A DNA stretch of 43,487 nucleotides, taken from the NCBI GenBank assembly GCA_030649835.1, contig JAUSES010000049.1:1-43487 (forward strand), in the 5' to 3' direction. The stretch's first letter is position 1. Every line of letters begins with the position of its first letter. Made by a program: the position numbers and the translations under genes. Positions 1-43,487 of this stretch are shown piece by piece. A model generated the notes under the pieces. It saw only the letters and a list, made by a program, of their open reading frames with translations, searched no databases and was not told the DNA's origin. The stretch is from a bacterium (GTDB taxonomy: Bacteria; Patescibacteriota; Minisyncoccia; Phycocordibacterales; UBA1550).

Positions 1-150
1 GAATTACGAAACTGAAATATCCCAGCATCGTCTTTGCGAGCAAAGCGAAGCAATCCAGGATTATGCTCGATAAACTCTGGATTGCCACGTTGGATTACCA
101 ACTCGCAAAGACGGAAAACCAGAGTTTCGTAATTCAAAGTAATAAATTAA
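1..150. repeat. Palindromic repeat family 1, copy 1 (cut by window start)
   Basis: Bases 1-13 (GAATTACGAAACT) are the exact reverse complement of 123-135, and an inner pair (CGTCTTTGCGAG near 30, CTCGCAAAGACG near 100) is also inverted, so the whole unit can fold into one long hairpin. The right terminus extends through AAAGTAATAAATTAATTAG to about 150; the matching left extension lies outside the window. Further copies are at 1825-1984, 43357-43487 and, much diverged, 4728-4830. No reading frame is present; it resembles a MITE/REP-like non-autonomous element. Confidence 0.85.
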
Positions 151-158
151 TTAGCTAC

Positions 159-177
159 GGAAACGCACAACGTTTCC
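159..177 (+). promoter_or_regulatory. Leader hairpin in front of raiA
   Basis: GGAAACG (159-165) and CGTTTCC (171-177) form a perfect 7-bp stem with a 5-nt loop ending 13 nt before the raiA start codon. It could affect ribosome access to raiA. The role is inferred. Confidence 0.4.
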
Positions 178-190
178 TGCCTCTAACGGG

Positions 191-562
191 ATGAAGATTA
201 AAATTACTACAGTAAATATTGAGCTTACAGGTGCAATTCAGACATATGCGGAGGACAAGATTCGAAGCGTTGAGAAATTTGCTATACCACACGACGAGGA
301 GGAGATCCTAGTAGATGTGGAAATAGGGAAGACCACAAATCATCATCAATCGGGAGATGTATTTCGAGCGGAGGCAAACCTTCGAGTCCGAGGAAAACAT
401 TTTCGAGCGACATCTGAAAAAACAGATTTGTATGCGGCGATCGACGACATGCGTGAGGATCTTGTGCGCGAGCTTTCTTCACACAAGGACAAGACTCGTA
501 CACTTTTCCGCAAGGGCGCAGGAATAATTAAAAATTTGCTTCGCTTTGGACGCGAAGACTAA
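191..562 (+). CDS. raiA: Ribosome hibernation promoting factor, short RaiA/HPF type
   Basis: This 123-residue protein has the RaiA/HPF layout: an N-terminal strand (MKIKITTVNIELT), a helix with the family-like segment YAEDKIRSVEKF, and a second helix (DLYAAIDDMREDLVREL). The family binds the decoding centre of idle 30S subunits and protects stalled ribosomes. The length matches the short class; there is no C-terminal dimerisation domain as in long HPF. The basic tail (TRTLFRKGAGIIKNLLRFGRED) is typical of Parcubacteria-like versions in my experience, not something I can prove here. Start ATG 191 lies behind a weak ACGGG; the cyclophilin gene follows after 16 nt, probably in one transcript. 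Confidence 0.85.
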   Translation: MKIKITTVNIELTGAIQTYAEDKIRSVEKFAIPHDEEEILVDVEIGKTTNHHQSGDVFRAEANLRVRGKHFRATSEKTDLYAAIDDMREDLVRELSSHKDKTRTLFRKGAGIIKNLLRFGRED

Positions 563-578
563 GTAATAACTACTATAT

Positions 579-1238
579 ATGTCGACTCAAAATATTATTT
601 TTACTATCATTGCAGTTTGCATTGTCGCCGTCTTGGTGTTCGTTGGGGTAACAAAAAAAGTAGCGGTCGCCCCTGTCGTGACTGATACCACTGTCACACC
701 ACAGACGAAGCCAGAGACAAAGGGAGATGCACCATTAATAACTAATACAGCAAAAAAAATGACCACGATCACGATGACGACAAATATGGGTGTAATCACT
801 CTCGAACTTTTTGGAGATTTGAAGCCAAAGACTGTTGAGAATTTTACAAAACTCGCTAAGGCAGGATTTTATAATGGCACTCGCTTTCACCGAGTTATTA
901 AAGGCTTCATGATTCAGGGTGGGGATCCCTTTTCAAAAGACACAAGCAAGATGAACATGTGGGGGATGGGGGATCCGGGGTATAAATTTGCAGATGAGCT
1001 TGCTACAGAGAATAAAAACGTAATTGGAACTATTTCAATGGCAAACTCCGGCCCAAACACAAACGGTAGTCAGTTTTTCATCAACACCGCCAACAACAAC
1101 TTCCTCGATACAAAACACACCGTATTCGGAAAGGTGACAGCAGGTATGGATGTGGTGACTGCGATTGAGAATACAAAGACTGGTCAGAACGACCGCCCAA
1201 TGGAGGACATGATTATTCAGAAGATAGAAGTTAAATAA
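579..1238 (+). CDS. Membrane-anchored cyclophilin-type peptidyl-prolyl isomerase
   Basis: Residues about 5-24 form one hydrophobic segment (signal anchor), followed by a Thr/Pro/Val-rich linker and a cyclophilin domain from about residue 64 to the end. Visible hallmarks are the FHRVIKGFMIQGGDP strand, MANSGPNTNGSQFFI and KHTVFGKV. Cyclophilins catalyse cis-trans isomerisation of prolyl bonds; the anchor suggests a folding role outside the membrane. It follows raiA by 16 nt and is closed by the hairpin at 1259-1292. Length 219 residues, normal for an anchored cyclophilin. Confidence 0.9.
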   Translation: MSTQNIIFTIIAVCIVAVLVFVGVTKKVAVAPVVTDTTVTPQTKPETKGDAPLITNTAKKMTTITMTTNMGVITLELFGDLKPKTVENFTKLAKAGFYNGTRFHRVIKGFMIQGGDPFSKDTSKMNMWGMGDPGYKFADELATENKNVIGTISMANSGPNTNGSQFFINTANNNFLDTKHTVFGKVTAGMDVVTAIENTKTGQNDRPMEDMIIQKIEVK

Positions 1239-1258
1239 CTTCCATAAGTCAAAACATA

Positions 1259-1292
1259 GCAAAATACCCCTCTATTTAAAGGGGTATTTTGC
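1259..1292 (+). terminator. Terminator after the cyclophilin gene
   Basis: GCAAAATACCCCT pairs with AGGGGTATTTTGC around a short AT loop. The T run on the plus strand is interrupted; the next promoter starts 2 nt later, so the hairpin separates two transcription units. Confidence 0.75.
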
Positions 1293-1294
1293 TA

Positions 1295-1323
1295 TTGACT
1301 TTTTCTATAATATCGTATATAAT
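1295..1323 (+). promoter_or_regulatory. Sigma-70 type promoter for the orphan gene at 1374
   Basis: TTGACT (1295-1300), 17-nt spacer, TATAAT (1318-1323): near consensus. A perfect inverted repeat, GTAAGTCA (1330-1337) / TGACTTAC (1342-1349) with loop AGGG, begins right at the predicted transcription start; it is either an operator or a 5'-end stabilising hairpin. Confidence 0.8.
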
Positions 1324-1373
1324 GGTGCCGTAAGTCAAGGGTGACTTACATCACAAAATAAATGGAGGTAGTT

Positions 1374-1622
1374 ATGTCAACTGAAAATGGAATATCCAAA
1401 CAGCGCATGGGTGAAATTGCGTTACTGTATCTTGAAAGACAGATACTCAAAGATTCAGTTCCAATGGATCCGAGTAAGCTACGGCGCGAAATTTGCACCA
1501 CTGCAAAAGAGGTCGGTATTGAAATAGAGGAAGCAGTGAGTTTTGCAAATATTATGCTCGCCAATGCTTTCACTAACGTACTCCAAGGGCTCAATAAAGA
1601 GAAAAGGCCTGCGAGATTTTAA
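1374..1622 (+). CDS. Orphan small helical protein, function unknown
   Basis: The 82-residue product starting MSTENGISKQRMGE is charged and predicted mostly helical, with no signal peptide or membrane segment. ATG 1374 is chosen because GGAGGT (1364-1369) sits 4 nt upstream; the earlier in-frame ATG at 1362 overlaps this ribosome binding site. It is monocistronic: near-consensus promoter at 1295-1323, terminator at 1729-1756. I do not recognise a family; the sequence gives no basis for a function. Confidence 0.75.
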   Translation: MSTENGISKQRMGEIALLYLERQILKDSVPMDPSKLRREICTTAKEVGIEIEEAVSFANIMLANAFTNVLQGLNKEKRPARF

Positions 1623-1756
1623 AATAAAAGCGGAAAGGTAAAGTCTCACGACTTTCTAAAAGGGTAATTCTGGCTCCTTCACATTTGTGAAGCAAGCGGA
1701 GAACAAGAACCTCTCCTCCCGCAATTCGGCGGCGTGATAATATCGCGCCGCTTTTT
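1623..1756 (+). other. Structured 3' UTR ending in a strong terminator
   Basis: About 105 nt of G-rich transcript lie between the orphan gene and the terminator, including a hairpin CTTCAC/GTGAAG near 1678-1693. The terminator itself is GCGGCGTG (1729-1736) pairing with CGCGCCGC (1744-1751), followed by TTTTT. The length and folding could yield a small RNA, but this is not demonstrated. A comparable layout follows the gene at 25083. Confidence 0.55.
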
Positions 1757-1824
1757 ATTTAATCTACTAAATGGTCTTTTGATTATATGTACGAGGACCG
1801 TGGGCAGGACCTGAGTCAGAGAAG

Positions 1825-1984
1825 TAAATTACTTTGAATTACGAAACTAACGTATTATCAGTATTGTCTTTGCGAGCGGAGTGAAGCAATCTAGGGTTAT
1901 ACGAGATAAACTCTGGATTGTCACGTCGGAAGACCAACTCGCAAAGACGGAAAAAGGAGTGTTTTGTAACTAAAAGTAAATTAA
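1825..1984. repeat. Palindromic repeat family 1, copy 2 (diverged)
   Basis: The copy contains the same inner pair (GTCTTTGCGAGC / CTCGCAAAGACGG), the same middle (TAAACTCTGGATTG) and outer inverted termini (near TTACTTTGAATTACGAAAC on the left and GTTTTGTAACTAAAAGTAA on the right). It differs from copy 1 at many sites yet keeps its termini inverted. It fills most of the gene-free stretch 1757-2057; nothing else is visible there. Confidence 0.8.
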
Positions 1985-2057
1985 CTAATTCAGATCTAGT
2001 GTATCAGAAGTAATTTAGTGTGGTAGTAAATTCCTGGTTTGCCACATCAGAGTATCT

Positions 2058-3794
2058 CTACCGCCAAATGGTGACATCTACACTTTTTTCTGTGAGGGTT
2101 ACATCATTTTTGTCTCGCGCGATGAAATTAATTCTATACGGACCACTGCCTTTCCATGTCCAACCGGTGAGGTCGGTATCAAACTGTTTGTGAGGGTAGT
2201 CGGTGAGATTGGTAGGCATGTTGACCAACCCGCCACCATCCACTTGCCATAACATGGTATACATAGAGACGTCGACACCACGGAGTACCCCTTTAAATGG
2301 CACACTTGGTCCGCCAATGTTTGCCGATTGTGTTGGCCACCAGATATCTATTTGACTACTCGTCGTAGGAGGGGGAGTTTGATTGCCTACTACGATGTTG
2401 CCGGCGTTGTTTACCCAGATGTATCGCTCCGACCAATTGTAATTGAATACACCAATTTTAATGGAATAGGTGTCTTCAGCAGTGGGGCTCCAGTCTGTAA
2501 GGTAGGATCGCGATTGTCCCTGGGGGAACCCTTGCATGTCGTAGTACTTTTGGAATATTTTTTGATTTAATGAATTGTATATTTCAATATCTACAACCGT
2601 GTTTCCCGTAGCGCCCCCGTCGTTGGTGATTTGCGTATTGATACTTGTCTTACCTCCGACGTTTATATTATTTGGGTTGGGTTGAGTGGATATTACAAAC
2701 TGCGGAGGAGCGATAGTGGGCGGAGGAAGTGTATTTGTGTTAAACCACGTCGTTATTGTTCCTTGTGCAAGTTTATTCTGCGGAGTGTAGTCTGTTGCTC
2801 CACTTCCGCCTGCATTAGGATCTCCCATCCAGTGCCATAGTTGCACGCCTTCCATAAAGCTCTGCGTGTTCCAGTATTCAAAAAGTGCTTGATATGCATT
2901 TGCCTGACCTTGTTCATCTGACGCACCATTTAAAGAGTAGTTCCATGGTTCTCTGTATGAACCGGTGACGCTTCTGTATCCCACCTCGGTAAACACAATC
3001 TGCTTACCAAAACGTTGAGAAAGTGGACTAATATCTGCGTTGTTAATATTTTCCCACAGACTTTTTAAGCTTGTAATACTTCCATCTCCATCAAGGTTAA
3101 AATATGCTGAAATTCCTATGTAATCTAAACTGTCCCAAAATTGGATGTTGTTTTTTTCATCAGTAAATCCTGTGGGGCCCCAATTTGCACTGTACGTTAG
3201 TTTTCCGGTGTATGTTGTTCGAACTTTTGCAACTAAATTTCGCCAATTCTGCGTGTTGGTGCTGTTAAATGAATCGCTCGAAAGTGAAATGAGCTCGCTT
3301 CCAATGACGAAATCTTCTATATTGTACTTTGCTGCTAAATCCACATAGTTCATTATGTATGTAGTATAGTTTGAAAACCATTGGTTTCTGTCTGTAGGAT
3401 TTGCGTATGCTCGCCACTCACCAGAATAAAGATCGACGTGAGGTTTTAGTACTACTCTTAGACCCAAGTTGTGTGCGTAGGTGATTGCTGAAATAAGGGA
3501 TTCATCGGTGGGGGTGTTCCACCCAGACTGTATGTCAGTGCTATCTGCACTAGATTGATAAAGAGGGATTACCAGAGTAACATAATTTGCATGGGTGTCC
3601 GCAAGATTCTTCAGTGATTGCTTGAATGGTTCCCCTGCAAACTCTGTGTTCCAGTTGGGGTATACTGTTGCTCCCTTTTGCCAGTCACTAATGGAAGCAC
3701 TGGAAAATCCAGCAGGTAAAACAAGCCCAACAATAATTGAGCCCATCAATAGTCGCCCAATGCCTTTAATAGATATAACCTTCGTCTTATTCAT
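2058..3794 (-). CDS. Secreted GH113-like glycoside hydrolase with C-terminal beta domains
   Basis: This 578-residue protein has an N-terminal hydrophobic signal (about residues 10-33, ending near SSASISDW). Residues about 40-350 read as a TIM barrel of the GH113 type (beta-mannanase relatives): KPHVD at 117-121, GSEL with Glu167 as likely acid/base and FTEVGYRS with Glu270 as likely nucleophile. A Pro-rich linker (about 354-363) leads to two beta-sandwich-like domains; the last begins IDIWWPTQSANIGG and resembles carbohydrate-binding or Ig-like modules of secreted proteins. Probably it attacks host or environmental glycans; the substrate is not shown. It lies 41 nt after fmt on the same strand and lacks a clear Shine-Dalgarno sequence. 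Confidence 0.75.
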   Translation of the reverse strand: MNKTKVISIKGIGRLLMGSIIVGLVLPAGFSSASISDWQKGATVYPNWNTEFAGEPFKQSLKNLADTHANYVTLVIPLYQSSADSTDIQSGWNTPTDESLISAITYAHNLGLRVVLKPHVDLYSGEWRAYANPTDRNQWFSNYTTYIMNYVDLAAKYNIEDFVIGSELISLSSDSFNSTNTQNWRNLVAKVRTTYTGKLTYSANWGPTGFTDEKNNIQFWDSLDYIGISAYFNLDGDGSITSLKSLWENINNADISPLSQRFGKQIVFTEVGYRSVTGSYREPWNYSLNGASDEQGQANAYQALFEYWNTQSFMEGVQLWHWMGDPNAGGSGATDYTPQNKLAQGTITTWFNTNTLPPPTIAPPQFVISTQPNPNNINVGGKTSINTQITNDGGATGNTVVDIEIYNSLNQKIFQKYYDMQGFPQGQSRSYLTDWSPTAEDTYSIKIGVFNYNWSERYIWVNNAGNIVVGNQTPPPTTSSQIDIWWPTQSANIGGPSVPFKGVLRGVDVSMYTMLWQVDGGGLVNMPTNLTDYPHKQFDTDLTGWTWKGSGPYRINFIARDKNDVTLTEKSVDVTIWR

Positions 3795-3835
3795 CTAATT
3801 GAAGACGTTGTTGCTTTTTATTGGTTACATTGCCT

Positions 3836-4717
3836 CTATTTCTGGCCCTTGAGAAAATCAGTATAAAGCATCTCTTTTTTCCCTTCAGGGATGACGCGGT
3901 CGAGAACGAGAGTGTCGTCTGCTAGGTGCGCTTCGGTTGCGACGACACGCATCTCCTTTCCATTTCTAGTGGTGGTGAAATACGCCCGGGGCCATGAATC
4001 AAATGCCTGGATTTTTCTATACATTCGCACTGGGTCGTCGTCCAAATATATCTGCCCGCTACCGCTTGTCATTTTTTTTGTGAATGTTGCTTTGTCGTGG
4101 TTTTGTTCTGCTGGAGCTATGTCGCCCGAAACCCAAAGTGGAATTGTTTTTACTAAAAGTTTGCCTCCAAGTGCGCCGAGTATTTCCTCGAGCACAAGTC
4201 CCTTTGGAGGCCAGTTGGGAACAGTAATTTTCTCCTGCGCGATGATAGCGCCGTGGTCAACCTTTTCGTCAATAAGCATAATTGTTACTCCTGTCTCGTG
4301 TTCCACGCCGACCGGCACATCTTCTAAAATTGCTGACTGTAGAGGTGATGCACCTCGAAGCTTGGGGAGGAGCGACGGGTGAACATTGAGTGTGCCGTGT
4401 TTTGGAAGATCAAGAATATTTCGAGGAACTATTTTCCCATATGAGGCAATTAGGAACAGTTGACAATTAACATGTGACAATTGACGAATAAATTCGTTAT
4501 CCAACTTTTCGGGTTCCAAGGTCGGGATATCGTGAGCGTCCGCCCAAATTTTTACCTCACTTGGGGATATCTCAAGTCCCCGACCTTTTTGTCGTGGTGG
4601 TGCAGTTATGATGAGAGCGGGCAATACCCCTCCACGTGCCATTTCGTCCAAAACGATAACAGAAAAACGCGATGTTCCCCAAAATGCTATTTTAATTTTT
4701 TGTGTCGTTTCGTTCAT
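3836..4717 (-). CDS. fmt: Methionyl-tRNA formyltransferase
   Basis: Fmt transfers a formyl group from 10-formyl-THF to initiator Met-tRNA. Signatures are IAFWGTSRFSV at the N terminus, ASYGKIVP, and the family loop HPSLLPKLRGASPLQSAIL. I start at ATG 4717 (MNETTQKIK); an upstream in-frame extension to 4765 would translate a diverged family 1 repeat. Product 293 residues, slightly short. Residues 78-87 are encoded by a period-7 repeat (4457-4484). The gene follows def in the classical priA-def-fmt order; def removes the formyl group that fmt installs. Confidence 0.92.
   Translation of the reverse strand: MNETTQKIKIAFWGTSRFSVIVLDEMARGGVLPALIITAPPRQKGRGLEISPSEVKIWADAHDIPTLEPEKLDNEFIRQLSHVNCQLFLIASYGKIVPRNILDLPKHGTLNVHPSLLPKLRGASPLQSAILEDVPVGVEHETGVTIMLIDEKVDHGAIIAQEKITVPNWPPKGLVLEEILGALGGKLLVKTIPLWVSGDIAPAEQNHDKATFTKKMTSGSGQIYLDDDPVRMYRKIQAFDSWPRAYFTTTRNGKEMRVVATEAHLADDTLVLDRVIPEGKKEMLYTDFLKGQK
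4457..4484. repeat. Period-7 degenerate array inside fmt
   Basis: Four consecutive heptamers, CAGTTGA CAATTAA CATGTGA, then CAATTGA, sit in the fmt coding region. They closely resemble the intergenic array after PBP2 (22331-22358: CAACTGA CAACTAA CAATTTA, then CAACTGA). They encode Fmt residues 78-87, a variable linker before the ASYGKIVP strand. Confidence 0.65.
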
Positions 4718-4727
4718 TTTTGCATTT

Positions 4728-4830
4728 CGTGTCTTTGCAAGCGTAGTGTGGCAATCCATGAGCACTAGATTGCTTCGGGTCGCGCTTTATTCGACACTGC
4801 GCGACGTGATTTTGCAAAATCAGCAATGAC
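4728..4830. repeat. Palindromic repeat family 1, diverged copy between def and fmt
   Basis: The sequence around GTCTTTGCAAGCGTAG and GGCAATCC matches the core of copies 1 and 2 with many substitutions. An inner inverted pair TCGCGC / GCGCGA is retained. It occupies the def-fmt gap and creates a false upstream start for fmt. Confidence 0.5.
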
Positions 4831-4833
4831 AAA

Positions 4834-5397
4834 CTATACTGATTCTTGTTCACGTCTAATTTTTTGATCCTCAGCAGTTATTTTTTCAAGATTACGTGCA
4901 GTGTCAATAAAAAGTGTGCCGTTTAAATGGTCGGTTTCGTGTTGAAAAATTTGCGCCAAGAGACCACTTCCGCCCCACGTGAAAACTTTTCCGTCCTCAT
5001 CGTACGCCCGCACTGTTGCTTTTTGAAAGCGGGAAACCTCGCCATAAAGCCAGCGCACCGAGAGGCACCCCTCGGGCATCCAAACTTTTTTTCGTGAAAG
5101 CTTGGTAATGACTGGATTGATAAAAACCATGTTGGCACGCTTGGGCGCGGGCTCTACTTTTGCGCCAGACACATCTTCCTCTTGGTCATAATCAAATGCT
5201 CGATGGGACACTATAAAAATGCGAAGAGGCACACCAATCTGTGGTGCCGCTATAGCAACGCCATCCTCCTCTTTCTCAAGAGCATCTGTCATGTCACTCA
5301 GAATCTTCTTTAAACGAGGCGAGTTGAAATCCTTGGGGTTCACTGATTCAGAGACCTCTCGAAGAATTGCATCTTCTTTTTGAACAATTTTAACCAT
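4834..5397 (-). CDS. def: Peptide deformylase
   Basis: The enzyme removes the N-formyl group from nascent proteins using a metal ion. All three motifs are present: GVAIAAPQ (46-53), EGCLS with metal ligand Cys111 (109-113), and QHETDH with His ligands 153 and 157 and catalytic Glu154 (152-157). At 187 residues it is in the normal range; the acidic insert near 70-86 is longer than in the E. coli enzyme. It lies 33 nt after priA and before fmt. Confidence 0.95.
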   Translation of the reverse strand: MVKIVQKEDAILREVSESVNPKDFNSPRLKKILSDMTDALEKEEDGVAIAAPQIGVPLRIFIVSHRAFDYDQEEDVSGAKVEPAPKRANMVFINPVITKLSRKKVWMPEGCLSVRWLYGEVSRFQKATVRAYDEDGKVFTWGGSGLLAQIFQHETDHLNGTLFIDTARNLEKITAEDQKIRREQESV

Positions 5398-5430
5398 AAT
5401 TTTATGAGTATATCGTAAATAGGCTCTTTA

Positions 5431-7350
5431 TTAAAGCAAATTGTCGGGGTTTATCTCGACAGTCATGTGCGGTGGGAGCGCGCGAAGCTTTGCAAGAAGG
5501 TCTTCGTTTGGCCACCCCTCTTCAGGTAGTTTAAGAATCATATGCATACGAAACATGATACCGCTCTCCCGAGCAATAGTGGTTGGCATGATGGGGGAAT
5601 AGGTCAAAAGAAAATTTTTAAGATTCTCTATTTCGACAGGTAAGGCAGATCGTTTTCCTCTTACGGTTATCTTTATTATGGTACCGTACGGTGGATAAGA
5701 AAATGTTTTCCGGAGTGATAGCTCATTTTCTGTAAACTGCCTGAGCTCACCCGAAAGGGCCTGCCTGAAAATAGTTGTATCGTCAGAGCGTGTTTGAATG
5801 AGGGAGGTTCTTGTAGTCTTTTCTCGGAGTGCAAGTATGAGTGCAAAAATTCGCTCAGGCATTCGAATATCGGGAATGGCAAAGAGCGAATCAATGGAAA
5901 TAATTGCAGTGAGGGGGACACTGCCAATAAGAGGCACAGCCATTGGGGTGGCGATGAGTATTCCATTTGTTGACTTCTCAAATTGCTCGATGAGTTTTTT
6001 TGCTCCTGCGCGCGTTTTTACTCGGTTGCCATCCAAAAGAAACTGTTTTGCGTTAGGAAAGAAATGAGAAATTTCATTACTTACGCGGTCGATGCCTATA
6101 CCCATTCCACTTAGTTTCCACCCATGGCAGTGTGGGCATGTCTCGTTGACGTTGTTCTCAGGAACGCGCGTCAACCCACAACCATGACAAACAAATACAT
6201 GAAATTTGATCCCCTTTGCTTCTTTGTTGTGGATGACCAATGGGTTTTCGCATTCCGGGCAACGAAGAATCGTACCGCAGTCATCACAGATTGTAATTGG
6301 TGAAAGCCCCTTTCGTGCCGATAGGATAAAAATTCTTTCGTTTTGCTTCATTGCAACATGAATAAGTTCTCTGAGTACAGATGTCATTAGTACAAATTTT
6401 CTCTTACCTGTTTTCGTGCGACTCTCTGCTTCTTCTTTACGAGGGTCAACAAGAAGCGTATTGATCTCCTTGCGCGCACTACCTGATATGCGATCGTACT
6501 GATCAGTATCCCGCCTTGTTCGTGTGTGCGTTTCAGCACGGAGGATGGATGCACCAATAATGAGCTTGCTTCCACATGCTTTTGCGTAGTTTTCCACAAA
6601 CACTCGGAGGTCGAGCATTGGCGAAAACATTGTTCTCCATGCGGGCGACTGCTCCTCGTCAATTACTAACGTTTTAAAATACCGAGGCACCGCAAGATAC
6701 TGTGCGGTGCCCACTACCAATACTGCATGTTTTTTATCAATGACACTCTTCCATACATCAAGAACACGCTTCTTTGTCATACTACTATGTAGAGCAAATG
6801 TATATTCCTCAATTCCGCGCCCAAGCGCTTTTGATACACGCAAAACATCTTCCTCGGTTGGGACACAAATAAAAACTGATTCATGTCGCACAAATGATTC
6901 TCGCACGAGCCGCTGATAGGCGTCATAGCGCATTTCGGTACTATTTTGTATACCAAGGATTTCAAAGCGACTATTTGTCTCAGGAACAATCAGTTCAGGG
7001 AGAAAACCTTCAAGGTGCGCATCAAGTATTGTTTTTGGAGTAAGTGCCAGCAGTACCTCTCCGAGCTTTTGTGCAGAAAAGTTTGCTGTTTCCTCAACTG
7101 CTTTTAGAAAAACTGGTAACCAAATGCGTCGCGGTTTTGCACGGGTGATTTTGCGAATAGCATAATCGGAAGACTTGAGGGAAGTTTTTGCGTCTGAGGC
7201 TTCACGAGACTCTAATACAATGGCAGGCACTTCGCGCGTGCGCACCGGCACAACCACAACCATCCCCACGGCTACAGGGTCTTTTGAAAAATAGGTAAGA
7301 GAGCCCTGTAGAGCCCCCCTTGAAACTGGCGCAACAGTAAGAATATGCAT
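5431..7350 (-). CDS. priA: PriA-like primosomal protein with degenerate helicase motifs
   Basis: The 639-residue product has the PriA order: N-terminal DNA-binding domain (1-110), helicase lobe 1, zinc-binding insert, lobe 2, C-terminal domain. All eight zinc cysteines remain (355, 358, 364, 367, 388, 391, 405, 408). The motor is ruined: where GVTGSGKT is expected it reads GIQNSTEM (133-140), DEEH is DEEQ (231-234), and the arginine-finger GRAGR motif is replaced by REKTTRTS (509-516). It may act as a structural replication-restart factor, as proposed for actinobacterial PriA. A TAGTAT -10 box at 7362-7357 lies 6 nt before the ATG, suggesting a leaderless mRNA. Confidence 0.88.
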   Translation of the reverse strand: MHILTVAPVSRGALQGSLTYFSKDPVAVGMVVVVPVRTREVPAIVLESREASDAKTSLKSSDYAIRKITRAKPRRIWLPVFLKAVEETANFSAQKLGEVLLALTPKTILDAHLEGFLPELIVPETNSRFEILGIQNSTEMRYDAYQRLVRESFVRHESVFICVPTEEDVLRVSKALGRGIEEYTFALHSSMTKKRVLDVWKSVIDKKHAVLVVGTAQYLAVPRYFKTLVIDEEQSPAWRTMFSPMLDLRVFVENYAKACGSKLIIGASILRAETHTRTRRDTDQYDRISGSARKEINTLLVDPRKEEAESRTKTGKRKFVLMTSVLRELIHVAMKQNERIFILSARKGLSPITICDDCGTILRCPECENPLVIHNKEAKGIKFHVFVCHGCGLTRVPENNVNETCPHCHGWKLSGMGIGIDRVSNEISHFFPNAKQFLLDGNRVKTRAGAKKLIEQFEKSTNGILIATPMAVPLIGSVPLTAIISIDSLFAIPDIRMPERIFALILALREKTTRTSLIQTRSDDTTIFRQALSGELRQFTENELSLRKTFSYPPYGTIIKITVRGKRSALPVEIENLKNFLLTYSPIMPTTIARESGIMFRMHMILKLPEEGWPNEDLLAKLRALPPHMTVEINPDNLL

Positions 7351-7385
7351 ACTTTTATACTATCCGAAAAAAGAAAAATAAAACA

Positions 7386-7403
7386 GCGCACCCGCGGGTG
7401 CGC
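7386..7403 (-). terminator. Terminator of the minus-strand gene at 7408
   Basis: An 18-base perfect palindrome (GCGCACCCG/CGGGTGCGC) is followed on the minus strand by TGTTTTATTTTTC. It lies 4 nt after the stop codon of the upstream gene and 36 nt before priA. Confidence 0.75.
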
Positions 7404-7407
7404 CATT

Positions 7408-7791
7408 TCAAATAAATTGAACCCACGGATCGTTTTGTCCAGGAATTATTTCCTGGTACCAAATGCAAATCCTTTTTTCATTATCAACTCCTTTGTCCCT
7501 GAATATGTTTAACAGTCCTCTTTGTACTTTCTTCTGCCCCTGCTGATTCTCTGGGTTGCTTTTTGGATATAACTTTTCGTCAAATATGTCAATCACTTCT
7601 TTATCTTTATCGTATATAACACAAATTTCCTCAATATTAGAAGCATGTGGTAAAAGTGAGTGCATAACAACACGATGAACAACTTTTAGTTTTTCTGGAG
7701 GTTTTGCAAGGGTGATCGGATGTAATCCACCAAGTAGGATTAGTACCATTACAACGGCAACAGCTATGGTGATGCGTGTAATCGTTCTCAT
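7408..7791 (-). CDS. Small membrane-anchored or secreted protein, unknown function
   Basis: The 127-residue product has a hydrophobic N terminus (about residues 8-24, ending near HPITLAKPP) that is either a signal peptide or a single anchor. The rest is polar with two cysteines (ICVIYD and RICIWYQE). The start is supported by AAAGGGGC a few nt upstream. It stands alone: promoter 7859-7831, palindromic terminator 7403-7386. No family recognised. Confidence 0.7.
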   Translation of the reverse strand: MRTITRITIAVAVVMVLILLGGLHPITLAKPPEKLKVVHRVVMHSLLPHASNIEEICVIYDKDKEVIDIFDEKLYPKSNPENQQGQKKVQRGLLNIFRDKGVDNEKRICIWYQEIIPGQNDPWVQFI

Positions 7792-7830
7792 TTTCTGCCC
7801 CTTTCTTTGTGTTGGTTGTTGTCTCGAAGT

Positions 7831-7859
7831 ATTATTGCATAATTGATTGATTTGGTCAA
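7831..7859 (-). promoter_or_regulatory. Promoter for the gene at 7408-7791
   Basis: On the minus strand TTGACC (7859-7854), 17-nt spacer, AATAAT (7836-7831). It is back to back with the murA promoter. Confidence 0.5.
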
Positions 7860-7881
7860 AGAGGGGGAAGCATAGTAGTAT
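7852..7881 (+). promoter_or_regulatory. Probable murA promoter
   Basis: TTGGTC (7852-7857), 18-nt spacer, TAGTAT (7876-7881), leaving a leader of about 15 nt. The -35 overlaps that of the divergent gene, so the two promoters could compete. Confidence 0.45.
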
Positions 7882-7901
7882 AGGTCTACATTTATCAATT
7901 T

Positions 7902-9218
7902 ATGAGTAATACATTTATTATTAAGGGACTTGATGGGGAGAGAAAACTTCATGGTACGGTGAAAATCACCGGCGCGAAAAATGCTGCACTCAAGGCTATC
8001 GCTTCCACAGTGCTTTTTCGTGACACTGTCACCCTTACGAACATTCCTGAAATCAACGACACACTTCGTATGTTTGAACTTTTGAAGGACATGGGGGCCG
8101 ATGTAGTGAACGAGAAAAAGGGGACATACGCTGTTTCTATCTCAGACGGGTTTGCAACAGAGCTTAGTCCTGGCATAGCAAAACGCATGCGCGCTTCTAT
8201 TGTGCTTACTGGTCCGGTACTTGCACGTTATGGAAGAGTTTCTTTTCCTCATCCCGGGGGATGTCTCATTGGCGCACGACCACTAGATCTTTTTGTAGGT
8301 GGATTTGAGGAAATGGGCGCAAGGGTTTTGATAAAAGATGACTCGTACGTAGTAGAGGCAAAAAACGGACTCACGGGTGCCGAAATTTTTCTTAAAATGC
8401 AGAGCGTAACCGCAACGGAAACATTTATGATGGCAGGCGTACTTGCAAAGGGCACAACAACTATCAAAAATGCGGCGATGGAACCAGAGATTGCAGATCT
8501 CGCAGAATTTTTAAACAAATGTGGTGCAAAAATTTCAGGCGCGGGAACTCCAACTATCACCATTAAAGGCGGAAAACTTTTGACGGGTAAGGGGCACCCG
8601 CACAAGACTATGCCGGACCGTATTGAAGCTGGAAGCTTTCTTATTCTCGGAGCGCTTGCCGCTCGCGAACTTCATATTACAAATTGTAACCCAGCGCATC
8701 TCGAGTCCCTCATACAGACACTGGAGAGTGCAGGTGTTGGGATTGAAACTAAAAAAACAGAGATCATTGTGCGTGCGCCAGCACATCTGAAGTCAGTTGA
8801 TATTAAGACTCACGAGTATCCCGGGTTTCCAACCGACCTTCAGGCTCCAATGACGGTACTACTTACTCAAGCAGAAGGGGAGAGCACCGTCTTTGAAACA
8901 ATTTTTGAGGGTCGCCTCAACTACACGGAGAGTCTTGTTGCCATGGGAGCAAATATCACCATGATGGATCCTCACCGTGTGCTTGTCCGCGGGAAGTCGG
9001 AGCTCAAGGGTCGCAAGCTAGAGAGCCCCGACCTACGCGCTGGGCTTGCGTTTGTGATCGCTGCAGTCATTGCAAAAGGGGAGTCGGTCATACATAATGT
9101 GGACACGACTATTGACCGTGGATATGAGGATGTAGAAAGCCGTTTACGAGCAATCGGTGTAGATATTGAACGCGCACAAAAGGTAGCTGAAGTAACCCCT
9201 GCACTAACACTCGAATAA
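7902..9218 (+). CDS. murA: UDP-N-acetylglucosamine 1-carboxyvinyltransferase
   Basis: MurA adds enolpyruvate from PEP to UDP-GlcNAc, the first committed step of peptidoglycan synthesis. Seen are the N-terminal substrate loop GAKNAAL (24-30), RASIVLTGPVLARYG and the active-site loop PGGCLIGARPLDL with Cys121, the residue attacked by fosfomycin. At 438 residues the length is normal. mreB follows after 4 nt, coupling precursor synthesis with a shape-determining gene. Confidence 0.96.
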   Translation: MSNTFIIKGLDGERKLHGTVKITGAKNAALKAIASTVLFRDTVTLTNIPEINDTLRMFELLKDMGADVVNEKKGTYAVSISDGFATELSPGIAKRMRASIVLTGPVLARYGRVSFPHPGGCLIGARPLDLFVGGFEEMGARVLIKDDSYVVEAKNGLTGAEIFLKMQSVTATETFMMAGVLAKGTTTIKNAAMEPEIADLAEFLNKCGAKISGAGTPTITIKGGKLLTGKGHPHKTMPDRIEAGSFLILGALAARELHITNCNPAHLESLIQTLESAGVGIETKKTEIIVRAPAHLKSVDIKTHEYPGFPTDLQAPMTVLLTQAEGESTVFETIFEGRLNYTESLVAMGANITMMDPHRVLVRGKSELKGRKLESPDLRAGLAFVIAAVIAKGESVIHNVDTTIDRGYEDVESRLRAIGVDIERAQKVAEVTPALTLE

Positions 9219-9222
9219 TTTT

Positions 9223-10236
9223 ATGGCATTTTTTGTACGAAAAATCGGCATTGACCTTGGCACAGCAAACACGCTTGTGTTTATTCCTGGCAAGGGTGTT
9301 GTGCTCAATGAACCCTCTGTTGTTGCAGTAAACCAGCAGGACAACCGCATCATGGCAGTGGGTCTTGAGGCAAAACAAATGATCGGTCGCACGCCAGACA
9401 ACATCATTGCATATCGCCCAATGAAGGACGGCGTCATCGCAGACTATCGCGTCACCGAAGCGATGATTCGCTACTATATGGGGAAGGCGCTCGGCAAGTG
9501 GAATATTTTAAAACCAGAAGTGATGGTGTCGGTACCAGCGGGAGTGTCCTCCACGGAACGTCGTGCGGTGATCGAGGCTACTATTAAGGCGGGTGCAAAA
9601 AATGTGTATGTGGTGAAGGAGCCTATTCTTGCCGCTATTGGTGCAGGTATTCCTATTTATGAAGCGCGTGGGCACATGGTGGTAGATATTGGTGGAGGCA
9701 CTACGGATGTCGCGGTGATTTCTTTGGGCGGAATCGTTGCTTCAACCTCGGTAAAATGCGCGGGAAATAAAATAGACCATGCAATCGCTGACTATATAAA
9801 AAAAACTTTTAACCTTGCTATTGGTGACCGTACTGCCGAGGAGGTAAAGGTGCGTATTGGGTCCGCTGTCGCTATCGATGATGAGCTCGTGATTGCAATA
9901 AAGGGGCGAGACTATGTGACGGGGCTTCCACGTACCGCCCAAATCAGCACAAATGAAATCGTGAAAGCGATCGATCGCGAGCTCCGGGAGATAATACGAG
10001 CCATTAAAGATGTGTTGCAGGAAACTCCACCTGAGCTTTCCGCTGATATTATTGATCAAGGAATTATTATGACAGGAGGCTCATCACAGCTTCGCAACCT
10101 TCCTGACCTTGTAGAGAGACGTACCGGCGTGAAAGCAGTACTCGCTGAGGATGCTTTGTACTGTGTGGTTAAGGGGACGGGTATCGCGCTTGAGCATTTG
10201 GATACGTATAAGAAAAGTATACTCGCGAAAAAATAA
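9223..10236 (+). CDS. mreB: MreB-type actin homologue, paralogue 1
   Basis: The 337-residue protein has the actin-fold signatures of MreB: KIGIDLGTANTLVFIPGKG at the N terminus (phosphate 1), VVDIGGGTTDVAVISLGG (phosphate 2) and IIMTGGSSQLRNLPDL (adenosine motif). MreB filaments guide wall elongation under the membrane. It lies 4 nt behind murA. A second mreB with mreC/mreD is at 18490; this copy has no mreC partner. Confidence 0.93.
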   Translation: MAFFVRKIGIDLGTANTLVFIPGKGVVLNEPSVVAVNQQDNRIMAVGLEAKQMIGRTPDNIIAYRPMKDGVIADYRVTEAMIRYYMGKALGKWNILKPEVMVSVPAGVSSTERRAVIEATIKAGAKNVYVVKEPILAAIGAGIPIYEARGHMVVDIGGGTTDVAVISLGGIVASTSVKCAGNKIDHAIADYIKKTFNLAIGDRTAEEVKVRIGSAVAIDDELVIAIKGRDYVTGLPRTAQISTNEIVKAIDRELREIIRAIKDVLQETPPELSADIIDQGIIMTGGSSQLRNLPDLVERRTGVKAVLAEDALYCVVKGTGIALEHLDTYKKSILAKK

Positions 10237-10270
10237 ATAAGATAACGAGCGTAGCGACATTAGATTATTT

Positions 10271-10315
10271 ATCCAGCACTTATTTTTTAGGGATGCTAAA
10301 AAATAAGTGCTGGAT
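10271..10315. terminator. Perfect 20-bp hairpin after mreB
   Basis: Bases 10271-10290 pair perfectly with 10296-10315 around the 5-nt loop GGATG. Runs of six A/T within the stem allow it to act in either direction. There is no classical T tail, so it may instead be a small palindromic element between mreB and holB. Confidence 0.55.
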
Positions 10316-10359
10316 GGCGATTTTCTAAATCTCGCAGTAGCTCGATAAGAAAATCAGCC

Positions 10360-11094
10360 ATGGACCACATTTTCCAACACTACAAAAAAACAGGATACCT
10401 CCACCATGCGCATGTGATAGAGGGTGCCCACGATACACTCTTGCCCCTGCTCGTTTCTGCCCTTGAGAAAAATTTAGGTATTGAATCAAAAGGCAATCCC
10501 GACTTTGCTGTGAAGTTTTTTGAGTCACTTGGTGTTGACGAGGCCCGCGAGCTCAAGGTTTCGCAGACGCGCGCAAGTTTCGCAGACGCGCGCAAAATCT
10601 TCATTATCGGAGCAAACTCCTTTACCCACGAGGCCCAAAATGCCTTACTAAAAACTTTTGAGGAGCCAACAGAAGGTACACATTTTTTTATCATTCTTCC
10701 TCGTGCGGAAATGCTTTTGCCTACACTGCGCTCGCGCGTGCTCGTTGTCTCTGGAGCTATTGAAAGCACAGATGACACAAAAGCCCTCGCTCTCCAAGAT
10801 TTTTCGGAGAAAAACCTAGGCGGGCAAGCAGAGAAATTTCTTAATGCATCTCTTGAAGATCGCTTTGCCATCGCTAAAAAGCTCGCTGAGAAAAAAGTAG
10901 GGGAGACCATAGACAGAGAAGTTTTTAGAAGCTTACTAGATAACATTGAGCGTATTCTCTACTCACGCACAGTAGGTATGAGAGATGATGCCACAGCCAA
11001 TATTTTTCGAGAGGTTTTCCAAGCAAAAACCTACCTCGCTGATCGTGGCTCCTCCCCCAAAATGCTTTTAGAACATTTGGCGATGATCCTCTAA
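10360..11094 (+). CDS. holB: DNA polymerase III delta-prime-like clamp-loader subunit
   Basis: The segment HEAQNALLKTFEEP followed by FIILPRAEMLLPTLRSRV is the hallmark of DnaX/HolB clamp-loader proteins. No Walker A is present (the N terminus reads HVIEGAHDTLLPLLV), as expected for delta prime rather than gamma/tau. At 244 residues it is shorter than the usual ~330, lacking much of the C-terminal collar. A 19-bp direct repeat lies at 10558-10595 within the gene. Confidence 0.85.
   Translation: MDHIFQHYKKTGYLHHAHVIEGAHDTLLPLLVSALEKNLGIESKGNPDFAVKFFESLGVDEARELKVSQTRASFADARKIFIIGANSFTHEAQNALLKTFEEPTEGTHFFIILPRAEMLLPTLRSRVLVVSGAIESTDDTKALALQDFSEKNLGGQAEKFLNASLEDRFAIAKKLAEKKVGETIDREVFRSLLDNIERILYSRTVGMRDDATANIFREVFQAKTYLADRGSSPKMLLEHLAMIL
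10558..10595 (+). repeat. 19-bp exact tandem duplication in holB
   Basis: The unit GTTTCGCAGACGCGCGCAA occurs twice head to tail (10558-10576, 10577-10595). Since 19 is not a multiple of 3, the copies are read in two frames and give different peptides (VSQTRAS and FADARK). Confidence 0.8.
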
Positions 11095-11098
11095 CTAA

Positions 11099-11137
11099 TT
11101 GCAAAAAAAAACGTTATTATGGTAGCATGATAACGTT
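11099..11137 (+). promoter_or_regulatory. Promoter with overlapping inverted repeat before the M23 gene
   Basis: TTGCAA (11099-11104), 18-nt spacer, TAGCAT (11123-11128). AACGTTAT (11110-11117) and ATAACGTT (11130-11137) bracket the -10 box and form an operator-like inverted repeat. No regulator gene is adjacent. Confidence 0.5.
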
Positions 11138-11191
11138 GGTTGATTTGCAACCGACTTTGTTCTTTCTCAAAACTCAAATAAGGAGCTTCAA

Positions 11192-12432
11192 ATGAAAAAG
11201 ATACTCTCAGTATTTCTGCTTTGCTTTGTATTTGTATCATCGGCCAGTGCAGTAACAGCATGGTACCAACCAAAACACCCCTCTCTCTAAATATTCCGGA
11301 ATCCGCGAATCACATTCGCGATGGATGGGTTAATAATTATTTCCCATCAATTAAAACGTTCCAGAACAATTCACAACTCACTATTGGTGGTTGGGGCGAT
11401 ACGTACCTTTCTTTATTGAAGTTTGATGTGGAGGGCCTTCCAACGCAGGTTGATAACGCGTATTTGTATCTTTATAGTCTGCCACGTGGAGGAACAACTC
11501 AACCATCTCAAGTCGCGCTTTTTCCTGCAACATCACCCTGGAGTACTACTGTACAGTGGGGAGATACAAACAAGTCGGGAGTTTTTGAACCGTATTCATC
11601 AGTATTCCCATCAACACTTCCTACTCTAGGAAGTGGCTATTCATACTCACCTTCACCGGGGGTTAATACTTGGTATATCATGTGGATTACCCCGTTTTAC
11701 AATGGCTGGAAAAATGATGCGACTATAAATCACGGTCTCGTTGTCTATCCCATAGATGGAACCAATAATCAGTTCGATTACTTTGTTTCGTCGGATAGTA
11801 CTGATGACGGAAAGCGCCCAATCTTGCGTCTTGATTTCACACCGACGCTAGAGCTAAAGATGCCGTTTAATGGATTAAGATGGGCAGTTACGACTGAAAT
11901 TGGAGGGGTTGGATGTAGTTATGTTCACACAGGGCATCAGGGTAATGGGTACTTTTCTATTGATTTCTCTTGGAAAGCAAGAGATGCAAACGGTAACCTG
12001 GTATACAGCTCAAGTACCGCTAATATTCCTATTCTTGCGGCTACTGGAGGGACAGTTGTATCAGGAGCCCCTACAGGAGGAGGTGATCAAATACAATCCA
12101 CGTCTGCTGGTTATTTTGTTCGTATTCAACATCAGAATACAGGTATCACAACCGGCTACCTTCACTTAAAAGCATCGCCCCTTGTACGTGTTGGGGATAC
12201 GGTCGCGCAAGGAAAACTTCTGGGATATATGGGGAACACACCTACAAATCTTGGAATGGGTGTTCATCTCGACTTTAACGTCCAGTACAATGGAAGCGGT
12301 ACTAGTGACAAAGCCCAACTCGCCAAAGTCATTATGGATAACTGGATTCTCAAAAGCTTTCAGGTTGACGGATGTACGACAAGTGGTGAATCAATTCGCT
12401 ACTACCCATCGTCAAATGTGATGGTCCCGTAG
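11192..12432 (+). CDS. Secreted DNRLRE + M23 metallopeptidase, signal peptide out of frame
   Basis: ATG 11192, 6 nt after AAGGAG, opens a textbook signal peptide (MKKILSVFLLCFVFVSSASA) but that frame stops at 11288. The mature protein is in another frame, open from 11221 to 12432; its first ATG is 11260. One inserted base between about 11258 and 11287 would join them, so this is a one-base deletion or a sequencing error. The mature part has a DNRLRE-like beta domain (about the first 190 residues) and a LytM/M23 domain: GYLHL, VRVGDTVAQGKLLGYMGNT and VHLDF, though the first metal site (GHQGNGYFSIDF) is atypical. It would cut peptidoglycan cross-links of itself or a host. Confidence 0.75.
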
Positions 12433-12472
12433 ATCGCCTAAGTTCTTTAGTTTGTTGTTTTGTAAATCTTTA

Positions 12473-12497
12473 AGAGGGCATTCGTGCCCTCTTTTTT
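12473..12497 (+). terminator. Terminator of the M23 gene
   Basis: AGAGGGCA (12473-12480), TTCG tetraloop, TGCCCTCT, then a T run. A related copy is at 13338-13365. Confidence 0.9.
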
Positions 12498-12523
12498 GTT
12501 TGAAACTACGGTCGAGAAATGTT

Positions 12524-13258
12524 ATGTTGCATATCATGTTGCGAAATAAAAAAACCATCATTTCTATTTTAATTATAGTATCCATCGTTACTCTTATTTT
12601 TTGGCTGTATTCTCTTCGTGGCATTTCTAAAGGCGATACAGGAAAAAATATTTTCGGGGAACAAATATTACCTCCGGGAACCCCTGCGGATATCGCAACA
12701 TACAGAGGGGTCATCACCGAGGGTTCAAAAGGTTACAATACCTATACGAGTAAAAAGTATGGCATCCAGTTTTCGTATCCGGAAAAGTGGCGTGTGGGAG
12801 ATAATCACCTTGGGTATGGCACATTTCAACTTTTTAATTTTTTCAACCAGGAAGAGGGAGCGATGCGAGCAGGTAAGAATAAAATTGAAATTTATCTTAA
12901 TCCTATTTACGCTTACAACAAACCAGACACAGCTGATATTGATACAAAAATATTAACAAAAAAAATTATTATCTCAGGACAATTGGCCCTCAGGTCTGAG
13001 ATTGAGTTTTCTTATGGAGATGGGACATCCATGATTTCTTATGAAATTTTGATCCCGACCATCCCCGATAAATATTTAGGCATGAGCATGTACGGCGACC
13101 CGGCAAACTTTCACATCCTTGACGAAATGGTGAAAACGATCAAGTGGTTGCCGACGGAGAAGGACTGCAAGTCGTTCATTGTCAAAAAAATTATGGAGGG
13201 GGGCTTCCCCGGAAGGTACCAATTAGATGATAATTGCTCTGACCCCGAGACAAAGTAG
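12524..13258 (+). CDS. Membrane-anchored protein with PsbP/DcrB-like domain, unknown function
   Basis: The product starts at ATG 12524 or 12536; earlier in-frame codons run through the previous terminator and are excluded. One transmembrane helix (KKTIISILIIVSIVTLIFWLY) is followed by an outside domain. The segment YTSKKYGIQFSYPEKWRVG resembles the first strands of PsbP-like proteins often seen in Parcubacteria. About 244 residues. The gene ends 3 nt before a decayed copy of the M23 gene tail (13262-13365), so it seems to sit within a duplicated region. Confidence 0.7.
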   Translation: MLHIMLRNKKTIISILIIVSIVTLIFWLYSLRGISKGDTGKNIFGEQILPPGTPADIATYRGVITEGSKGYNTYTSKKYGIQFSYPEKWRVGDNHLGYGTFQLFNFFNQEEGAMRAGKNKIEIYLNPIYAYNKPDTADIDTKILTKKIIISGQLALRSEIEFSYGDGTSMISYEILIPTIPDKYLGMSMYGDPANFHILDEMVKTIKWLPTEKDCKSFIVKKIMEGGFPGRYQLDDNCSDPETK

Positions 13259-13261
13259 CGC

Positions 13262-13365
13262 CGCTACCATTCATCAAATGTGATGGCCCCGTAGCTCATA
13301 CAAGTTCTTTTGTTTGTTATTTTTGCAGTTTTTCCATAGAGGGCATTTCGGTGTCCTCTATTTTT
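13262..13365 (+). pseudogene. 3' remnant of a second M23 gene plus its terminator
   Basis: This stretch matches 12405-12497 with scattered changes: the last codons still read RYHSSNVMAP-stop against RYYPSSNVMVP-stop in the intact gene, followed by the same spacer and a related terminator (AGAGGGCA/TGTCCTCT, 13338-13359, then ATTTTT). The rest of the second copy is missing, replaced by the membrane protein gene. Confidence 0.75.
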
Positions 13366-13380
13366 ATTACTCACTCATGG

Positions 13381-14343
13381 CTACCTCGTAAGCTTGATAG
13401 ACTTAACCATATTTTCTGTGTCGGTATTCATTGTGTAATAGATAATCATTTTTTGGCCACGGAGATTTTCTAAAATAATATATTTCTGAGGAAGATCTGG
13501 ACTCAAAACATAACCTCCGTGCCCATCGGGTGGCCCAAGAAAAAGACCCCTCATTCCCTCGACAATGAACTCGTAAGCATTTGCACCGGCAAATTTTATT
13601 TCTTTTAATTCTTGTACTTTTTTATTAGGGAAACTTGGGAAATTTACCATACTTAGATCCTTTTGGCTGATTTGCTCCGTAACTCCAAATTCAAGATACG
13701 GAATATTATTTAGTTGAAAATTTCTAACAGCTTCAGCGTAGGATTTTAAGTCGAGTGCAAAAAGTTTTTTTTGTTGCTCAGCCATTTCTTTTTCTGTTTG
13801 TTGAGAAATTACTTCCGCCCTAATTGCTATGTGACCTATCCCCCCTGCTTTAATTAAATATACAATTGGTTTTTTAGACATATCTTCTGACGAATAGCCA
13901 CCAAAACTTCCAAAGGAATCTTTTTGGCTCATCAATATTGAATATCCATACTCCGTATTCACAAAAGCCTTCCATTCACTCATTGGTGTACTGGAGGCAG
14001 CTGCTTGCGTTTGCGGAAGACTTATTTTGTTGCAATCTGTTGCTGTTGCAGATTGATTGCATATCGGTAACATTAGGGGAAGTTTGGTTCCGCATTTAAA
14101 CTTGCCTGTTTCGAGTTCTATCATGCAACTGTCGTTCGGATAAAAATACATGTGCGTCTTGAGAAGTATTTTTTGATAAGGCGACTGTCTTCCTCCGAGA
14201 TCGCATACTTTGCTAAGGATGCCTGATGGGTCAGGAATAATAGTGCACGATGGTTTAGGAACATAAAAAAAATAGAAAATACTTGTAGTAAGAATTATGA
14301 TTAAGATTGTTATAGCAAGAAAGTTTCCTTTTATTTTATTCAT
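13381..14343 (-). CDS. Membrane-anchored protein, unknown function
   Basis: The 320-residue product has one N-terminal transmembrane segment (about residues 8-27) and an extracytoplasmic region with several cysteines (Cys33, 47 and others near DSCMIEL, KFKCGTKL, PICNQS, TDCNK) that could form disulfides. WKAFVNTEYGYSILMSQKDSF resembles the start of the PsbP-like domain in the neighbour at 12524. It is convergent with that gene. The start has no strong ribosome binding site. Confidence 0.7.
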   Translation of the reverse strand: MNKIKGNFLAITILIIILTTSIFYFFYVPKPSCTIIPDPSGILSKVCDLGGRQSPYQKILLKTHMYFYPNDSCMIELETGKFKCGTKLPLMLPICNQSATATDCNKISLPQTQAAASSTPMSEWKAFVNTEYGYSILMSQKDSFGSFGGYSSEDMSKKPIVYLIKAGGIGHIAIRAEVISQQTEKEMAEQQKKLFALDLKSYAEAVRNFQLNNIPYLEFGVTEQISQKDLSMVNFPSFPNKKVQELKEIKFAGANAYEFIVEGMRGLFLGPPDGHGGYVLSPDLPQKYIILENLRGQKMIIYYTMNTDTENMVKSIKLTR

Positions 14344-14442
14344 TTTATCATTCTATCGTAAAAAATATTCAGAAACAAGTTTTTATAAGGTAATTGATTG
14401 TATTTTATCCGAGCAAAGTTCGGACGACATCCCAATCTATAG

Positions 14443-14471
14443 TTGATATCATTGAGTTTCTTTGTTAGACT
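14443..14471 (+). promoter_or_regulatory. frr promoter, leaderless arrangement
   Basis: TTGATA (14443-14448), 17-nt spacer, TAGACT (14466-14471); the start codon follows after only 9 nt, so transcription would begin at or next to the ATG. Confidence 0.65.
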
Positions 14472-14480
14472 ATCGTACAT

Positions 14481-15032
14481 ATGACTTACAATTTCAATGA
14501 TTTTAAAAAGAAAGTATCTGAGGGTGTGGAGCATTTGAGTAAGGAGCTTTCTGCTATTCATACAGGGCGTGCATCAAGTGCAATTTTAGATGGTATTTTT
14601 ATAGAGTCCTATGGGGCAATGCTTTCGGTACAACACGTTGCAACTATTGCAAACGAGGACGCACGCACGCTTCGTATTGTGCCTTGGGAGAAAGCAAATG
14701 GTAAAGAAATAGAAAAAGCAATTAACAATGCAAACCTCGGTATTTCTGTTTCTACAGACGACGCAGGGCTTCGCATCTTTTTTCCACCGCTCACTACCGA
14801 GAGACGCATATCTTTTACAAAACTTGTGCGAGACAAGGTAGAGTCCGCACGAGTGACACTAAAGGGAGTTCGTGAGCAGACAAAAAATGACATCATTTCT
14901 GCGGAAAAAGATGGCGATATGAGCGAGGACGAAAAAACTCGTTCGCTTGAAGACCTTCAAAAGTTTGTTGATGAGGCAAACAACAACCTTGATGCGATTG
15001 GAGCAAAGAAAGAAAAGGAGATCATGAGCTAA
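14481..15032 (+). CDS. frr: Ribosome recycling factor
   Basis: RRF splits post-termination ribosomes together with EF-G. The 183-residue length and segments LSAIHTGRASSAILDGI, PWEKANGKEIEKAI, FPPLTTERRISFTKLV and VRDKVESARVTLKGVR match the family. The start is ATG 14481, predicted leaderless. Three hairpins and rseP follow, as commonly seen in bacteria where frr lies near rseP and proS. Confidence 0.95.
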   Translation: MTYNFNDFKKKVSEGVEHLSKELSAIHTGRASSAILDGIFIESYGAMLSVQHVATIANEDARTLRIVPWEKANGKEIEKAINNANLGISVSTDDAGLRIFFPPLTTERRISFTKLVRDKVESARVTLKGVREQTKNDIISAEKDGDMSEDEKTRSLEDLQKFVDEANNNLDAIGAKKEKEIMS

Positions 15033-15121
15033 AACATTCTGTGGGGCTCCACAGAATGTTCGCCCGAACATTTGTACTCAAATGTTTTAGGGAGAGTAAT
15101 ATTTTGTTTTGCAAAATATTA
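15033..15121 (+). other. Three consecutive perfect hairpins after frr
   Basis: Hairpin 1: AACATTCTGTGG/CCACAGAATGTT (15033-15060, 12 bp). Hairpin 2: AACATTTG/CAAATGTT (15067-15086). Hairpin 3: TAATATTTTG/CAAAATATTA (15097-15121). Hairpins 1 and 2 share the ACATT motif. None has a clean T tail, so they may protect mRNA ends or attenuate transcription into rseP. Confidence 0.7.
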
Positions 15122-15192
15122 GTGTCGAATAATAAATTTTTAATTTTTAAACAATTTCATAATTTTGAAATTAGAGAATTAATACATTATTT

Positions 15193-15220
15193 TAAAATTT
15201 GAAATTTAACATTTAAAATT
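15193..15220 (+). repeat. Period-7 AT-rich array abutting the rseP start codon
   Basis: Heptamers TAAAATT, TGAAATT, TAACATT, TAAAATT end exactly at the base before ATG 15221. A less regular AT-rich continuation goes back to about 15128. There is no Shine-Dalgarno sequence. Confidence 0.6.
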
Positions 15221-16315
15221 ATGAGCATCATCCTATTCATCATCATTCTCGCAGCGCTCATTCTTGTTCACGAGTTTGGGCATTTTATCGCGGCAAAGCG
15301 CGCGGGAGTGCGTGTGGATGAGTTTGGACTCGGCTTTCCACCACGACTCTGGACAAAAAAAGTGGGGGAGACGCTTTACTCTGTAAACGCATTCCCCGTG
15401 GGAGGTTTTGTGAAAATTTTTGGTGAGGACCCCAATGATGAGTCGTTAAAGGGAAGTGACTCAGCGCGGAGCCTTACCCACAAGTCGAAGCTCGTGCAGG
15501 CATGGATCATCAGTGCGGGAGTTATTTTTAATCTTATTTTTGCGTGGCTTCTCATCAGTGTCGGTTTTATGGTGGGTCTTCCGTACTCGGTGGATGATTC
15601 CTCATATGGCGCACGTGTGCAGAACCCCGCGCTTACCATCACTCAAGTGATACCGAAAGCTCCCGCAGAAATAGCTGGGCTTAAGGGAGGCGATGTTATT
15701 GTGAGCCTCGCTTCTGGACAGGACAATCTGAATAGTCCAAAAGTAGAAGAGGCGCAGAAATTTATCGCAACGCATAATGAAATCAGCCTCACCTATTTAC
15801 GTGGCAAAGAATCGAAAATTGCGAAACTAGAGAGCAAGGATGGGCTTATAGACGGACGGCGCGCGATAGGTATTTCCATGGACAGCGTGGGACAGCTTTC
15901 ACTACCTATTCACGAAGCACTGTATATGGGGCTAAAAACTACCGCTTCATTAACCATTGCGATGGCAGTAGGGTTGTTTGATTTTTTCAAAAATCTGTTT
16001 ATCGGGCAAGCAGACTTTCAAGATATTTCAGGACCGGTGGGTATTGTTGGTATTGTGAGTGACGCGGGAGCTCTTGGCTTTATGCACCTTGTAACCCTCA
16101 CCGCAATTATTTCTATCAATCTCGCTATCATCAACCTCCTTCCATTTCCGGCACTCGATGGAGGACGATTATTCTTTCTCATTATTGAAACTATTAAACG
16201 CTCGCCGATAAAACCCATAGTTGCAAACACAGCAAACGGTATTGGGTTTATTATCCTCATCGCATTCATGGTGTTCATCACATTCCACGATGTCGCGAAG
16301 ATTGTGCAGGGGTAA
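15221..16315 (+). CDS. rseP: Site-2 intramembrane zinc protease, RseP type
   Basis: The HEFGH motif at residues 14-18 (LVHEFGHFIAAKRAG) and the distal LLPFPALDGGRL motif provide the zinc ligands of S2P proteases. A PDZ-like domain lies between (ALTITQVIPKAPAEIAGLKGGDVIVSL, split by me only for naming). At 364 residues with about four membrane helices it is close to the usual length. RseP enzymes cleave anti-sigma factors or leftover signal peptides inside the membrane; the target here is unknown. A family 2 palindromic element begins 2 nt after its stop codon. Confidence 0.92.
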   Translation: MSIILFIIILAALILVHEFGHFIAAKRAGVRVDEFGLGFPPRLWTKKVGETLYSVNAFPVGGFVKIFGEDPNDESLKGSDSARSLTHKSKLVQAWIISAGVIFNLIFAWLLISVGFMVGLPYSVDDSSYGARVQNPALTITQVIPKAPAEIAGLKGGDVIVSLASGQDNLNSPKVEEAQKFIATHNEISLTYLRGKESKIAKLESKDGLIDGRRAIGISMDSVGQLSLPIHEALYMGLKTTASLTIAMAVGLFDFFKNLFIGQADFQDISGPVGIVGIVSDAGALGFMHLVTLTAIISINLAIINLLPFPALDGGRLFFLIIETIKRSPIKPIVANTANGIGFIILIAFMVFITFHDVAKIVQG

Positions 16316-16316
16316 A

Positions 16317-16449
16317 CCCCCACACTTATTCTCGCATCGCTTTTGTTCTGCACCAAAAATAATAAAGGTGATTAAAGAGCAATTTGTATGTCTTAAATAT
16401 ATATTATAAATATTCCAAAAGCAGGACAATGCGAGGATAGGTGTAGGGG
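16317..16449. repeat. Palindromic repeat family 2, copy 1
   Basis: The 133-bp unit has inverted ends of about 35 nt (CCCCCACACTTATTC ... TTTTGTTCTGC on the left; GCAGGACAAT ... GATAGGTGTAGGGG on the right). A second copy with the same termini but a different middle lies at 25513-25643. There is no reading frame. It starts directly after the rseP stop codon. Confidence 0.8.
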
Positions 16450-16457
16450 TAAATAAA

Positions 16458-16479
16458 AACAGGAACTGAAGTTCCCGTT
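16458..16479 (-). terminator. Terminator of the minus-strand gene at 16498
   Basis: On the minus strand AACGGGAAC / GTTCCTGTT form a stem with loop TTCA and one mismatch, followed by TTTATTT. Confidence 0.7.
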
Positions 16480-16497
16480 TTGAAGGTGCGTACCGAA

Positions 16498-17049
16498 CTA
16501 TTTTTGCTCGATAGCGAACCGTAAAATTGTTGCTGGTGGCTGATAGGAATAATCCCCGAGTGACACCACAATTTTTTCTTTGTTATTTCTGATTTGCATC
16601 ACGCCCCATGTGCAGTCTGCAAGAGCATGAATGAACTCGTCGTAAACCTTGTTTCCTTTTTTCTTGCCCCAGAAGTCAAGGCCTTCACTGTTTAGGCCGA
16701 CAGTGCAGTTCACGAAAACCATGCAGTGACCAGAGCTGTCAAGGACATTGATACCGTCTACAGAGACTCGGTCCAATAAGTTGTTTAAATCCAACTTAGT
16801 CAGCTTGGTGCCCTTTTTTGCGAAATTTGTTCTGCCACCGCAAGCTTTTGCAATTTGAACTCCTTTTGGAATGTCCTTGCGAAAACAGTGGAAAACAAGA
16901 GTGAATTGTTTCTTAGTAAGTGCCACCACCATTCTTTTTGGCGCAATATTCGGTACTTCGTTTGCGGCAATAACGGGCGGCCTGAAACCCACTCCGACAA
17001 GTGCTAGTGACATTGGATTTGAAGGTACTGCACTTTTTTGATTATTCAT
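16498..17049 (-). CDS. Orphan cytoplasmic protein, function unknown
   Basis: The 183-residue product lacks signal or membrane segments. It has scattered cysteines (HCFRKDIP, KACGG, SGHCMVFVNC, ADCTWG) without an obvious CxxC pair. ATG 17049 is supported by AAGGAG upstream. The unit is self-contained: promoter 17149-17121 and terminator 16479-16458. I do not recognise a family. Confidence 0.72.
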   Translation of the reverse strand: MNNQKSAVPSNPMSLALVGVGFRPPVIAANEVPNIAPKRMVVALTKKQFTLVFHCFRKDIPKGVQIAKACGGRTNFAKKGTKLTKLDLNNLLDRVSVDGINVLDSSGHCMVFVNCTVGLNSEGLDFWGKKKGNKVYDEFIHALADCTWGVMQIRNNKEKIVVSLGDYSYQPPATILRFAIEQK

Positions 17050-17120
17050 GTTTATCTCCTTTTATCAAAATAACTTGAACAGGGCCACTGCCTTTCCTCA
17101 GTCAACCTGAGGTTAGAAAT

Positions 17121-17149
17121 ACAATAGCATGTATAGCATGAAAAGTCAA
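17121..17149 (-). promoter_or_regulatory. Promoter for the orphan gene at 16498-17049
   Basis: On the minus strand TTGACT (17149-17144), 17-nt spacer, TATTGT (17126-17121). A short inverted repeat (CCTCA/TGAGG) lies in the leader near 17097-17113. Confidence 0.75.
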
Positions 17150-17155
17150 ATAGAT

Positions 17156-17184
17156 TTGGTACATGGTAATTTTTAAGGTAAGAT
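17156..17184 (+). promoter_or_regulatory. proS promoter, leaderless arrangement
   Basis: TTGGTA (17156-17161), 17-nt spacer, TAAGAT (17179-17184), then 7 nt to ATG 17192. It is back to back with the orphan-gene promoter, the two -35 boxes being 6 nt apart. Confidence 0.7.
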
Positions 17185-17191
17185 AGCGGAT

Positions 17192-18466
17192 ATGCGACAA
17201 TCTCAACTTTTTACAAAAGCAAGGAAAGAAGCACCTGCTGATGAATTAGCAAAAAATGCCAAGCTTCTTATTCGTGCAGGGTATGTAGACAAACTTCAAG
17301 CTGGTGTGTACACCTATCTTCCACTCGGGCTTCGCGTGCTCAAAAAAATAGAGAATATTATTCGTGAGGAAATGAACAAAGCGGGTGGGCAGGAGATTTT
17401 TATGCCAACCCTTCAGCCGAAGGAAAATTGGAAGACAACAGGGAGATGGGAGACAATGGATGATTTGTATAAAGTGAGTGACACGTCTGGACGCGAAAAT
17501 GCGCTCGGACCTACTCACGAAGAAATTGTGGTTCCACTCGTGAAGCAATTTGTTTCATCATATCGCGATTTGCCGTTTTCAGCGTATCAATTCCAAAATA
17601 AATTTCGCATGGAGCTCCGCGCAAAGTCCGGTATTCTTCGTGGGCGTGAGTTTATGATGAAAGATATGTATTCCTTTCACACTGACGAAGAGGGTATGGT
17701 GAAATATTATGAAGAGATGAAAAAAGTATATACGCGAGTATTTACGCGCGTGGGCATTGGCACAACGACTTTTCTCACATATGCATCCGGTGGAAGCTTC
17801 TCAAAATATTCGCACGAGTTTCAAACTATAACACCTGCAGGCGAGGATACTATTTATATCTGTGACAAATGTCATATTGCAGTGAATAAGGAGATAATTG
17901 AGGATCTTAAAAGTGCTTGCCCCGAGTGTGGTGGAAAGAATTTACGCACTGAAACGTCCGTAGAAGTAGGGAACATTTTTGAGTTGAGGACGCGCTTCTC
18001 TGAGCCGTTTAATCTTTCCTATAAAGACGAAGAAGGGAAGGAGCAAATGGTGGTGATGGGTTGCTACGGCATTGGTCTTGGGCGTGTGCTCGGCACCGTG
18101 GTGGAGGTACTTGGCGATGAAAAGGGGCTTGTGTGGCCAGAGGCAATCGCGCCGTTTCGCGTTCATTTGGTAGACTTGTCTGCGGGCAATGAGGAGGTCT
18201 CAACGTATGCTCGTGCTCTCTACACCGAGCTCAATGCATGCAGTATTGAAACACTTTGGGACGAACGCGATTTGCGCGCGGGCGAAAAGTTTGCCGAGAG
18301 CGACCTCCTTGGTATTCCGCTTCGTATTGTCGTTTCAAAAAAGACAATTGATGACGGAGGGCAGGTGGAGATTGTTGACAGAAAAACTGGACAGGTGCGG
18401 ATGGTCGACCGCGCTGAGGTTTTTAAAATTGCAGATGGCTCTTTTACGGTTGGGCTATCTGATTAG
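17192..18466 (+). CDS. proS: Prolyl-tRNA synthetase without editing insertion
   Basis: Class II motifs are clear: ENWKTTGRWETMDDLYKV, GPTHEEIVVPLV and the motif 2 region FRMELRAKSGILRGREFMMKDMYSF. At 424 residues it lacks the ~180-residue INS editing domain between motifs 2 and 3 of E. coli ProRS, so mischarged Ala-tRNAPro would need another editor. A short cysteine quartet (CDKCH ... CPECGG) in the middle resembles a zinc knuckle. It leads the mreB-mreC-mreD-PBP2 operon, with 23 nt to mreB. Confidence 0.94.
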   Translation: MRQSQLFTKARKEAPADELAKNAKLLIRAGYVDKLQAGVYTYLPLGLRVLKKIENIIREEMNKAGGQEIFMPTLQPKENWKTTGRWETMDDLYKVSDTSGRENALGPTHEEIVVPLVKQFVSSYRDLPFSAYQFQNKFRMELRAKSGILRGREFMMKDMYSFHTDEEGMVKYYEEMKKVYTRVFTRVGIGTTTFLTYASGGSFSKYSHEFQTITPAGEDTIYICDKCHIAVNKEIIEDLKSACPECGGKNLRTETSVEVGNIFELRTRFSEPFNLSYKDEEGKEQMVVMGCYGIGLGRVLGTVVEVLGDEKGLVWPEAIAPFRVHLVDLSAGNEEVSTYARALYTELNACSIETLWDERDLRAGEKFAESDLLGIPLRIVVSKKTIDDGGQVEIVDRKTGQVRMVDRAEVFKIADGSFTVGLSD

Positions 18467-18489
18467 TTTAATTTAATAATAATAACAAA

Positions 18490-19539
18490 ATGTTTGAGAA
18501 ATTTTATCAGCTTTTTTCCAATGATATTGGGATTGACCTCGGTACGGCGAACACGCTGGTGTATTTACGTGACCACGGTATCGTTATTAACGAGCCTTCG
18601 GTTGTTGCAGTAAACCAAAAAACCGGACAAGTCGTGGCACTTGGAGCACAAGCAAAGCAGATGCTCGGTCGAACCCCCGGGCACATTGTGGCCATCCGCC
18701 CCCTTGTAGACGGCGTGATTTCAAATTTTGAGGTAACCGAGGAGATGCTCGCGTACCTTATTGGTAAAGCAAATAAAATTAGCAAGAAAACTGTACGTCC
18801 GCGCGTGGTTATCGGAGTACCATCCGGCATCACTACTGTGGAAGTGCGTGCCGTGTACGACGCGGCAAAAAATGCCGGCGCACGCGAAGTACATATAGTA
18901 GAGGAACCAATGGCGGCAGCTATTGGAATAAAGCTCCCTATAAAAGAGCCGATTGGTAACATGATTATCGATATTGGTGGAGGAACAACAGACATCGCCG
19001 TTATCTCTCTCGGTGGTATTGTCCGTTCCAAAAATTTACATATTGCAGGTGATCGTTTGAACACTGATATTATAAATTATATTAGGGATGAATTTAGGGT
19101 GCTCATTGGAGAGCGCACTGCGGAAAGCGTGAAAATCGCTATTGGTTCAGCAAAGAAGCCCGCAAGCCCAATGGAAGCGGTGATTCGCGGTCGCGACCTT
19201 GTGACAGGGCTTCCGCGAGAGGTGGTAGTAACAGATACGGATATTCGAGAAGCGATGAACGCATCTGTTGTTGGTCTTGTAGAGTCCGTGAAAGAGGTGA
19301 TTGAAACCACCCCACCAGAGGTGCTTTCTGACGTGATGAGCAGAGGAATTATCCTCGTAGGTGGAGGTGCGCTCCTCCGCGGGCTTGACGAGCTCCTTTC
19401 ACAGACGCTCCATGTGCCGGTGTATGTTGCAAACGATCCTCTGACTGCAGTGGCGCGCGGAGCAGGAATTATTCTTGAAGACATGGAGGGCTTCCGTGAG
19501 GTGCTTATTGAACACGAAAATGATATACCACCAAGGTAA
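18490..19539 (+). CDS. mreB: MreB-type actin homologue, paralogue 2
   Basis: The 349-residue protein carries DIGIDLGTANTLVYLRDHG, IIDIGGGTTDIAVISLGG and GIILVGGGALLRGLDEL, the actin-fold nucleotide-binding motifs. It precedes mreC, an MreD-like gene and PBP2, making this the elongasome copy. It is closer to the classical MreB sequence than paralogue 1. The start lies 23 nt after proS. Confidence 0.95.
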   Translation: MFEKFYQLFSNDIGIDLGTANTLVYLRDHGIVINEPSVVAVNQKTGQVVALGAQAKQMLGRTPGHIVAIRPLVDGVISNFEVTEEMLAYLIGKANKISKKTVRPRVVIGVPSGITTVEVRAVYDAAKNAGAREVHIVEEPMAAAIGIKLPIKEPIGNMIIDIGGGTTDIAVISLGGIVRSKNLHIAGDRLNTDIINYIRDEFRVLIGERTAESVKIAIGSAKKPASPMEAVIRGRDLVTGLPREVVVTDTDIREAMNASVVGLVESVKEVIETTPPEVLSDVMSRGIILVGGGALLRGLDELLSQTLHVPVYVANDPLTAVARGAGIILEDMEGFREVLIEHENDIPPR

Positions 19540-20323
19540 CTCCCGCAATGCATTAGTTAAGAAGAAAATCATTACGCTGATTCTCCTTTTCGGTATCAGC
19601 ATTTTTATTTTAATCTTTGCCCCAATTAGAAATACACTTACACAGTTTGTGTATACGGTCGCTCCTAGCATATGGAATATCGGAGATGGAGTTTTAGACA
19701 CACTTGATTCATTACTAACAAACTTTAGAAGCAAGGACGCACTACTAAAGGAGAACCGCGCACTTCTTGCAGAGATGGAACGCACGCAGGCACAGATTCT
19801 TGATAGAAATTTACTCTCAGAGAAGGTTATAAAGCTGGAGGAGGCTCTTGGTCGAGTTGCGGGGGACAACCGTGTTGTTGCAAATGTTCTAGTTGGAGCG
19901 GCTCACTCGCCGTACGATATTCTCGTTGTTGATGCGGGGAAAAAAGAGGGGGTAGGTGTGGGTGATATGGTTGTATACGCAGGTTCTGGTGTAGTTGGAG
20001 AGATTGTTGAGGTCTCGGCTCAATCATCAAAACTGAAACTCTACTCCTCATCCGGCGTGGAGGAGGCTGTGGTCGTAGGTGCGAAAAGAGTCCCCGCAAA
20101 AGCAGTCGGACGTGGAATGGGTAATTTTGAAGCAAAAATACCACAAGATAGCGAGGTGTTTCTAGGAGACAACGTAGTTTCTGCAAAGAGCGATTTAATT
20201 TTAGGCACCATTTCTCATATAGAGGAAAAACCCGCAGAGCCGTTTAGACGTATATTTTTCAGGTCGCCGTTCAATATTAATGAGATGCAGTCTGTTGAAA
20301 TAATTATTGAAGAGCGTTCTTAA
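19520..20323 (+). CDS. mreC: Rod shape-determining protein MreC
   Basis: The 267-residue product has one N-terminal transmembrane segment (KKIITLILLFGISIFILIF), a coiled coil (LLKENRALLAEMERTQAQIL) and the MreC beta domain with YDILVVDAGKKEGV and GDMVVYAGSGVVGEIVEV. It links MreB to wall synthases in the periplasm. I choose ATG 19520, overlapping the mreB stop by 20 nt; the frame is open further upstream inside mreB but shows no MreC sequence. Confidence 0.9.
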   Translation: MIYHQGNSRNALVKKKIITLILLFGISIFILIFAPIRNTLTQFVYTVAPSIWNIGDGVLDTLDSLLTNFRSKDALLKENRALLAEMERTQAQILDRNLLSEKVIKLEEALGRVAGDNRVVANVLVGAAHSPYDILVVDAGKKEGVGVGDMVVYAGSGVVGEIVEVSAQSSKLKLYSSSGVEEAVVVGAKRVPAKAVGRGMGNFEAKIPQDSEVFLGDNVVSAKSDLILGTISHIEEKPAEPFRRIFFRSPFNINEMQSVEIIIEERS

Positions 20324-20329
20324 TATAAT

Positions 20330-20578
20330 ATGAAAAGACGTATTATTTTTAATTTTATTCTCCTTGGTGCAGTTTTTTTTGCACCGTGGTGGGTAACATT
20401 TCTACTGGGGATTATTGGTGCGTTTGTGTTTGAGAAGTATTTTGAAATTTTTGGGTTCGGGGTTCTTTTTGATCTTTTGTACGGCGCAGGGCTAGTATAC
20501 TTTGGGGGGATCTTCGGTGTTCTCTGCGCGGGTGCCGTTTTTCTCCTTGCCTCATACGCAAGAAAAATTGTGAGATAA
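20330..20578 (+). CDS. Small MreD-position membrane protein
   Basis: The 82-residue product is almost entirely hydrophobic with about three helices and basic ends (MKRR ... ARKIVR). Its place between mreC and PBP2 is where mreD stands in most bacteria, but it is half the usual MreD length and sequence similarity cannot be judged by eye. The assignment rests on position. Confidence 0.6.
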   Translation: MKRRIIFNFILLGAVFFAPWWVTFLLGIIGAFVFEKYFEIFGFGVLFDLLYGAGLVYFGGIFGVLCAGAVFLLASYARKIVR

Positions 20579-20588
20579 ATTTTATATT

Positions 20589-22337
20589 ATGCCAAAAAGA
20601 ATTTCACCTAGATTTTTGAAGCACATGTCGCGCGACATTGACCCTGATGAGATTTTTCTTGATTCTAAAAACCTACCCGGATTCGACAGAGATCAGTTTG
20701 AGGGAAGGATTGAAAAGCCAATAAGTCAAAATGCAATTTTTGGGGTTTTTCTCCTGTTCTTAATGATTATTTTAATTTTTCTAGCTAAGATAGTGAATTT
20801 ACAAATATTTCAAGGAGAGGAGTTTCTGAAAAAAAGCGAAAACAATCGTCTTGATAATATGCCACTTTTTGCAATGCGGGGGCTGATTTTTGATAGAAAT
20901 AATGTTCCGCTTGCATGGAACACTTTTGACAATGAGGCTGAGCGTGTCGCCCTTATCATGCAAGACACGAGCACCACAACTGAGAAAATGCCGTTCCCGC
21001 ATAGGTCATACATTTCTTTGCCAGGATTTGGGCACCTTCTTGGGTATGTGAGCTACCCGAAGAGGGACAAGAGCGGAAATTATTATCAGCAACAATACAT
21101 GGGAAAGGATGGACTTGAGGAATATTATAACGAGGCACTTTCTGGAGCGAATGGCTTGCGGATCGTTGAGACTGACGCGCTTGGTAGGACGCAGGAGGGA
21201 AGTATTGTAGAGAAGCCAACAGACGGTGATACCCTGACTCTTAGTGTGGATGCACGTGTTCAGGAAAAACTGCACGCATTCATTCGTGACACCGCGAACG
21301 ATTTTAAATATATGGCAGGTGCGGGGATTGTTATGGATGTTAATACGGGCGAACTTCTTGCGATGACGAGCTACCCTGAATACGACAGCGCAATTTTATC
21401 TGAGGGAAAGGAGCGGAAAATTATTCAAGGGTATAACCTAGACAAGCGTGCAGTGTTTCTTGACCGCGCGGTGTCAGGGGTGTACACACCGGGGTCCATT
21501 ATGAAGCCATTCATGGCAGTTGCTGCTCTTGCAGAGGGAGTAATTTCACCAGAAAAGCAAATACTAAGTACAGGGTCAATCTCTATCCAGAATCCATACT
21601 ATCCAAATATAAAATCAGTATTCAATGACTGGAAGGCGCACGGATGGGTGGACATGAGACGCGCATTAGCGGTATCCTCCGACGTATATTTTTATGCTAT
21701 TGGTGGAGGTTTCGCAGACCAAAAGGGTATCGGCATCGTAAATATTGAAAAGTATTCTCGCATGTTTGGTTTTGGTGCCGTTACTAATATTGATATCACT
21801 GACGAAAAAGCAGGAACAATTCCAAACCCAGAATGGAAAGCAAAAATGTTTAAGGGTGAGCCATGGCGCCTTGGTGACACGTATCACACCGTCATTGGGC
21901 AGTATGGTTTTCAGACAACAGTGCTTCAGGCAGTACGAGGAATTGCAGGAATAGCAAACGGCGGGAAACTAGTTACCCCTCATTTTCTTAAAGGTCATGT
22001 TCCCGCAAACTCCACTACAATAATTCCGATTCAAGCAGAATATTTTCAGGTCGCACGTGAAGGAATGCGTCAGGGGGTAAAAGAAGGTACGGTGACTGGG
22101 CTCGGGGTTGGATACGTGAGTGTTGCAGGGAAAACAGGAACCGCAGAAATAGATGCAGGTAAAAAATATATCAACTCATGGGTCGTTGGATTTTTTCCTT
22201 ATGAAAAACCAAAGTACGCATTTGCGGTGGTGATGGAGAAGGGCCCGCACTCAAATACCATTGGAGGTGTGTATGTGATGCGCCAACTACTTGACTGGAT
22301 GTCCATGAATACACCGGAGTATTTTGGGAACAACTGA
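20589..22337 (+). CDS. mrdA: Penicillin-binding protein 2, elongation transpeptidase
   Basis: The protein has an N-terminal helix (FGVFLLFLMIILIFLAKIV), a dimerisation/linker domain with GRTQEGS, and the transpeptidase domain: SxxK as SIMK near residue 302 (catalytic Ser), SSDVYFY, and KTGTAE near residue 515. At 582 residues the length is normal. It cross-links peptidoglycan during elongation with the MreBCD group encoded just upstream. The TGA stop codon is part of a period-7 array. Confidence 0.94.
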   Translation: MPKRISPRFLKHMSRDIDPDEIFLDSKNLPGFDRDQFEGRIEKPISQNAIFGVFLLFLMIILIFLAKIVNLQIFQGEEFLKKSENNRLDNMPLFAMRGLIFDRNNVPLAWNTFDNEAERVALIMQDTSTTTEKMPFPHRSYISLPGFGHLLGYVSYPKRDKSGNYYQQQYMGKDGLEEYYNEALSGANGLRIVETDALGRTQEGSIVEKPTDGDTLTLSVDARVQEKLHAFIRDTANDFKYMAGAGIVMDVNTGELLAMTSYPEYDSAILSEGKERKIIQGYNLDKRAVFLDRAVSGVYTPGSIMKPFMAVAALAEGVISPEKQILSTGSISIQNPYYPNIKSVFNDWKAHGWVDMRRALAVSSDVYFYAIGGGFADQKGIGIVNIEKYSRMFGFGAVTNIDITDEKAGTIPNPEWKAKMFKGEPWRLGDTYHTVIGQYGFQTTVLQAVRGIAGIANGGKLVTPHFLKGHVPANSTTIIPIQAEYFQVAREGMRQGVKEGTVTGLGVGYVSVAGKTGTAEIDAGKKYINSWVVGFFPYEKPKYAFAVVMEKGPHSNTIGGVYVMRQLLDWMSMNTPEYFGNN

Positions 22338-22358
22338 CAACTAACAATTTACAACTGA
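22331..22358 (+). repeat. Period-7 array starting in the PBP2 stop codon
   Basis: Heptamers CAACTGA, CAACTAA, CAATTTA, CAACTGA; the TGA of the first unit is the PBP2 stop codon. It closely resembles the array inside fmt. Confidence 0.65.
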
Positions 22359-22372
22359 CACAACCCTATCCA

Positions 22373-22401
22373 TTGCGCTTTTTGAGACACTGTGGTAGAT
22401 T
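22373..22401 (+). promoter_or_regulatory. Promoter for the orphan gene at 22441
   Basis: TTGCGC (22373-22378), 17-nt spacer, TAGATT (22396-22401). Confidence 0.55.
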
Positions 22402-22440
22402 TTAGTTTGGGTTTTTGATAATTTTTGAGGAGGGTAGATC

Positions 22441-22917
22441 ATGAAAGCAAGCGAACTTTTGTTGCCACAAACTAAGCAAGAAATACTCAAAAAAATATGC
22501 TACGGTTTTGGCATCGAGGAGGAGCGGGATGTTTTTGGATACACAGAAGAACAGTCCAAATTCTTGAAGTTTGTCGTTGATAGCGAGTATATTGAAATGA
22601 GTCTTGTTAATGAGGCCGTACACAGGTATATTCTGGAGATGGGGAACGGAATGTATATTAGACATTTACAAACAAAGGAATTTCCAGATCACCTTGGTGC
22701 AGCAGCAGTGTTGGGGTATGCCTTGGAAAACAAAATGATTAGCCCAAAACAGATTACCTTTGATCACGGAGAGACAGCCGACGAGTATATCCTTGCGTCG
22801 GAGGGGCTACTGGAACATATTGTGGGACAGCTCCTCTCCTTCAGAACGCCCAAGATTCCTTTGTTCCAACCGGGCGAACTTTTTGCGAAGGTTGTTGATC
22901 ATAGCGCGCCCCTATAA
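22441..22917 (+). CDS. Orphan cytoplasmic protein, function unknown
   Basis: The 158-residue product is soluble, acidic and helix-rich (LKFVVDSEYIEMSLVNEAVH). The start follows a strong GAGGAGGG ribosome binding site. It has its own promoter and terminator. No motif points to a family. Confidence 0.75.
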   Translation: MKASELLLPQTKQEILKKICYGFGIEEERDVFGYTEEQSKFLKFVVDSEYIEMSLVNEAVHRYILEMGNGMYIRHLQTKEFPDHLGAAAVLGYALENKMISPKQITFDHGETADEYILASEGLLEHIVGQLLSFRTPKIPLFQPGELFAKVVDHSAPL

Positions 22918-22921
22918 GTAT

Positions 22922-22959
22922 TGCCACTCATGGAAATTTTCGTGGGTGGCATTTGTTTT
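22922..22959 (+). terminator. Terminator of the orphan gene at 22441
   Basis: An 11-bp stem with two G-U pairs (TGCCACTCATG / CGTGGGTGGCA, 22922-22932 and 22941-22951), then TTTGTTTT. Confidence 0.88.
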
Positions 22960-22966
22960 ACAACGA

Positions 22967-22995
22967 TTGACTTTTCGTTAATAAACATATAAGAT
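22967..22995 (+). promoter_or_regulatory. greA promoter, leaderless arrangement
   Basis: TTGACT (22967-22972), 17-nt spacer, TAAGAT (22990-22995), 8 nt to ATG 23004. Confidence 0.75.
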
Positions 22996-23003
22996 GTCCG
23001 TAT

Positions 23004-23471
23004 ATGTCAGATGAAAAAGAATATTTAAGCAAAGAGAAACTTGAAGAACTGATCAAGGAGCTTGACCACCTAAAAAGCGTACGCCGAAAGGAAATCGCTG
23101 AGCAGCTTGAGTTTGCAAAGGGCCTCGGAGACCTCTCGGAAAATGCTGAGTACCACGAAGCGCGACAAAACCAAGCTGAAGCAGAAGAGCGTGTGTCAAA
23201 GCTTGAGCAGATGATCAAAAATGCGGTCATCACACAGAAGCACAAGGGTGGCATCGTTGGGATCGGCTCAACTGCAATGATCCTTCGTCAAGGAGAAAAG
23301 AATGAAAGGCGCTATCAGCTTGTTGGCTCCGAGGAAGCAAACACGAAGGAGAATAAAATTTCAAACAAGTCACCTCTCGGTGAAGCACTCATGGGGAAAA
23401 GTAAGGGAGACAAGGTGTCCTACGAGACTCCAATGGGAATTGTTTCGTGCATAATTGTTAATGTTGAATAG
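23004..23471 (+). CDS. greA: Transcription elongation factor GreA
   Basis: GreA rescues backtracked RNA polymerase by stimulating transcript cleavage. The coiled-coil tip has the catalytic acidic pair context GDLSENAEYHEARQ, and the C-terminal domain shows SPLGEALMGKSKGDKVSYETP. Its 155 residues match the family. It is predicted to be leaderless and shares a transcript with lysS, 49 nt downstream. Confidence 0.95.
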   Translation: MSDEKEYLSKEKLEELIKELDHLKSVRRKEIAEQLEFAKGLGDLSENAEYHEARQNQAEAEERVSKLEQMIKNAVITQKHKGGIVGIGSTAMILRQGEKNERRYQLVGSEEANTKENKISNKSPLGEALMGKSKGDKVSYETPMGIVSCIIVNVE

Positions 23472-23487
23472 ATTTTTGAGTACCCCA

Positions 23488-23515
23488 ACACCTATTGGCT
23501 AACACCTAAAACCTA
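23488..23515 (+). repeat. Period-7 array in front of lysS
   Basis: Heptamers ACACCTA, TTGGCTA, ACACCTA, AAACCTA, then CCAAG and ATG 23521. The shared pattern is NNNNCTA, as before ftsL and rsmH. Confidence 0.7.
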
Positions 23516-23520
23516 CCAAG

Positions 23521-24993
23521 ATGGCCTCTCTCGAAGAAATCCGCACAGAAAGAATAAAGAAGTTAGAGCTTTTAAAAGCAGCGGGGATGAACCCATATCC
23601 TATTGCAACAAAACGCTCTTTTTCTGTTGCAGATACACTTGCTACTTTCTCGAAGCTTTCTAAAGATAGTAAAAAAGTAACTATCGCAGGACGCGTCATG
23701 GCTATCCGAGGGCAGGGAGCGCTTGTTTTTTTTAATCTCAAAGACGAGAGTTCGACGATCCAGGGTTTTCTCAAGCGTGATGATATGGATGAGAAATTGT
23801 TCACCCTTTTCCAGAACACTGTTGATGTGGGCGACTTCATCGAGTGCACCGGTACCCTTTTTATGACTAAGCGCAAGGAACGTACCCTCCTCGTAAAAGA
23901 TTGGAAAATTCTTTCAAAAAGTCTGCGTCCACTTCCGGACAAATGGCACGGACTACAAGACGTAGAGGAGCGTTTTCGAAAGCGTTACCTAGACATGATC
24001 ATGTCGGACGAAGTGAGACATCGTTTTATCATGCGCTCAAAAATCATTACTGAGATTCGCTCATTTCTGAACGAAGCAGATTATCTTGAGGTAGAAACAC
24101 CGCTCTTGCAGTCACTTGCTGGTGGTGCACTTGCTGAACCTTTTAATACACATCACAATGCACTTGATATTGATCTAAACCTCCGTATCGCCCCAGAGCT
24201 TTACCTCAAGAAGCTTCTAGTTGGTGGTTTTCCGCGCGTCTATGAGCTTGGGCGCAATTTTAGAAATGAAGGTATTGACATGACTCACAACCCTGAGTTT
24301 ACGATGCTTGAATTTTATGCTGCCTACGAGACCGCACAATCGCAAATGGCATTTGTAGAAAAGATGATGAAGACGTTGGTAAAAAGAGTCCTCAAAGGTA
24401 CAAAAATAAAGGTAGGGGAGGAGTCGATTGATGTTTCTAAAAAGTTTACAGTCACTTCGTTTTTAGATTTATTTAAACGATACGCATCTATTGAAAACCC
24501 TGAAACTATGTCACGTGATGACTGGCGTTTGTCTGCGGAGCGTTTTGGTGTGCGCGTTGAACCACACGACTCTGTGGAAAAAATAATGGACAATGTATAC
24601 AAGAAAGCATGTCGACCAAAAATGATACAGCCAACATTTATCATCGATTACCCTGCAGGTTTTTCACCCTTTGCTAAAAAACAAGAAAAGGATCCTACTT
24701 TTATTGACCGCTTTCAACTCGTGATTGCGGGGATTGAAATGGTAAACGCTTTTTCAGAATTAAACGATCCTCTTGAGCAAAAAGCACGGTACGAAGAACA
24801 AGACAAAAAGAAAAAAGGTGGAGAGGGGGATGTGTCACCCTCAGACGAAGACTACCTTGAGGCAATAGAGTACGGACTTCCACCAGCGGGTGGTGTTGGC
24901 ATTGGTATTGACCGCGTGGCAATGATTTTTTCAAACACCCGAAATATCCGTGAGGTGGTGCTTTTCCCAACAATGCGCCCTCAGGGGGAGTAA
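23521..24993 (+). CDS. lysS: Lysyl-tRNA synthetase, class II
   Basis: The product has an N-terminal OB-fold anticodon-binding domain (VTIAGRVMAIRGQGALVFF) and the catalytic domain with motif 2 FRNEGIDMTHNPEFTMLEFY and motif 3 GVGIGIDRVAMIF ... FPTMRP. At 490 residues it is normal. There is no Shine-Dalgarno sequence; the start codon follows a G-poor period-7 array. It is downstream of greA in one unit. Confidence 0.96.
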   Translation: MASLEEIRTERIKKLELLKAAGMNPYPIATKRSFSVADTLATFSKLSKDSKKVTIAGRVMAIRGQGALVFFNLKDESSTIQGFLKRDDMDEKLFTLFQNTVDVGDFIECTGTLFMTKRKERTLLVKDWKILSKSLRPLPDKWHGLQDVEERFRKRYLDMIMSDEVRHRFIMRSKIITEIRSFLNEADYLEVETPLLQSLAGGALAEPFNTHHNALDIDLNLRIAPELYLKKLLVGGFPRVYELGRNFRNEGIDMTHNPEFTMLEFYAAYETAQSQMAFVEKMMKTLVKRVLKGTKIKVGEESIDVSKKFTVTSFLDLFKRYASIENPETMSRDDWRLSAERFGVRVEPHDSVEKIMDNVYKKACRPKMIQPTFIIDYPAGFSPFAKKQEKDPTFIDRFQLVIAGIEMVNAFSELNDPLEQKARYEEQDKKKKGGEGDVSPSDEDYLEAIEYGLPPAGGVGIGIDRVAMIFSNTRNIREVVLFPTMRPQGE

Positions 24994-25023
24994 ATTGTTT
25001 TAATCTATCAGATTTTCTTGAGC

Positions 25024-25052
25024 TTGCAGATTGTTTCCTTTTGTGTTAATGT
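25024..25052 (+). promoter_or_regulatory. Promoter for the orphan gene at 25083
   Basis: TTGCAG (25024-25029), 17-nt spacer, TAATGT (25047-25052). Confidence 0.45.
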
Positions 25053-25082
25053 ACAATTCAGATAACCAGAGGAGTTCTTGAG

Positions 25083-25337
25083 ATGAAAGCAAATATGACC
25101 TACGGGCAATTAAAAGCCTTGCTTAAACCATATGCGGTCCTTTTAAATGAAGAAGTGCTGATTGTTCTCGATCAGGATCTTCAGAATGCAGTAAAAAGGG
25201 CAAGCACAGAGTTTGACAATAAAAGTAATTTTGATTGCGAACAACTTAATTTTGATGTCGCATCTCGCTATCGAACACTTATGGTTTTTTCGAACAGATA
25301 TCATGGAACACACCTACCTGATATCGAATTTAAATAA
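25083..25337 (+). CDS. Orphan small protein, function unknown
   Basis: The 84-residue soluble product begins MKANMTYGQLKALLKPYA and has no recognised motif. GGAG lies about 10 nt before the ATG. It has its own promoter and ends in a structured 3' UTR with a terminator at 25465-25495. Confidence 0.65.
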   Translation: MKANMTYGQLKALLKPYAVLLNEEVLIVLDQDLQNAVKRASTEFDNKSNFDCEQLNFDVASRYRTLMVFSNRYHGTHLPDIEFK

Positions 25338-25495
25338 TCAAGGTCAATACCGCCATGAAATGATTTGATGAGAATTTTCTCCTCGTCTCATCAAGGCATT
25401 AGGTTCATGGAGCGGTTCCTTCAGTTGAAGTGCTCTTGGGCGGCACGGTCCTGAGGGTTCACACGCCACCTTCGCTTGCGCGAAGGTGGCTTTTT
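25338..25495 (+). other. Structured 3' UTR with strong terminator
   Basis: A stem TGATGAGA/TCTCATCA (about 25371-25398), a short CTTCAGTTGAAG palindrome and the terminator GCCACCTTCGC/GCGAAGGTGGC (25465-25475, 25480-25490) with TTTTT occupy this 158-nt region without an ORF. The layout parallels 1623-1756; a 3'-derived small RNA is possible but unproven. Confidence 0.6.
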
Positions 25496-25512
25496 CTTTG
25501 TTTTTACTTGTG

Positions 25513-25643
25513 CCCCCACACCTATTCCTATATAGCTTTTGTTCTGCCAGTTGCAAGACCGTGAAATGCTAGAAAAATGATGATTTAGACGGTATATATG
25601 AAAGTTTTTTGAAAGCAGAACAATACAGGGATAGGTGTGGGGG
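25513..25643. repeat. Palindromic repeat family 2, copy 2
   Basis: CCCCCACACCTAT (25513-25525) is the exact reverse complement of ATAGGTGTGGGGG (25631-25643), with a second inverted pair TTTTGTTCTGC / GCAGAACAA inside. The middle differs from copy 1 (16317-16449). It ends 20 nt before the MraZ-type operator. Confidence 0.82.
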
Positions 25644-25662
25644 TGTGGATAACTCGTATTAT

Positions 25663-25722
25663 AAAGTGTTGTACAGTGGGGCTAAGTGTAATATAATGTA
25701 GATAAGTGGGGAATTGTGGGAA
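25663..25722 (+). promoter_or_regulatory. mraZ promoter with six 10-bp-spaced MraZ-type boxes
   Basis: The promoter is TTGTAC (25669-25674), 17-nt spacer, TATAAT (25692-25697). Six direct 10-mers run without gap: AAAGTGTTGT, ACAGTGGGGC, TAAGTGTAAT, ATAATGTAGA, TAAGTGGGGA and ATTGTGGGAA. Each holds an (A)GTG or ATG core at the same place. MraZ is known to bind tandem TGGGN or AAAGTG boxes with this period, so autoregulation of the division cluster is likely. Confidence 0.78.
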
Positions 25723-25749
25723 ACCATAAAACTTTACTAAAAAACATTT

Positions 25750-26184
25750 ATGTTAATCGGCGAACACATTCACACACTCGACCCAAAGAAACGTCTCGCG
25801 CTGCCCGCGAAGTTTCGAAAAGAACTTGGGAAGAAGGTTGTCATCACCCATGGTTTGGACAACTGTCTTTTTGTCTACCCCATGAAGGAGTGGGAAAAAG
25901 TTGCTGAAAAACTCGCAGCACTTCCTATGGGGCAAGCTGATACGCGAGGATTTGGACGTTTTATGCTCGCCGGTGCTGTTGAGACAGATGTGGACAGTAT
26001 TGGTCGCATTCTTGTTCCCGATTTTTTGAAAGAGTTTGCAAATTTAAAAATAGAAGTTGCAGTCGTGGGAGTGTCTACTCGAGTGGAGCTCTGGAACGAA
26101 AAAGTATGGCAAGGATACAAACAGCGTATTCAAAAAGGAGCCGATGCCTTGGCCGAGAAGCTGGGGGAAATAGGAGTCATTTAA
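25750..26184 (+). CDS. mraZ: Transcriptional regulator MraZ
   Basis: The 144-residue protein contains two MraZ/AbrB-like halves: HTLDPKKRLALPAKFRKELG (first) and VETDVDSIGRILVPDFLKEF (second). MraZ forms a ring that binds tandem boxes in its own promoter and represses the dcw cluster. The expected boxes are present at 25663-25722. It is the first gene of mraZ-rsmH-ftsL-ftsI-murF. Confidence 0.95.
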   Translation: MLIGEHIHTLDPKKRLALPAKFRKELGKKVVITHGLDNCLFVYPMKEWEKVAEKLAALPMGQADTRGFGRFMLAGAVETDVDSIGRILVPDFLKEFANLKIEVAVVGVSTRVELWNEKVWQGYKQRIQKGADALAEKLGEIGVI

Positions 26185-26191
26185 CAGAAGC

Positions 26192-26320
26192 TTCTAGGTT
26201 AAAGGTTTCAGGTTTTAGGAAGAGGCCCACCTAACACCTAACACCTAACACCTAACACCTAACACCTAACACCTAACACCTAACACCTAACACCTAACAC
26301 CTAACACCTAACACCTAACC
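26192..26320 (+). repeat. Telomere-like heptamer array before rsmH
   Basis: From 26230 to 26320 there are 12 exact CCTAACA units plus a final CCTAACC, ending on the base before ATG 26321. Just upstream, 26192-26219 holds four units of the opposite sense (TTCTAGG, TTAAAGG, TTTCAGG, TTTTAGG). The two blocks face each other across AAGAGGCCCA. Confidence 0.9.
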
Positions 26321-27202
26321 ATGCACATACCTGTTCTTTTAAAAGAATCAACCGATGGACTCGCCCTCAAAAAGGGAAGTACGGTGTTTGAAGGAACAGT
26401 AGGCCTTGGAGGACACAGTCGTGTGCTCTGCGAAATGATAGGGGAAAACGGAACATTCATTGGTACTGATGCTGATCAAGAATCCCTCTCCATTGCAGAA
26501 GAAAAATTGTCTGATGTCCCTTGTAAAAAATATTTCGTTAATGAAAACTTTCGGAACATTGATACAGCACTTGCAAAAGCAGGAGCAGAAAAGGTGGATG
26601 CGATTCTTCTCGATATAGGTCTTTCAAATCGTCAGCTTGATGTTGTGCCACGCGGGTTCTCGTTTATGCGTAATGAACCACTTCTTATGACATTTCGCTC
26701 AAGCGGAGACGGACTTACTGCACGTGTAATTGTAAATGAATGGGCAGAAGAAAGTATCGCAGACATTATTTACGGTTATGGGGAAGAGCGATATGCAAGG
26801 AGGATTGCAAAGGGGATTGTAGAAGCGCGAAAAGAAAAGTCCATTGAGACATCTGGTCAACTTGCTGAGATTGTAGGGGCGTGTGTGCCAAAGAACCTAA
26901 AGAGCAGGATAAACCCCGCTACAAAGACGTTTCAGGCACTTCGTATCGCGGTAAACGATGAGCTCGGTGCGCTACGAGAAGGCCTAGCAAAAGGGTTTGA
27001 GCATCTCTCTCCAAAAGGAAGAATTGCGGTCATCTCATTCCACTCGCTTGAAGACCGCATTGTAAAAGAATTTTTTAAACAAAAACAAAAAGAGGAGGTT
27101 GCAACAATCGTCACAAAAAAGCCAATAACACCAAGCGAAGCAGAAATAAAAGAAAATCCAAAATCAAGAAGCTCAAAATTAAGAATTTTAATAAAAAATT
27201 AA
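26321..27202 (+). CDS. rsmH: 16S rRNA (cytosine-1402-N4)-methyltransferase
   Basis: RsmH methylates C1402 in the ribosomal P site. Visible are the SAM-binding start VFEGTVGLGGHSRVL, AILLDIGLSNRQLD, the family segment KTFQALRIAVNDELGAL and SFHSLEDRIVKEFF near the C terminus. SNRQLD replaces the usual SSxQLD. At 293 residues it is slightly short. The start codon directly follows the heptamer array without a ribosome binding site. Confidence 0.95.
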   Translation: MHIPVLLKESTDGLALKKGSTVFEGTVGLGGHSRVLCEMIGENGTFIGTDADQESLSIAEEKLSDVPCKKYFVNENFRNIDTALAKAGAEKVDAILLDIGLSNRQLDVVPRGFSFMRNEPLLMTFRSSGDGLTARVIVNEWAEESIADIIYGYGEERYARRIAKGIVEARKEKSIETSGQLAEIVGACVPKNLKSRINPATKTFQALRIAVNDELGALREGLAKGFEHLSPKGRIAVISFHSLEDRIVKEFFKQKQKEEVATIVTKKPITPSEAEIKENPKSRSSKLRILIKN

Positions 27203-27205
27203 TTA

Positions 27206-27233
27206 TTGGCTATTCACTACTAACTATTATCTA
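27206..27233 (+). repeat. Period-7 array in front of ftsL
   Basis: Heptamers TTGGCTA, TTCACTA, CTAACTA, TTATCTA, then CCCCC and ATG 27239. It starts 3 nt after the rsmH stop codon. The NNNNCTA pattern is shared with the lysS and rsmH arrays. Confidence 0.7.
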
Positions 27234-27238
27234 CCCCC

Positions 27239-27544
27239 ATGACCACAAAAACTTTAGAATTTAATAATATTGAACAGAAAATGTTTTGGATCTTGATCGC
27301 TCTTCTTGGGGTTTCAGTCGCATTTTTCATGTATTCAGCCTTCTCTATAACTATCGCTGGAGTTTCTCGGGACAATATGAACCGCACTGCACATGAACTT
27401 TCCGTAACATCAGGTGCTCTTGAACAAACATATTTAGAACAGTCAAACACGATTACACTTGCGTATGCCCAGAGCCTGGGTTTTGAGGAGGTGCGCGCAA
27501 AATTCAGTAACAGTGACAAGGCAAAATTCTCATTAGCACAGTAA
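27239..27544 (+). CDS. ftsL: FtsL-like division protein
   Basis: The 101-residue product has one transmembrane helix (about residues 15-37, MFWILIALLGVSVAFFMY) and a short outer helical region. Position between rsmH and ftsI and the size fit FtsL, which joins FtsB/DivIC and FtsI in the divisome. Sequence conservation in this family is too low for proof by eye. An FtsB-like gene is at 39863. Confidence 0.7.
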   Translation: MTTKTLEFNNIEQKMFWILIALLGVSVAFFMYSAFSITIAGVSRDNMNRTAHELSVTSGALEQTYLEQSNTITLAYAQSLGFEEVRAKFSNSDKAKFSLAQ

Positions 27545-27560
27545 GGGATATCTGCAAACG

Positions 27561-29276
27561 ATGAAAAATCGCAAACTCCATAATATATGGTTCCTCAACA
27601 CAGGAGTGCTGATCGTGGCACTTCTTTTGCTTGCAAAACTCTGGTACTTGCAAATTAATAAAGGGGAGTATTATAAAAACCTCGCTGAGTCAAAGTACAT
27701 AGCGTCATCGCGTGAGACATTTGATCGGGGGACTATTTTCTTTGTAGAAAAAAGCGGTCGAATGATTTCTGCAGCAACAGTTGTTCCCGACTATGTTCTT
27801 GCTATTGACCCCACAAAGGTTATAAACAAGGAATCACTCGCTGACAAACTCCTTCAAATTATAAAATTCGACAAGACCGATTTTATCACGCGTGCATCTA
27901 GAGCCCATGATCAATATGAAGAAGTGACCAAACATCTGTCTGAGAAAGAAGTATCAGGTATTCGTGCGCTTGGAGAAAAGGGTATCATTTTAGAAAAAAA
28001 CAAAAAAAGATTTTACCCAGGTGGAAAGACTTCAGCTCAGGTTCTCGGTTTTGTAGCTTCTGACGGTGGAAACAGCGCCATGTTAACGGGTCGATATGGT
28101 CTTGAGAGATATTATAACGAAACCCTTACACGGTCTGGAAATGATGATTCATCAAGTTTTTTTGCTGACCTATTTTTAAAGCCAGCCTCGTCACTACTTT
28201 TTGACCGCGGTAGTGAAGGCGATTTGATTACAACGATCGAGCCTTCTGTGCAAGGCGTTCTCGAACGTGTCCTTGAAGATGATGTGCTTAAAAAATACAG
28301 CGCCACGAGCGCGGGGGGGATTATTATGAATCCAAAGACAGGGGAGATATATGCCATGGCTACAGTACCTTCATTTGACCCTAATAATTTTTCAAAGGAA
28401 AAAAATCAGGCAGTCTTTGCCAACCCCCTTGTCGATGGTGTATATGAAATGGGCTCCATTATCAAGCCACTCACTATTGCAGCAGGTCTGGACGCGGGCG
28501 TGATCACCTCTGCTACAACGTACGATGATAAGGGATTTAGAATTGTTAATACAAAACGTATCGCAAACTATGACGGAAAAGCACGTGGCGTGGTTCCCAT
28601 GCAAGAGGTTCTAAATCAGTCACTCAATACGGGAACCATGTTTGTCGAGGAGCGTCTCGGCAAGGATAGATTTCGTAAATATTTTAAGGCGTATGGGCTC
28701 GGAGAAGAAACGGGGATTGATTTGCCGAATGAGAGTGTAGGGGATATAAGAAACCTTGAAAGTCCCCGAGATATTGAATACGCAACTGCATCATTTGGGC
28801 AAGGAATTTCAATGACGCCCATAGCTACCATTCGTGCACTTGCCTCGCTTGCAAACGGTGGGGTGCTGGTAACTCCTCACGTGGTAAAACGTACCGAGTA
28901 TAATATTGGGCCTTCGCGAGAGTTTGTTCCGGGGAGCGAGCGTCGGGTAATAAAAAAGGAAACCTCAGATGAGATTTCTAGGATGCTCACCGTAGTTGTA
29001 GATAAGGCACTTCTTGGAGGTACACTAAAAATGGAACATTATAGTATCGCCGCAAAGACAGGTACTGCACAACTCGTAGATGCTGGAGAATATTCTGAAA
29101 CAGACTACCTGCATACATTTTTTGGGTATTTTCCATCGTATGATCCAAAATTTATTATTCTTCTTACTCTAAAAAATCCGCGTGGTGAAGCCTACGCTTC
29201 ACACACACTCTCGGCGCCGTTTATGCAAATCACCAAATTTTTGCTAAACTACTATGAAATACCGCCCGATAGATAG
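27561..29276 (+). CDS. ftsI: Septal transpeptidase, FtsI/PBP3 type
   Basis: This 571-residue class B penicillin-binding protein has an N-terminal helix (IWFLNTGVLIVALLLLAKLW), the catalytic SxxK as SIIK near residue 299, SLN in LNQSLNTGTMFVEE, and KTGTAQ near residue 499. It cross-links septal peptidoglycan. Its location after ftsL and before murF marks it as the division enzyme, in contrast to PBP2 at 20589. Confidence 0.94.
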   Translation: MKNRKLHNIWFLNTGVLIVALLLLAKLWYLQINKGEYYKNLAESKYIASSRETFDRGTIFFVEKSGRMISAATVVPDYVLAIDPTKVINKESLADKLLQIIKFDKTDFITRASRAHDQYEEVTKHLSEKEVSGIRALGEKGIILEKNKKRFYPGGKTSAQVLGFVASDGGNSAMLTGRYGLERYYNETLTRSGNDDSSSFFADLFLKPASSLLFDRGSEGDLITTIEPSVQGVLERVLEDDVLKKYSATSAGGIIMNPKTGEIYAMATVPSFDPNNFSKEKNQAVFANPLVDGVYEMGSIIKPLTIAAGLDAGVITSATTYDDKGFRIVNTKRIANYDGKARGVVPMQEVLNQSLNTGTMFVEERLGKDRFRKYFKAYGLGEETGIDLPNESVGDIRNLESPRDIEYATASFGQGISMTPIATIRALASLANGGVLVTPHVVKRTEYNIGPSREFVPGSERRVIKKETSDEISRMLTVVVDKALLGGTLKMEHYSIAAKTGTAQLVDAGEYSETDYLHTFFGYFPSYDPKFIILLTLKNPRGEAYASHTLSAPFMQITKFLLNYYEIPPDR

Positions 29277-29280
29277 GGTA

Positions 29281-29308
29281 GAATGGGGAATGGGGAATGG
29301 AGAGGATT
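29281..29308 (+). repeat. Period-7 array between ftsI and murF
   Basis: GAATGGG, GAATGGG, GAATGGA, GAGGATT follow directly after TAGGGTA, whose TAG is the ftsI stop codon. Unlike the other arrays it is G-rich on the coding strand. Confidence 0.6.
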
Positions 29309-29315
29309 CAACACT

Positions 29316-30611
29316 ATGTTAAAGCAAATTTTTAAACAATTAGTTACATTTGTCCTTGAGCTAGAAGCAAAACTCGTGCTTCACAAGTACCAGCCGAAAG
29401 TAATTGCAGTTACAGGAAGCGTCGGGAAGACTTCTACAAAAGATGCCATTTTTGCGGTTGTTGGAGAGGCGCTCCTTGCGCGAAAAAGTGAAAAAAGTTT
29501 TAATAGTGAAATTGGTCTACCCCTCACAATATTAAATTGTGAAAACGGGTGGTCAAATCCGCTCCTATGGACAAAAAATTTAATCAAAGGGTCTGTACTC
29601 ATCCTTACGAATATTCATTATCCTAAGTGGCTCGTGCTTGAGATCGGCGCAGGCAAACCAGGAGACATTGAGCGAGCGGTCAGATTGGTACAGCCCGATA
29701 TTGCCGTTATTACCCGCTTTAGCGATGTCCCTGTTCATGTAGAATATTACAAATCTCCCGATGAAGTTTTTGAGGAGAAGACAAAATTGGTAACAGCATT
29801 GAAGCCAACAGGGCTGCTCGTTGTTAACGCAGACGACGAGCGCGTGTTTGCGCTTCGTGAGAGAACAAAAGCGATGTCACTTACCTATGGACTAAACACT
29901 GATGCCATGTTTCGTGCAACAAACGTACAAGTCGCATATTTAGGCGATGTGCCCGTTGGCACTACCTTTAAGCTAGAGCACGGTGGCAATGTTTTTCCTG
30001 TAACCATGCATGGCGTTCTTGGAGTTCAGCCTGTGTACAGTGCTCTCGCGTCAATTGCGGTTGGGGCATATCTCAAGCTCAATATTGTGGATATTGTTGG
30101 GCGACTTTCTACGTACACGAGTCCCCCAGGGCGGATGCGCGTTCTTTCAGGACTCAAGGGCTCAACCATTATTGACGACACATACAACGCATCTCCAGTT
30201 GCGTCATTTGCTGCGGTAGAGGCACTCAAGAGTATTAAAACAAAAGGAAGAAGGATTGCGGTTTTGGGAGACATGTTGGAGCTCGGTAAATTTACGATTG
30301 AGGAGCACAAAAAACTTGGCGAGCAGGTGGGTAGTTTTGTAGATATTTTAATAGCCGTAGGTCCTCGTGCAAAATATATTATAGAGGGTGCACTAGACGG
30401 AGGTATTGGGGAGAAAAAAATTCTTGATTTTGATGATTCTCGTTTAGCAGGAAAGTATCTTGAGGGTATCATTGGTGTTGGTGACATAATCCTTATAAAA
30501 GGCTCACAGGGTATTCGTATGGAGCGAGCAGTAGAAGAAATAATGGCAGAGCCGGAAAGAGCAGGGGAATTACTGGTGAGACAGGAGGAGGAGTGGAAGG
30601 CGAAATTGTAA
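29316..30611 (+). CDS. murF: UDP-MurNAc-tripeptide--D-alanyl-D-alanine ligase
   Basis: MurF adds D-Ala-D-Ala to the UDP-MurNAc peptide. The ATP loop AVTGSVGKTSTKDAI and the MurF-specific IIDDTYNASPVAS are present, as is VLGDMLELG. I start at ATG 29316 (MLKQIFKQL); the longer frame from 29283 would translate the GAATGGG array. Product 431 residues. It is the last gene of this division cluster; mraY, murD, ftsW and murG do not follow here. Confidence 0.94.
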   Translation: MLKQIFKQLVTFVLELEAKLVLHKYQPKVIAVTGSVGKTSTKDAIFAVVGEALLARKSEKSFNSEIGLPLTILNCENGWSNPLLWTKNLIKGSVLILTNIHYPKWLVLEIGAGKPGDIERAVRLVQPDIAVITRFSDVPVHVEYYKSPDEVFEEKTKLVTALKPTGLLVVNADDERVFALRERTKAMSLTYGLNTDAMFRATNVQVAYLGDVPVGTTFKLEHGGNVFPVTMHGVLGVQPVYSALASIAVGAYLKLNIVDIVGRLSTYTSPPGRMRVLSGLKGSTIIDDTYNASPVASFAAVEALKSIKTKGRRIAVLGDMLELGKFTIEEHKKLGEQVGSFVDILIAVGPRAKYIIEGALDGGIGEKKILDFDDSRLAGKYLEGIIGVGDIILIKGSQGIRMERAVEEIMAEPERAGELLVRQEEEWKAKL

Positions 30612-30728
30612 CTCCACACACATCCCCATCTACTTTGTTGCTACGAAATTTTTCTCGTCAAAGTACCGCTCGTACATCTCCTCAAAAAATTTCTAAGCGC
30701 CTCGTACCTGCGGCGTGTGAGGAGTTAC
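30608..30728. repeat. Palindromic element (type 3) after murF
   Basis: GTAACTCCACACAC (30608-30621) is inverted at 30715-30728 (GTGTGAGGAGTTAC) with one mismatch; an inner stem ACTTTG/CAAAGT is also present. The 121-bp unit begins within the murF stop codon. Only one copy lies in the window. Confidence 0.65.
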
Positions 30729-30747
30729 AGAATAACTACTTGTGTGG

Positions 30748-31089
30748 TCATTGTTTTAATGATTTTTCAATCATTATTGCCACTATTGTTGTAATAGACG
30801 ATGCCACAATTGATACTATGATAACCCTCAGATCATTCCTAAAGCTGAACCAAAGTTTTTTATACCATGAACTAAATAATATTAAGCCTTTGTGAGATAC
30901 CCTATAAAAATTATAAACAGCACCGGTTGAAATTTGTTGTGATACTTCTTCCAGATATCCTTTGACAACTAGATCCTCAACTAATTTTCTATTATGACCT
31001 GCAATTCCATTTATCATTTCCGCAGGAGAATACAATCCTTGTTTTCTTTCAATAGCAATTCGCAATACCTCTTTTTCTTCTTTAATCAT
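30748..31089 (-). CDS. Putative winged-helix protein with C-terminal membrane segment
   Basis: The first ~70 residues (KEEKEVLRIAIERKQGLYS ... KLVEDLVVKGYLEEVSQQ ... YRVSHKGLILF) read like a winged-helix domain; residues about 87-107 (LRVIIVSIVASSITTIVAIM) form one membrane helix. This inverted arrangement suggests a tail-anchored DNA-binding or protein-interaction factor. No known family is recognised and no ribosome binding site is evident. Confidence 0.55.
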   Translation of the reverse strand: MIKEEKEVLRIAIERKQGLYSPAEMINGIAGHNRKLVEDLVVKGYLEEVSQQISTGAVYNFYRVSHKGLILFSSWYKKLWFSFRNDLRVIIVSIVASSITTIVAIMIEKSLKQ

Positions 31090-31316
31090 TTTTCTTATTA
31101 TTTTCGCGACCTCTGGTGTGTCATTGGAATCAGCTTATAGCAGAAATGTGGGAATGGCAATAGTTTGCGTCACTATAAATACTGTTTAGTAATTTTTTAA
31201 TAATAAGAATAGCTCTCACAACAACTCCTATTAAGATTTGCATCGTTTTAGAGGGGTAACCTCGATGATGTTGATACATAACTGATATCGTTCGAGTTGT
31301 CGTTTATGATAGACTA

Positions 31317-31345
31317 TTGACACGATATAGAACATCTGATATTGT
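31317..31345 (+). promoter_or_regulatory. Promoter for the small gene at 31414
   Basis: TTGACA (31317-31322), 17-nt spacer, TATTGT (31340-31345), with a consensus -35. It lies in the gene-poor stretch 31090-31413, where I see nothing else of note. Confidence 0.75.
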
Positions 31346-31413
31346 TGTATTTGTAGTTAGCAGTTTGATTTTATTTTGGACAAATTTCTTCTTTCAAAAC
31401 CATGGAGGCAAAA

Positions 31414-31602
31414 ATGTATAGAAACACGATGGCTGAACAAATGATTCGCAATATGCAGATGCGTGGCGAAGTAGGTGGCATTATCTCCAGCAATGATGGA
31501 CAAAGAACGATGCCCGAACAAGTGCTTCACAATATGAAGTTACGGGGCGAAGGGTTGCCAAAAGGTTTGAATTCAGAAGAGACAGTTGTCTCGAAAAAGT
31601 AA
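31414..31602 (+). CDS. Small protein with an internal 14-residue repeat, unknown function
   Basis: Start ATG 31414 lies 5 nt after GGAGG (31404-31408); the earlier ATG at 31402 overlaps that site. The 62-residue product contains MAEQMIRNMQMRGE (6-19) and MPEQVLHNMKLRGE (33-46), a duplicated amphipathic segment separated by a Gly/Ser/Asp linker. It has its own promoter and terminator (31628-31656). No family known to me. Confidence 0.65.
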   Translation: MYRNTMAEQMIRNMQMRGEVGGIISSNDGQRTMPEQVLHNMKLRGEGLPKGLNSEETVVSKK

Positions 31603-31627
31603 TTGGTACTGCCCTCAGAAATCCTAC

Positions 31628-31656
31628 ATCCCTGCATTTACTTGTGGGGATTTTTT
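31628..31656 (+). terminator. Terminator of the small gene at 31414
   Basis: ATCCCTGC/GTGGGGAT (8 bp with two wobble pairs) followed by six T. Confidence 0.7.
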
Positions 31657-31949
31657 ATATTTTGTGCAAAAACATTTCCATTGTCATCGTGGGGTTTGGG
31701 TTGGGAATTTTTTGGGGTTTCCAATTGACTCGCTTTGCTCGGCCATATCTGTATGATCACAAGTTACTAAATATAATTTCTCGCTACGCTCAAATTCTAT
31801 ATAAGTACTTGCCGGTCACTCATAATTTTCTGGTGAAAATTTGTGCTACCCCACCTCGCGCCGTCGCGCTCCGGTCTTGCGAAAGCTCTATGTGTTCGCT
31901 TTCTCACCCGGCTCGGCTATTTTTCTTCTGAAAAATTATGCCTGTGCCT

Positions 31950-32006
31950 TCACAAAAACGGAAAAGACTGGAGCAGTCCAGTCTTTTCGCATTCACGTTT
32001 TTGTGA
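31950..32006 (-). terminator. Nested hairpin at the 3' end of tRNA-Glu
   Basis: An inner 12-bp stem (GAAAAGACTGGA 31961-31972 / TCCAGTCTTTTC 31977-31988) lies within an outer perfect 11-bp stem (TCACAAAAACG 31950-31960 / CGTTTTTGTGA 31996-32006). The outer arm includes the last 3 nt of the tRNA gene. On the minus strand the T run in the distal arm can end tRNA transcription. Confidence 0.75.
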
Positions 32007-32075
32007 CCCTACGCGGAGTCGAACCGCGCTTCTATCCTTGAGAAGGATATGTCCTAACCGATAGACGATAGGGCC
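32004..32075 (-). tRNA. tRNA-Glu (anticodon CTC)
   Basis: Read on the minus strand, the acceptor GGCCCTA pairs with TAGGGTC, the D arm is TCGTCTATCGGTTAGGA, the anticodon stem TATCC/GGATA closes the loop TTCTCAA (anticodon CTC), and the T arm has GGTTCGACTC. CCA is not encoded. A broken copy lies upstream at 32147-32251. Confidence 0.92.
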
Positions 32076-32146
32076 GTTGATTTTATCTCATTTTATAGTA
32101 CAGTCTTTATCATATATTTCACCGACATATCCTTCTGCGAAGGCTT

Positions 32147-32251
32147 ACCCTATCACCTCGTAAACATCGGTGATTTTTTCACTTCGTTCGAAACCGGATG
32201 AAAAGCAAAGCAGTTTGCTTTTCATTCCTATAACCGATAGACGATATGGCC
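32147..32251 (-). pseudogene. Broken tRNA-Glu copy with palindromic insert
   Basis: On the minus strand 32251-32227 repeats the first 24 nt of tRNA-Glu with one substitution and a 2-nt insertion. It is then interrupted by a hairpin (ATGAAAAGCAAA 32198-32209 / TTTGCTTTTCAT 32214-32225). Further on, ATAGGGT near 32146-32152 recalls the acceptor 3' strand. A 13-mer of the anticodon arm (GACATATCCTTCT) occurs in opposite sense at 32124-32136. Confidence 0.6.
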
Positions 32252-32262
32252 TTTTAACTTCA

Positions 32263-32280
32263 AAGCGCCTTATGGCGCTT
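32263..32280. terminator. Short hairpin before the HAD gene
   Basis: AAGCGCC / GGCGCTT with loop TTAT. There is no T tail; the role is uncertain. Confidence 0.35.
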
Positions 32281-32319
32281 GTTGGCATCATATCACATTT
32301 TCAGCATTATTAGCAATTT

Positions 32320-32347
32320 TTGTATAAAAAATGAATAATAGTATACT
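32320..32347 (+). promoter_or_regulatory. Promoter of the HAD gene, leaderless arrangement
   Basis: TTGTAT (32320-32325), 16-nt spacer, TATACT (32342-32347), 9 nt to ATG 32357. Confidence 0.6.
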
Positions 32348-32356
32348 AAACTAAAG

Positions 32357-33079
32357 ATGAAAGAATCTACTAAAACTCTCCGCAAGGTAGCTATATTTGA
32401 TATCGATGGAACGATTTTTCGCTCCTCACTTCTTATCGAGCTTGTAGAGGTCCTTATTGAGATGGAGCTTTTCCCCGTTTCAGTACGAACACAATATCAA
32501 AAGGAAAAAGTGAAGTGGCTTGATCGACAAGGCGACTATGAGGCATATATAATGGCTGTCGTAAAGGTTTTTATGGAGAACATAAAAGGCTTGCCCTATC
32601 GAGATTTTATGAGTGCATCAGAGTTTGTGGTGGAGCGCTATCGTCACCGCACATATTTATTTACAGAAAATCTTATTAAAAACCTGAAAAAAGAGGGCTA
32701 CTATTTACTGGCTATTTCAAAGTCTCCAAAAGGAACGCTTGATCTTTTTTGTAATGATGTTGGGTTTGATAAAACGTACGGTATGCTTTACGAAACAGGC
32801 GCAACAGAGTGTTTTACTGGTCAGGTAATTGATGAGCACTTGATTCAGAACAAGGCAAACATTGTACGCAGAGCCGTAGAAAAGGAAGGGCTCACTCTTG
32901 AAGGTTCGGTGGGGGTAGGGGACACTGAGGGAGATATTTCATTTCTTGAGCTTGTAGAGCGCCCTATTTGTTTTAATCCAAATTTGAAACTCTACAAATA
33001 TGCAAAACGCATGGGCTGGGAGACCGTAGTTGAACGAAAAGATGTAATATATAAACTTAACAAAGAGACAATAATTTGA
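32357..33079 (+). CDS. HAD-superfamily phosphatase, SerB-like
   Basis: The 240-residue enzyme has motif I DIDGT (15-19, nucleophile Asp15), motif II in LLAISKSPKG (Ser121 or Ser123), Lys166 and motif III/IV GDTEGD (188-193). An all-helical cap follows motif I. It resembles the HAD-IB group (phosphoserine phosphatase and relatives), so a phosphomonoester is the likely substrate, but which one is unknown. It ends in TGA; the next gene starts within a few bases. Confidence 0.85.
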   Translation: MKESTKTLRKVAIFDIDGTIFRSSLLIELVEVLIEMELFPVSVRTQYQKEKVKWLDRQGDYEAYIMAVVKVFMENIKGLPYRDFMSASEFVVERYRHRTYLFTENLIKNLKKEGYYLLAISKSPKGTLDLFCNDVGFDKTYGMLYETGATECFTGQVIDEHLIQNKANIVRRAVEKEGLTLEGSVGVGDTEGDISFLELVERPICFNPNLKLYKYAKRMGWETVVERKDVIYKLNKETII

Positions 33080-33084
33080 AATCT

Positions 33085-33348
33085 ATGGACCCCTTAAACA
33101 ATCTGAAAAGCAAAAGAGTTCAAATTTCAAGTGAGGTGCGTGAAAAGTCGATGACGTATATTGCTGGTGGACTCGGAATAGTAGTTGGACTTGCATGGAA
33201 CGAGGCTATAAAAGGACTCATAGAATATGTTTACCCTGCTTCGAGCGCAAATTCATTGTTCGCAAAATTTCTTTATGCGGTTGTCATTACGATTATTGTG
33301 GTTATTGTAACTATGTATATTGTAAGAACTCCAGAAAAGAAAGGTTAA
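33085..33348 (+). CDS. Small two-helix membrane protein (DUF5654-like)
   Basis: About 87 residues with two hydrophobic segments: one containing GLGIVVGLAWNEAIKGLI and one at FLYAVVITIIVVIVTMYIV. GLAWNEAIK recalls the DUF5654 group of small membrane proteins, an identification from memory that I cannot test. I choose ATG 33085; a TTG at 33076 overlapping the HAD stop is an alternative. It is probably co-transcribed with the HAD gene. Confidence 0.65.
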   Translation: MDPLNNLKSKRVQISSEVREKSMTYIAGGLGIVVGLAWNEAIKGLIEYVYPASSANSLFAKFLYAVVITIIVVIVTMYIVRTPEKKG

Positions 33349-33357
33349 TACCGAAGG

Positions 33358-33385
33358 TTGACAGAGGTGCTCTGTAGGATACACT
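33358..33385 (+). promoter_or_regulatory. Promoter of the orphan gene at 33424
   Basis: TTGACA (33358-33363), 16-nt spacer, TACACT (33380-33385). Confidence 0.65.
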
Positions 33386-33423
33386 GGATAAGGATTCTTT
33401 TAAATTTAGAAAGGCGGTGTGTG

Positions 33424-33741
33424 ATGAATGCAATCATGAAGAAGAAGAAAACACCCACACAGCTGGAGCAACTTTTTTTAATGTTGTGGGGGAAAGATAA
33501 ATTAAGGGCATGGCCTGTGATGGAGAAACTATTTCTTAAACAGATTAAACCAGATAGAGTAGTAGAATTGTTGTTAAAAGGAAAAGGCGAGCCAAATCTT
33601 TTGAAATTTCTTAATCTCGTTTATGACGGCCACAAGGAACTTCAATGGTTGCTAAAAGACATGTATCTTTGCGAGCGTGGTTCTGAGCCTTCGCAGGCCA
33701 TAGAAGAGGCGCTTGATTATATGGCAACCTATAATAACTAA
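33424..33741 (+). CDS. Orphan small protein, function unknown
   Basis: The 105-residue product begins MNAIMKKKKTPTQLEQLFLM, is soluble and helix-rich. ATG 33424 is preferred over the upstream frame from 33358 because that extension runs through the promoter; AAAGG lies upstream. It ends at the hairpin terminator 33740-33777. Confidence 0.65.
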   Translation: MNAIMKKKKTPTQLEQLFLMLWGKDKLRAWPVMEKLFLKQIKPDRVVELLLKGKGEPNLLKFLNLVYDGHKELQWLLKDMYLCERGSEPSQAIEEALDYMATYNN

Positions 33742-33777
33742 AAAGCAAGGGTGTGTTTATTACAACCCTTGCTTTTT
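33740..33777 (+). terminator. Terminator of the orphan gene at 33424
   Basis: A perfect 13-bp stem, AAAAAGCAAGGGT / ACCCTTGCTTTTT, with its own T run. Confidence 0.88.
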
Positions 33778-33824
33778 ATTCTTTATGTGAGATAGTGTAT
33801 GTGGAAACACGGAGGAAATATTTT

Positions 33825-33929
33825 ATGAAAAATTTCTGCACCTTAGTAGTCGATGGGTTGTTGGCAATTATTGCTTTATTTTATGATCTGGAAGGAGAAG
33901 AGAATGAGAACCCTAAAAAATTGGTGTAA
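33825..33929 (+). CDS. 34-residue small protein
   Basis: ATG 33825 lies 7 nt after GGAGGAAA, a strong ribosome binding site. The product has a hydrophobic middle (LVVDGLLAIIALFY) and an acidic tail (DLEGEENENPKKLV). Its last 26 nt overlap the next small gene, whose ribosome binding site lies inside it, suggesting translational coupling. No family recognised. Confidence 0.55.
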   Translation: MKNFCTLVVDGLLAIIALFYDLEGEENENPKKLV

Positions 33930-34026
33930 AGCAATTTTCTTTGCACCGTGGGACATCCTGACTTCTTTTTTTGAAGTCTTGTGGGGGTTGGTTGATAATA
34001 CTGAAATTCTTTCAACCAAAAAGTAA
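33904..34026 (+). CDS. 40-residue small protein, coupled to the preceding one
   Basis: ATG 33904 follows AAGGAG at 33892-33897. The product begins MRTLKNWCKAIFFAPWDILT and is aromatic and amphipathic, probably membrane-associated, ending LSTKK. It overlaps the preceding ORF by 26 nt in another frame. Two small ORFs, each with a good ribosome binding site and only one terminator after them, argue for a real pair. Confidence 0.58.
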   Translation: MRTLKNWCKAIFFAPWDILTSFFEVLWGLVDNTEILSTKK

Positions 34027-34032
34027 TTGAAA

Positions 34033-34059
34033 AAGCCGCTCTCTTACAAAGAGCGGCTT
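34033..34059. terminator. Bidirectional terminator between convergent small genes
   Basis: AAGCCGCTCT-type stem (34033-34042 / 34050-34059); the T run is on the minus strand, serving the gene at 34074, but the hairpin also ends the plus-strand pair. Confidence 0.75.
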
Positions 34060-34073
34060 CTGCGTAAAAAACC

Positions 34074-34319
34074 TTAGTCGAGAAATTCTGGGTCTTTCCC
34101 TAGTAAGTCCTCCTCATTCTTTTTTGCTCCTTTGATCATATAGTCCAGACTAAGAAGGTACCTAAGATCATCTTCATCTTTGGATTTTATGTGAAGTTGT
34201 TTTTTGAGCATTTCCGCCATTTGGGGATTAGTGCTCGCCATCCCCTCAAGAACTGCAACTGTTTTTGATTGCTGATTTACTCCGGTAATTGCTTCGATAT
34301 CTAATTTTTCCATATGCAT
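34074..34319 (-). CDS. Orphan small acidic protein, function unknown
   Basis: From ATG 34319 (MHMEKLDIEAITGVN) the product has 81 residues, is soluble and helix-rich with a DEDD stretch. AAGGAG lies 9 nt upstream of this ATG; the longer frame to 34382 begins before the ribosome binding site and is rejected. Its promoter is at 34382-34354. Confidence 0.68.
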   Translation of the reverse strand: MHMEKLDIEAITGVNQQSKTVAVLEGMASTNPQMAEMLKKQLHIKSKDEDDLRYLLSLDYMIKGAKKNEEDLLGKDPEFLD

Positions 34320-34353
34320 AATAGTGTACTCCTTAGAAGTCGCTCCGATTAAA

Positions 34354-34382
34354 ATTCTATCATTTAAATAATTAAAGAGCAA
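34354..34382 (-). promoter_or_regulatory. Promoter of the orphan gene at 34074-34319
   Basis: On the minus strand TTGCTC (34382-34377), 17-nt spacer, TAGAAT (34359-34354). Confidence 0.65.
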
Positions 34383-34446
34383 GTACTTTTTGCACCGGTG
34401 AGTTATTGTGATAATATGTGAGTAACAAACTTAATTATAACCCACC

Positions 34447-35448
34447 ATGCCCATCGGAATGCCAAATCAAATGTATCAAAACTCAATCTTTTGGATTGAA
34501 ATTGAGAAGATAAAACCAAACCCTTTTCAGCCGAGAAAGGAGTTTGACGAGCACAAGCTTCGCGATCTCGCAGACTCTATAAAACAGTACGGTATCCTTC
34601 AGCCACTCGTAGTTACCCGTCGTGAAATAGAAAAGCCAGAGGGCGGGCTTGCGGTGGAGTATGAGCTCATTGCTGGAGAGCGCCGTTTACGGGCTTCAAA
34701 AATAGCAGGCCTTTCGCAAGTGCCGGTGCTTATTCGCATAGGTGAGGAGGGGAAAGAGGAGGAAGACCGTGTGAAGCTCGAGCTTGCCATTATAGAGAAC
34801 CTTCAACGCGAGGACTTGAACCCTGTTGACCGTGCAAAAGCATTTCAGCGCTTGGCTACCGATTTTGGCTTTAAGCATGTGCAGATAGCCATGAAGGTTG
34901 GAAAAAGTCGCGAGTATGTTTCGAATACACTCCGCCTGCTACTTCTCCCTGAGGAGATGCTCACTGCACTTGCTGATAGAAAAATTACAGAGGGGCACAC
35001 ACGCCCACTCCTCATGCTTTGCGACAGAAAAGAAGAGCAGCAGACGCTCTACAAAGAAATTATTTTTAAAAAGTTGAATGTCCGCGAGGCGGAAAGAATC
35101 GCCCGTCGCATAGCAGTAGAGAAGGTACGAAAAATTGGCCTTATCGATCCCGAGGTTGCTGAGTTTGAGCAAGAGCTCACCGAAGTACTTGGTACACGGG
35201 TGCATATTGAGAAGAGAGAAAGTGGCGGGAAAATCGTAATTGACTTTTTCTCACATGACGATGTCCGCGCATTTATGAAACGTCTACATAATGAGATTGA
35301 GACTGGTGTGGTTGCTGCTCCGCTTGGAGAAACTGTCGCCGAGGCCTTACAGCCTGCACAGGAGGGAGACCTCGCTGAGGGAGGGGAAGACGTAATGGAA
35401 AAGGACCCAGATGAAGATTTGTATAATGTGAAGAATTTCTCATTGTAG
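34447..35448 (+). CDS. parB: ParB/Spo0J chromosome partitioning protein
   Basis: The N-terminal CTP-binding domain shows NPFQPRKEFDEHKLRDLADS and ELIAGERRLRASKIAG; ENLQREDLNPVDRAKAF leads to the helix-turn-helix (HVQIAMKVGKSREYVSNTLR). The C-terminal part is acidic (EDVMEKDPDEDLYN). 333 residues. ParB loads on parS sites and slides as a CTP-dependent clamp to drive chromosome segregation. No parA is adjacent. Confidence 0.93.
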   Translation: MPIGMPNQMYQNSIFWIEIEKIKPNPFQPRKEFDEHKLRDLADSIKQYGILQPLVVTRREIEKPEGGLAVEYELIAGERRLRASKIAGLSQVPVLIRIGEEGKEEEDRVKLELAIIENLQREDLNPVDRAKAFQRLATDFGFKHVQIAMKVGKSREYVSNTLRLLLLPEEMLTALADRKITEGHTRPLLMLCDRKEEQQTLYKEIIFKKLNVREAERIARRIAVEKVRKIGLIDPEVAEFEQELTEVLGTRVHIEKRESGGKIVIDFFSHDDVRAFMKRLHNEIETGVVAAPLGETVAEALQPAQEGDLAEGGEDVMEKDPDEDLYNVKNFSL

Positions 35449-35455
35449 GGTATCA

Positions 35456-35511
35456 AAAAAAATACTCCCGCATTTGCTCTCTATAGAGAGCAAATGCGGG
35501 AGTATTTTTTT
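35456..35511. terminator. 56-bp perfect palindrome between parB and rel
   Basis: Bases 35456-35483 are the exact reverse complement of 35484-35511, with A7 and T7 at the ends. It serves as a bidirectional terminator for the convergent parB and rel genes, 7 and 3 bp from their stop codons. Confidence 0.92.
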
Positions 35512-35514
35512 GGG

Positions 35515-36999
35515 TTACTTCCTCTTTCCAAAAAACTTTTTTGCGAGGATACTGATTGTACTTGTTTTTTCGAGCTCAATGCGTATGTGTCTTTTTGCGA
35601 GGGGCGTTCGTGCGTAGTCGAGCCATTTTCTACTCGGTGTCGCTCCTTCTTTTGTTTCAATTTCAATAATGTCCCCACTTCGGAGCTTAGTGTCAAGAGA
35701 AACAAGTTTTCCATTAACTTTAGATCCGGATACATGGTTTCCGATGTTCGAATGAATCGCATATGCAAAATCTATTGGGCAGGACTCTTCGGGAAGATTG
35801 ATAACATCACCCTTTGGCGTAAATACAAAAACGCGGTCCCTGAAAAAATCCACTTGAAGATGCTCCTCAAAGTCATCAGACTCAGCAACTTTTTTCTGCC
35901 ACTTGGTGAACTCCTCAATACTCGGAATACTTTTTGGCACTGTTTGACCCTTACCCTTTTCTTTATAGCCAAGATGAGAAGCAATACCGTATTGTGCTTC
36001 ATCGTGCATCTCTTTGGTCCGAATCTGAATCTCTATGACACCTCCGTCACCACGAAATATGGTCGTGTGCAGTGATCGATAGCCGTTATTTTTTGGAATT
36101 GCAATGTAGTCCTTGATTCTCCCGGGGACCGGTTTCCAATGCTTATGGATTGTCCCCAGGGCTTGGTAGCAATCCTCGATGGAATCCACAACTACTCGAA
36201 CGGCAAGAATGTCGTATACCTTGTTTGGATCCATTTCTTTTCTTTTGAGCTTTCTCCACAAGCTAAATAGATTTTTCACTCGGTAATCTACGTGGGCAGA
36301 TTTTAATCCATTTGCGGCAAGTTCTTTTTGAATTGAGCGATTGATTTTAATGGCATAACGTTCATCTATAGTATGTTTGTTTTTTATGAGCGCACGTACA
36401 TCCTCATATTCCTTAGGAAATGCATAAGGGAATGCTGCATCCTCAAAAATTGATTTCCATTTCCCCATACCAAATCTATCAGCAAGACGTGCATAGACTT
36501 CAAGTGTCTCAAGCGCAATGCGGTGTCGTTTTTCCTCAGGTACGTACTCTAGCGTCTGAATATTATGTAGACGGTCCGCGAGCTTGATCAAAAGAACACG
36601 AATGTCATGGGACATTGCAATAAAAAATTTTCTCAATGACTCCACATGCCGCACCGCCCCTCGGTATTTTAACTGTTTCAATTTTGTAACTCCCTCTACA
36701 AGGGTGAGCACTTCCGCGCCAAACTCCTTTTCAATAGTCTCAGCGGGAATACCAGCGTCTTCCATCGTATCGTGTAGCAACCCGGCAGTAATTGTTGTTG
36801 CGTCCACTTTTATTTGGGCAAGATTAGCAGCGACATGTGCGACATGATTAAAGTATGGTTCACCAGAATATCTCTTTTGGCTTTTGTGAGCCCTCTCCGA
36901 AAAGGTGTAGGCTTTGGTAATGAGAGCCTTGTCAGCGTTTGTTGGCTCTTTCATTAACGCCAATATTTCATTGAGTGACGGCCGAGAGAATGACTTCAT
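35515..36999 (-). CDS. rel: RelA/SpoT-type (p)ppGpp synthetase/hydrolase, short form
   Basis: An HD hydrolase domain (ERAHKSQKRYSGEPYFNH, HDTMED, ADRLHNIQTL) precedes the synthetase domain (YDILAVRVVVDS, GRIKDYIAIPKNNGYRSLH, EIQIRTKEMHDEAQYG) and a TGS domain (VFTPKGDVINLPEESCPIDF). The helical, zinc and ACT domains of full-length Rel are absent: about 494 residues against ~730. Both active sites look intact, so it may make and degrade (p)ppGpp. I choose ATG 36999 because a promoter ends 6 nt upstream; ATG 37017 is the alternative. Confidence 0.92.
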   Translation of the reverse strand: MKSFSRPSLNEILALMKEPTNADKALITKAYTFSERAHKSQKRYSGEPYFNHVAHVAANLAQIKVDATTITAGLLHDTMEDAGIPAETIEKEFGAEVLTLVEGVTKLKQLKYRGAVRHVESLRKFFIAMSHDIRVLLIKLADRLHNIQTLEYVPEEKRHRIALETLEVYARLADRFGMGKWKSIFEDAAFPYAFPKEYEDVRALIKNKHTIDERYAIKINRSIQKELAANGLKSAHVDYRVKNLFSLWRKLKRKEMDPNKVYDILAVRVVVDSIEDCYQALGTIHKHWKPVPGRIKDYIAIPKNNGYRSLHTTIFRGDGGVIEIQIRTKEMHDEAQYGIASHLGYKEKGKGQTVPKSIPSIEEFTKWQKKVAESDDFEEHLQVDFFRDRVFVFTPKGDVINLPEESCPIDFAYAIHSNIGNHVSGSKVNGKLVSLDTKLRSGDIIEIETKEGATPSRKWLDYARTPLAKRHIRIELEKTSTISILAKKFFGKRK

Positions 37000-37005
37000 A
37001 TTTTC

Positions 37006-37034
37006 ATCATAGTGCATGCTTTACTGAAAAGCAA
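37006..37034 (-). promoter_or_regulatory. rel promoter, leaderless arrangement
   Basis: On the minus strand TTGCTT (37034-37029), 17-nt spacer, TATGAT (37011-37006), 6 nt to ATG 36999. Confidence 0.62.
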
Positions 37035-37140
37035 ACAATTTTGGAAATTTTTATTGCCCATACAAGGACTCATTCATGACGTTTGCAAGCAGAAGCTCGG
37101 CAACTGTTGCGACATCGCGGAATGAACGCGGAAATAAAAA

Positions 37141-37162
37141 ACGACACGGTCACCCGTGTCGT
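37141..37162 (-). terminator. Terminator of the gene at 37181
   Basis: ACGACACGG / CCGTGTCGT with a 4-nt loop; on the minus strand it is followed by TTTTTATTTCC. Confidence 0.88.
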
Positions 37163-37180
37163 AGGAAAAAACCTTCTGTC

Positions 37181-37570
37181 TCATGCAGAAACTGGAATTT
37201 CTGCCTTCATGGGGTACTCTGGGTTAGAACACATTTGGAATACTTTTTCCGCAATCCATTTTGGTATTCGAGATACAACGTTATGCCCATTGCTATCTCG
37301 CAAAACAATCGGTTTTCCGCAATGTGCACAGTGCACGTACCATACGAATCCTGCGTCATGTTCACCATCAAGATAGAATCCGTGATCATACCCATACCAA
37401 CGAATATCAGATTCTAGCACTTCCAAAATTGCTCCGCATGGGGAATTAGTATTCCCGCCCCACGTATTCCAGTAATTCACCCCGAGACACTCTATCTCGA
37501 CAGTGAATGGTAAACTACTTGCCACCTTTTCGTCAAGCAATTTTTGCTCGGGGGTCTTCAATATCTTCAT
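37181..37570 (-). CDS. Orphan protein with one CxxC pair, function unknown
   Basis: The 129-residue product starts MKILKTPEQKLLDEKV at ATG 37570, behind AAGGAA. It is soluble, rich in aromatic residues (RWYGYDHGFYLDGEHDAGF) and carries a CAHCGK pair, a possible half zinc site. The unit is self-contained, with promoter 37645-37617 and terminator 37162-37141. No family recognised. Confidence 0.7.
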   Translation of the reverse strand: MKILKTPEQKLLDEKVASSLPFTVEIECLGVNYWNTWGGNTNSPCGAILEVLESDIRWYGYDHGFYLDGEHDAGFVWYVHCAHCGKPIVLRDSNGHNVVSRIPKWIAEKVFQMCSNPEYPMKAEIPVSA

Positions 37571-37616
37571 TTTGATATTCCTTTTCACATGTAGCCACCA
37601 CTGGCTCACCAATAAT

Positions 37617-37645
37617 AATATAGCACTTTTGATTTATTTCGTCAA
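37617..37645 (-). promoter_or_regulatory. Promoter of the orphan gene at 37181-37570
   Basis: On the minus strand TTGACG (37645-37640), 17-nt spacer, TATATT (37622-37617). The leader holds a hairpin AGCCA/TGGCT near 37593-37606. Confidence 0.75.
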
Positions 37646-37664
37646 GCAAACTTTAAAACCCCCT

Positions 37665-37692
37665 TTGAATTTAAAGGATTTTGTGGTATATT
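37665..37692 (+). promoter_or_regulatory. lepA promoter, leaderless arrangement
   Basis: TTGAAT (37665-37670), 16-nt spacer, TATATT (37687-37692), 9 nt to ATG 37702. Confidence 0.65.
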
Positions 37693-37701
37693 TTGCGGAC
37701 T

Positions 37702-39504
37702 ATGGATTTGAAACACCTCCGAAATTTCTCTATTATCGCGCATATTGACCACGGCAAGTCGACTCTTGCGGACCGCATGCTTGAGGTCACGGGTACGGTG
37801 GAAGCGCGCAAAATGAAGGAGCAAGTCCTCGACTCGATGGAGCTTGAGCGCGAGCGTGGTATCACTATCAAGATGCAACCAGTACGTATGGAGTACCAGT
37901 ATAAGGGCGAGACGTATGTGCTCAACCTCATCGACACACCGGGACACATTGACTTCGCCTATGAAGTTTCTCGCGCGATGAAAGCAGTGGAAGGAACAAT
38001 TCTTCTCGTGGACTCTACGCAGGGAGTGCAAGCACAAACACTCTCAGTTCTCGCCATGGCGCGTGAGGCAGGTCTTGTCATTATTCCTGCCGTTTCAAAA
38101 GTAGACTCGCCTATCGCGCGCGTGGACGAGGTGAAAGACGAGCTCGCAAAACTTTTGGACATTGACCCCGAGGAAGTGCTTGAGGTTTCGGGAAAAACAG
38201 GACAGGGGGTATCAGAAATTCTCAATGCTATTATTGAACGAGTGCAAGCACCTATTTCAGAAGGGGGCGTCGATGGCCCATTTCGTGCACTTGTGTTTGA
38301 CTTTGGATATTCAAGCCACAAGGGAATAATAGTCTACGTGCGTGTGCTCGATGGGAAAGCTACGAAAAACGACACGCTCCTTTTTGCGCAAGCGAGGGAA
38401 AAATTTGGTGCGCTTGGCGTGGGGATTTTTCATCCCGACATGGTGGACACTGACATCATTTCAGCAGGGGAAATCGGATACATTCTTACCGGTATAAAGA
38501 AACCGGGTATCGCAACTGTCGGTGATACCATCACGACGCAAAAAGCATCTGCATCACCACTAGAAGGGTACATGAAGCCACGGCCCGTAGTGTGGGCGTC
38601 GGTGTATCCTGAAAGTGCAGATGACTTTACGGTGCTTAGGCAATCGCTTGAGATATTGCAACTTTCAGACTCGTCACTTTCGTTTGGGGAAGAGGTGTCG
38701 GGTGTTTTGGGTCGCGGGTTCCGTTGTGGTTTCCTCGGAATGCTTCACATGGAGATCGTGACCGAGCGTTTGAGGAGGGAGTTTACTCTGGAGATAATCG
38801 TCACTACGCCGTCTATTACCTACGAAGTGGAAATGCGGAATGGGAAGAGGGAAGTTATTTATTCCGCACACCTTTTTCCAGACTATGGCTCAACGAGCAA
38901 GATTTTTGAACAGTGGGTGAAGGTGAAAATTATTACACCGCCGAGTTATGTGAGCCCGATTATGACCCTACTCTATGAGCACGAGGCAGTGGTAGGTGCG
39001 ACAGAACTTTTTGGAGACAACCGTACGGCGATAGAAGTGGAGATGCCACTACGCGAGCTCATGCGCAACTTTTTTGATGATTTGAAAAGTGTGTCGTCTG
39101 GCTTTGCATCGCTCGCATACGAGCTTTCAGGGAGTCGAGACGCGGATGTGGCGCGGCTAGATATTTTTGTTGCGGAGGAAGTGGTACCTGCATTTTCAAA
39201 AGTGGTCTCACGCAGACGCATTGAACGTGAAGCAGAGGACATGGTGGAGAAGCTCCACGGCATTTTACCGAAACAACTTTTTAATGTGAAGATCCAAGGG
39301 TATGGACTGGGGAGAATAATTTCGTCGCGCACAATCACGGCAATGAAAAAAGATGTGACAGGATATTTGTACGGTGGAGATATTTCACGCAAAAAGAAAC
39401 TGTGGGAGAAGCAGAAAAAAGGAAAGAAGAAACTTCAAGCACAAGGTACGGTGGATATTCCCCACGAAGTGTTTTTGAAAATGGTGAGGGGAGGGGAGAA
39501 CTAG
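37702..39504 (+). CDS. lepA: Elongation factor 4 (LepA), back-translocase GTPase
   Basis: The GTPase shows G1 AHIDHGKS (13-20), RGITIK (switch 1, 52-57), G3 DTPGH (78-82) and G4 as SKVD (132-135), where NKID is usual. The C-terminal LepA domain contains GYGLGRIISS and KKDVTGYLYGGDISRKKKLWEKQKKGKKK, split here only for naming. 600 residues, normal. It binds ribosomes and affects stalled translocation or subunit assembly. I start at ATG 37702; the frame upstream to 37681 overlaps the promoter. Confidence 0.95.
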   Translation: MDLKHLRNFSIIAHIDHGKSTLADRMLEVTGTVEARKMKEQVLDSMELERERGITIKMQPVRMEYQYKGETYVLNLIDTPGHIDFAYEVSRAMKAVEGTILLVDSTQGVQAQTLSVLAMAREAGLVIIPAVSKVDSPIARVDEVKDELAKLLDIDPEEVLEVSGKTGQGVSEILNAIIERVQAPISEGGVDGPFRALVFDFGYSSHKGIIVYVRVLDGKATKNDTLLFAQAREKFGALGVGIFHPDMVDTDIISAGEIGYILTGIKKPGIATVGDTITTQKASASPLEGYMKPRPVVWASVYPESADDFTVLRQSLEILQLSDSSLSFGEEVSGVLGRGFRCGFLGMLHMEIVTERLRREFTLEIIVTTPSITYEVEMRNGKREVIYSAHLFPDYGSTSKIFEQWVKVKIITPPSYVSPIMTLLYEHEAVVGATELFGDNRTAIEVEMPLRELMRNFFDDLKSVSSGFASLAYELSGSRDADVARLDIFVAEEVVPAFSKVVSRRRIEREAEDMVEKLHGILPKQLFNVKIQGYGLGRIISSRTITAMKKDVTGYLYGGDISRKKKLWEKQKKGKKKLQAQGTVDIPHEVFLKMVRGGEN

Positions 39505-39591
39505 TCGAAAGTCCTAAAGTAGTTTATGGCCAAGCTTTCGTCCAAGACGTGAATCTGTTGATTCAGAATCAGTGATTCGAAGTCGAAAGTA

Positions 39592-39626
39592 GAAACGGGG
39601 TTTGCGCTTTGCGCAAACCCCGTTTC
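39592..39626. terminator. 16-bp perfect hairpin after lepA
   Basis: GAAACGGGGTTTGCGC pairs perfectly with GCGCAAACCCCGTTTC around TTT. It lies between convergent lepA and the microprotein gene, without a clean T tail. Confidence 0.7.
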
Positions 39627-39660
39627 CTAAATCCTAATTTCTATCTTCTAAATTCTGTCT
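39626..39660. repeat. Period-7 array downstream of lepA
   Basis: Heptamers CCTAAAT, CCTAATT, TCTATCT, TCTAAAT, TCTGTCT run without gap directly after the hairpin. Confidence 0.6.
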
Positions 39661-39666
39661 AAAATA

Positions 39667-39780
39667 CTAATTTGCGAGTGACGGCGCAGCGTATAGAAGC
39701 ACCATGCTCACAATCACAAGTAAAGACACTACGATTCCAAAAATGTGCCAGTACTTCTTAAATTTTTTATCAAACATCAT
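39667..39780 (-). CDS. 37-residue single-pass membrane microprotein
   Basis: The product begins MMFDKKFKKYWHIFG, continues with one hydrophobic helix (IVVSLLVIVSMVLLY) and ends AAPSLAN. The positive N terminus predicts the C terminus outside. A TATAGT box at 39792-39787 lies 6 nt before the ATG, like the leaderless genes of this window. It is divergent from ftsB. It is too short for family assignment by eye, but composition, frame and signals make a real gene likely. Confidence 0.6.
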   Translation of the reverse strand: MMFDKKFKKYWHIFGIVVSLLVIVSMVLLYAAPSLAN

Positions 39781-39862
39781 ATCGGAACTATAAAGTTAAT
39801 TAATATTCGCATATACTATACTATAGTCTAAATAAAGTCTAATTATTTCTCAGAACAACAAT

Positions 39863-40246
39863 ATGATCCCATTTCAAGAGCGAAAAAAGATAAGAAAAAT
39901 CCTCTACTCAAAGATTTCCCTTGCCCTTCTCTTTATCGTATTATTTTTTGTAGCAAGGGGCGCATGGAGGATTCACCAAAAGGCCCAAATTGCCCGCTCC
40001 GAGAGGGACATAGCCGCGCGCTCCCTATTGGAGCTCCAATCTCGTACCGCAGAGCTAAAATTGAGCCTAGAACACCTAAAAAGCGAGCAGGGAGTAGAGG
40101 AGGAGGTACGGCAGAAGTATACCGTCGCGCGCCCCGGAGAGGAGGTAGTAATTGTGGTTGACGAAACAGACAAAAAAAGTGAGAATGGTGAAGCCCTACA
40201 GACAAAAAGTCTCTGGGCACGAATGCTTTCGTTTTTTGGTTTCTAA
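39863..40246 (+). CDS. ftsB: FtsB/DivIC-like septum formation initiator
   Basis: The 127-residue product has a basic N terminus, one transmembrane helix (ISLALLFIVLFFVARG) and a coiled coil (ARSLLELQSRTAELKLSLEH) followed by VEEEVRQKYTVARPGEEVVIVV. The motif VRxKYxxxxPGE is typical of FtsB/DivIC proteins, which stabilise FtsL and activate septal wall synthesis. FtsL and FtsI are encoded at 27239-29276. Confidence 0.85.
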   Translation: MIPFQERKKIRKILYSKISLALLFIVLFFVARGAWRIHQKAQIARSERDIAARSLLELQSRTAELKLSLEHLKSEQGVEEEVRQKYTVARPGEEVVIVVDETDKKSENGEALQTKSLWARMLSFFGF

Positions 40247-40248
40247 TT

Positions 40249-40374
40249 ATAGGACCTACGCAGTTGGCACACTACTTTGTTGACTTTGTCGCAAAAACGC
40301 TCACTGTACTTGAGGTACAGCTTGCATCTTTCTTCCTCGTCGCCTCGTATTGCATCCAACTTCGTAAGTCCTAT
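40249..40374. repeat. Palindromic element (type 4) between ftsB and tRNA-Gly
   Basis: ATAGGACCTACGCAGTTGG (40249-40267) is inverted at 40356-40374 with two mismatches; an inner hairpin CTGTAC/GTACAG lies in the middle. The 126-bp unit starts 3 nt after the ftsB stop. One copy in the window. Confidence 0.7.
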
Positions 40375-41980
40375 GGTAAATATGCGGGTATAGTTTAGTG
40401 GTAGGATGCGACCTTCCCAAGGTTGAGACCCGAGTTCGATTCTCGGTACCCGCACAATTCGAGACTTGGTCGGAAAAATCGGTCGCGCGCTGGCGCGCTG
40501 TATTGAGAAGGGGGTGGGCAAAATCCGTTTTGGTCTTGCATGCAAATGCGAATTCGGTGGGCGGGCAAAATGAGACGGAGACGGATTTGTCTCGCAATTG
40601 AAGGTTCGTTCCAACTTTTTTGAAATAGTCACGAATTTCAAAAAAGTCATCGCTCGAAACCAATTGCGTGGCTTGTTTCATATCTAAAATCCATTCCCGC
40701 AAAGGTTCGACCCAATTCTTTCTCTCCTGTCGAGCAGAGTCCATTTTGTGTGCGAGAGAGACTTTTTGCAAGAGAAGCTCGTTCTTTTTGGCGAGATAGT
40801 TTGCCTTTGGAATATCGCCATCAAGATACAATGTGACCAAGTTATCGAGCTTCTCTTGCGTCTCTCGCTCACGAGTCCGTACCTGCTCGACAGCACTTCC
40901 CGACGACAAATATTCTTCTTTTTCCCACGAATCCGTTTTTCTCATCATGTACTCGATCCAGTCGTCGGGAAGTGTGATTTGTTGAAGACGTTCCTTGAGT
41001 TGAGACACGAGCTTTTCTTCTCGCAAATATCCTTGTTCACATTTTCCATTCTTTTTCGTACATCGATAATATCGATAGAGACCGCCACTATGACCTTTTG
41101 CCCACTGCGCGGTGATCATCCCTCCACACTCACCACAACGAAAAAGACCCGTGAATGGAAAATCGTGATGCTTCTTTGATTTGCGAGGTTTCGCTCGTGT
41201 CTTCAGTCTTTTCTGTACGGCTTCAAACAAATCGGGAGAAAGAATTGGCGCAAAAGTGCCAGGATATAATTCTCCTTTATGTTTTACAAAACCTAAGTAC
41301 ACTCTATTGGAAAGCATAATAGAGATGGCACTTTTGCTAAGTGGCGTGCCGTTCCGAGTAACGACGCTGTGTTCCGCAAAAAACTGCGATACGGATTCAT
41401 AGCAATGTTTGCCCGTGGCGAATTCTTCAAAAGCGCGAACAACAAGACGAGAGGTCACAGGGTTAGGTTCGATATTTCTCGTCCTAACATTATTTACATA
41501 TCCAAAGGGCGCTTTTGTGAGCCATTCACCACGGCGCAGTTTTTGACGGATACCTCGGTCAACATTTTGTTTCAAATTGTCAGAATAATATTTCGATTGA
41601 CCGAACGCCACTTGTAACATGAAGAGACCTTGCGGGGTGGGTTCAAACCAAAACGTCGGAAAGCGCAAAGCAATAACCTTGGTCGTGTCCACGGCGTAGA
41701 TGACGCGCCCACCATCAATGGAGTTTCTCGCTAAACGATCTGGATGCCACGCGAGAATACCCACACCATCCATTGACTCTATGCGCGACATCATCTCGCC
41801 GAATTTCTCACGACCCGGTTTCTTTGCGCTTTTCGACTCTGTAAATTCCTCAAGAATTTGCAGATTTTCTTTGCGCGCAAATTCACGAAGCTCAAAGAGT
41901 TGAGCTTCGATACTCATAATCTGTTTGTCGTCATCCTCTGTGGACTTGCGCGCATAAAGAAAATATTTTGGTTTGGTCAT
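40301..41980 (-). CDS. Large serine recombinase at tRNA-Gly
   Basis: From ATG 41980 (MTKPKYFLYARKSTEDDD) the product has 559 residues: resolvase catalytic domain with Ser13 in YARKST and ILAWHPDRLARN, recombinase domain (WLTKAPFGYVNNVRTRN), zinc ribbon (CGECGG ... YRCTKKNGKC) and coiled coil (ERETQEKLDNLVTLYL). Large serine recombinases integrate, excise or invert DNA. The upstream frame to 42139 lies in the right inverted repeat and is rejected. Residues about 471-510 are coded by the left inverted repeat and about 510-532 by the antisense of tRNA-Gly, so the natural end of the protein is doubtful. Confidence 0.88.
   Translation of the reverse strand: MTKPKYFLYARKSTEDDDKQIMSIEAQLFELREFARKENLQILEEFTESKSAKKPGREKFGEMMSRIESMDGVGILAWHPDRLARNSIDGGRVIYAVDTTKVIALRFPTFWFEPTPQGLFMLQVAFGQSKYYSDNLKQNVDRGIRQKLRRGEWLTKAPFGYVNNVRTRNIEPNPVTSRLVVRAFEEFATGKHCYESVSQFFAEHSVVTRNGTPLSKSAISIMLSNRVYLGFVKHKGELYPGTFAPILSPDLFEAVQKRLKTRAKPRKSKKHHDFPFTGLFRCGECGGMITAQWAKGHSGGLYRYYRCTKKNGKCEQGYLREEKLVSQLKERLQQITLPDDWIEYMMRKTDSWEKEEYLSSGSAVEQVRTRERETQEKLDNLVTLYLDGDIPKANYLAKKNELLLQKVSLAHKMDSARQERKNWVEPLREWILDMKQATQLVSSDDFFEIRDYFKKVGTNLQLRDKSVSVSFCPPTEFAFACKTKTDFAHPLLNTARQRATDFSDQVSNCAGTENRTRVSTLGRSHPTTKLYPHIYHRTYEVGCNTRRRGRKMQAVPQVQ
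40384..40454 (+). tRNA. tRNA-Gly (anticodon CCC)
   Basis: The acceptor GCGGGTA pairs with TACCCGC, the D arm is TAGTTTAGTGGTAGGA, the anticodon stem CGACC/GGTTG holds loop TTCCCAA (anticodon CCC) and the T arm is GAGTTCGATTC. CCA is not encoded. Its last 3 nt belong to the 117-bp inverted repeat, so the recombinase element adjoins the tRNA 3' end. Confidence 0.94.
40452..40568 (+). repeat. Perfect 117-bp inverted repeat, left arm
   Basis: Every base matches the reverse complement of 42037-42153. Outside the 117 bp the similarity continues after a 10-nt gap (AAAATGAGACGGA). The arm begins within the last 3 nt of tRNA-Gly. Confidence 0.95.
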
Positions 41981-42036
41981 AATTGTTTTTAGATATGAAA
42001 AAAGAAAAGTCCGTGTCCGTCTCATTTTTGCACCCG

Positions 42037-42153
42037 TTGCCCGCCCACCGAATTCGCATTTGCATGCAAGACCAAAACGGATTTTGCCCACCCCCTTCTC
42101 AATACAGCGCGCCAGCGCGCGACCGATTTTTCCGACCAAGTCTCGAATTGTGC
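42037..42153 (-). repeat. Perfect 117-bp inverted repeat, right arm
   Basis: Reverse complement of 40452-40568 without mismatch. The two arms enclose the 1468-bp segment with the recombinase start codon and most of the gene. Confidence 0.95.
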
Positions 42154-42362
42154 TGTATTGCTATGCTTTGCTCGAACCTATTTTGAACAGAATGGGGACA
42201 ATGGGGACTAGCGCACGCCGAGCGGGCGTTAGTCCCCATTCTTTTCAAAATATAACGAATACAATATTGGGTCCTCGGCTCGGAAATGTGAGAGATTACT
42301 CTCCCGTTTCACTCGCTCTACGTTCCCAATAGGTTCGCGCAAACCATAGCAATACAGCACAA
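42148..42362. repeat. Second inverted repeat pair (35 bp) with internal hairpin
   Basis: 42148-42182 and 42328-42362 are inverted with 33 of 35 matches. Inside lies an 11-bp stem AATGGGGACTA (42200-42210) / TAGTCCCCATT (42230-42240) with further pairs below the loop. There is no ORF. This and the next hairpins fill the gene-free stretch 42154-42543. Confidence 0.8.
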
Positions 42363-42404
42363 AATGCCATCACCTAAGCGATAGCTTAGGTGATGTTGCA
42401 TTTT
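42361..42404. repeat. Perfect hairpin next to a tRNA-Gly fragment
   Basis: CATCACCTAAGC (42368-42379) / GCTTAGGTGATG (42384-42395), extended by AAAATGC (42361-42367) / GCATTTT (42398-42404). Confidence 0.8.
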
Positions 42405-42409
42405 GTAGT

Positions 42410-42543
42410 GGGTACCGAGAATCGAAAACCGGAGTCGGTATACAAGACGAGCATCGCGAGTGCTTGTCTGCGAGGTCGGGGAGTAAGTTCTTAGCGAGTT
42501 TACGAGCTTAGAAACTTGACCCCGATTCTCCCTACCCGCACAA
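42410..42543. pseudogene. Two tRNA-Gly 3'-end fragments, inverted and direct
   Basis: 42410-42426 is the reverse complement of TTCGATTCTCGGTACCC of tRNA-Gly. 42523-42543 is a direct copy with two changes. The intervening ~95 nt form further stems (GACGAGCA/TGCTTGTC). Confidence 0.7.
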
Positions 42544-42551
42544 AAATACAA

Positions 42552-42581
42552 TTGGCATGGCTGCCGGACTTATGGTAAAAT
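42552..42581 (+). promoter_or_regulatory. Glutaredoxin gene promoter
   Basis: TTGGCA (42552-42557), 18-nt spacer, TAAAAT (42576-42581); the leader is about 37 nt and weakly period-7 (AAAACCT, TTAATTT, AAAACTC, ACTAATT) up to the ATG. Confidence 0.55.
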
Positions 42582-42625
42582 GTTTGGGTTAGCAATAAAA
42601 ACCTTTAATTTAAAACTCACTAATT

Positions 42626-42859
42626 ATGAGAGAAGTAACAATTTATACAACGCCCACCTGCGGTTATTGCAAAATGGCAAAGGAGTATTTTACTGCAAAT
42701 AACGTAGCATACACAGAGTATAACGTAGGCGCGGATATTGAAAGACGTAAGGAGATGGTTGAAAAAAGTGGACAAATGGGCGTACCGGTTATCTTTATTG
42801 GTGAGGATATGACCATTGGTTTTGATAAACCACGTCTCGCAGGGCTCCTCGGTTTGTAG
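42626..42859 (+). CDS. Glutaredoxin-like protein
   Basis: The 77-residue thioredoxin-fold protein has the active site TCGYCKMAK (Cys11-x-x-Cys14), the cis-proline segment MGVPVIF and the GFDKPRL end typical of NrdH/Grx-type proteins. It reduces disulfides, possibly for ribonucleotide reductase; the partner is not encoded here. Normal length. Transcription ends at the 42882-42915 hairpin. Confidence 0.92.
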   Translation: MREVTIYTTPTCGYCKMAKEYFTANNVAYTEYNVGADIERRKEMVEKSGQMGVPVIFIGEDMTIGFDKPRLAGLLGL

Positions 42860-42881
42860 TTTTAAAATTTAATATGTACTC

Positions 42882-42915
42882 TGTAGTAAAGGCGGCAAAA
42901 GCCGCCTTTACTACA
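42882..42915 (+). terminator. Terminator after the glutaredoxin gene
   Basis: A perfect 15-bp stem (TGTAGTAAAGGCGGC / GCCGCCTTTACTACA) with loop AAAA, immediately before tRNA-Arg. The T run is within the distal arm only. Confidence 0.75.
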
Positions 42916-42919
42916 AAAC

Positions 42920-42992
42920 GCCCTTGTAGTTCAATGGATCAGAACAGTTCCGTCCTAAGGAATAGATGTAGGTTCGATTCCTGCCGGGGGCA
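42920..42992 (+). tRNA. tRNA-Arg (anticodon CCT)
   Basis: The acceptor GCCCTTG pairs with CGGGGGC (two G-U), the anticodon stem GTTCC/GGAAT closes loop GTCCTAA (anticodon CCT), and the T arm is GTAGGTTCGATTCCTGC. CCA is not encoded. An inverted, interrupted copy of its 3' end is at 43192-43245. Confidence 0.92.
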
Positions 42993-43005
42993 CAACGTAA
43001 AGAAA

Positions 43006-43029
43006 AACAACGCCTGCGCGTTGTTTTTT
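43006..43029 (+). terminator. Terminator of tRNA-Arg
   Basis: AACAACGC / GCGTTGTT with loop CTGC, then TTTT, 14 nt after the tRNA. Confidence 0.88.
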
Positions 43030-43191
43030 AGTTGTGCCGGGCGCAGTGATGTTTTGCGAGTACGCAAAACCACGAGCCGGGGTAGCGAACACTTTGTATT
43101 TTGTGAGTAGTCGAAACAAAATACTTAGTGATTCGTGACCACAAGAAGCGTAAGGAAAAGCACTCAACCACTCTAGAGTGACTGGGTGTTT
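43030..43191. other. Gene-free stretch rich in short palindromes
   Basis: Stems seen: TTTTGCG/CGCAAAA, GTATTTTGT/ACAAAATAC, and the 12-base palindrome CACTCTAGAGTG nested in a larger hairpin that ends in TTTTTT near 43190. No coding sequence is supported. Confidence 0.6.
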
Positions 43192-43245
43192 TTTACGTTG
43201 TGCCCGAGAGCACGTGAACTGCTTCACGTGCGTGCAGGAATCGAA
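43192..43245 (-). pseudogene. Inverted tRNA-Arg 3' fragment with palindromic insert
   Basis: On the minus strand TTCGATTCCTGC (43245-43234) and GGGCACAACGTAAA (43205-43192) match tRNA-Arg and its 3' flank exactly. In place of the 3 nt between them in the real tRNA are 28 nt holding the hairpin GCACGTGAA/TTCACGTGC. Confidence 0.75.
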
Positions 43246-43356
43246 AAGGTTGAGCATATCGCAACTAGCCGAAGGCGAAATGAGATGCGAAACCTCTACC
43301 GTTCCCGTAGGGAAAGATAAGCGTACACGCGATCCTGACGGTGGTACCATATAAAA

Positions 43357-43487
43357 CTTTGAATTATGAAACTGCAATATCCCAGCATCGTCTTTGCGAG
43401 CAAAGCGAAGCAATCCAGGATTATGCTCGATAAACTCTGGATTGCCACGTTGGATTACCAACTCGCAAAGACGGAAAACCAGAGTTT
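43357..43487. repeat. Palindromic repeat family 1, copy 3 (cut by window end)
   Basis: 43361-43487 matches 1-127 with only two differences. The copy is cut at the window end before its right terminus. The stretch 43246-43356 before it shows no gene. Confidence 0.9.

Follow-up and report, generated by a model that had tools for sequence, protein, structure and literature searches.

What kind of element is a serine recombinase gene that is enclosed by two perfect inverted arms, one of which runs into the 3' end of a tRNA gene, and why does the recombinase encoded there end in a peptide read from the antisense strand of that tRNA? We address this question for one locus in a stretch of 43,487 nucleotides (hereafter, the window), using its relatives for comparison.

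Anatomy of the element in the window

The window locus lies on contig C8 of a 1.06-Mb genome that is 98% complete and whose closest named relatives are Candidatus Yonathbacteria MAGs (Patescibacteria). The two arms, each 117 nt long and spaced 1468 nt apart, are 100% complementary, as an earlier note on this DNA had reported, and the arm sequence has two matches in the whole 1.06-Mb genome, namely the two arms themselves; for a perfect match of this length, chance is not a credible source. The gene between the arms encodes a Resolvase (PF00239), a Recombinase (PF07508) and a zinc-ribbon (PF13408) domain in that order, which bears out its first identification as a serine recombinase, and the final part of the open reading frame of this large serine recombinase (LSR) is an antisense reading through tRNA-Gly ('..GTENRTRV..'). 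Arm A does overlap the end of tRNA-Gly(CCC), but with the ARAGORN boundary the overlap comprises the last 4 nt (GCAC) rather than the 3 nt initially counted. The surroundings of the arms had been described as degenerate throughout, and this description does not hold: past a short indel the arm repeat extends inward with 88% identity over 26 nt, and a second inverted repeat pair links positions 42148-42188, outside arm B, with positions 42322-42362 (90% over 41 nt).

This second pair is essential to working out the element. The cassette between the arms, which had been taken for the whole unit, is only a part of a 1905-bp element that has its other end at 42357 (Table 1). A simple transposon with terminal inverted repeats was also considered as a candidate and was rejected because conserved sequence sits outside the inverted repeat: the element runs past arm B to 42356, and both the conserved P sequence and the cargo position lie beyond the repeat. 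Taken together, the sequence strongly supports the anatomy given in Table 1.

Table 1. Features of the integrated element and of its target in the window (positions in the window; a dot marks features given without strand).
Feature	Position	Strand	Basis
tRNA-Gly(CCC), target; T-arm and 3' end form attB	40384..40455	+	ARAGORN; empty orthologous sites in congeneric genomes L123-L137
Integrated element, full extent, 1905 bp	40452..42356	.	Direct GCACAA at both junctions; excision in silico restores the arrangement of empty relatives
attL: core GCACAA, tRNA junction	40452..40457	+	Sequence
LSR open reading frame, present state, 559 aa	40301..41980	-	Start 41980, stop 40303-40301
Arm A: LSR coding 3' end and P' half of attP	40452..40568	.	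LSR frame open through the arm in 64/64 members
Arm B: inverted spare copy of arm A, upstream of the LSR start	42037..42153	.	Layout common to 61/68 relatives
attP2: inverted core of the intact internal attP	42148..42153	-	Sequence
P2: spare code for the native LSR tail (VLLCFARTYFEQNGDNGD-stop); follows the core if LSR is inverted	42154..42211	+	
Cargo position; in the window a short non-coding spacer with a hairpin adjacent	42212..42295	.	
P1: second copy of the tail code (VLLWFARTYWERRASETGE-stop), far junction	42296..42356	-	
attR: core GCACAA, far junction, followed by old chromosomal sequence	42357..42362	+	

Insertion at tRNA ends and mobility of the element

The element shows two features by which an LSR element is recognized, being bounded by short direct repeats (GCACAA at 40452 and 42357) and having empty attB sites in relatives. 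Specifically, same-genus genomes carry the FtsB-like gene, the tRNA-Gly and the glutaredoxin gene without the element, and when the element is removed in silico from the window, the tRNA joins a hairpin, ACAAAATGC..GCATTTTGTA, in an arrangement resembling that of L133 and L136. Integration at the 3' end of the tRNA with the tRNA kept intact, as had been proposed from the window, agrees with this comparison. Additionally, in the related genome G004 an LSR of 91% identity lies at a different place and the tRNA-Gly site is empty; the element therefore moves.

Across the family, the repeat on the LSR 3' side directly adjoins a tRNA 3' end at 54 loci, the targets being tRNAs for Glu, Ser, Ala, Gly, Arg, Leu, Val, Ile, Lys, Pro and others, and in 11 loci with shortened repeats the tRNA lies near the LSR 3' side instead of directly adjoining it. 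ARAGORN identifies the 3' end of tmRNA as the target in at least three loci (L011, L077 and L101), and further insertions at tmRNA 3' ends were judged by eye in L049, L050, L051 and L115. On the LSR tree, the target gene switches at least 23 times.

Several side observations concern these insertion sites. The genome of the window holds a second family member (L003, on G000:C19) of 43% identity, which sits at tRNA-Ser(TGA) between arms of about 111 bp that are 95% identical. The LSR segment of L028 lies between tRNA-Phe and tRNA-Leu, the picture expected had each attP copy recombined with a tRNA gene of its own, either in a natural cassette exchange or through a chromosomal rearrangement. A non-coding unit of about 190-250 bp follows tRNA genes at 42363-42545 and at about 42988-43345 of the window as well as downstream of tRNA-Gly in L128-L130, L133, L134, L136 and L137, with two units in tandem in L134; it is composed of a hairpin, an inverted copy of the tRNA T-arm/acceptor end and a conserved stretch (..CTTAGT..GTGACC), and in many cases the tRNA 3' end is present as a direct copy as well. 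A search of Rfam gave no match for this unit and found only a tRNA downstream; the unit is possibly a repeat that targets tRNA ends, or a structured RNA.

Inverted arms recur in relatives and evolve in concert

A scan of species genomes yielded 318 relatives of the LSR protein, of which 80 loci were kept, and 99 related genomes added more; each locus was compared with itself to find inverted repeats and was assigned to a class of LSR identity (at least 55%, 40-55% or below 40%). The arm layout is widespread. A long near-perfect inverted repeat surrounds the LSR in 53 of the 59 loci that have at least 55% LSR identity and enough flank, in 8 of 9 loci at 40-55% identity and in 1 of 5 loci below 40%. 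Among informative relatives with LSR identity of at least 40%, flanking inverted repeats are thus present in 61/68, with sequences that differ between members. L053, for which a repeat in the cargo had been assigned as the pair, was left out of these repeat counts, and its orientation was examined separately.

This recurrence decides whether the second arm is an assembly fold-back artefact, as had been raised at the outset. The window does come from a metagenome assembly and many related contigs end at arms; such ends, however, are what a real repeat causes, and the same layout is found in more than 60 loci with different arms, different tRNAs and different assemblies. Because the arm sequences differ between members, we regard a fold-back artefact as excluded for all practical purposes.

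The two arms inside one element have a median identity of 99%, and 29 of 66 pairs are perfect over 100 nt, whereas the same arm is only 65-76% identical between relatives whose LSRs share 60-90% identity. The two arms therefore evolve in concert, and the earlier suggestion that recombination keeps them identical stands, in that the arms are homogenized. This identity could stem from passive gene conversion.

The attachment site lies inside the integrase gene

The LSR frame continues without a stop through the arm and beyond the core in 69 of 70 loci; only the mis-assigned repeat of L053 departs from this. Read over 32 codons, the arm is open in the LSR frame in 64/64 members, compared with 22-53 of 64 for the other frames. 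At the edge of the repeat on the LSR 5' side, a P motif with the consensus CGAAATAGGTTCGCGCAAAGGTTAGTATTTCA precedes the core, scored at a level at which shuffled sequence gave no match. When the LSR frame is joined to P, as it would be in a circle or in the inverted state, it reads into a conserved tail, ..ILTFARTYFEQN-stop, with a native consensus of about (D/V)-I-L-T-F-A-R-T-(Y/F/H)-F-E-Q and a stop that mostly lies 12-20 codons past the core. Since the LSR frame crosses the arm and the core and reads a conserved tail in P, attP sits inside the integrase gene, its layout being the arm (P'), the core and then P, which encodes the last 12-20 or so residues. Integration swaps these residues for an antisense-tRNA peptide, so that the enzyme has the hallmark of a suicidal integrase: an attachment site within the integrase gene, which integration breaks. 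The arms had been understood as plain inversion sites; they are instead the 3' end of the LSR gene together with its attP.

In P, codon positions 1 and 2 are conserved and position 3 is variable, which identifies P as protein code. The same pattern bears on another explanation, according to which the arms and P work through RNA or as promoter sequence, with P2 holding the LSR promoter and the mRNA ends pairing together. TATAAT-like strings pointing toward the LSR do occur in P2 of some members (e.g. L083 and L108); however, no matching -35 box is seen by eye, P1 would drive transcription outward from the element, and the conservation follows codons. We consider this explanation very improbable, and the P motif as a promoter only was set aside on the codon analysis, while a promoter role may exist alongside the coding role of P.

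The tail code also carries a motif of the attachment site. The Arg codon of the tail is CGA in 47 of 49 cases and the next codon starts with A, nearly always AC, which nearly fixes GTTCG on the opposite strand. This GTTCG of P is the sequence of the tRNA T-loop, and its distance from the core is 24 nt in attP and 18 nt in attB (the tRNA). Counted in this way the shift is 6, which we take as the displacement typical of LSR sites; for the zinc-ribbon motif of serine integrase attB and attP, a shift of 5 bp is known (PMC3783163). With tail codons and a T-loop-like motif at a shift of the known type in one place, a single stretch serves as both enzyme tail and attachment half-site.

In AlphaFold2 models, the native tail of L046, which is naturally in frame, is predicted to form a helix at residues 503-523 (pLDDT about 79-87), whereas the antisense tail of the window is predicted to be without structure (pLDDT below 50); this contrast is only suggestive because the sequences and the alignments differ. 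In the window, P2 keeps the family tail FARTYFEQN and P1 reads FARTYWERR, which, as a single case, is as expected if the spare end is in use.

Second P copies and cargo

A second P copy, in the opposite orientation and farther out, is found in the window and in L066, L068, L088, L094, L098 and L114, and indicates where the element ends on the far side. In L066, L068, L088, L094 and L098, the P1 and P2 sequences do not differ. In other members, the region between the two P copies carries cargo, including an aromatic amino-acid lyase, a sodium:solute symporter, an ABC/NMT1 transporter, a glycosyltransferase and a GTP cyclohydrolase II. In L182 (the L105 element), the cargo between the P copies is about 10 kb long and includes the Gabija genes GajA and GajB together with two DNA methyltransferases.

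Viral contigs gave one match in the LSR scan (L189, IMG/VR 3300031358_000112) and none in the exact P-motif scan. In L189, a DNA methyltransferase and other genes lie between the 5' arm (349-410) and the LSR, and this locus is a variant with cargo inside the LSR module. A DNA search of plasmids matched only the tRNA, and protein searches of phages and plasmids returned only distant LSRs of about 28% identity at most.

Orientation of the LSR segment

As long as the element is integrated, the LSR can be joined to a P copy only through inversion of the segment. L053 and L054 represent the same locus, their flank of 4970 bp aligning at 99.8% with 0 mismatches and 3 gaps, and carry the 1709-bp LSR segment in opposite orientations; the L054 contig ends at the arm, where a wrong assembly path is possible. 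L023 is flipped as well: here tRNA-Ser adjoins the 5' end of the LSR, the gene reads into its native tail, and the arms, being only 83% alike, are too diverged for assembler confusion. The native tail is also in frame in L046, L062 and L085, whose contigs start near the arm. Across the loci, the tRNA lies on the LSR 3' side in 54 and on the 5' side in 3.

These orientations partly support the inversion of the cassette that the earlier note had proposed, but the 54:3 bias is unlike that of a free switch, and the LSR itself need not be what flips the cassette. A phase switch of this kind, in which the LSR recombines the arms as inverted sites and thereby inverts its own cassette, would account for the core held in each inverted arm and for the difference between L053 and L054. 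The two sites, however, would be an attL (tRNA-P') and an attP (P-P'), a pairing that serine integrases normally do not recombine (PMC3783163). In addition, the 117-150 bp of homology greatly exceed the length of an LSR half-site, the orientation bias is strong, and the segment is without a switched promoter or gene besides the LSR. A phase switch is thus improbable in our view.

A second alternative is an ordinary LSR integrative element with two inverted attP sites, either of which is usable, in which the tail swap is inconsequential and the duplicate persists either because it offers a second attachment site or through passive gene conversion. Both attP copies appear intact, the tRNA on each side of L028 is what use of both copies would leave, and the P1 and P2 copies are identical in the five relatives named above, all of which would fit this alternative. 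Equal sites, however, predict equal orientations, and the 54:3 bias disfavors equal use of the two; moreover, it is P2 and not P1 that retains the family tail in the window, and a tail under codon-level constraint is one whose loss should matter. We therefore judge two equivalent attP sites to be rather unlikely, though a contender. The simplest reading of the orientations is that the enzyme would be silenced or altered when the element integrates via the attP within its gene, that this integrated state is stable, and that the flipped state with the whole gene would be rare or short-lived.

A proposed self-rewriting recombinase

Building on the insertion site and boundaries, the overlap of gene and attP, the tail swap, the spare inverted end, the concerted arms and the two orientations found in the assemblies, we propose, with a probability of roughly 0.6, that the locus is a minimal integrative element of Patescibacteria with a "self-rewriting" LSR, which has attP in its own gene, swaps its tail on integration and keeps an inverted spare end for re-arming. 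In the excised circle, the LSR gene would be whole, and the enzyme, as its family membership suggests, would recombine attP with an attB formed by the T-arm and the 3' end of a tRNA or tmRNA gene. Integration cuts the LSR gene at the core, with the antisense-tRNA peptide seen in the window replacing the conserved, predicted C-terminal helix, and this tail should lock or alter the enzyme. Arm B, the inverted core and P2 constitute an inverted spare gene end with an intact attP, placed just upstream of the LSR start. Recombination between the arms, to which the two orientations and the homogenized arms point, would invert the LSR gene and restore the native tail while the element stays integrated, with RecA or the LSR as the possible agent. 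Because inversion would restore the native tail in place, the element could re-arm without help from another element.

More tentatively, the C-terminal tail may act as a built-in direction switch, in which the native tail integrates, the antisense-tRNA tail is excision-competent or silent, and inversion resets the enzyme; we hold this to be possible but on balance unlikely. If it were true, integration would flip the activity without a separate directionality factor, the product being rewritten by its own reaction. Genome engineering relies heavily on serine integrases, and the basis of their one-way action is a live question; a serine enzyme whose C-terminus is rewritten by integration, and which carries its own reset copy, would provide a direct handle on it. 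The proposed self-rewriting would also extend "suicidal" integration to a bacterial serine enzyme and suggest how integrases that disrupt their own gene can persist. In Patescibacteria, the analysis reveals a widespread cargo-carrying mobile element, whose cargo in one case includes a Gabija defence system, and accounts for recombinases of these genomes whose C-termini read as antisense tRNA.

Comparison with known systems

The element resembles the large serine integrases (A118/LI, Bxb1, phiC31 and SPbeta) in domain order and fold, and the Foldseek matches of the window LSR are the SPbeta, LI, Bxb1 and phiC31 integrases. It shares with them integration by a short core identity and a zinc-ribbon motif that is nearer to the core in attB than in attP (PMC3783163). 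Unlike them, it has attP inside the integrase gene, a tail that is swapped on integration and an inverted spare gene end; it targets tRNA and tmRNA genes, and the LSR shares at most about 28% identity with those of phages and plasmids.

Invertible gene-end systems, such as the tail-fibre G segment with Gin and hsdS shuffling, exchange the C-terminal code of an expressed gene by inversion. Unlike in these systems, the gene whose end is swapped here is the recombinase gene itself, and its state is coupled to integration. With the IS607 family the element has in common that very small elements are moved by a serine recombinase. IS607 elements are described as lacking terminal inverted repeats (PMC6188088), in contrast to the long repeats, the site-specific integration at tRNA genes and the large recombinase found here.

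In the full text of open-licence papers, we found no description of this layout and no serine or bacterial suicidal case with a spare inverted end. A further likeness is to the archaeal "suicidal" tyrosine integrases (SSV, pTN3 and pT26-2), in which the att site also lies in the integrase gene and the gene is broken by integration at a tRNA (PMC8371274). Such integrases have been called exclusively archaeal, and their rescue has been supposed to occur via the integrase of another element (PMC8371274). Here, by contrast, the enzyme is a serine recombinase, the hosts are bacteria, the exchange is confined to the last 12-20 or so residues and the spare end lies in cis. Being a serine recombinase of Patescibacteria and not an archaeal tyrosine integrase of the SSV type, the enzyme would work like a suicidal integrase without being a member of that group, and from its sequence we class the element as a putative variant of the LSR integrative elements in which suicidal-type integration would be paired with a built-in reset.
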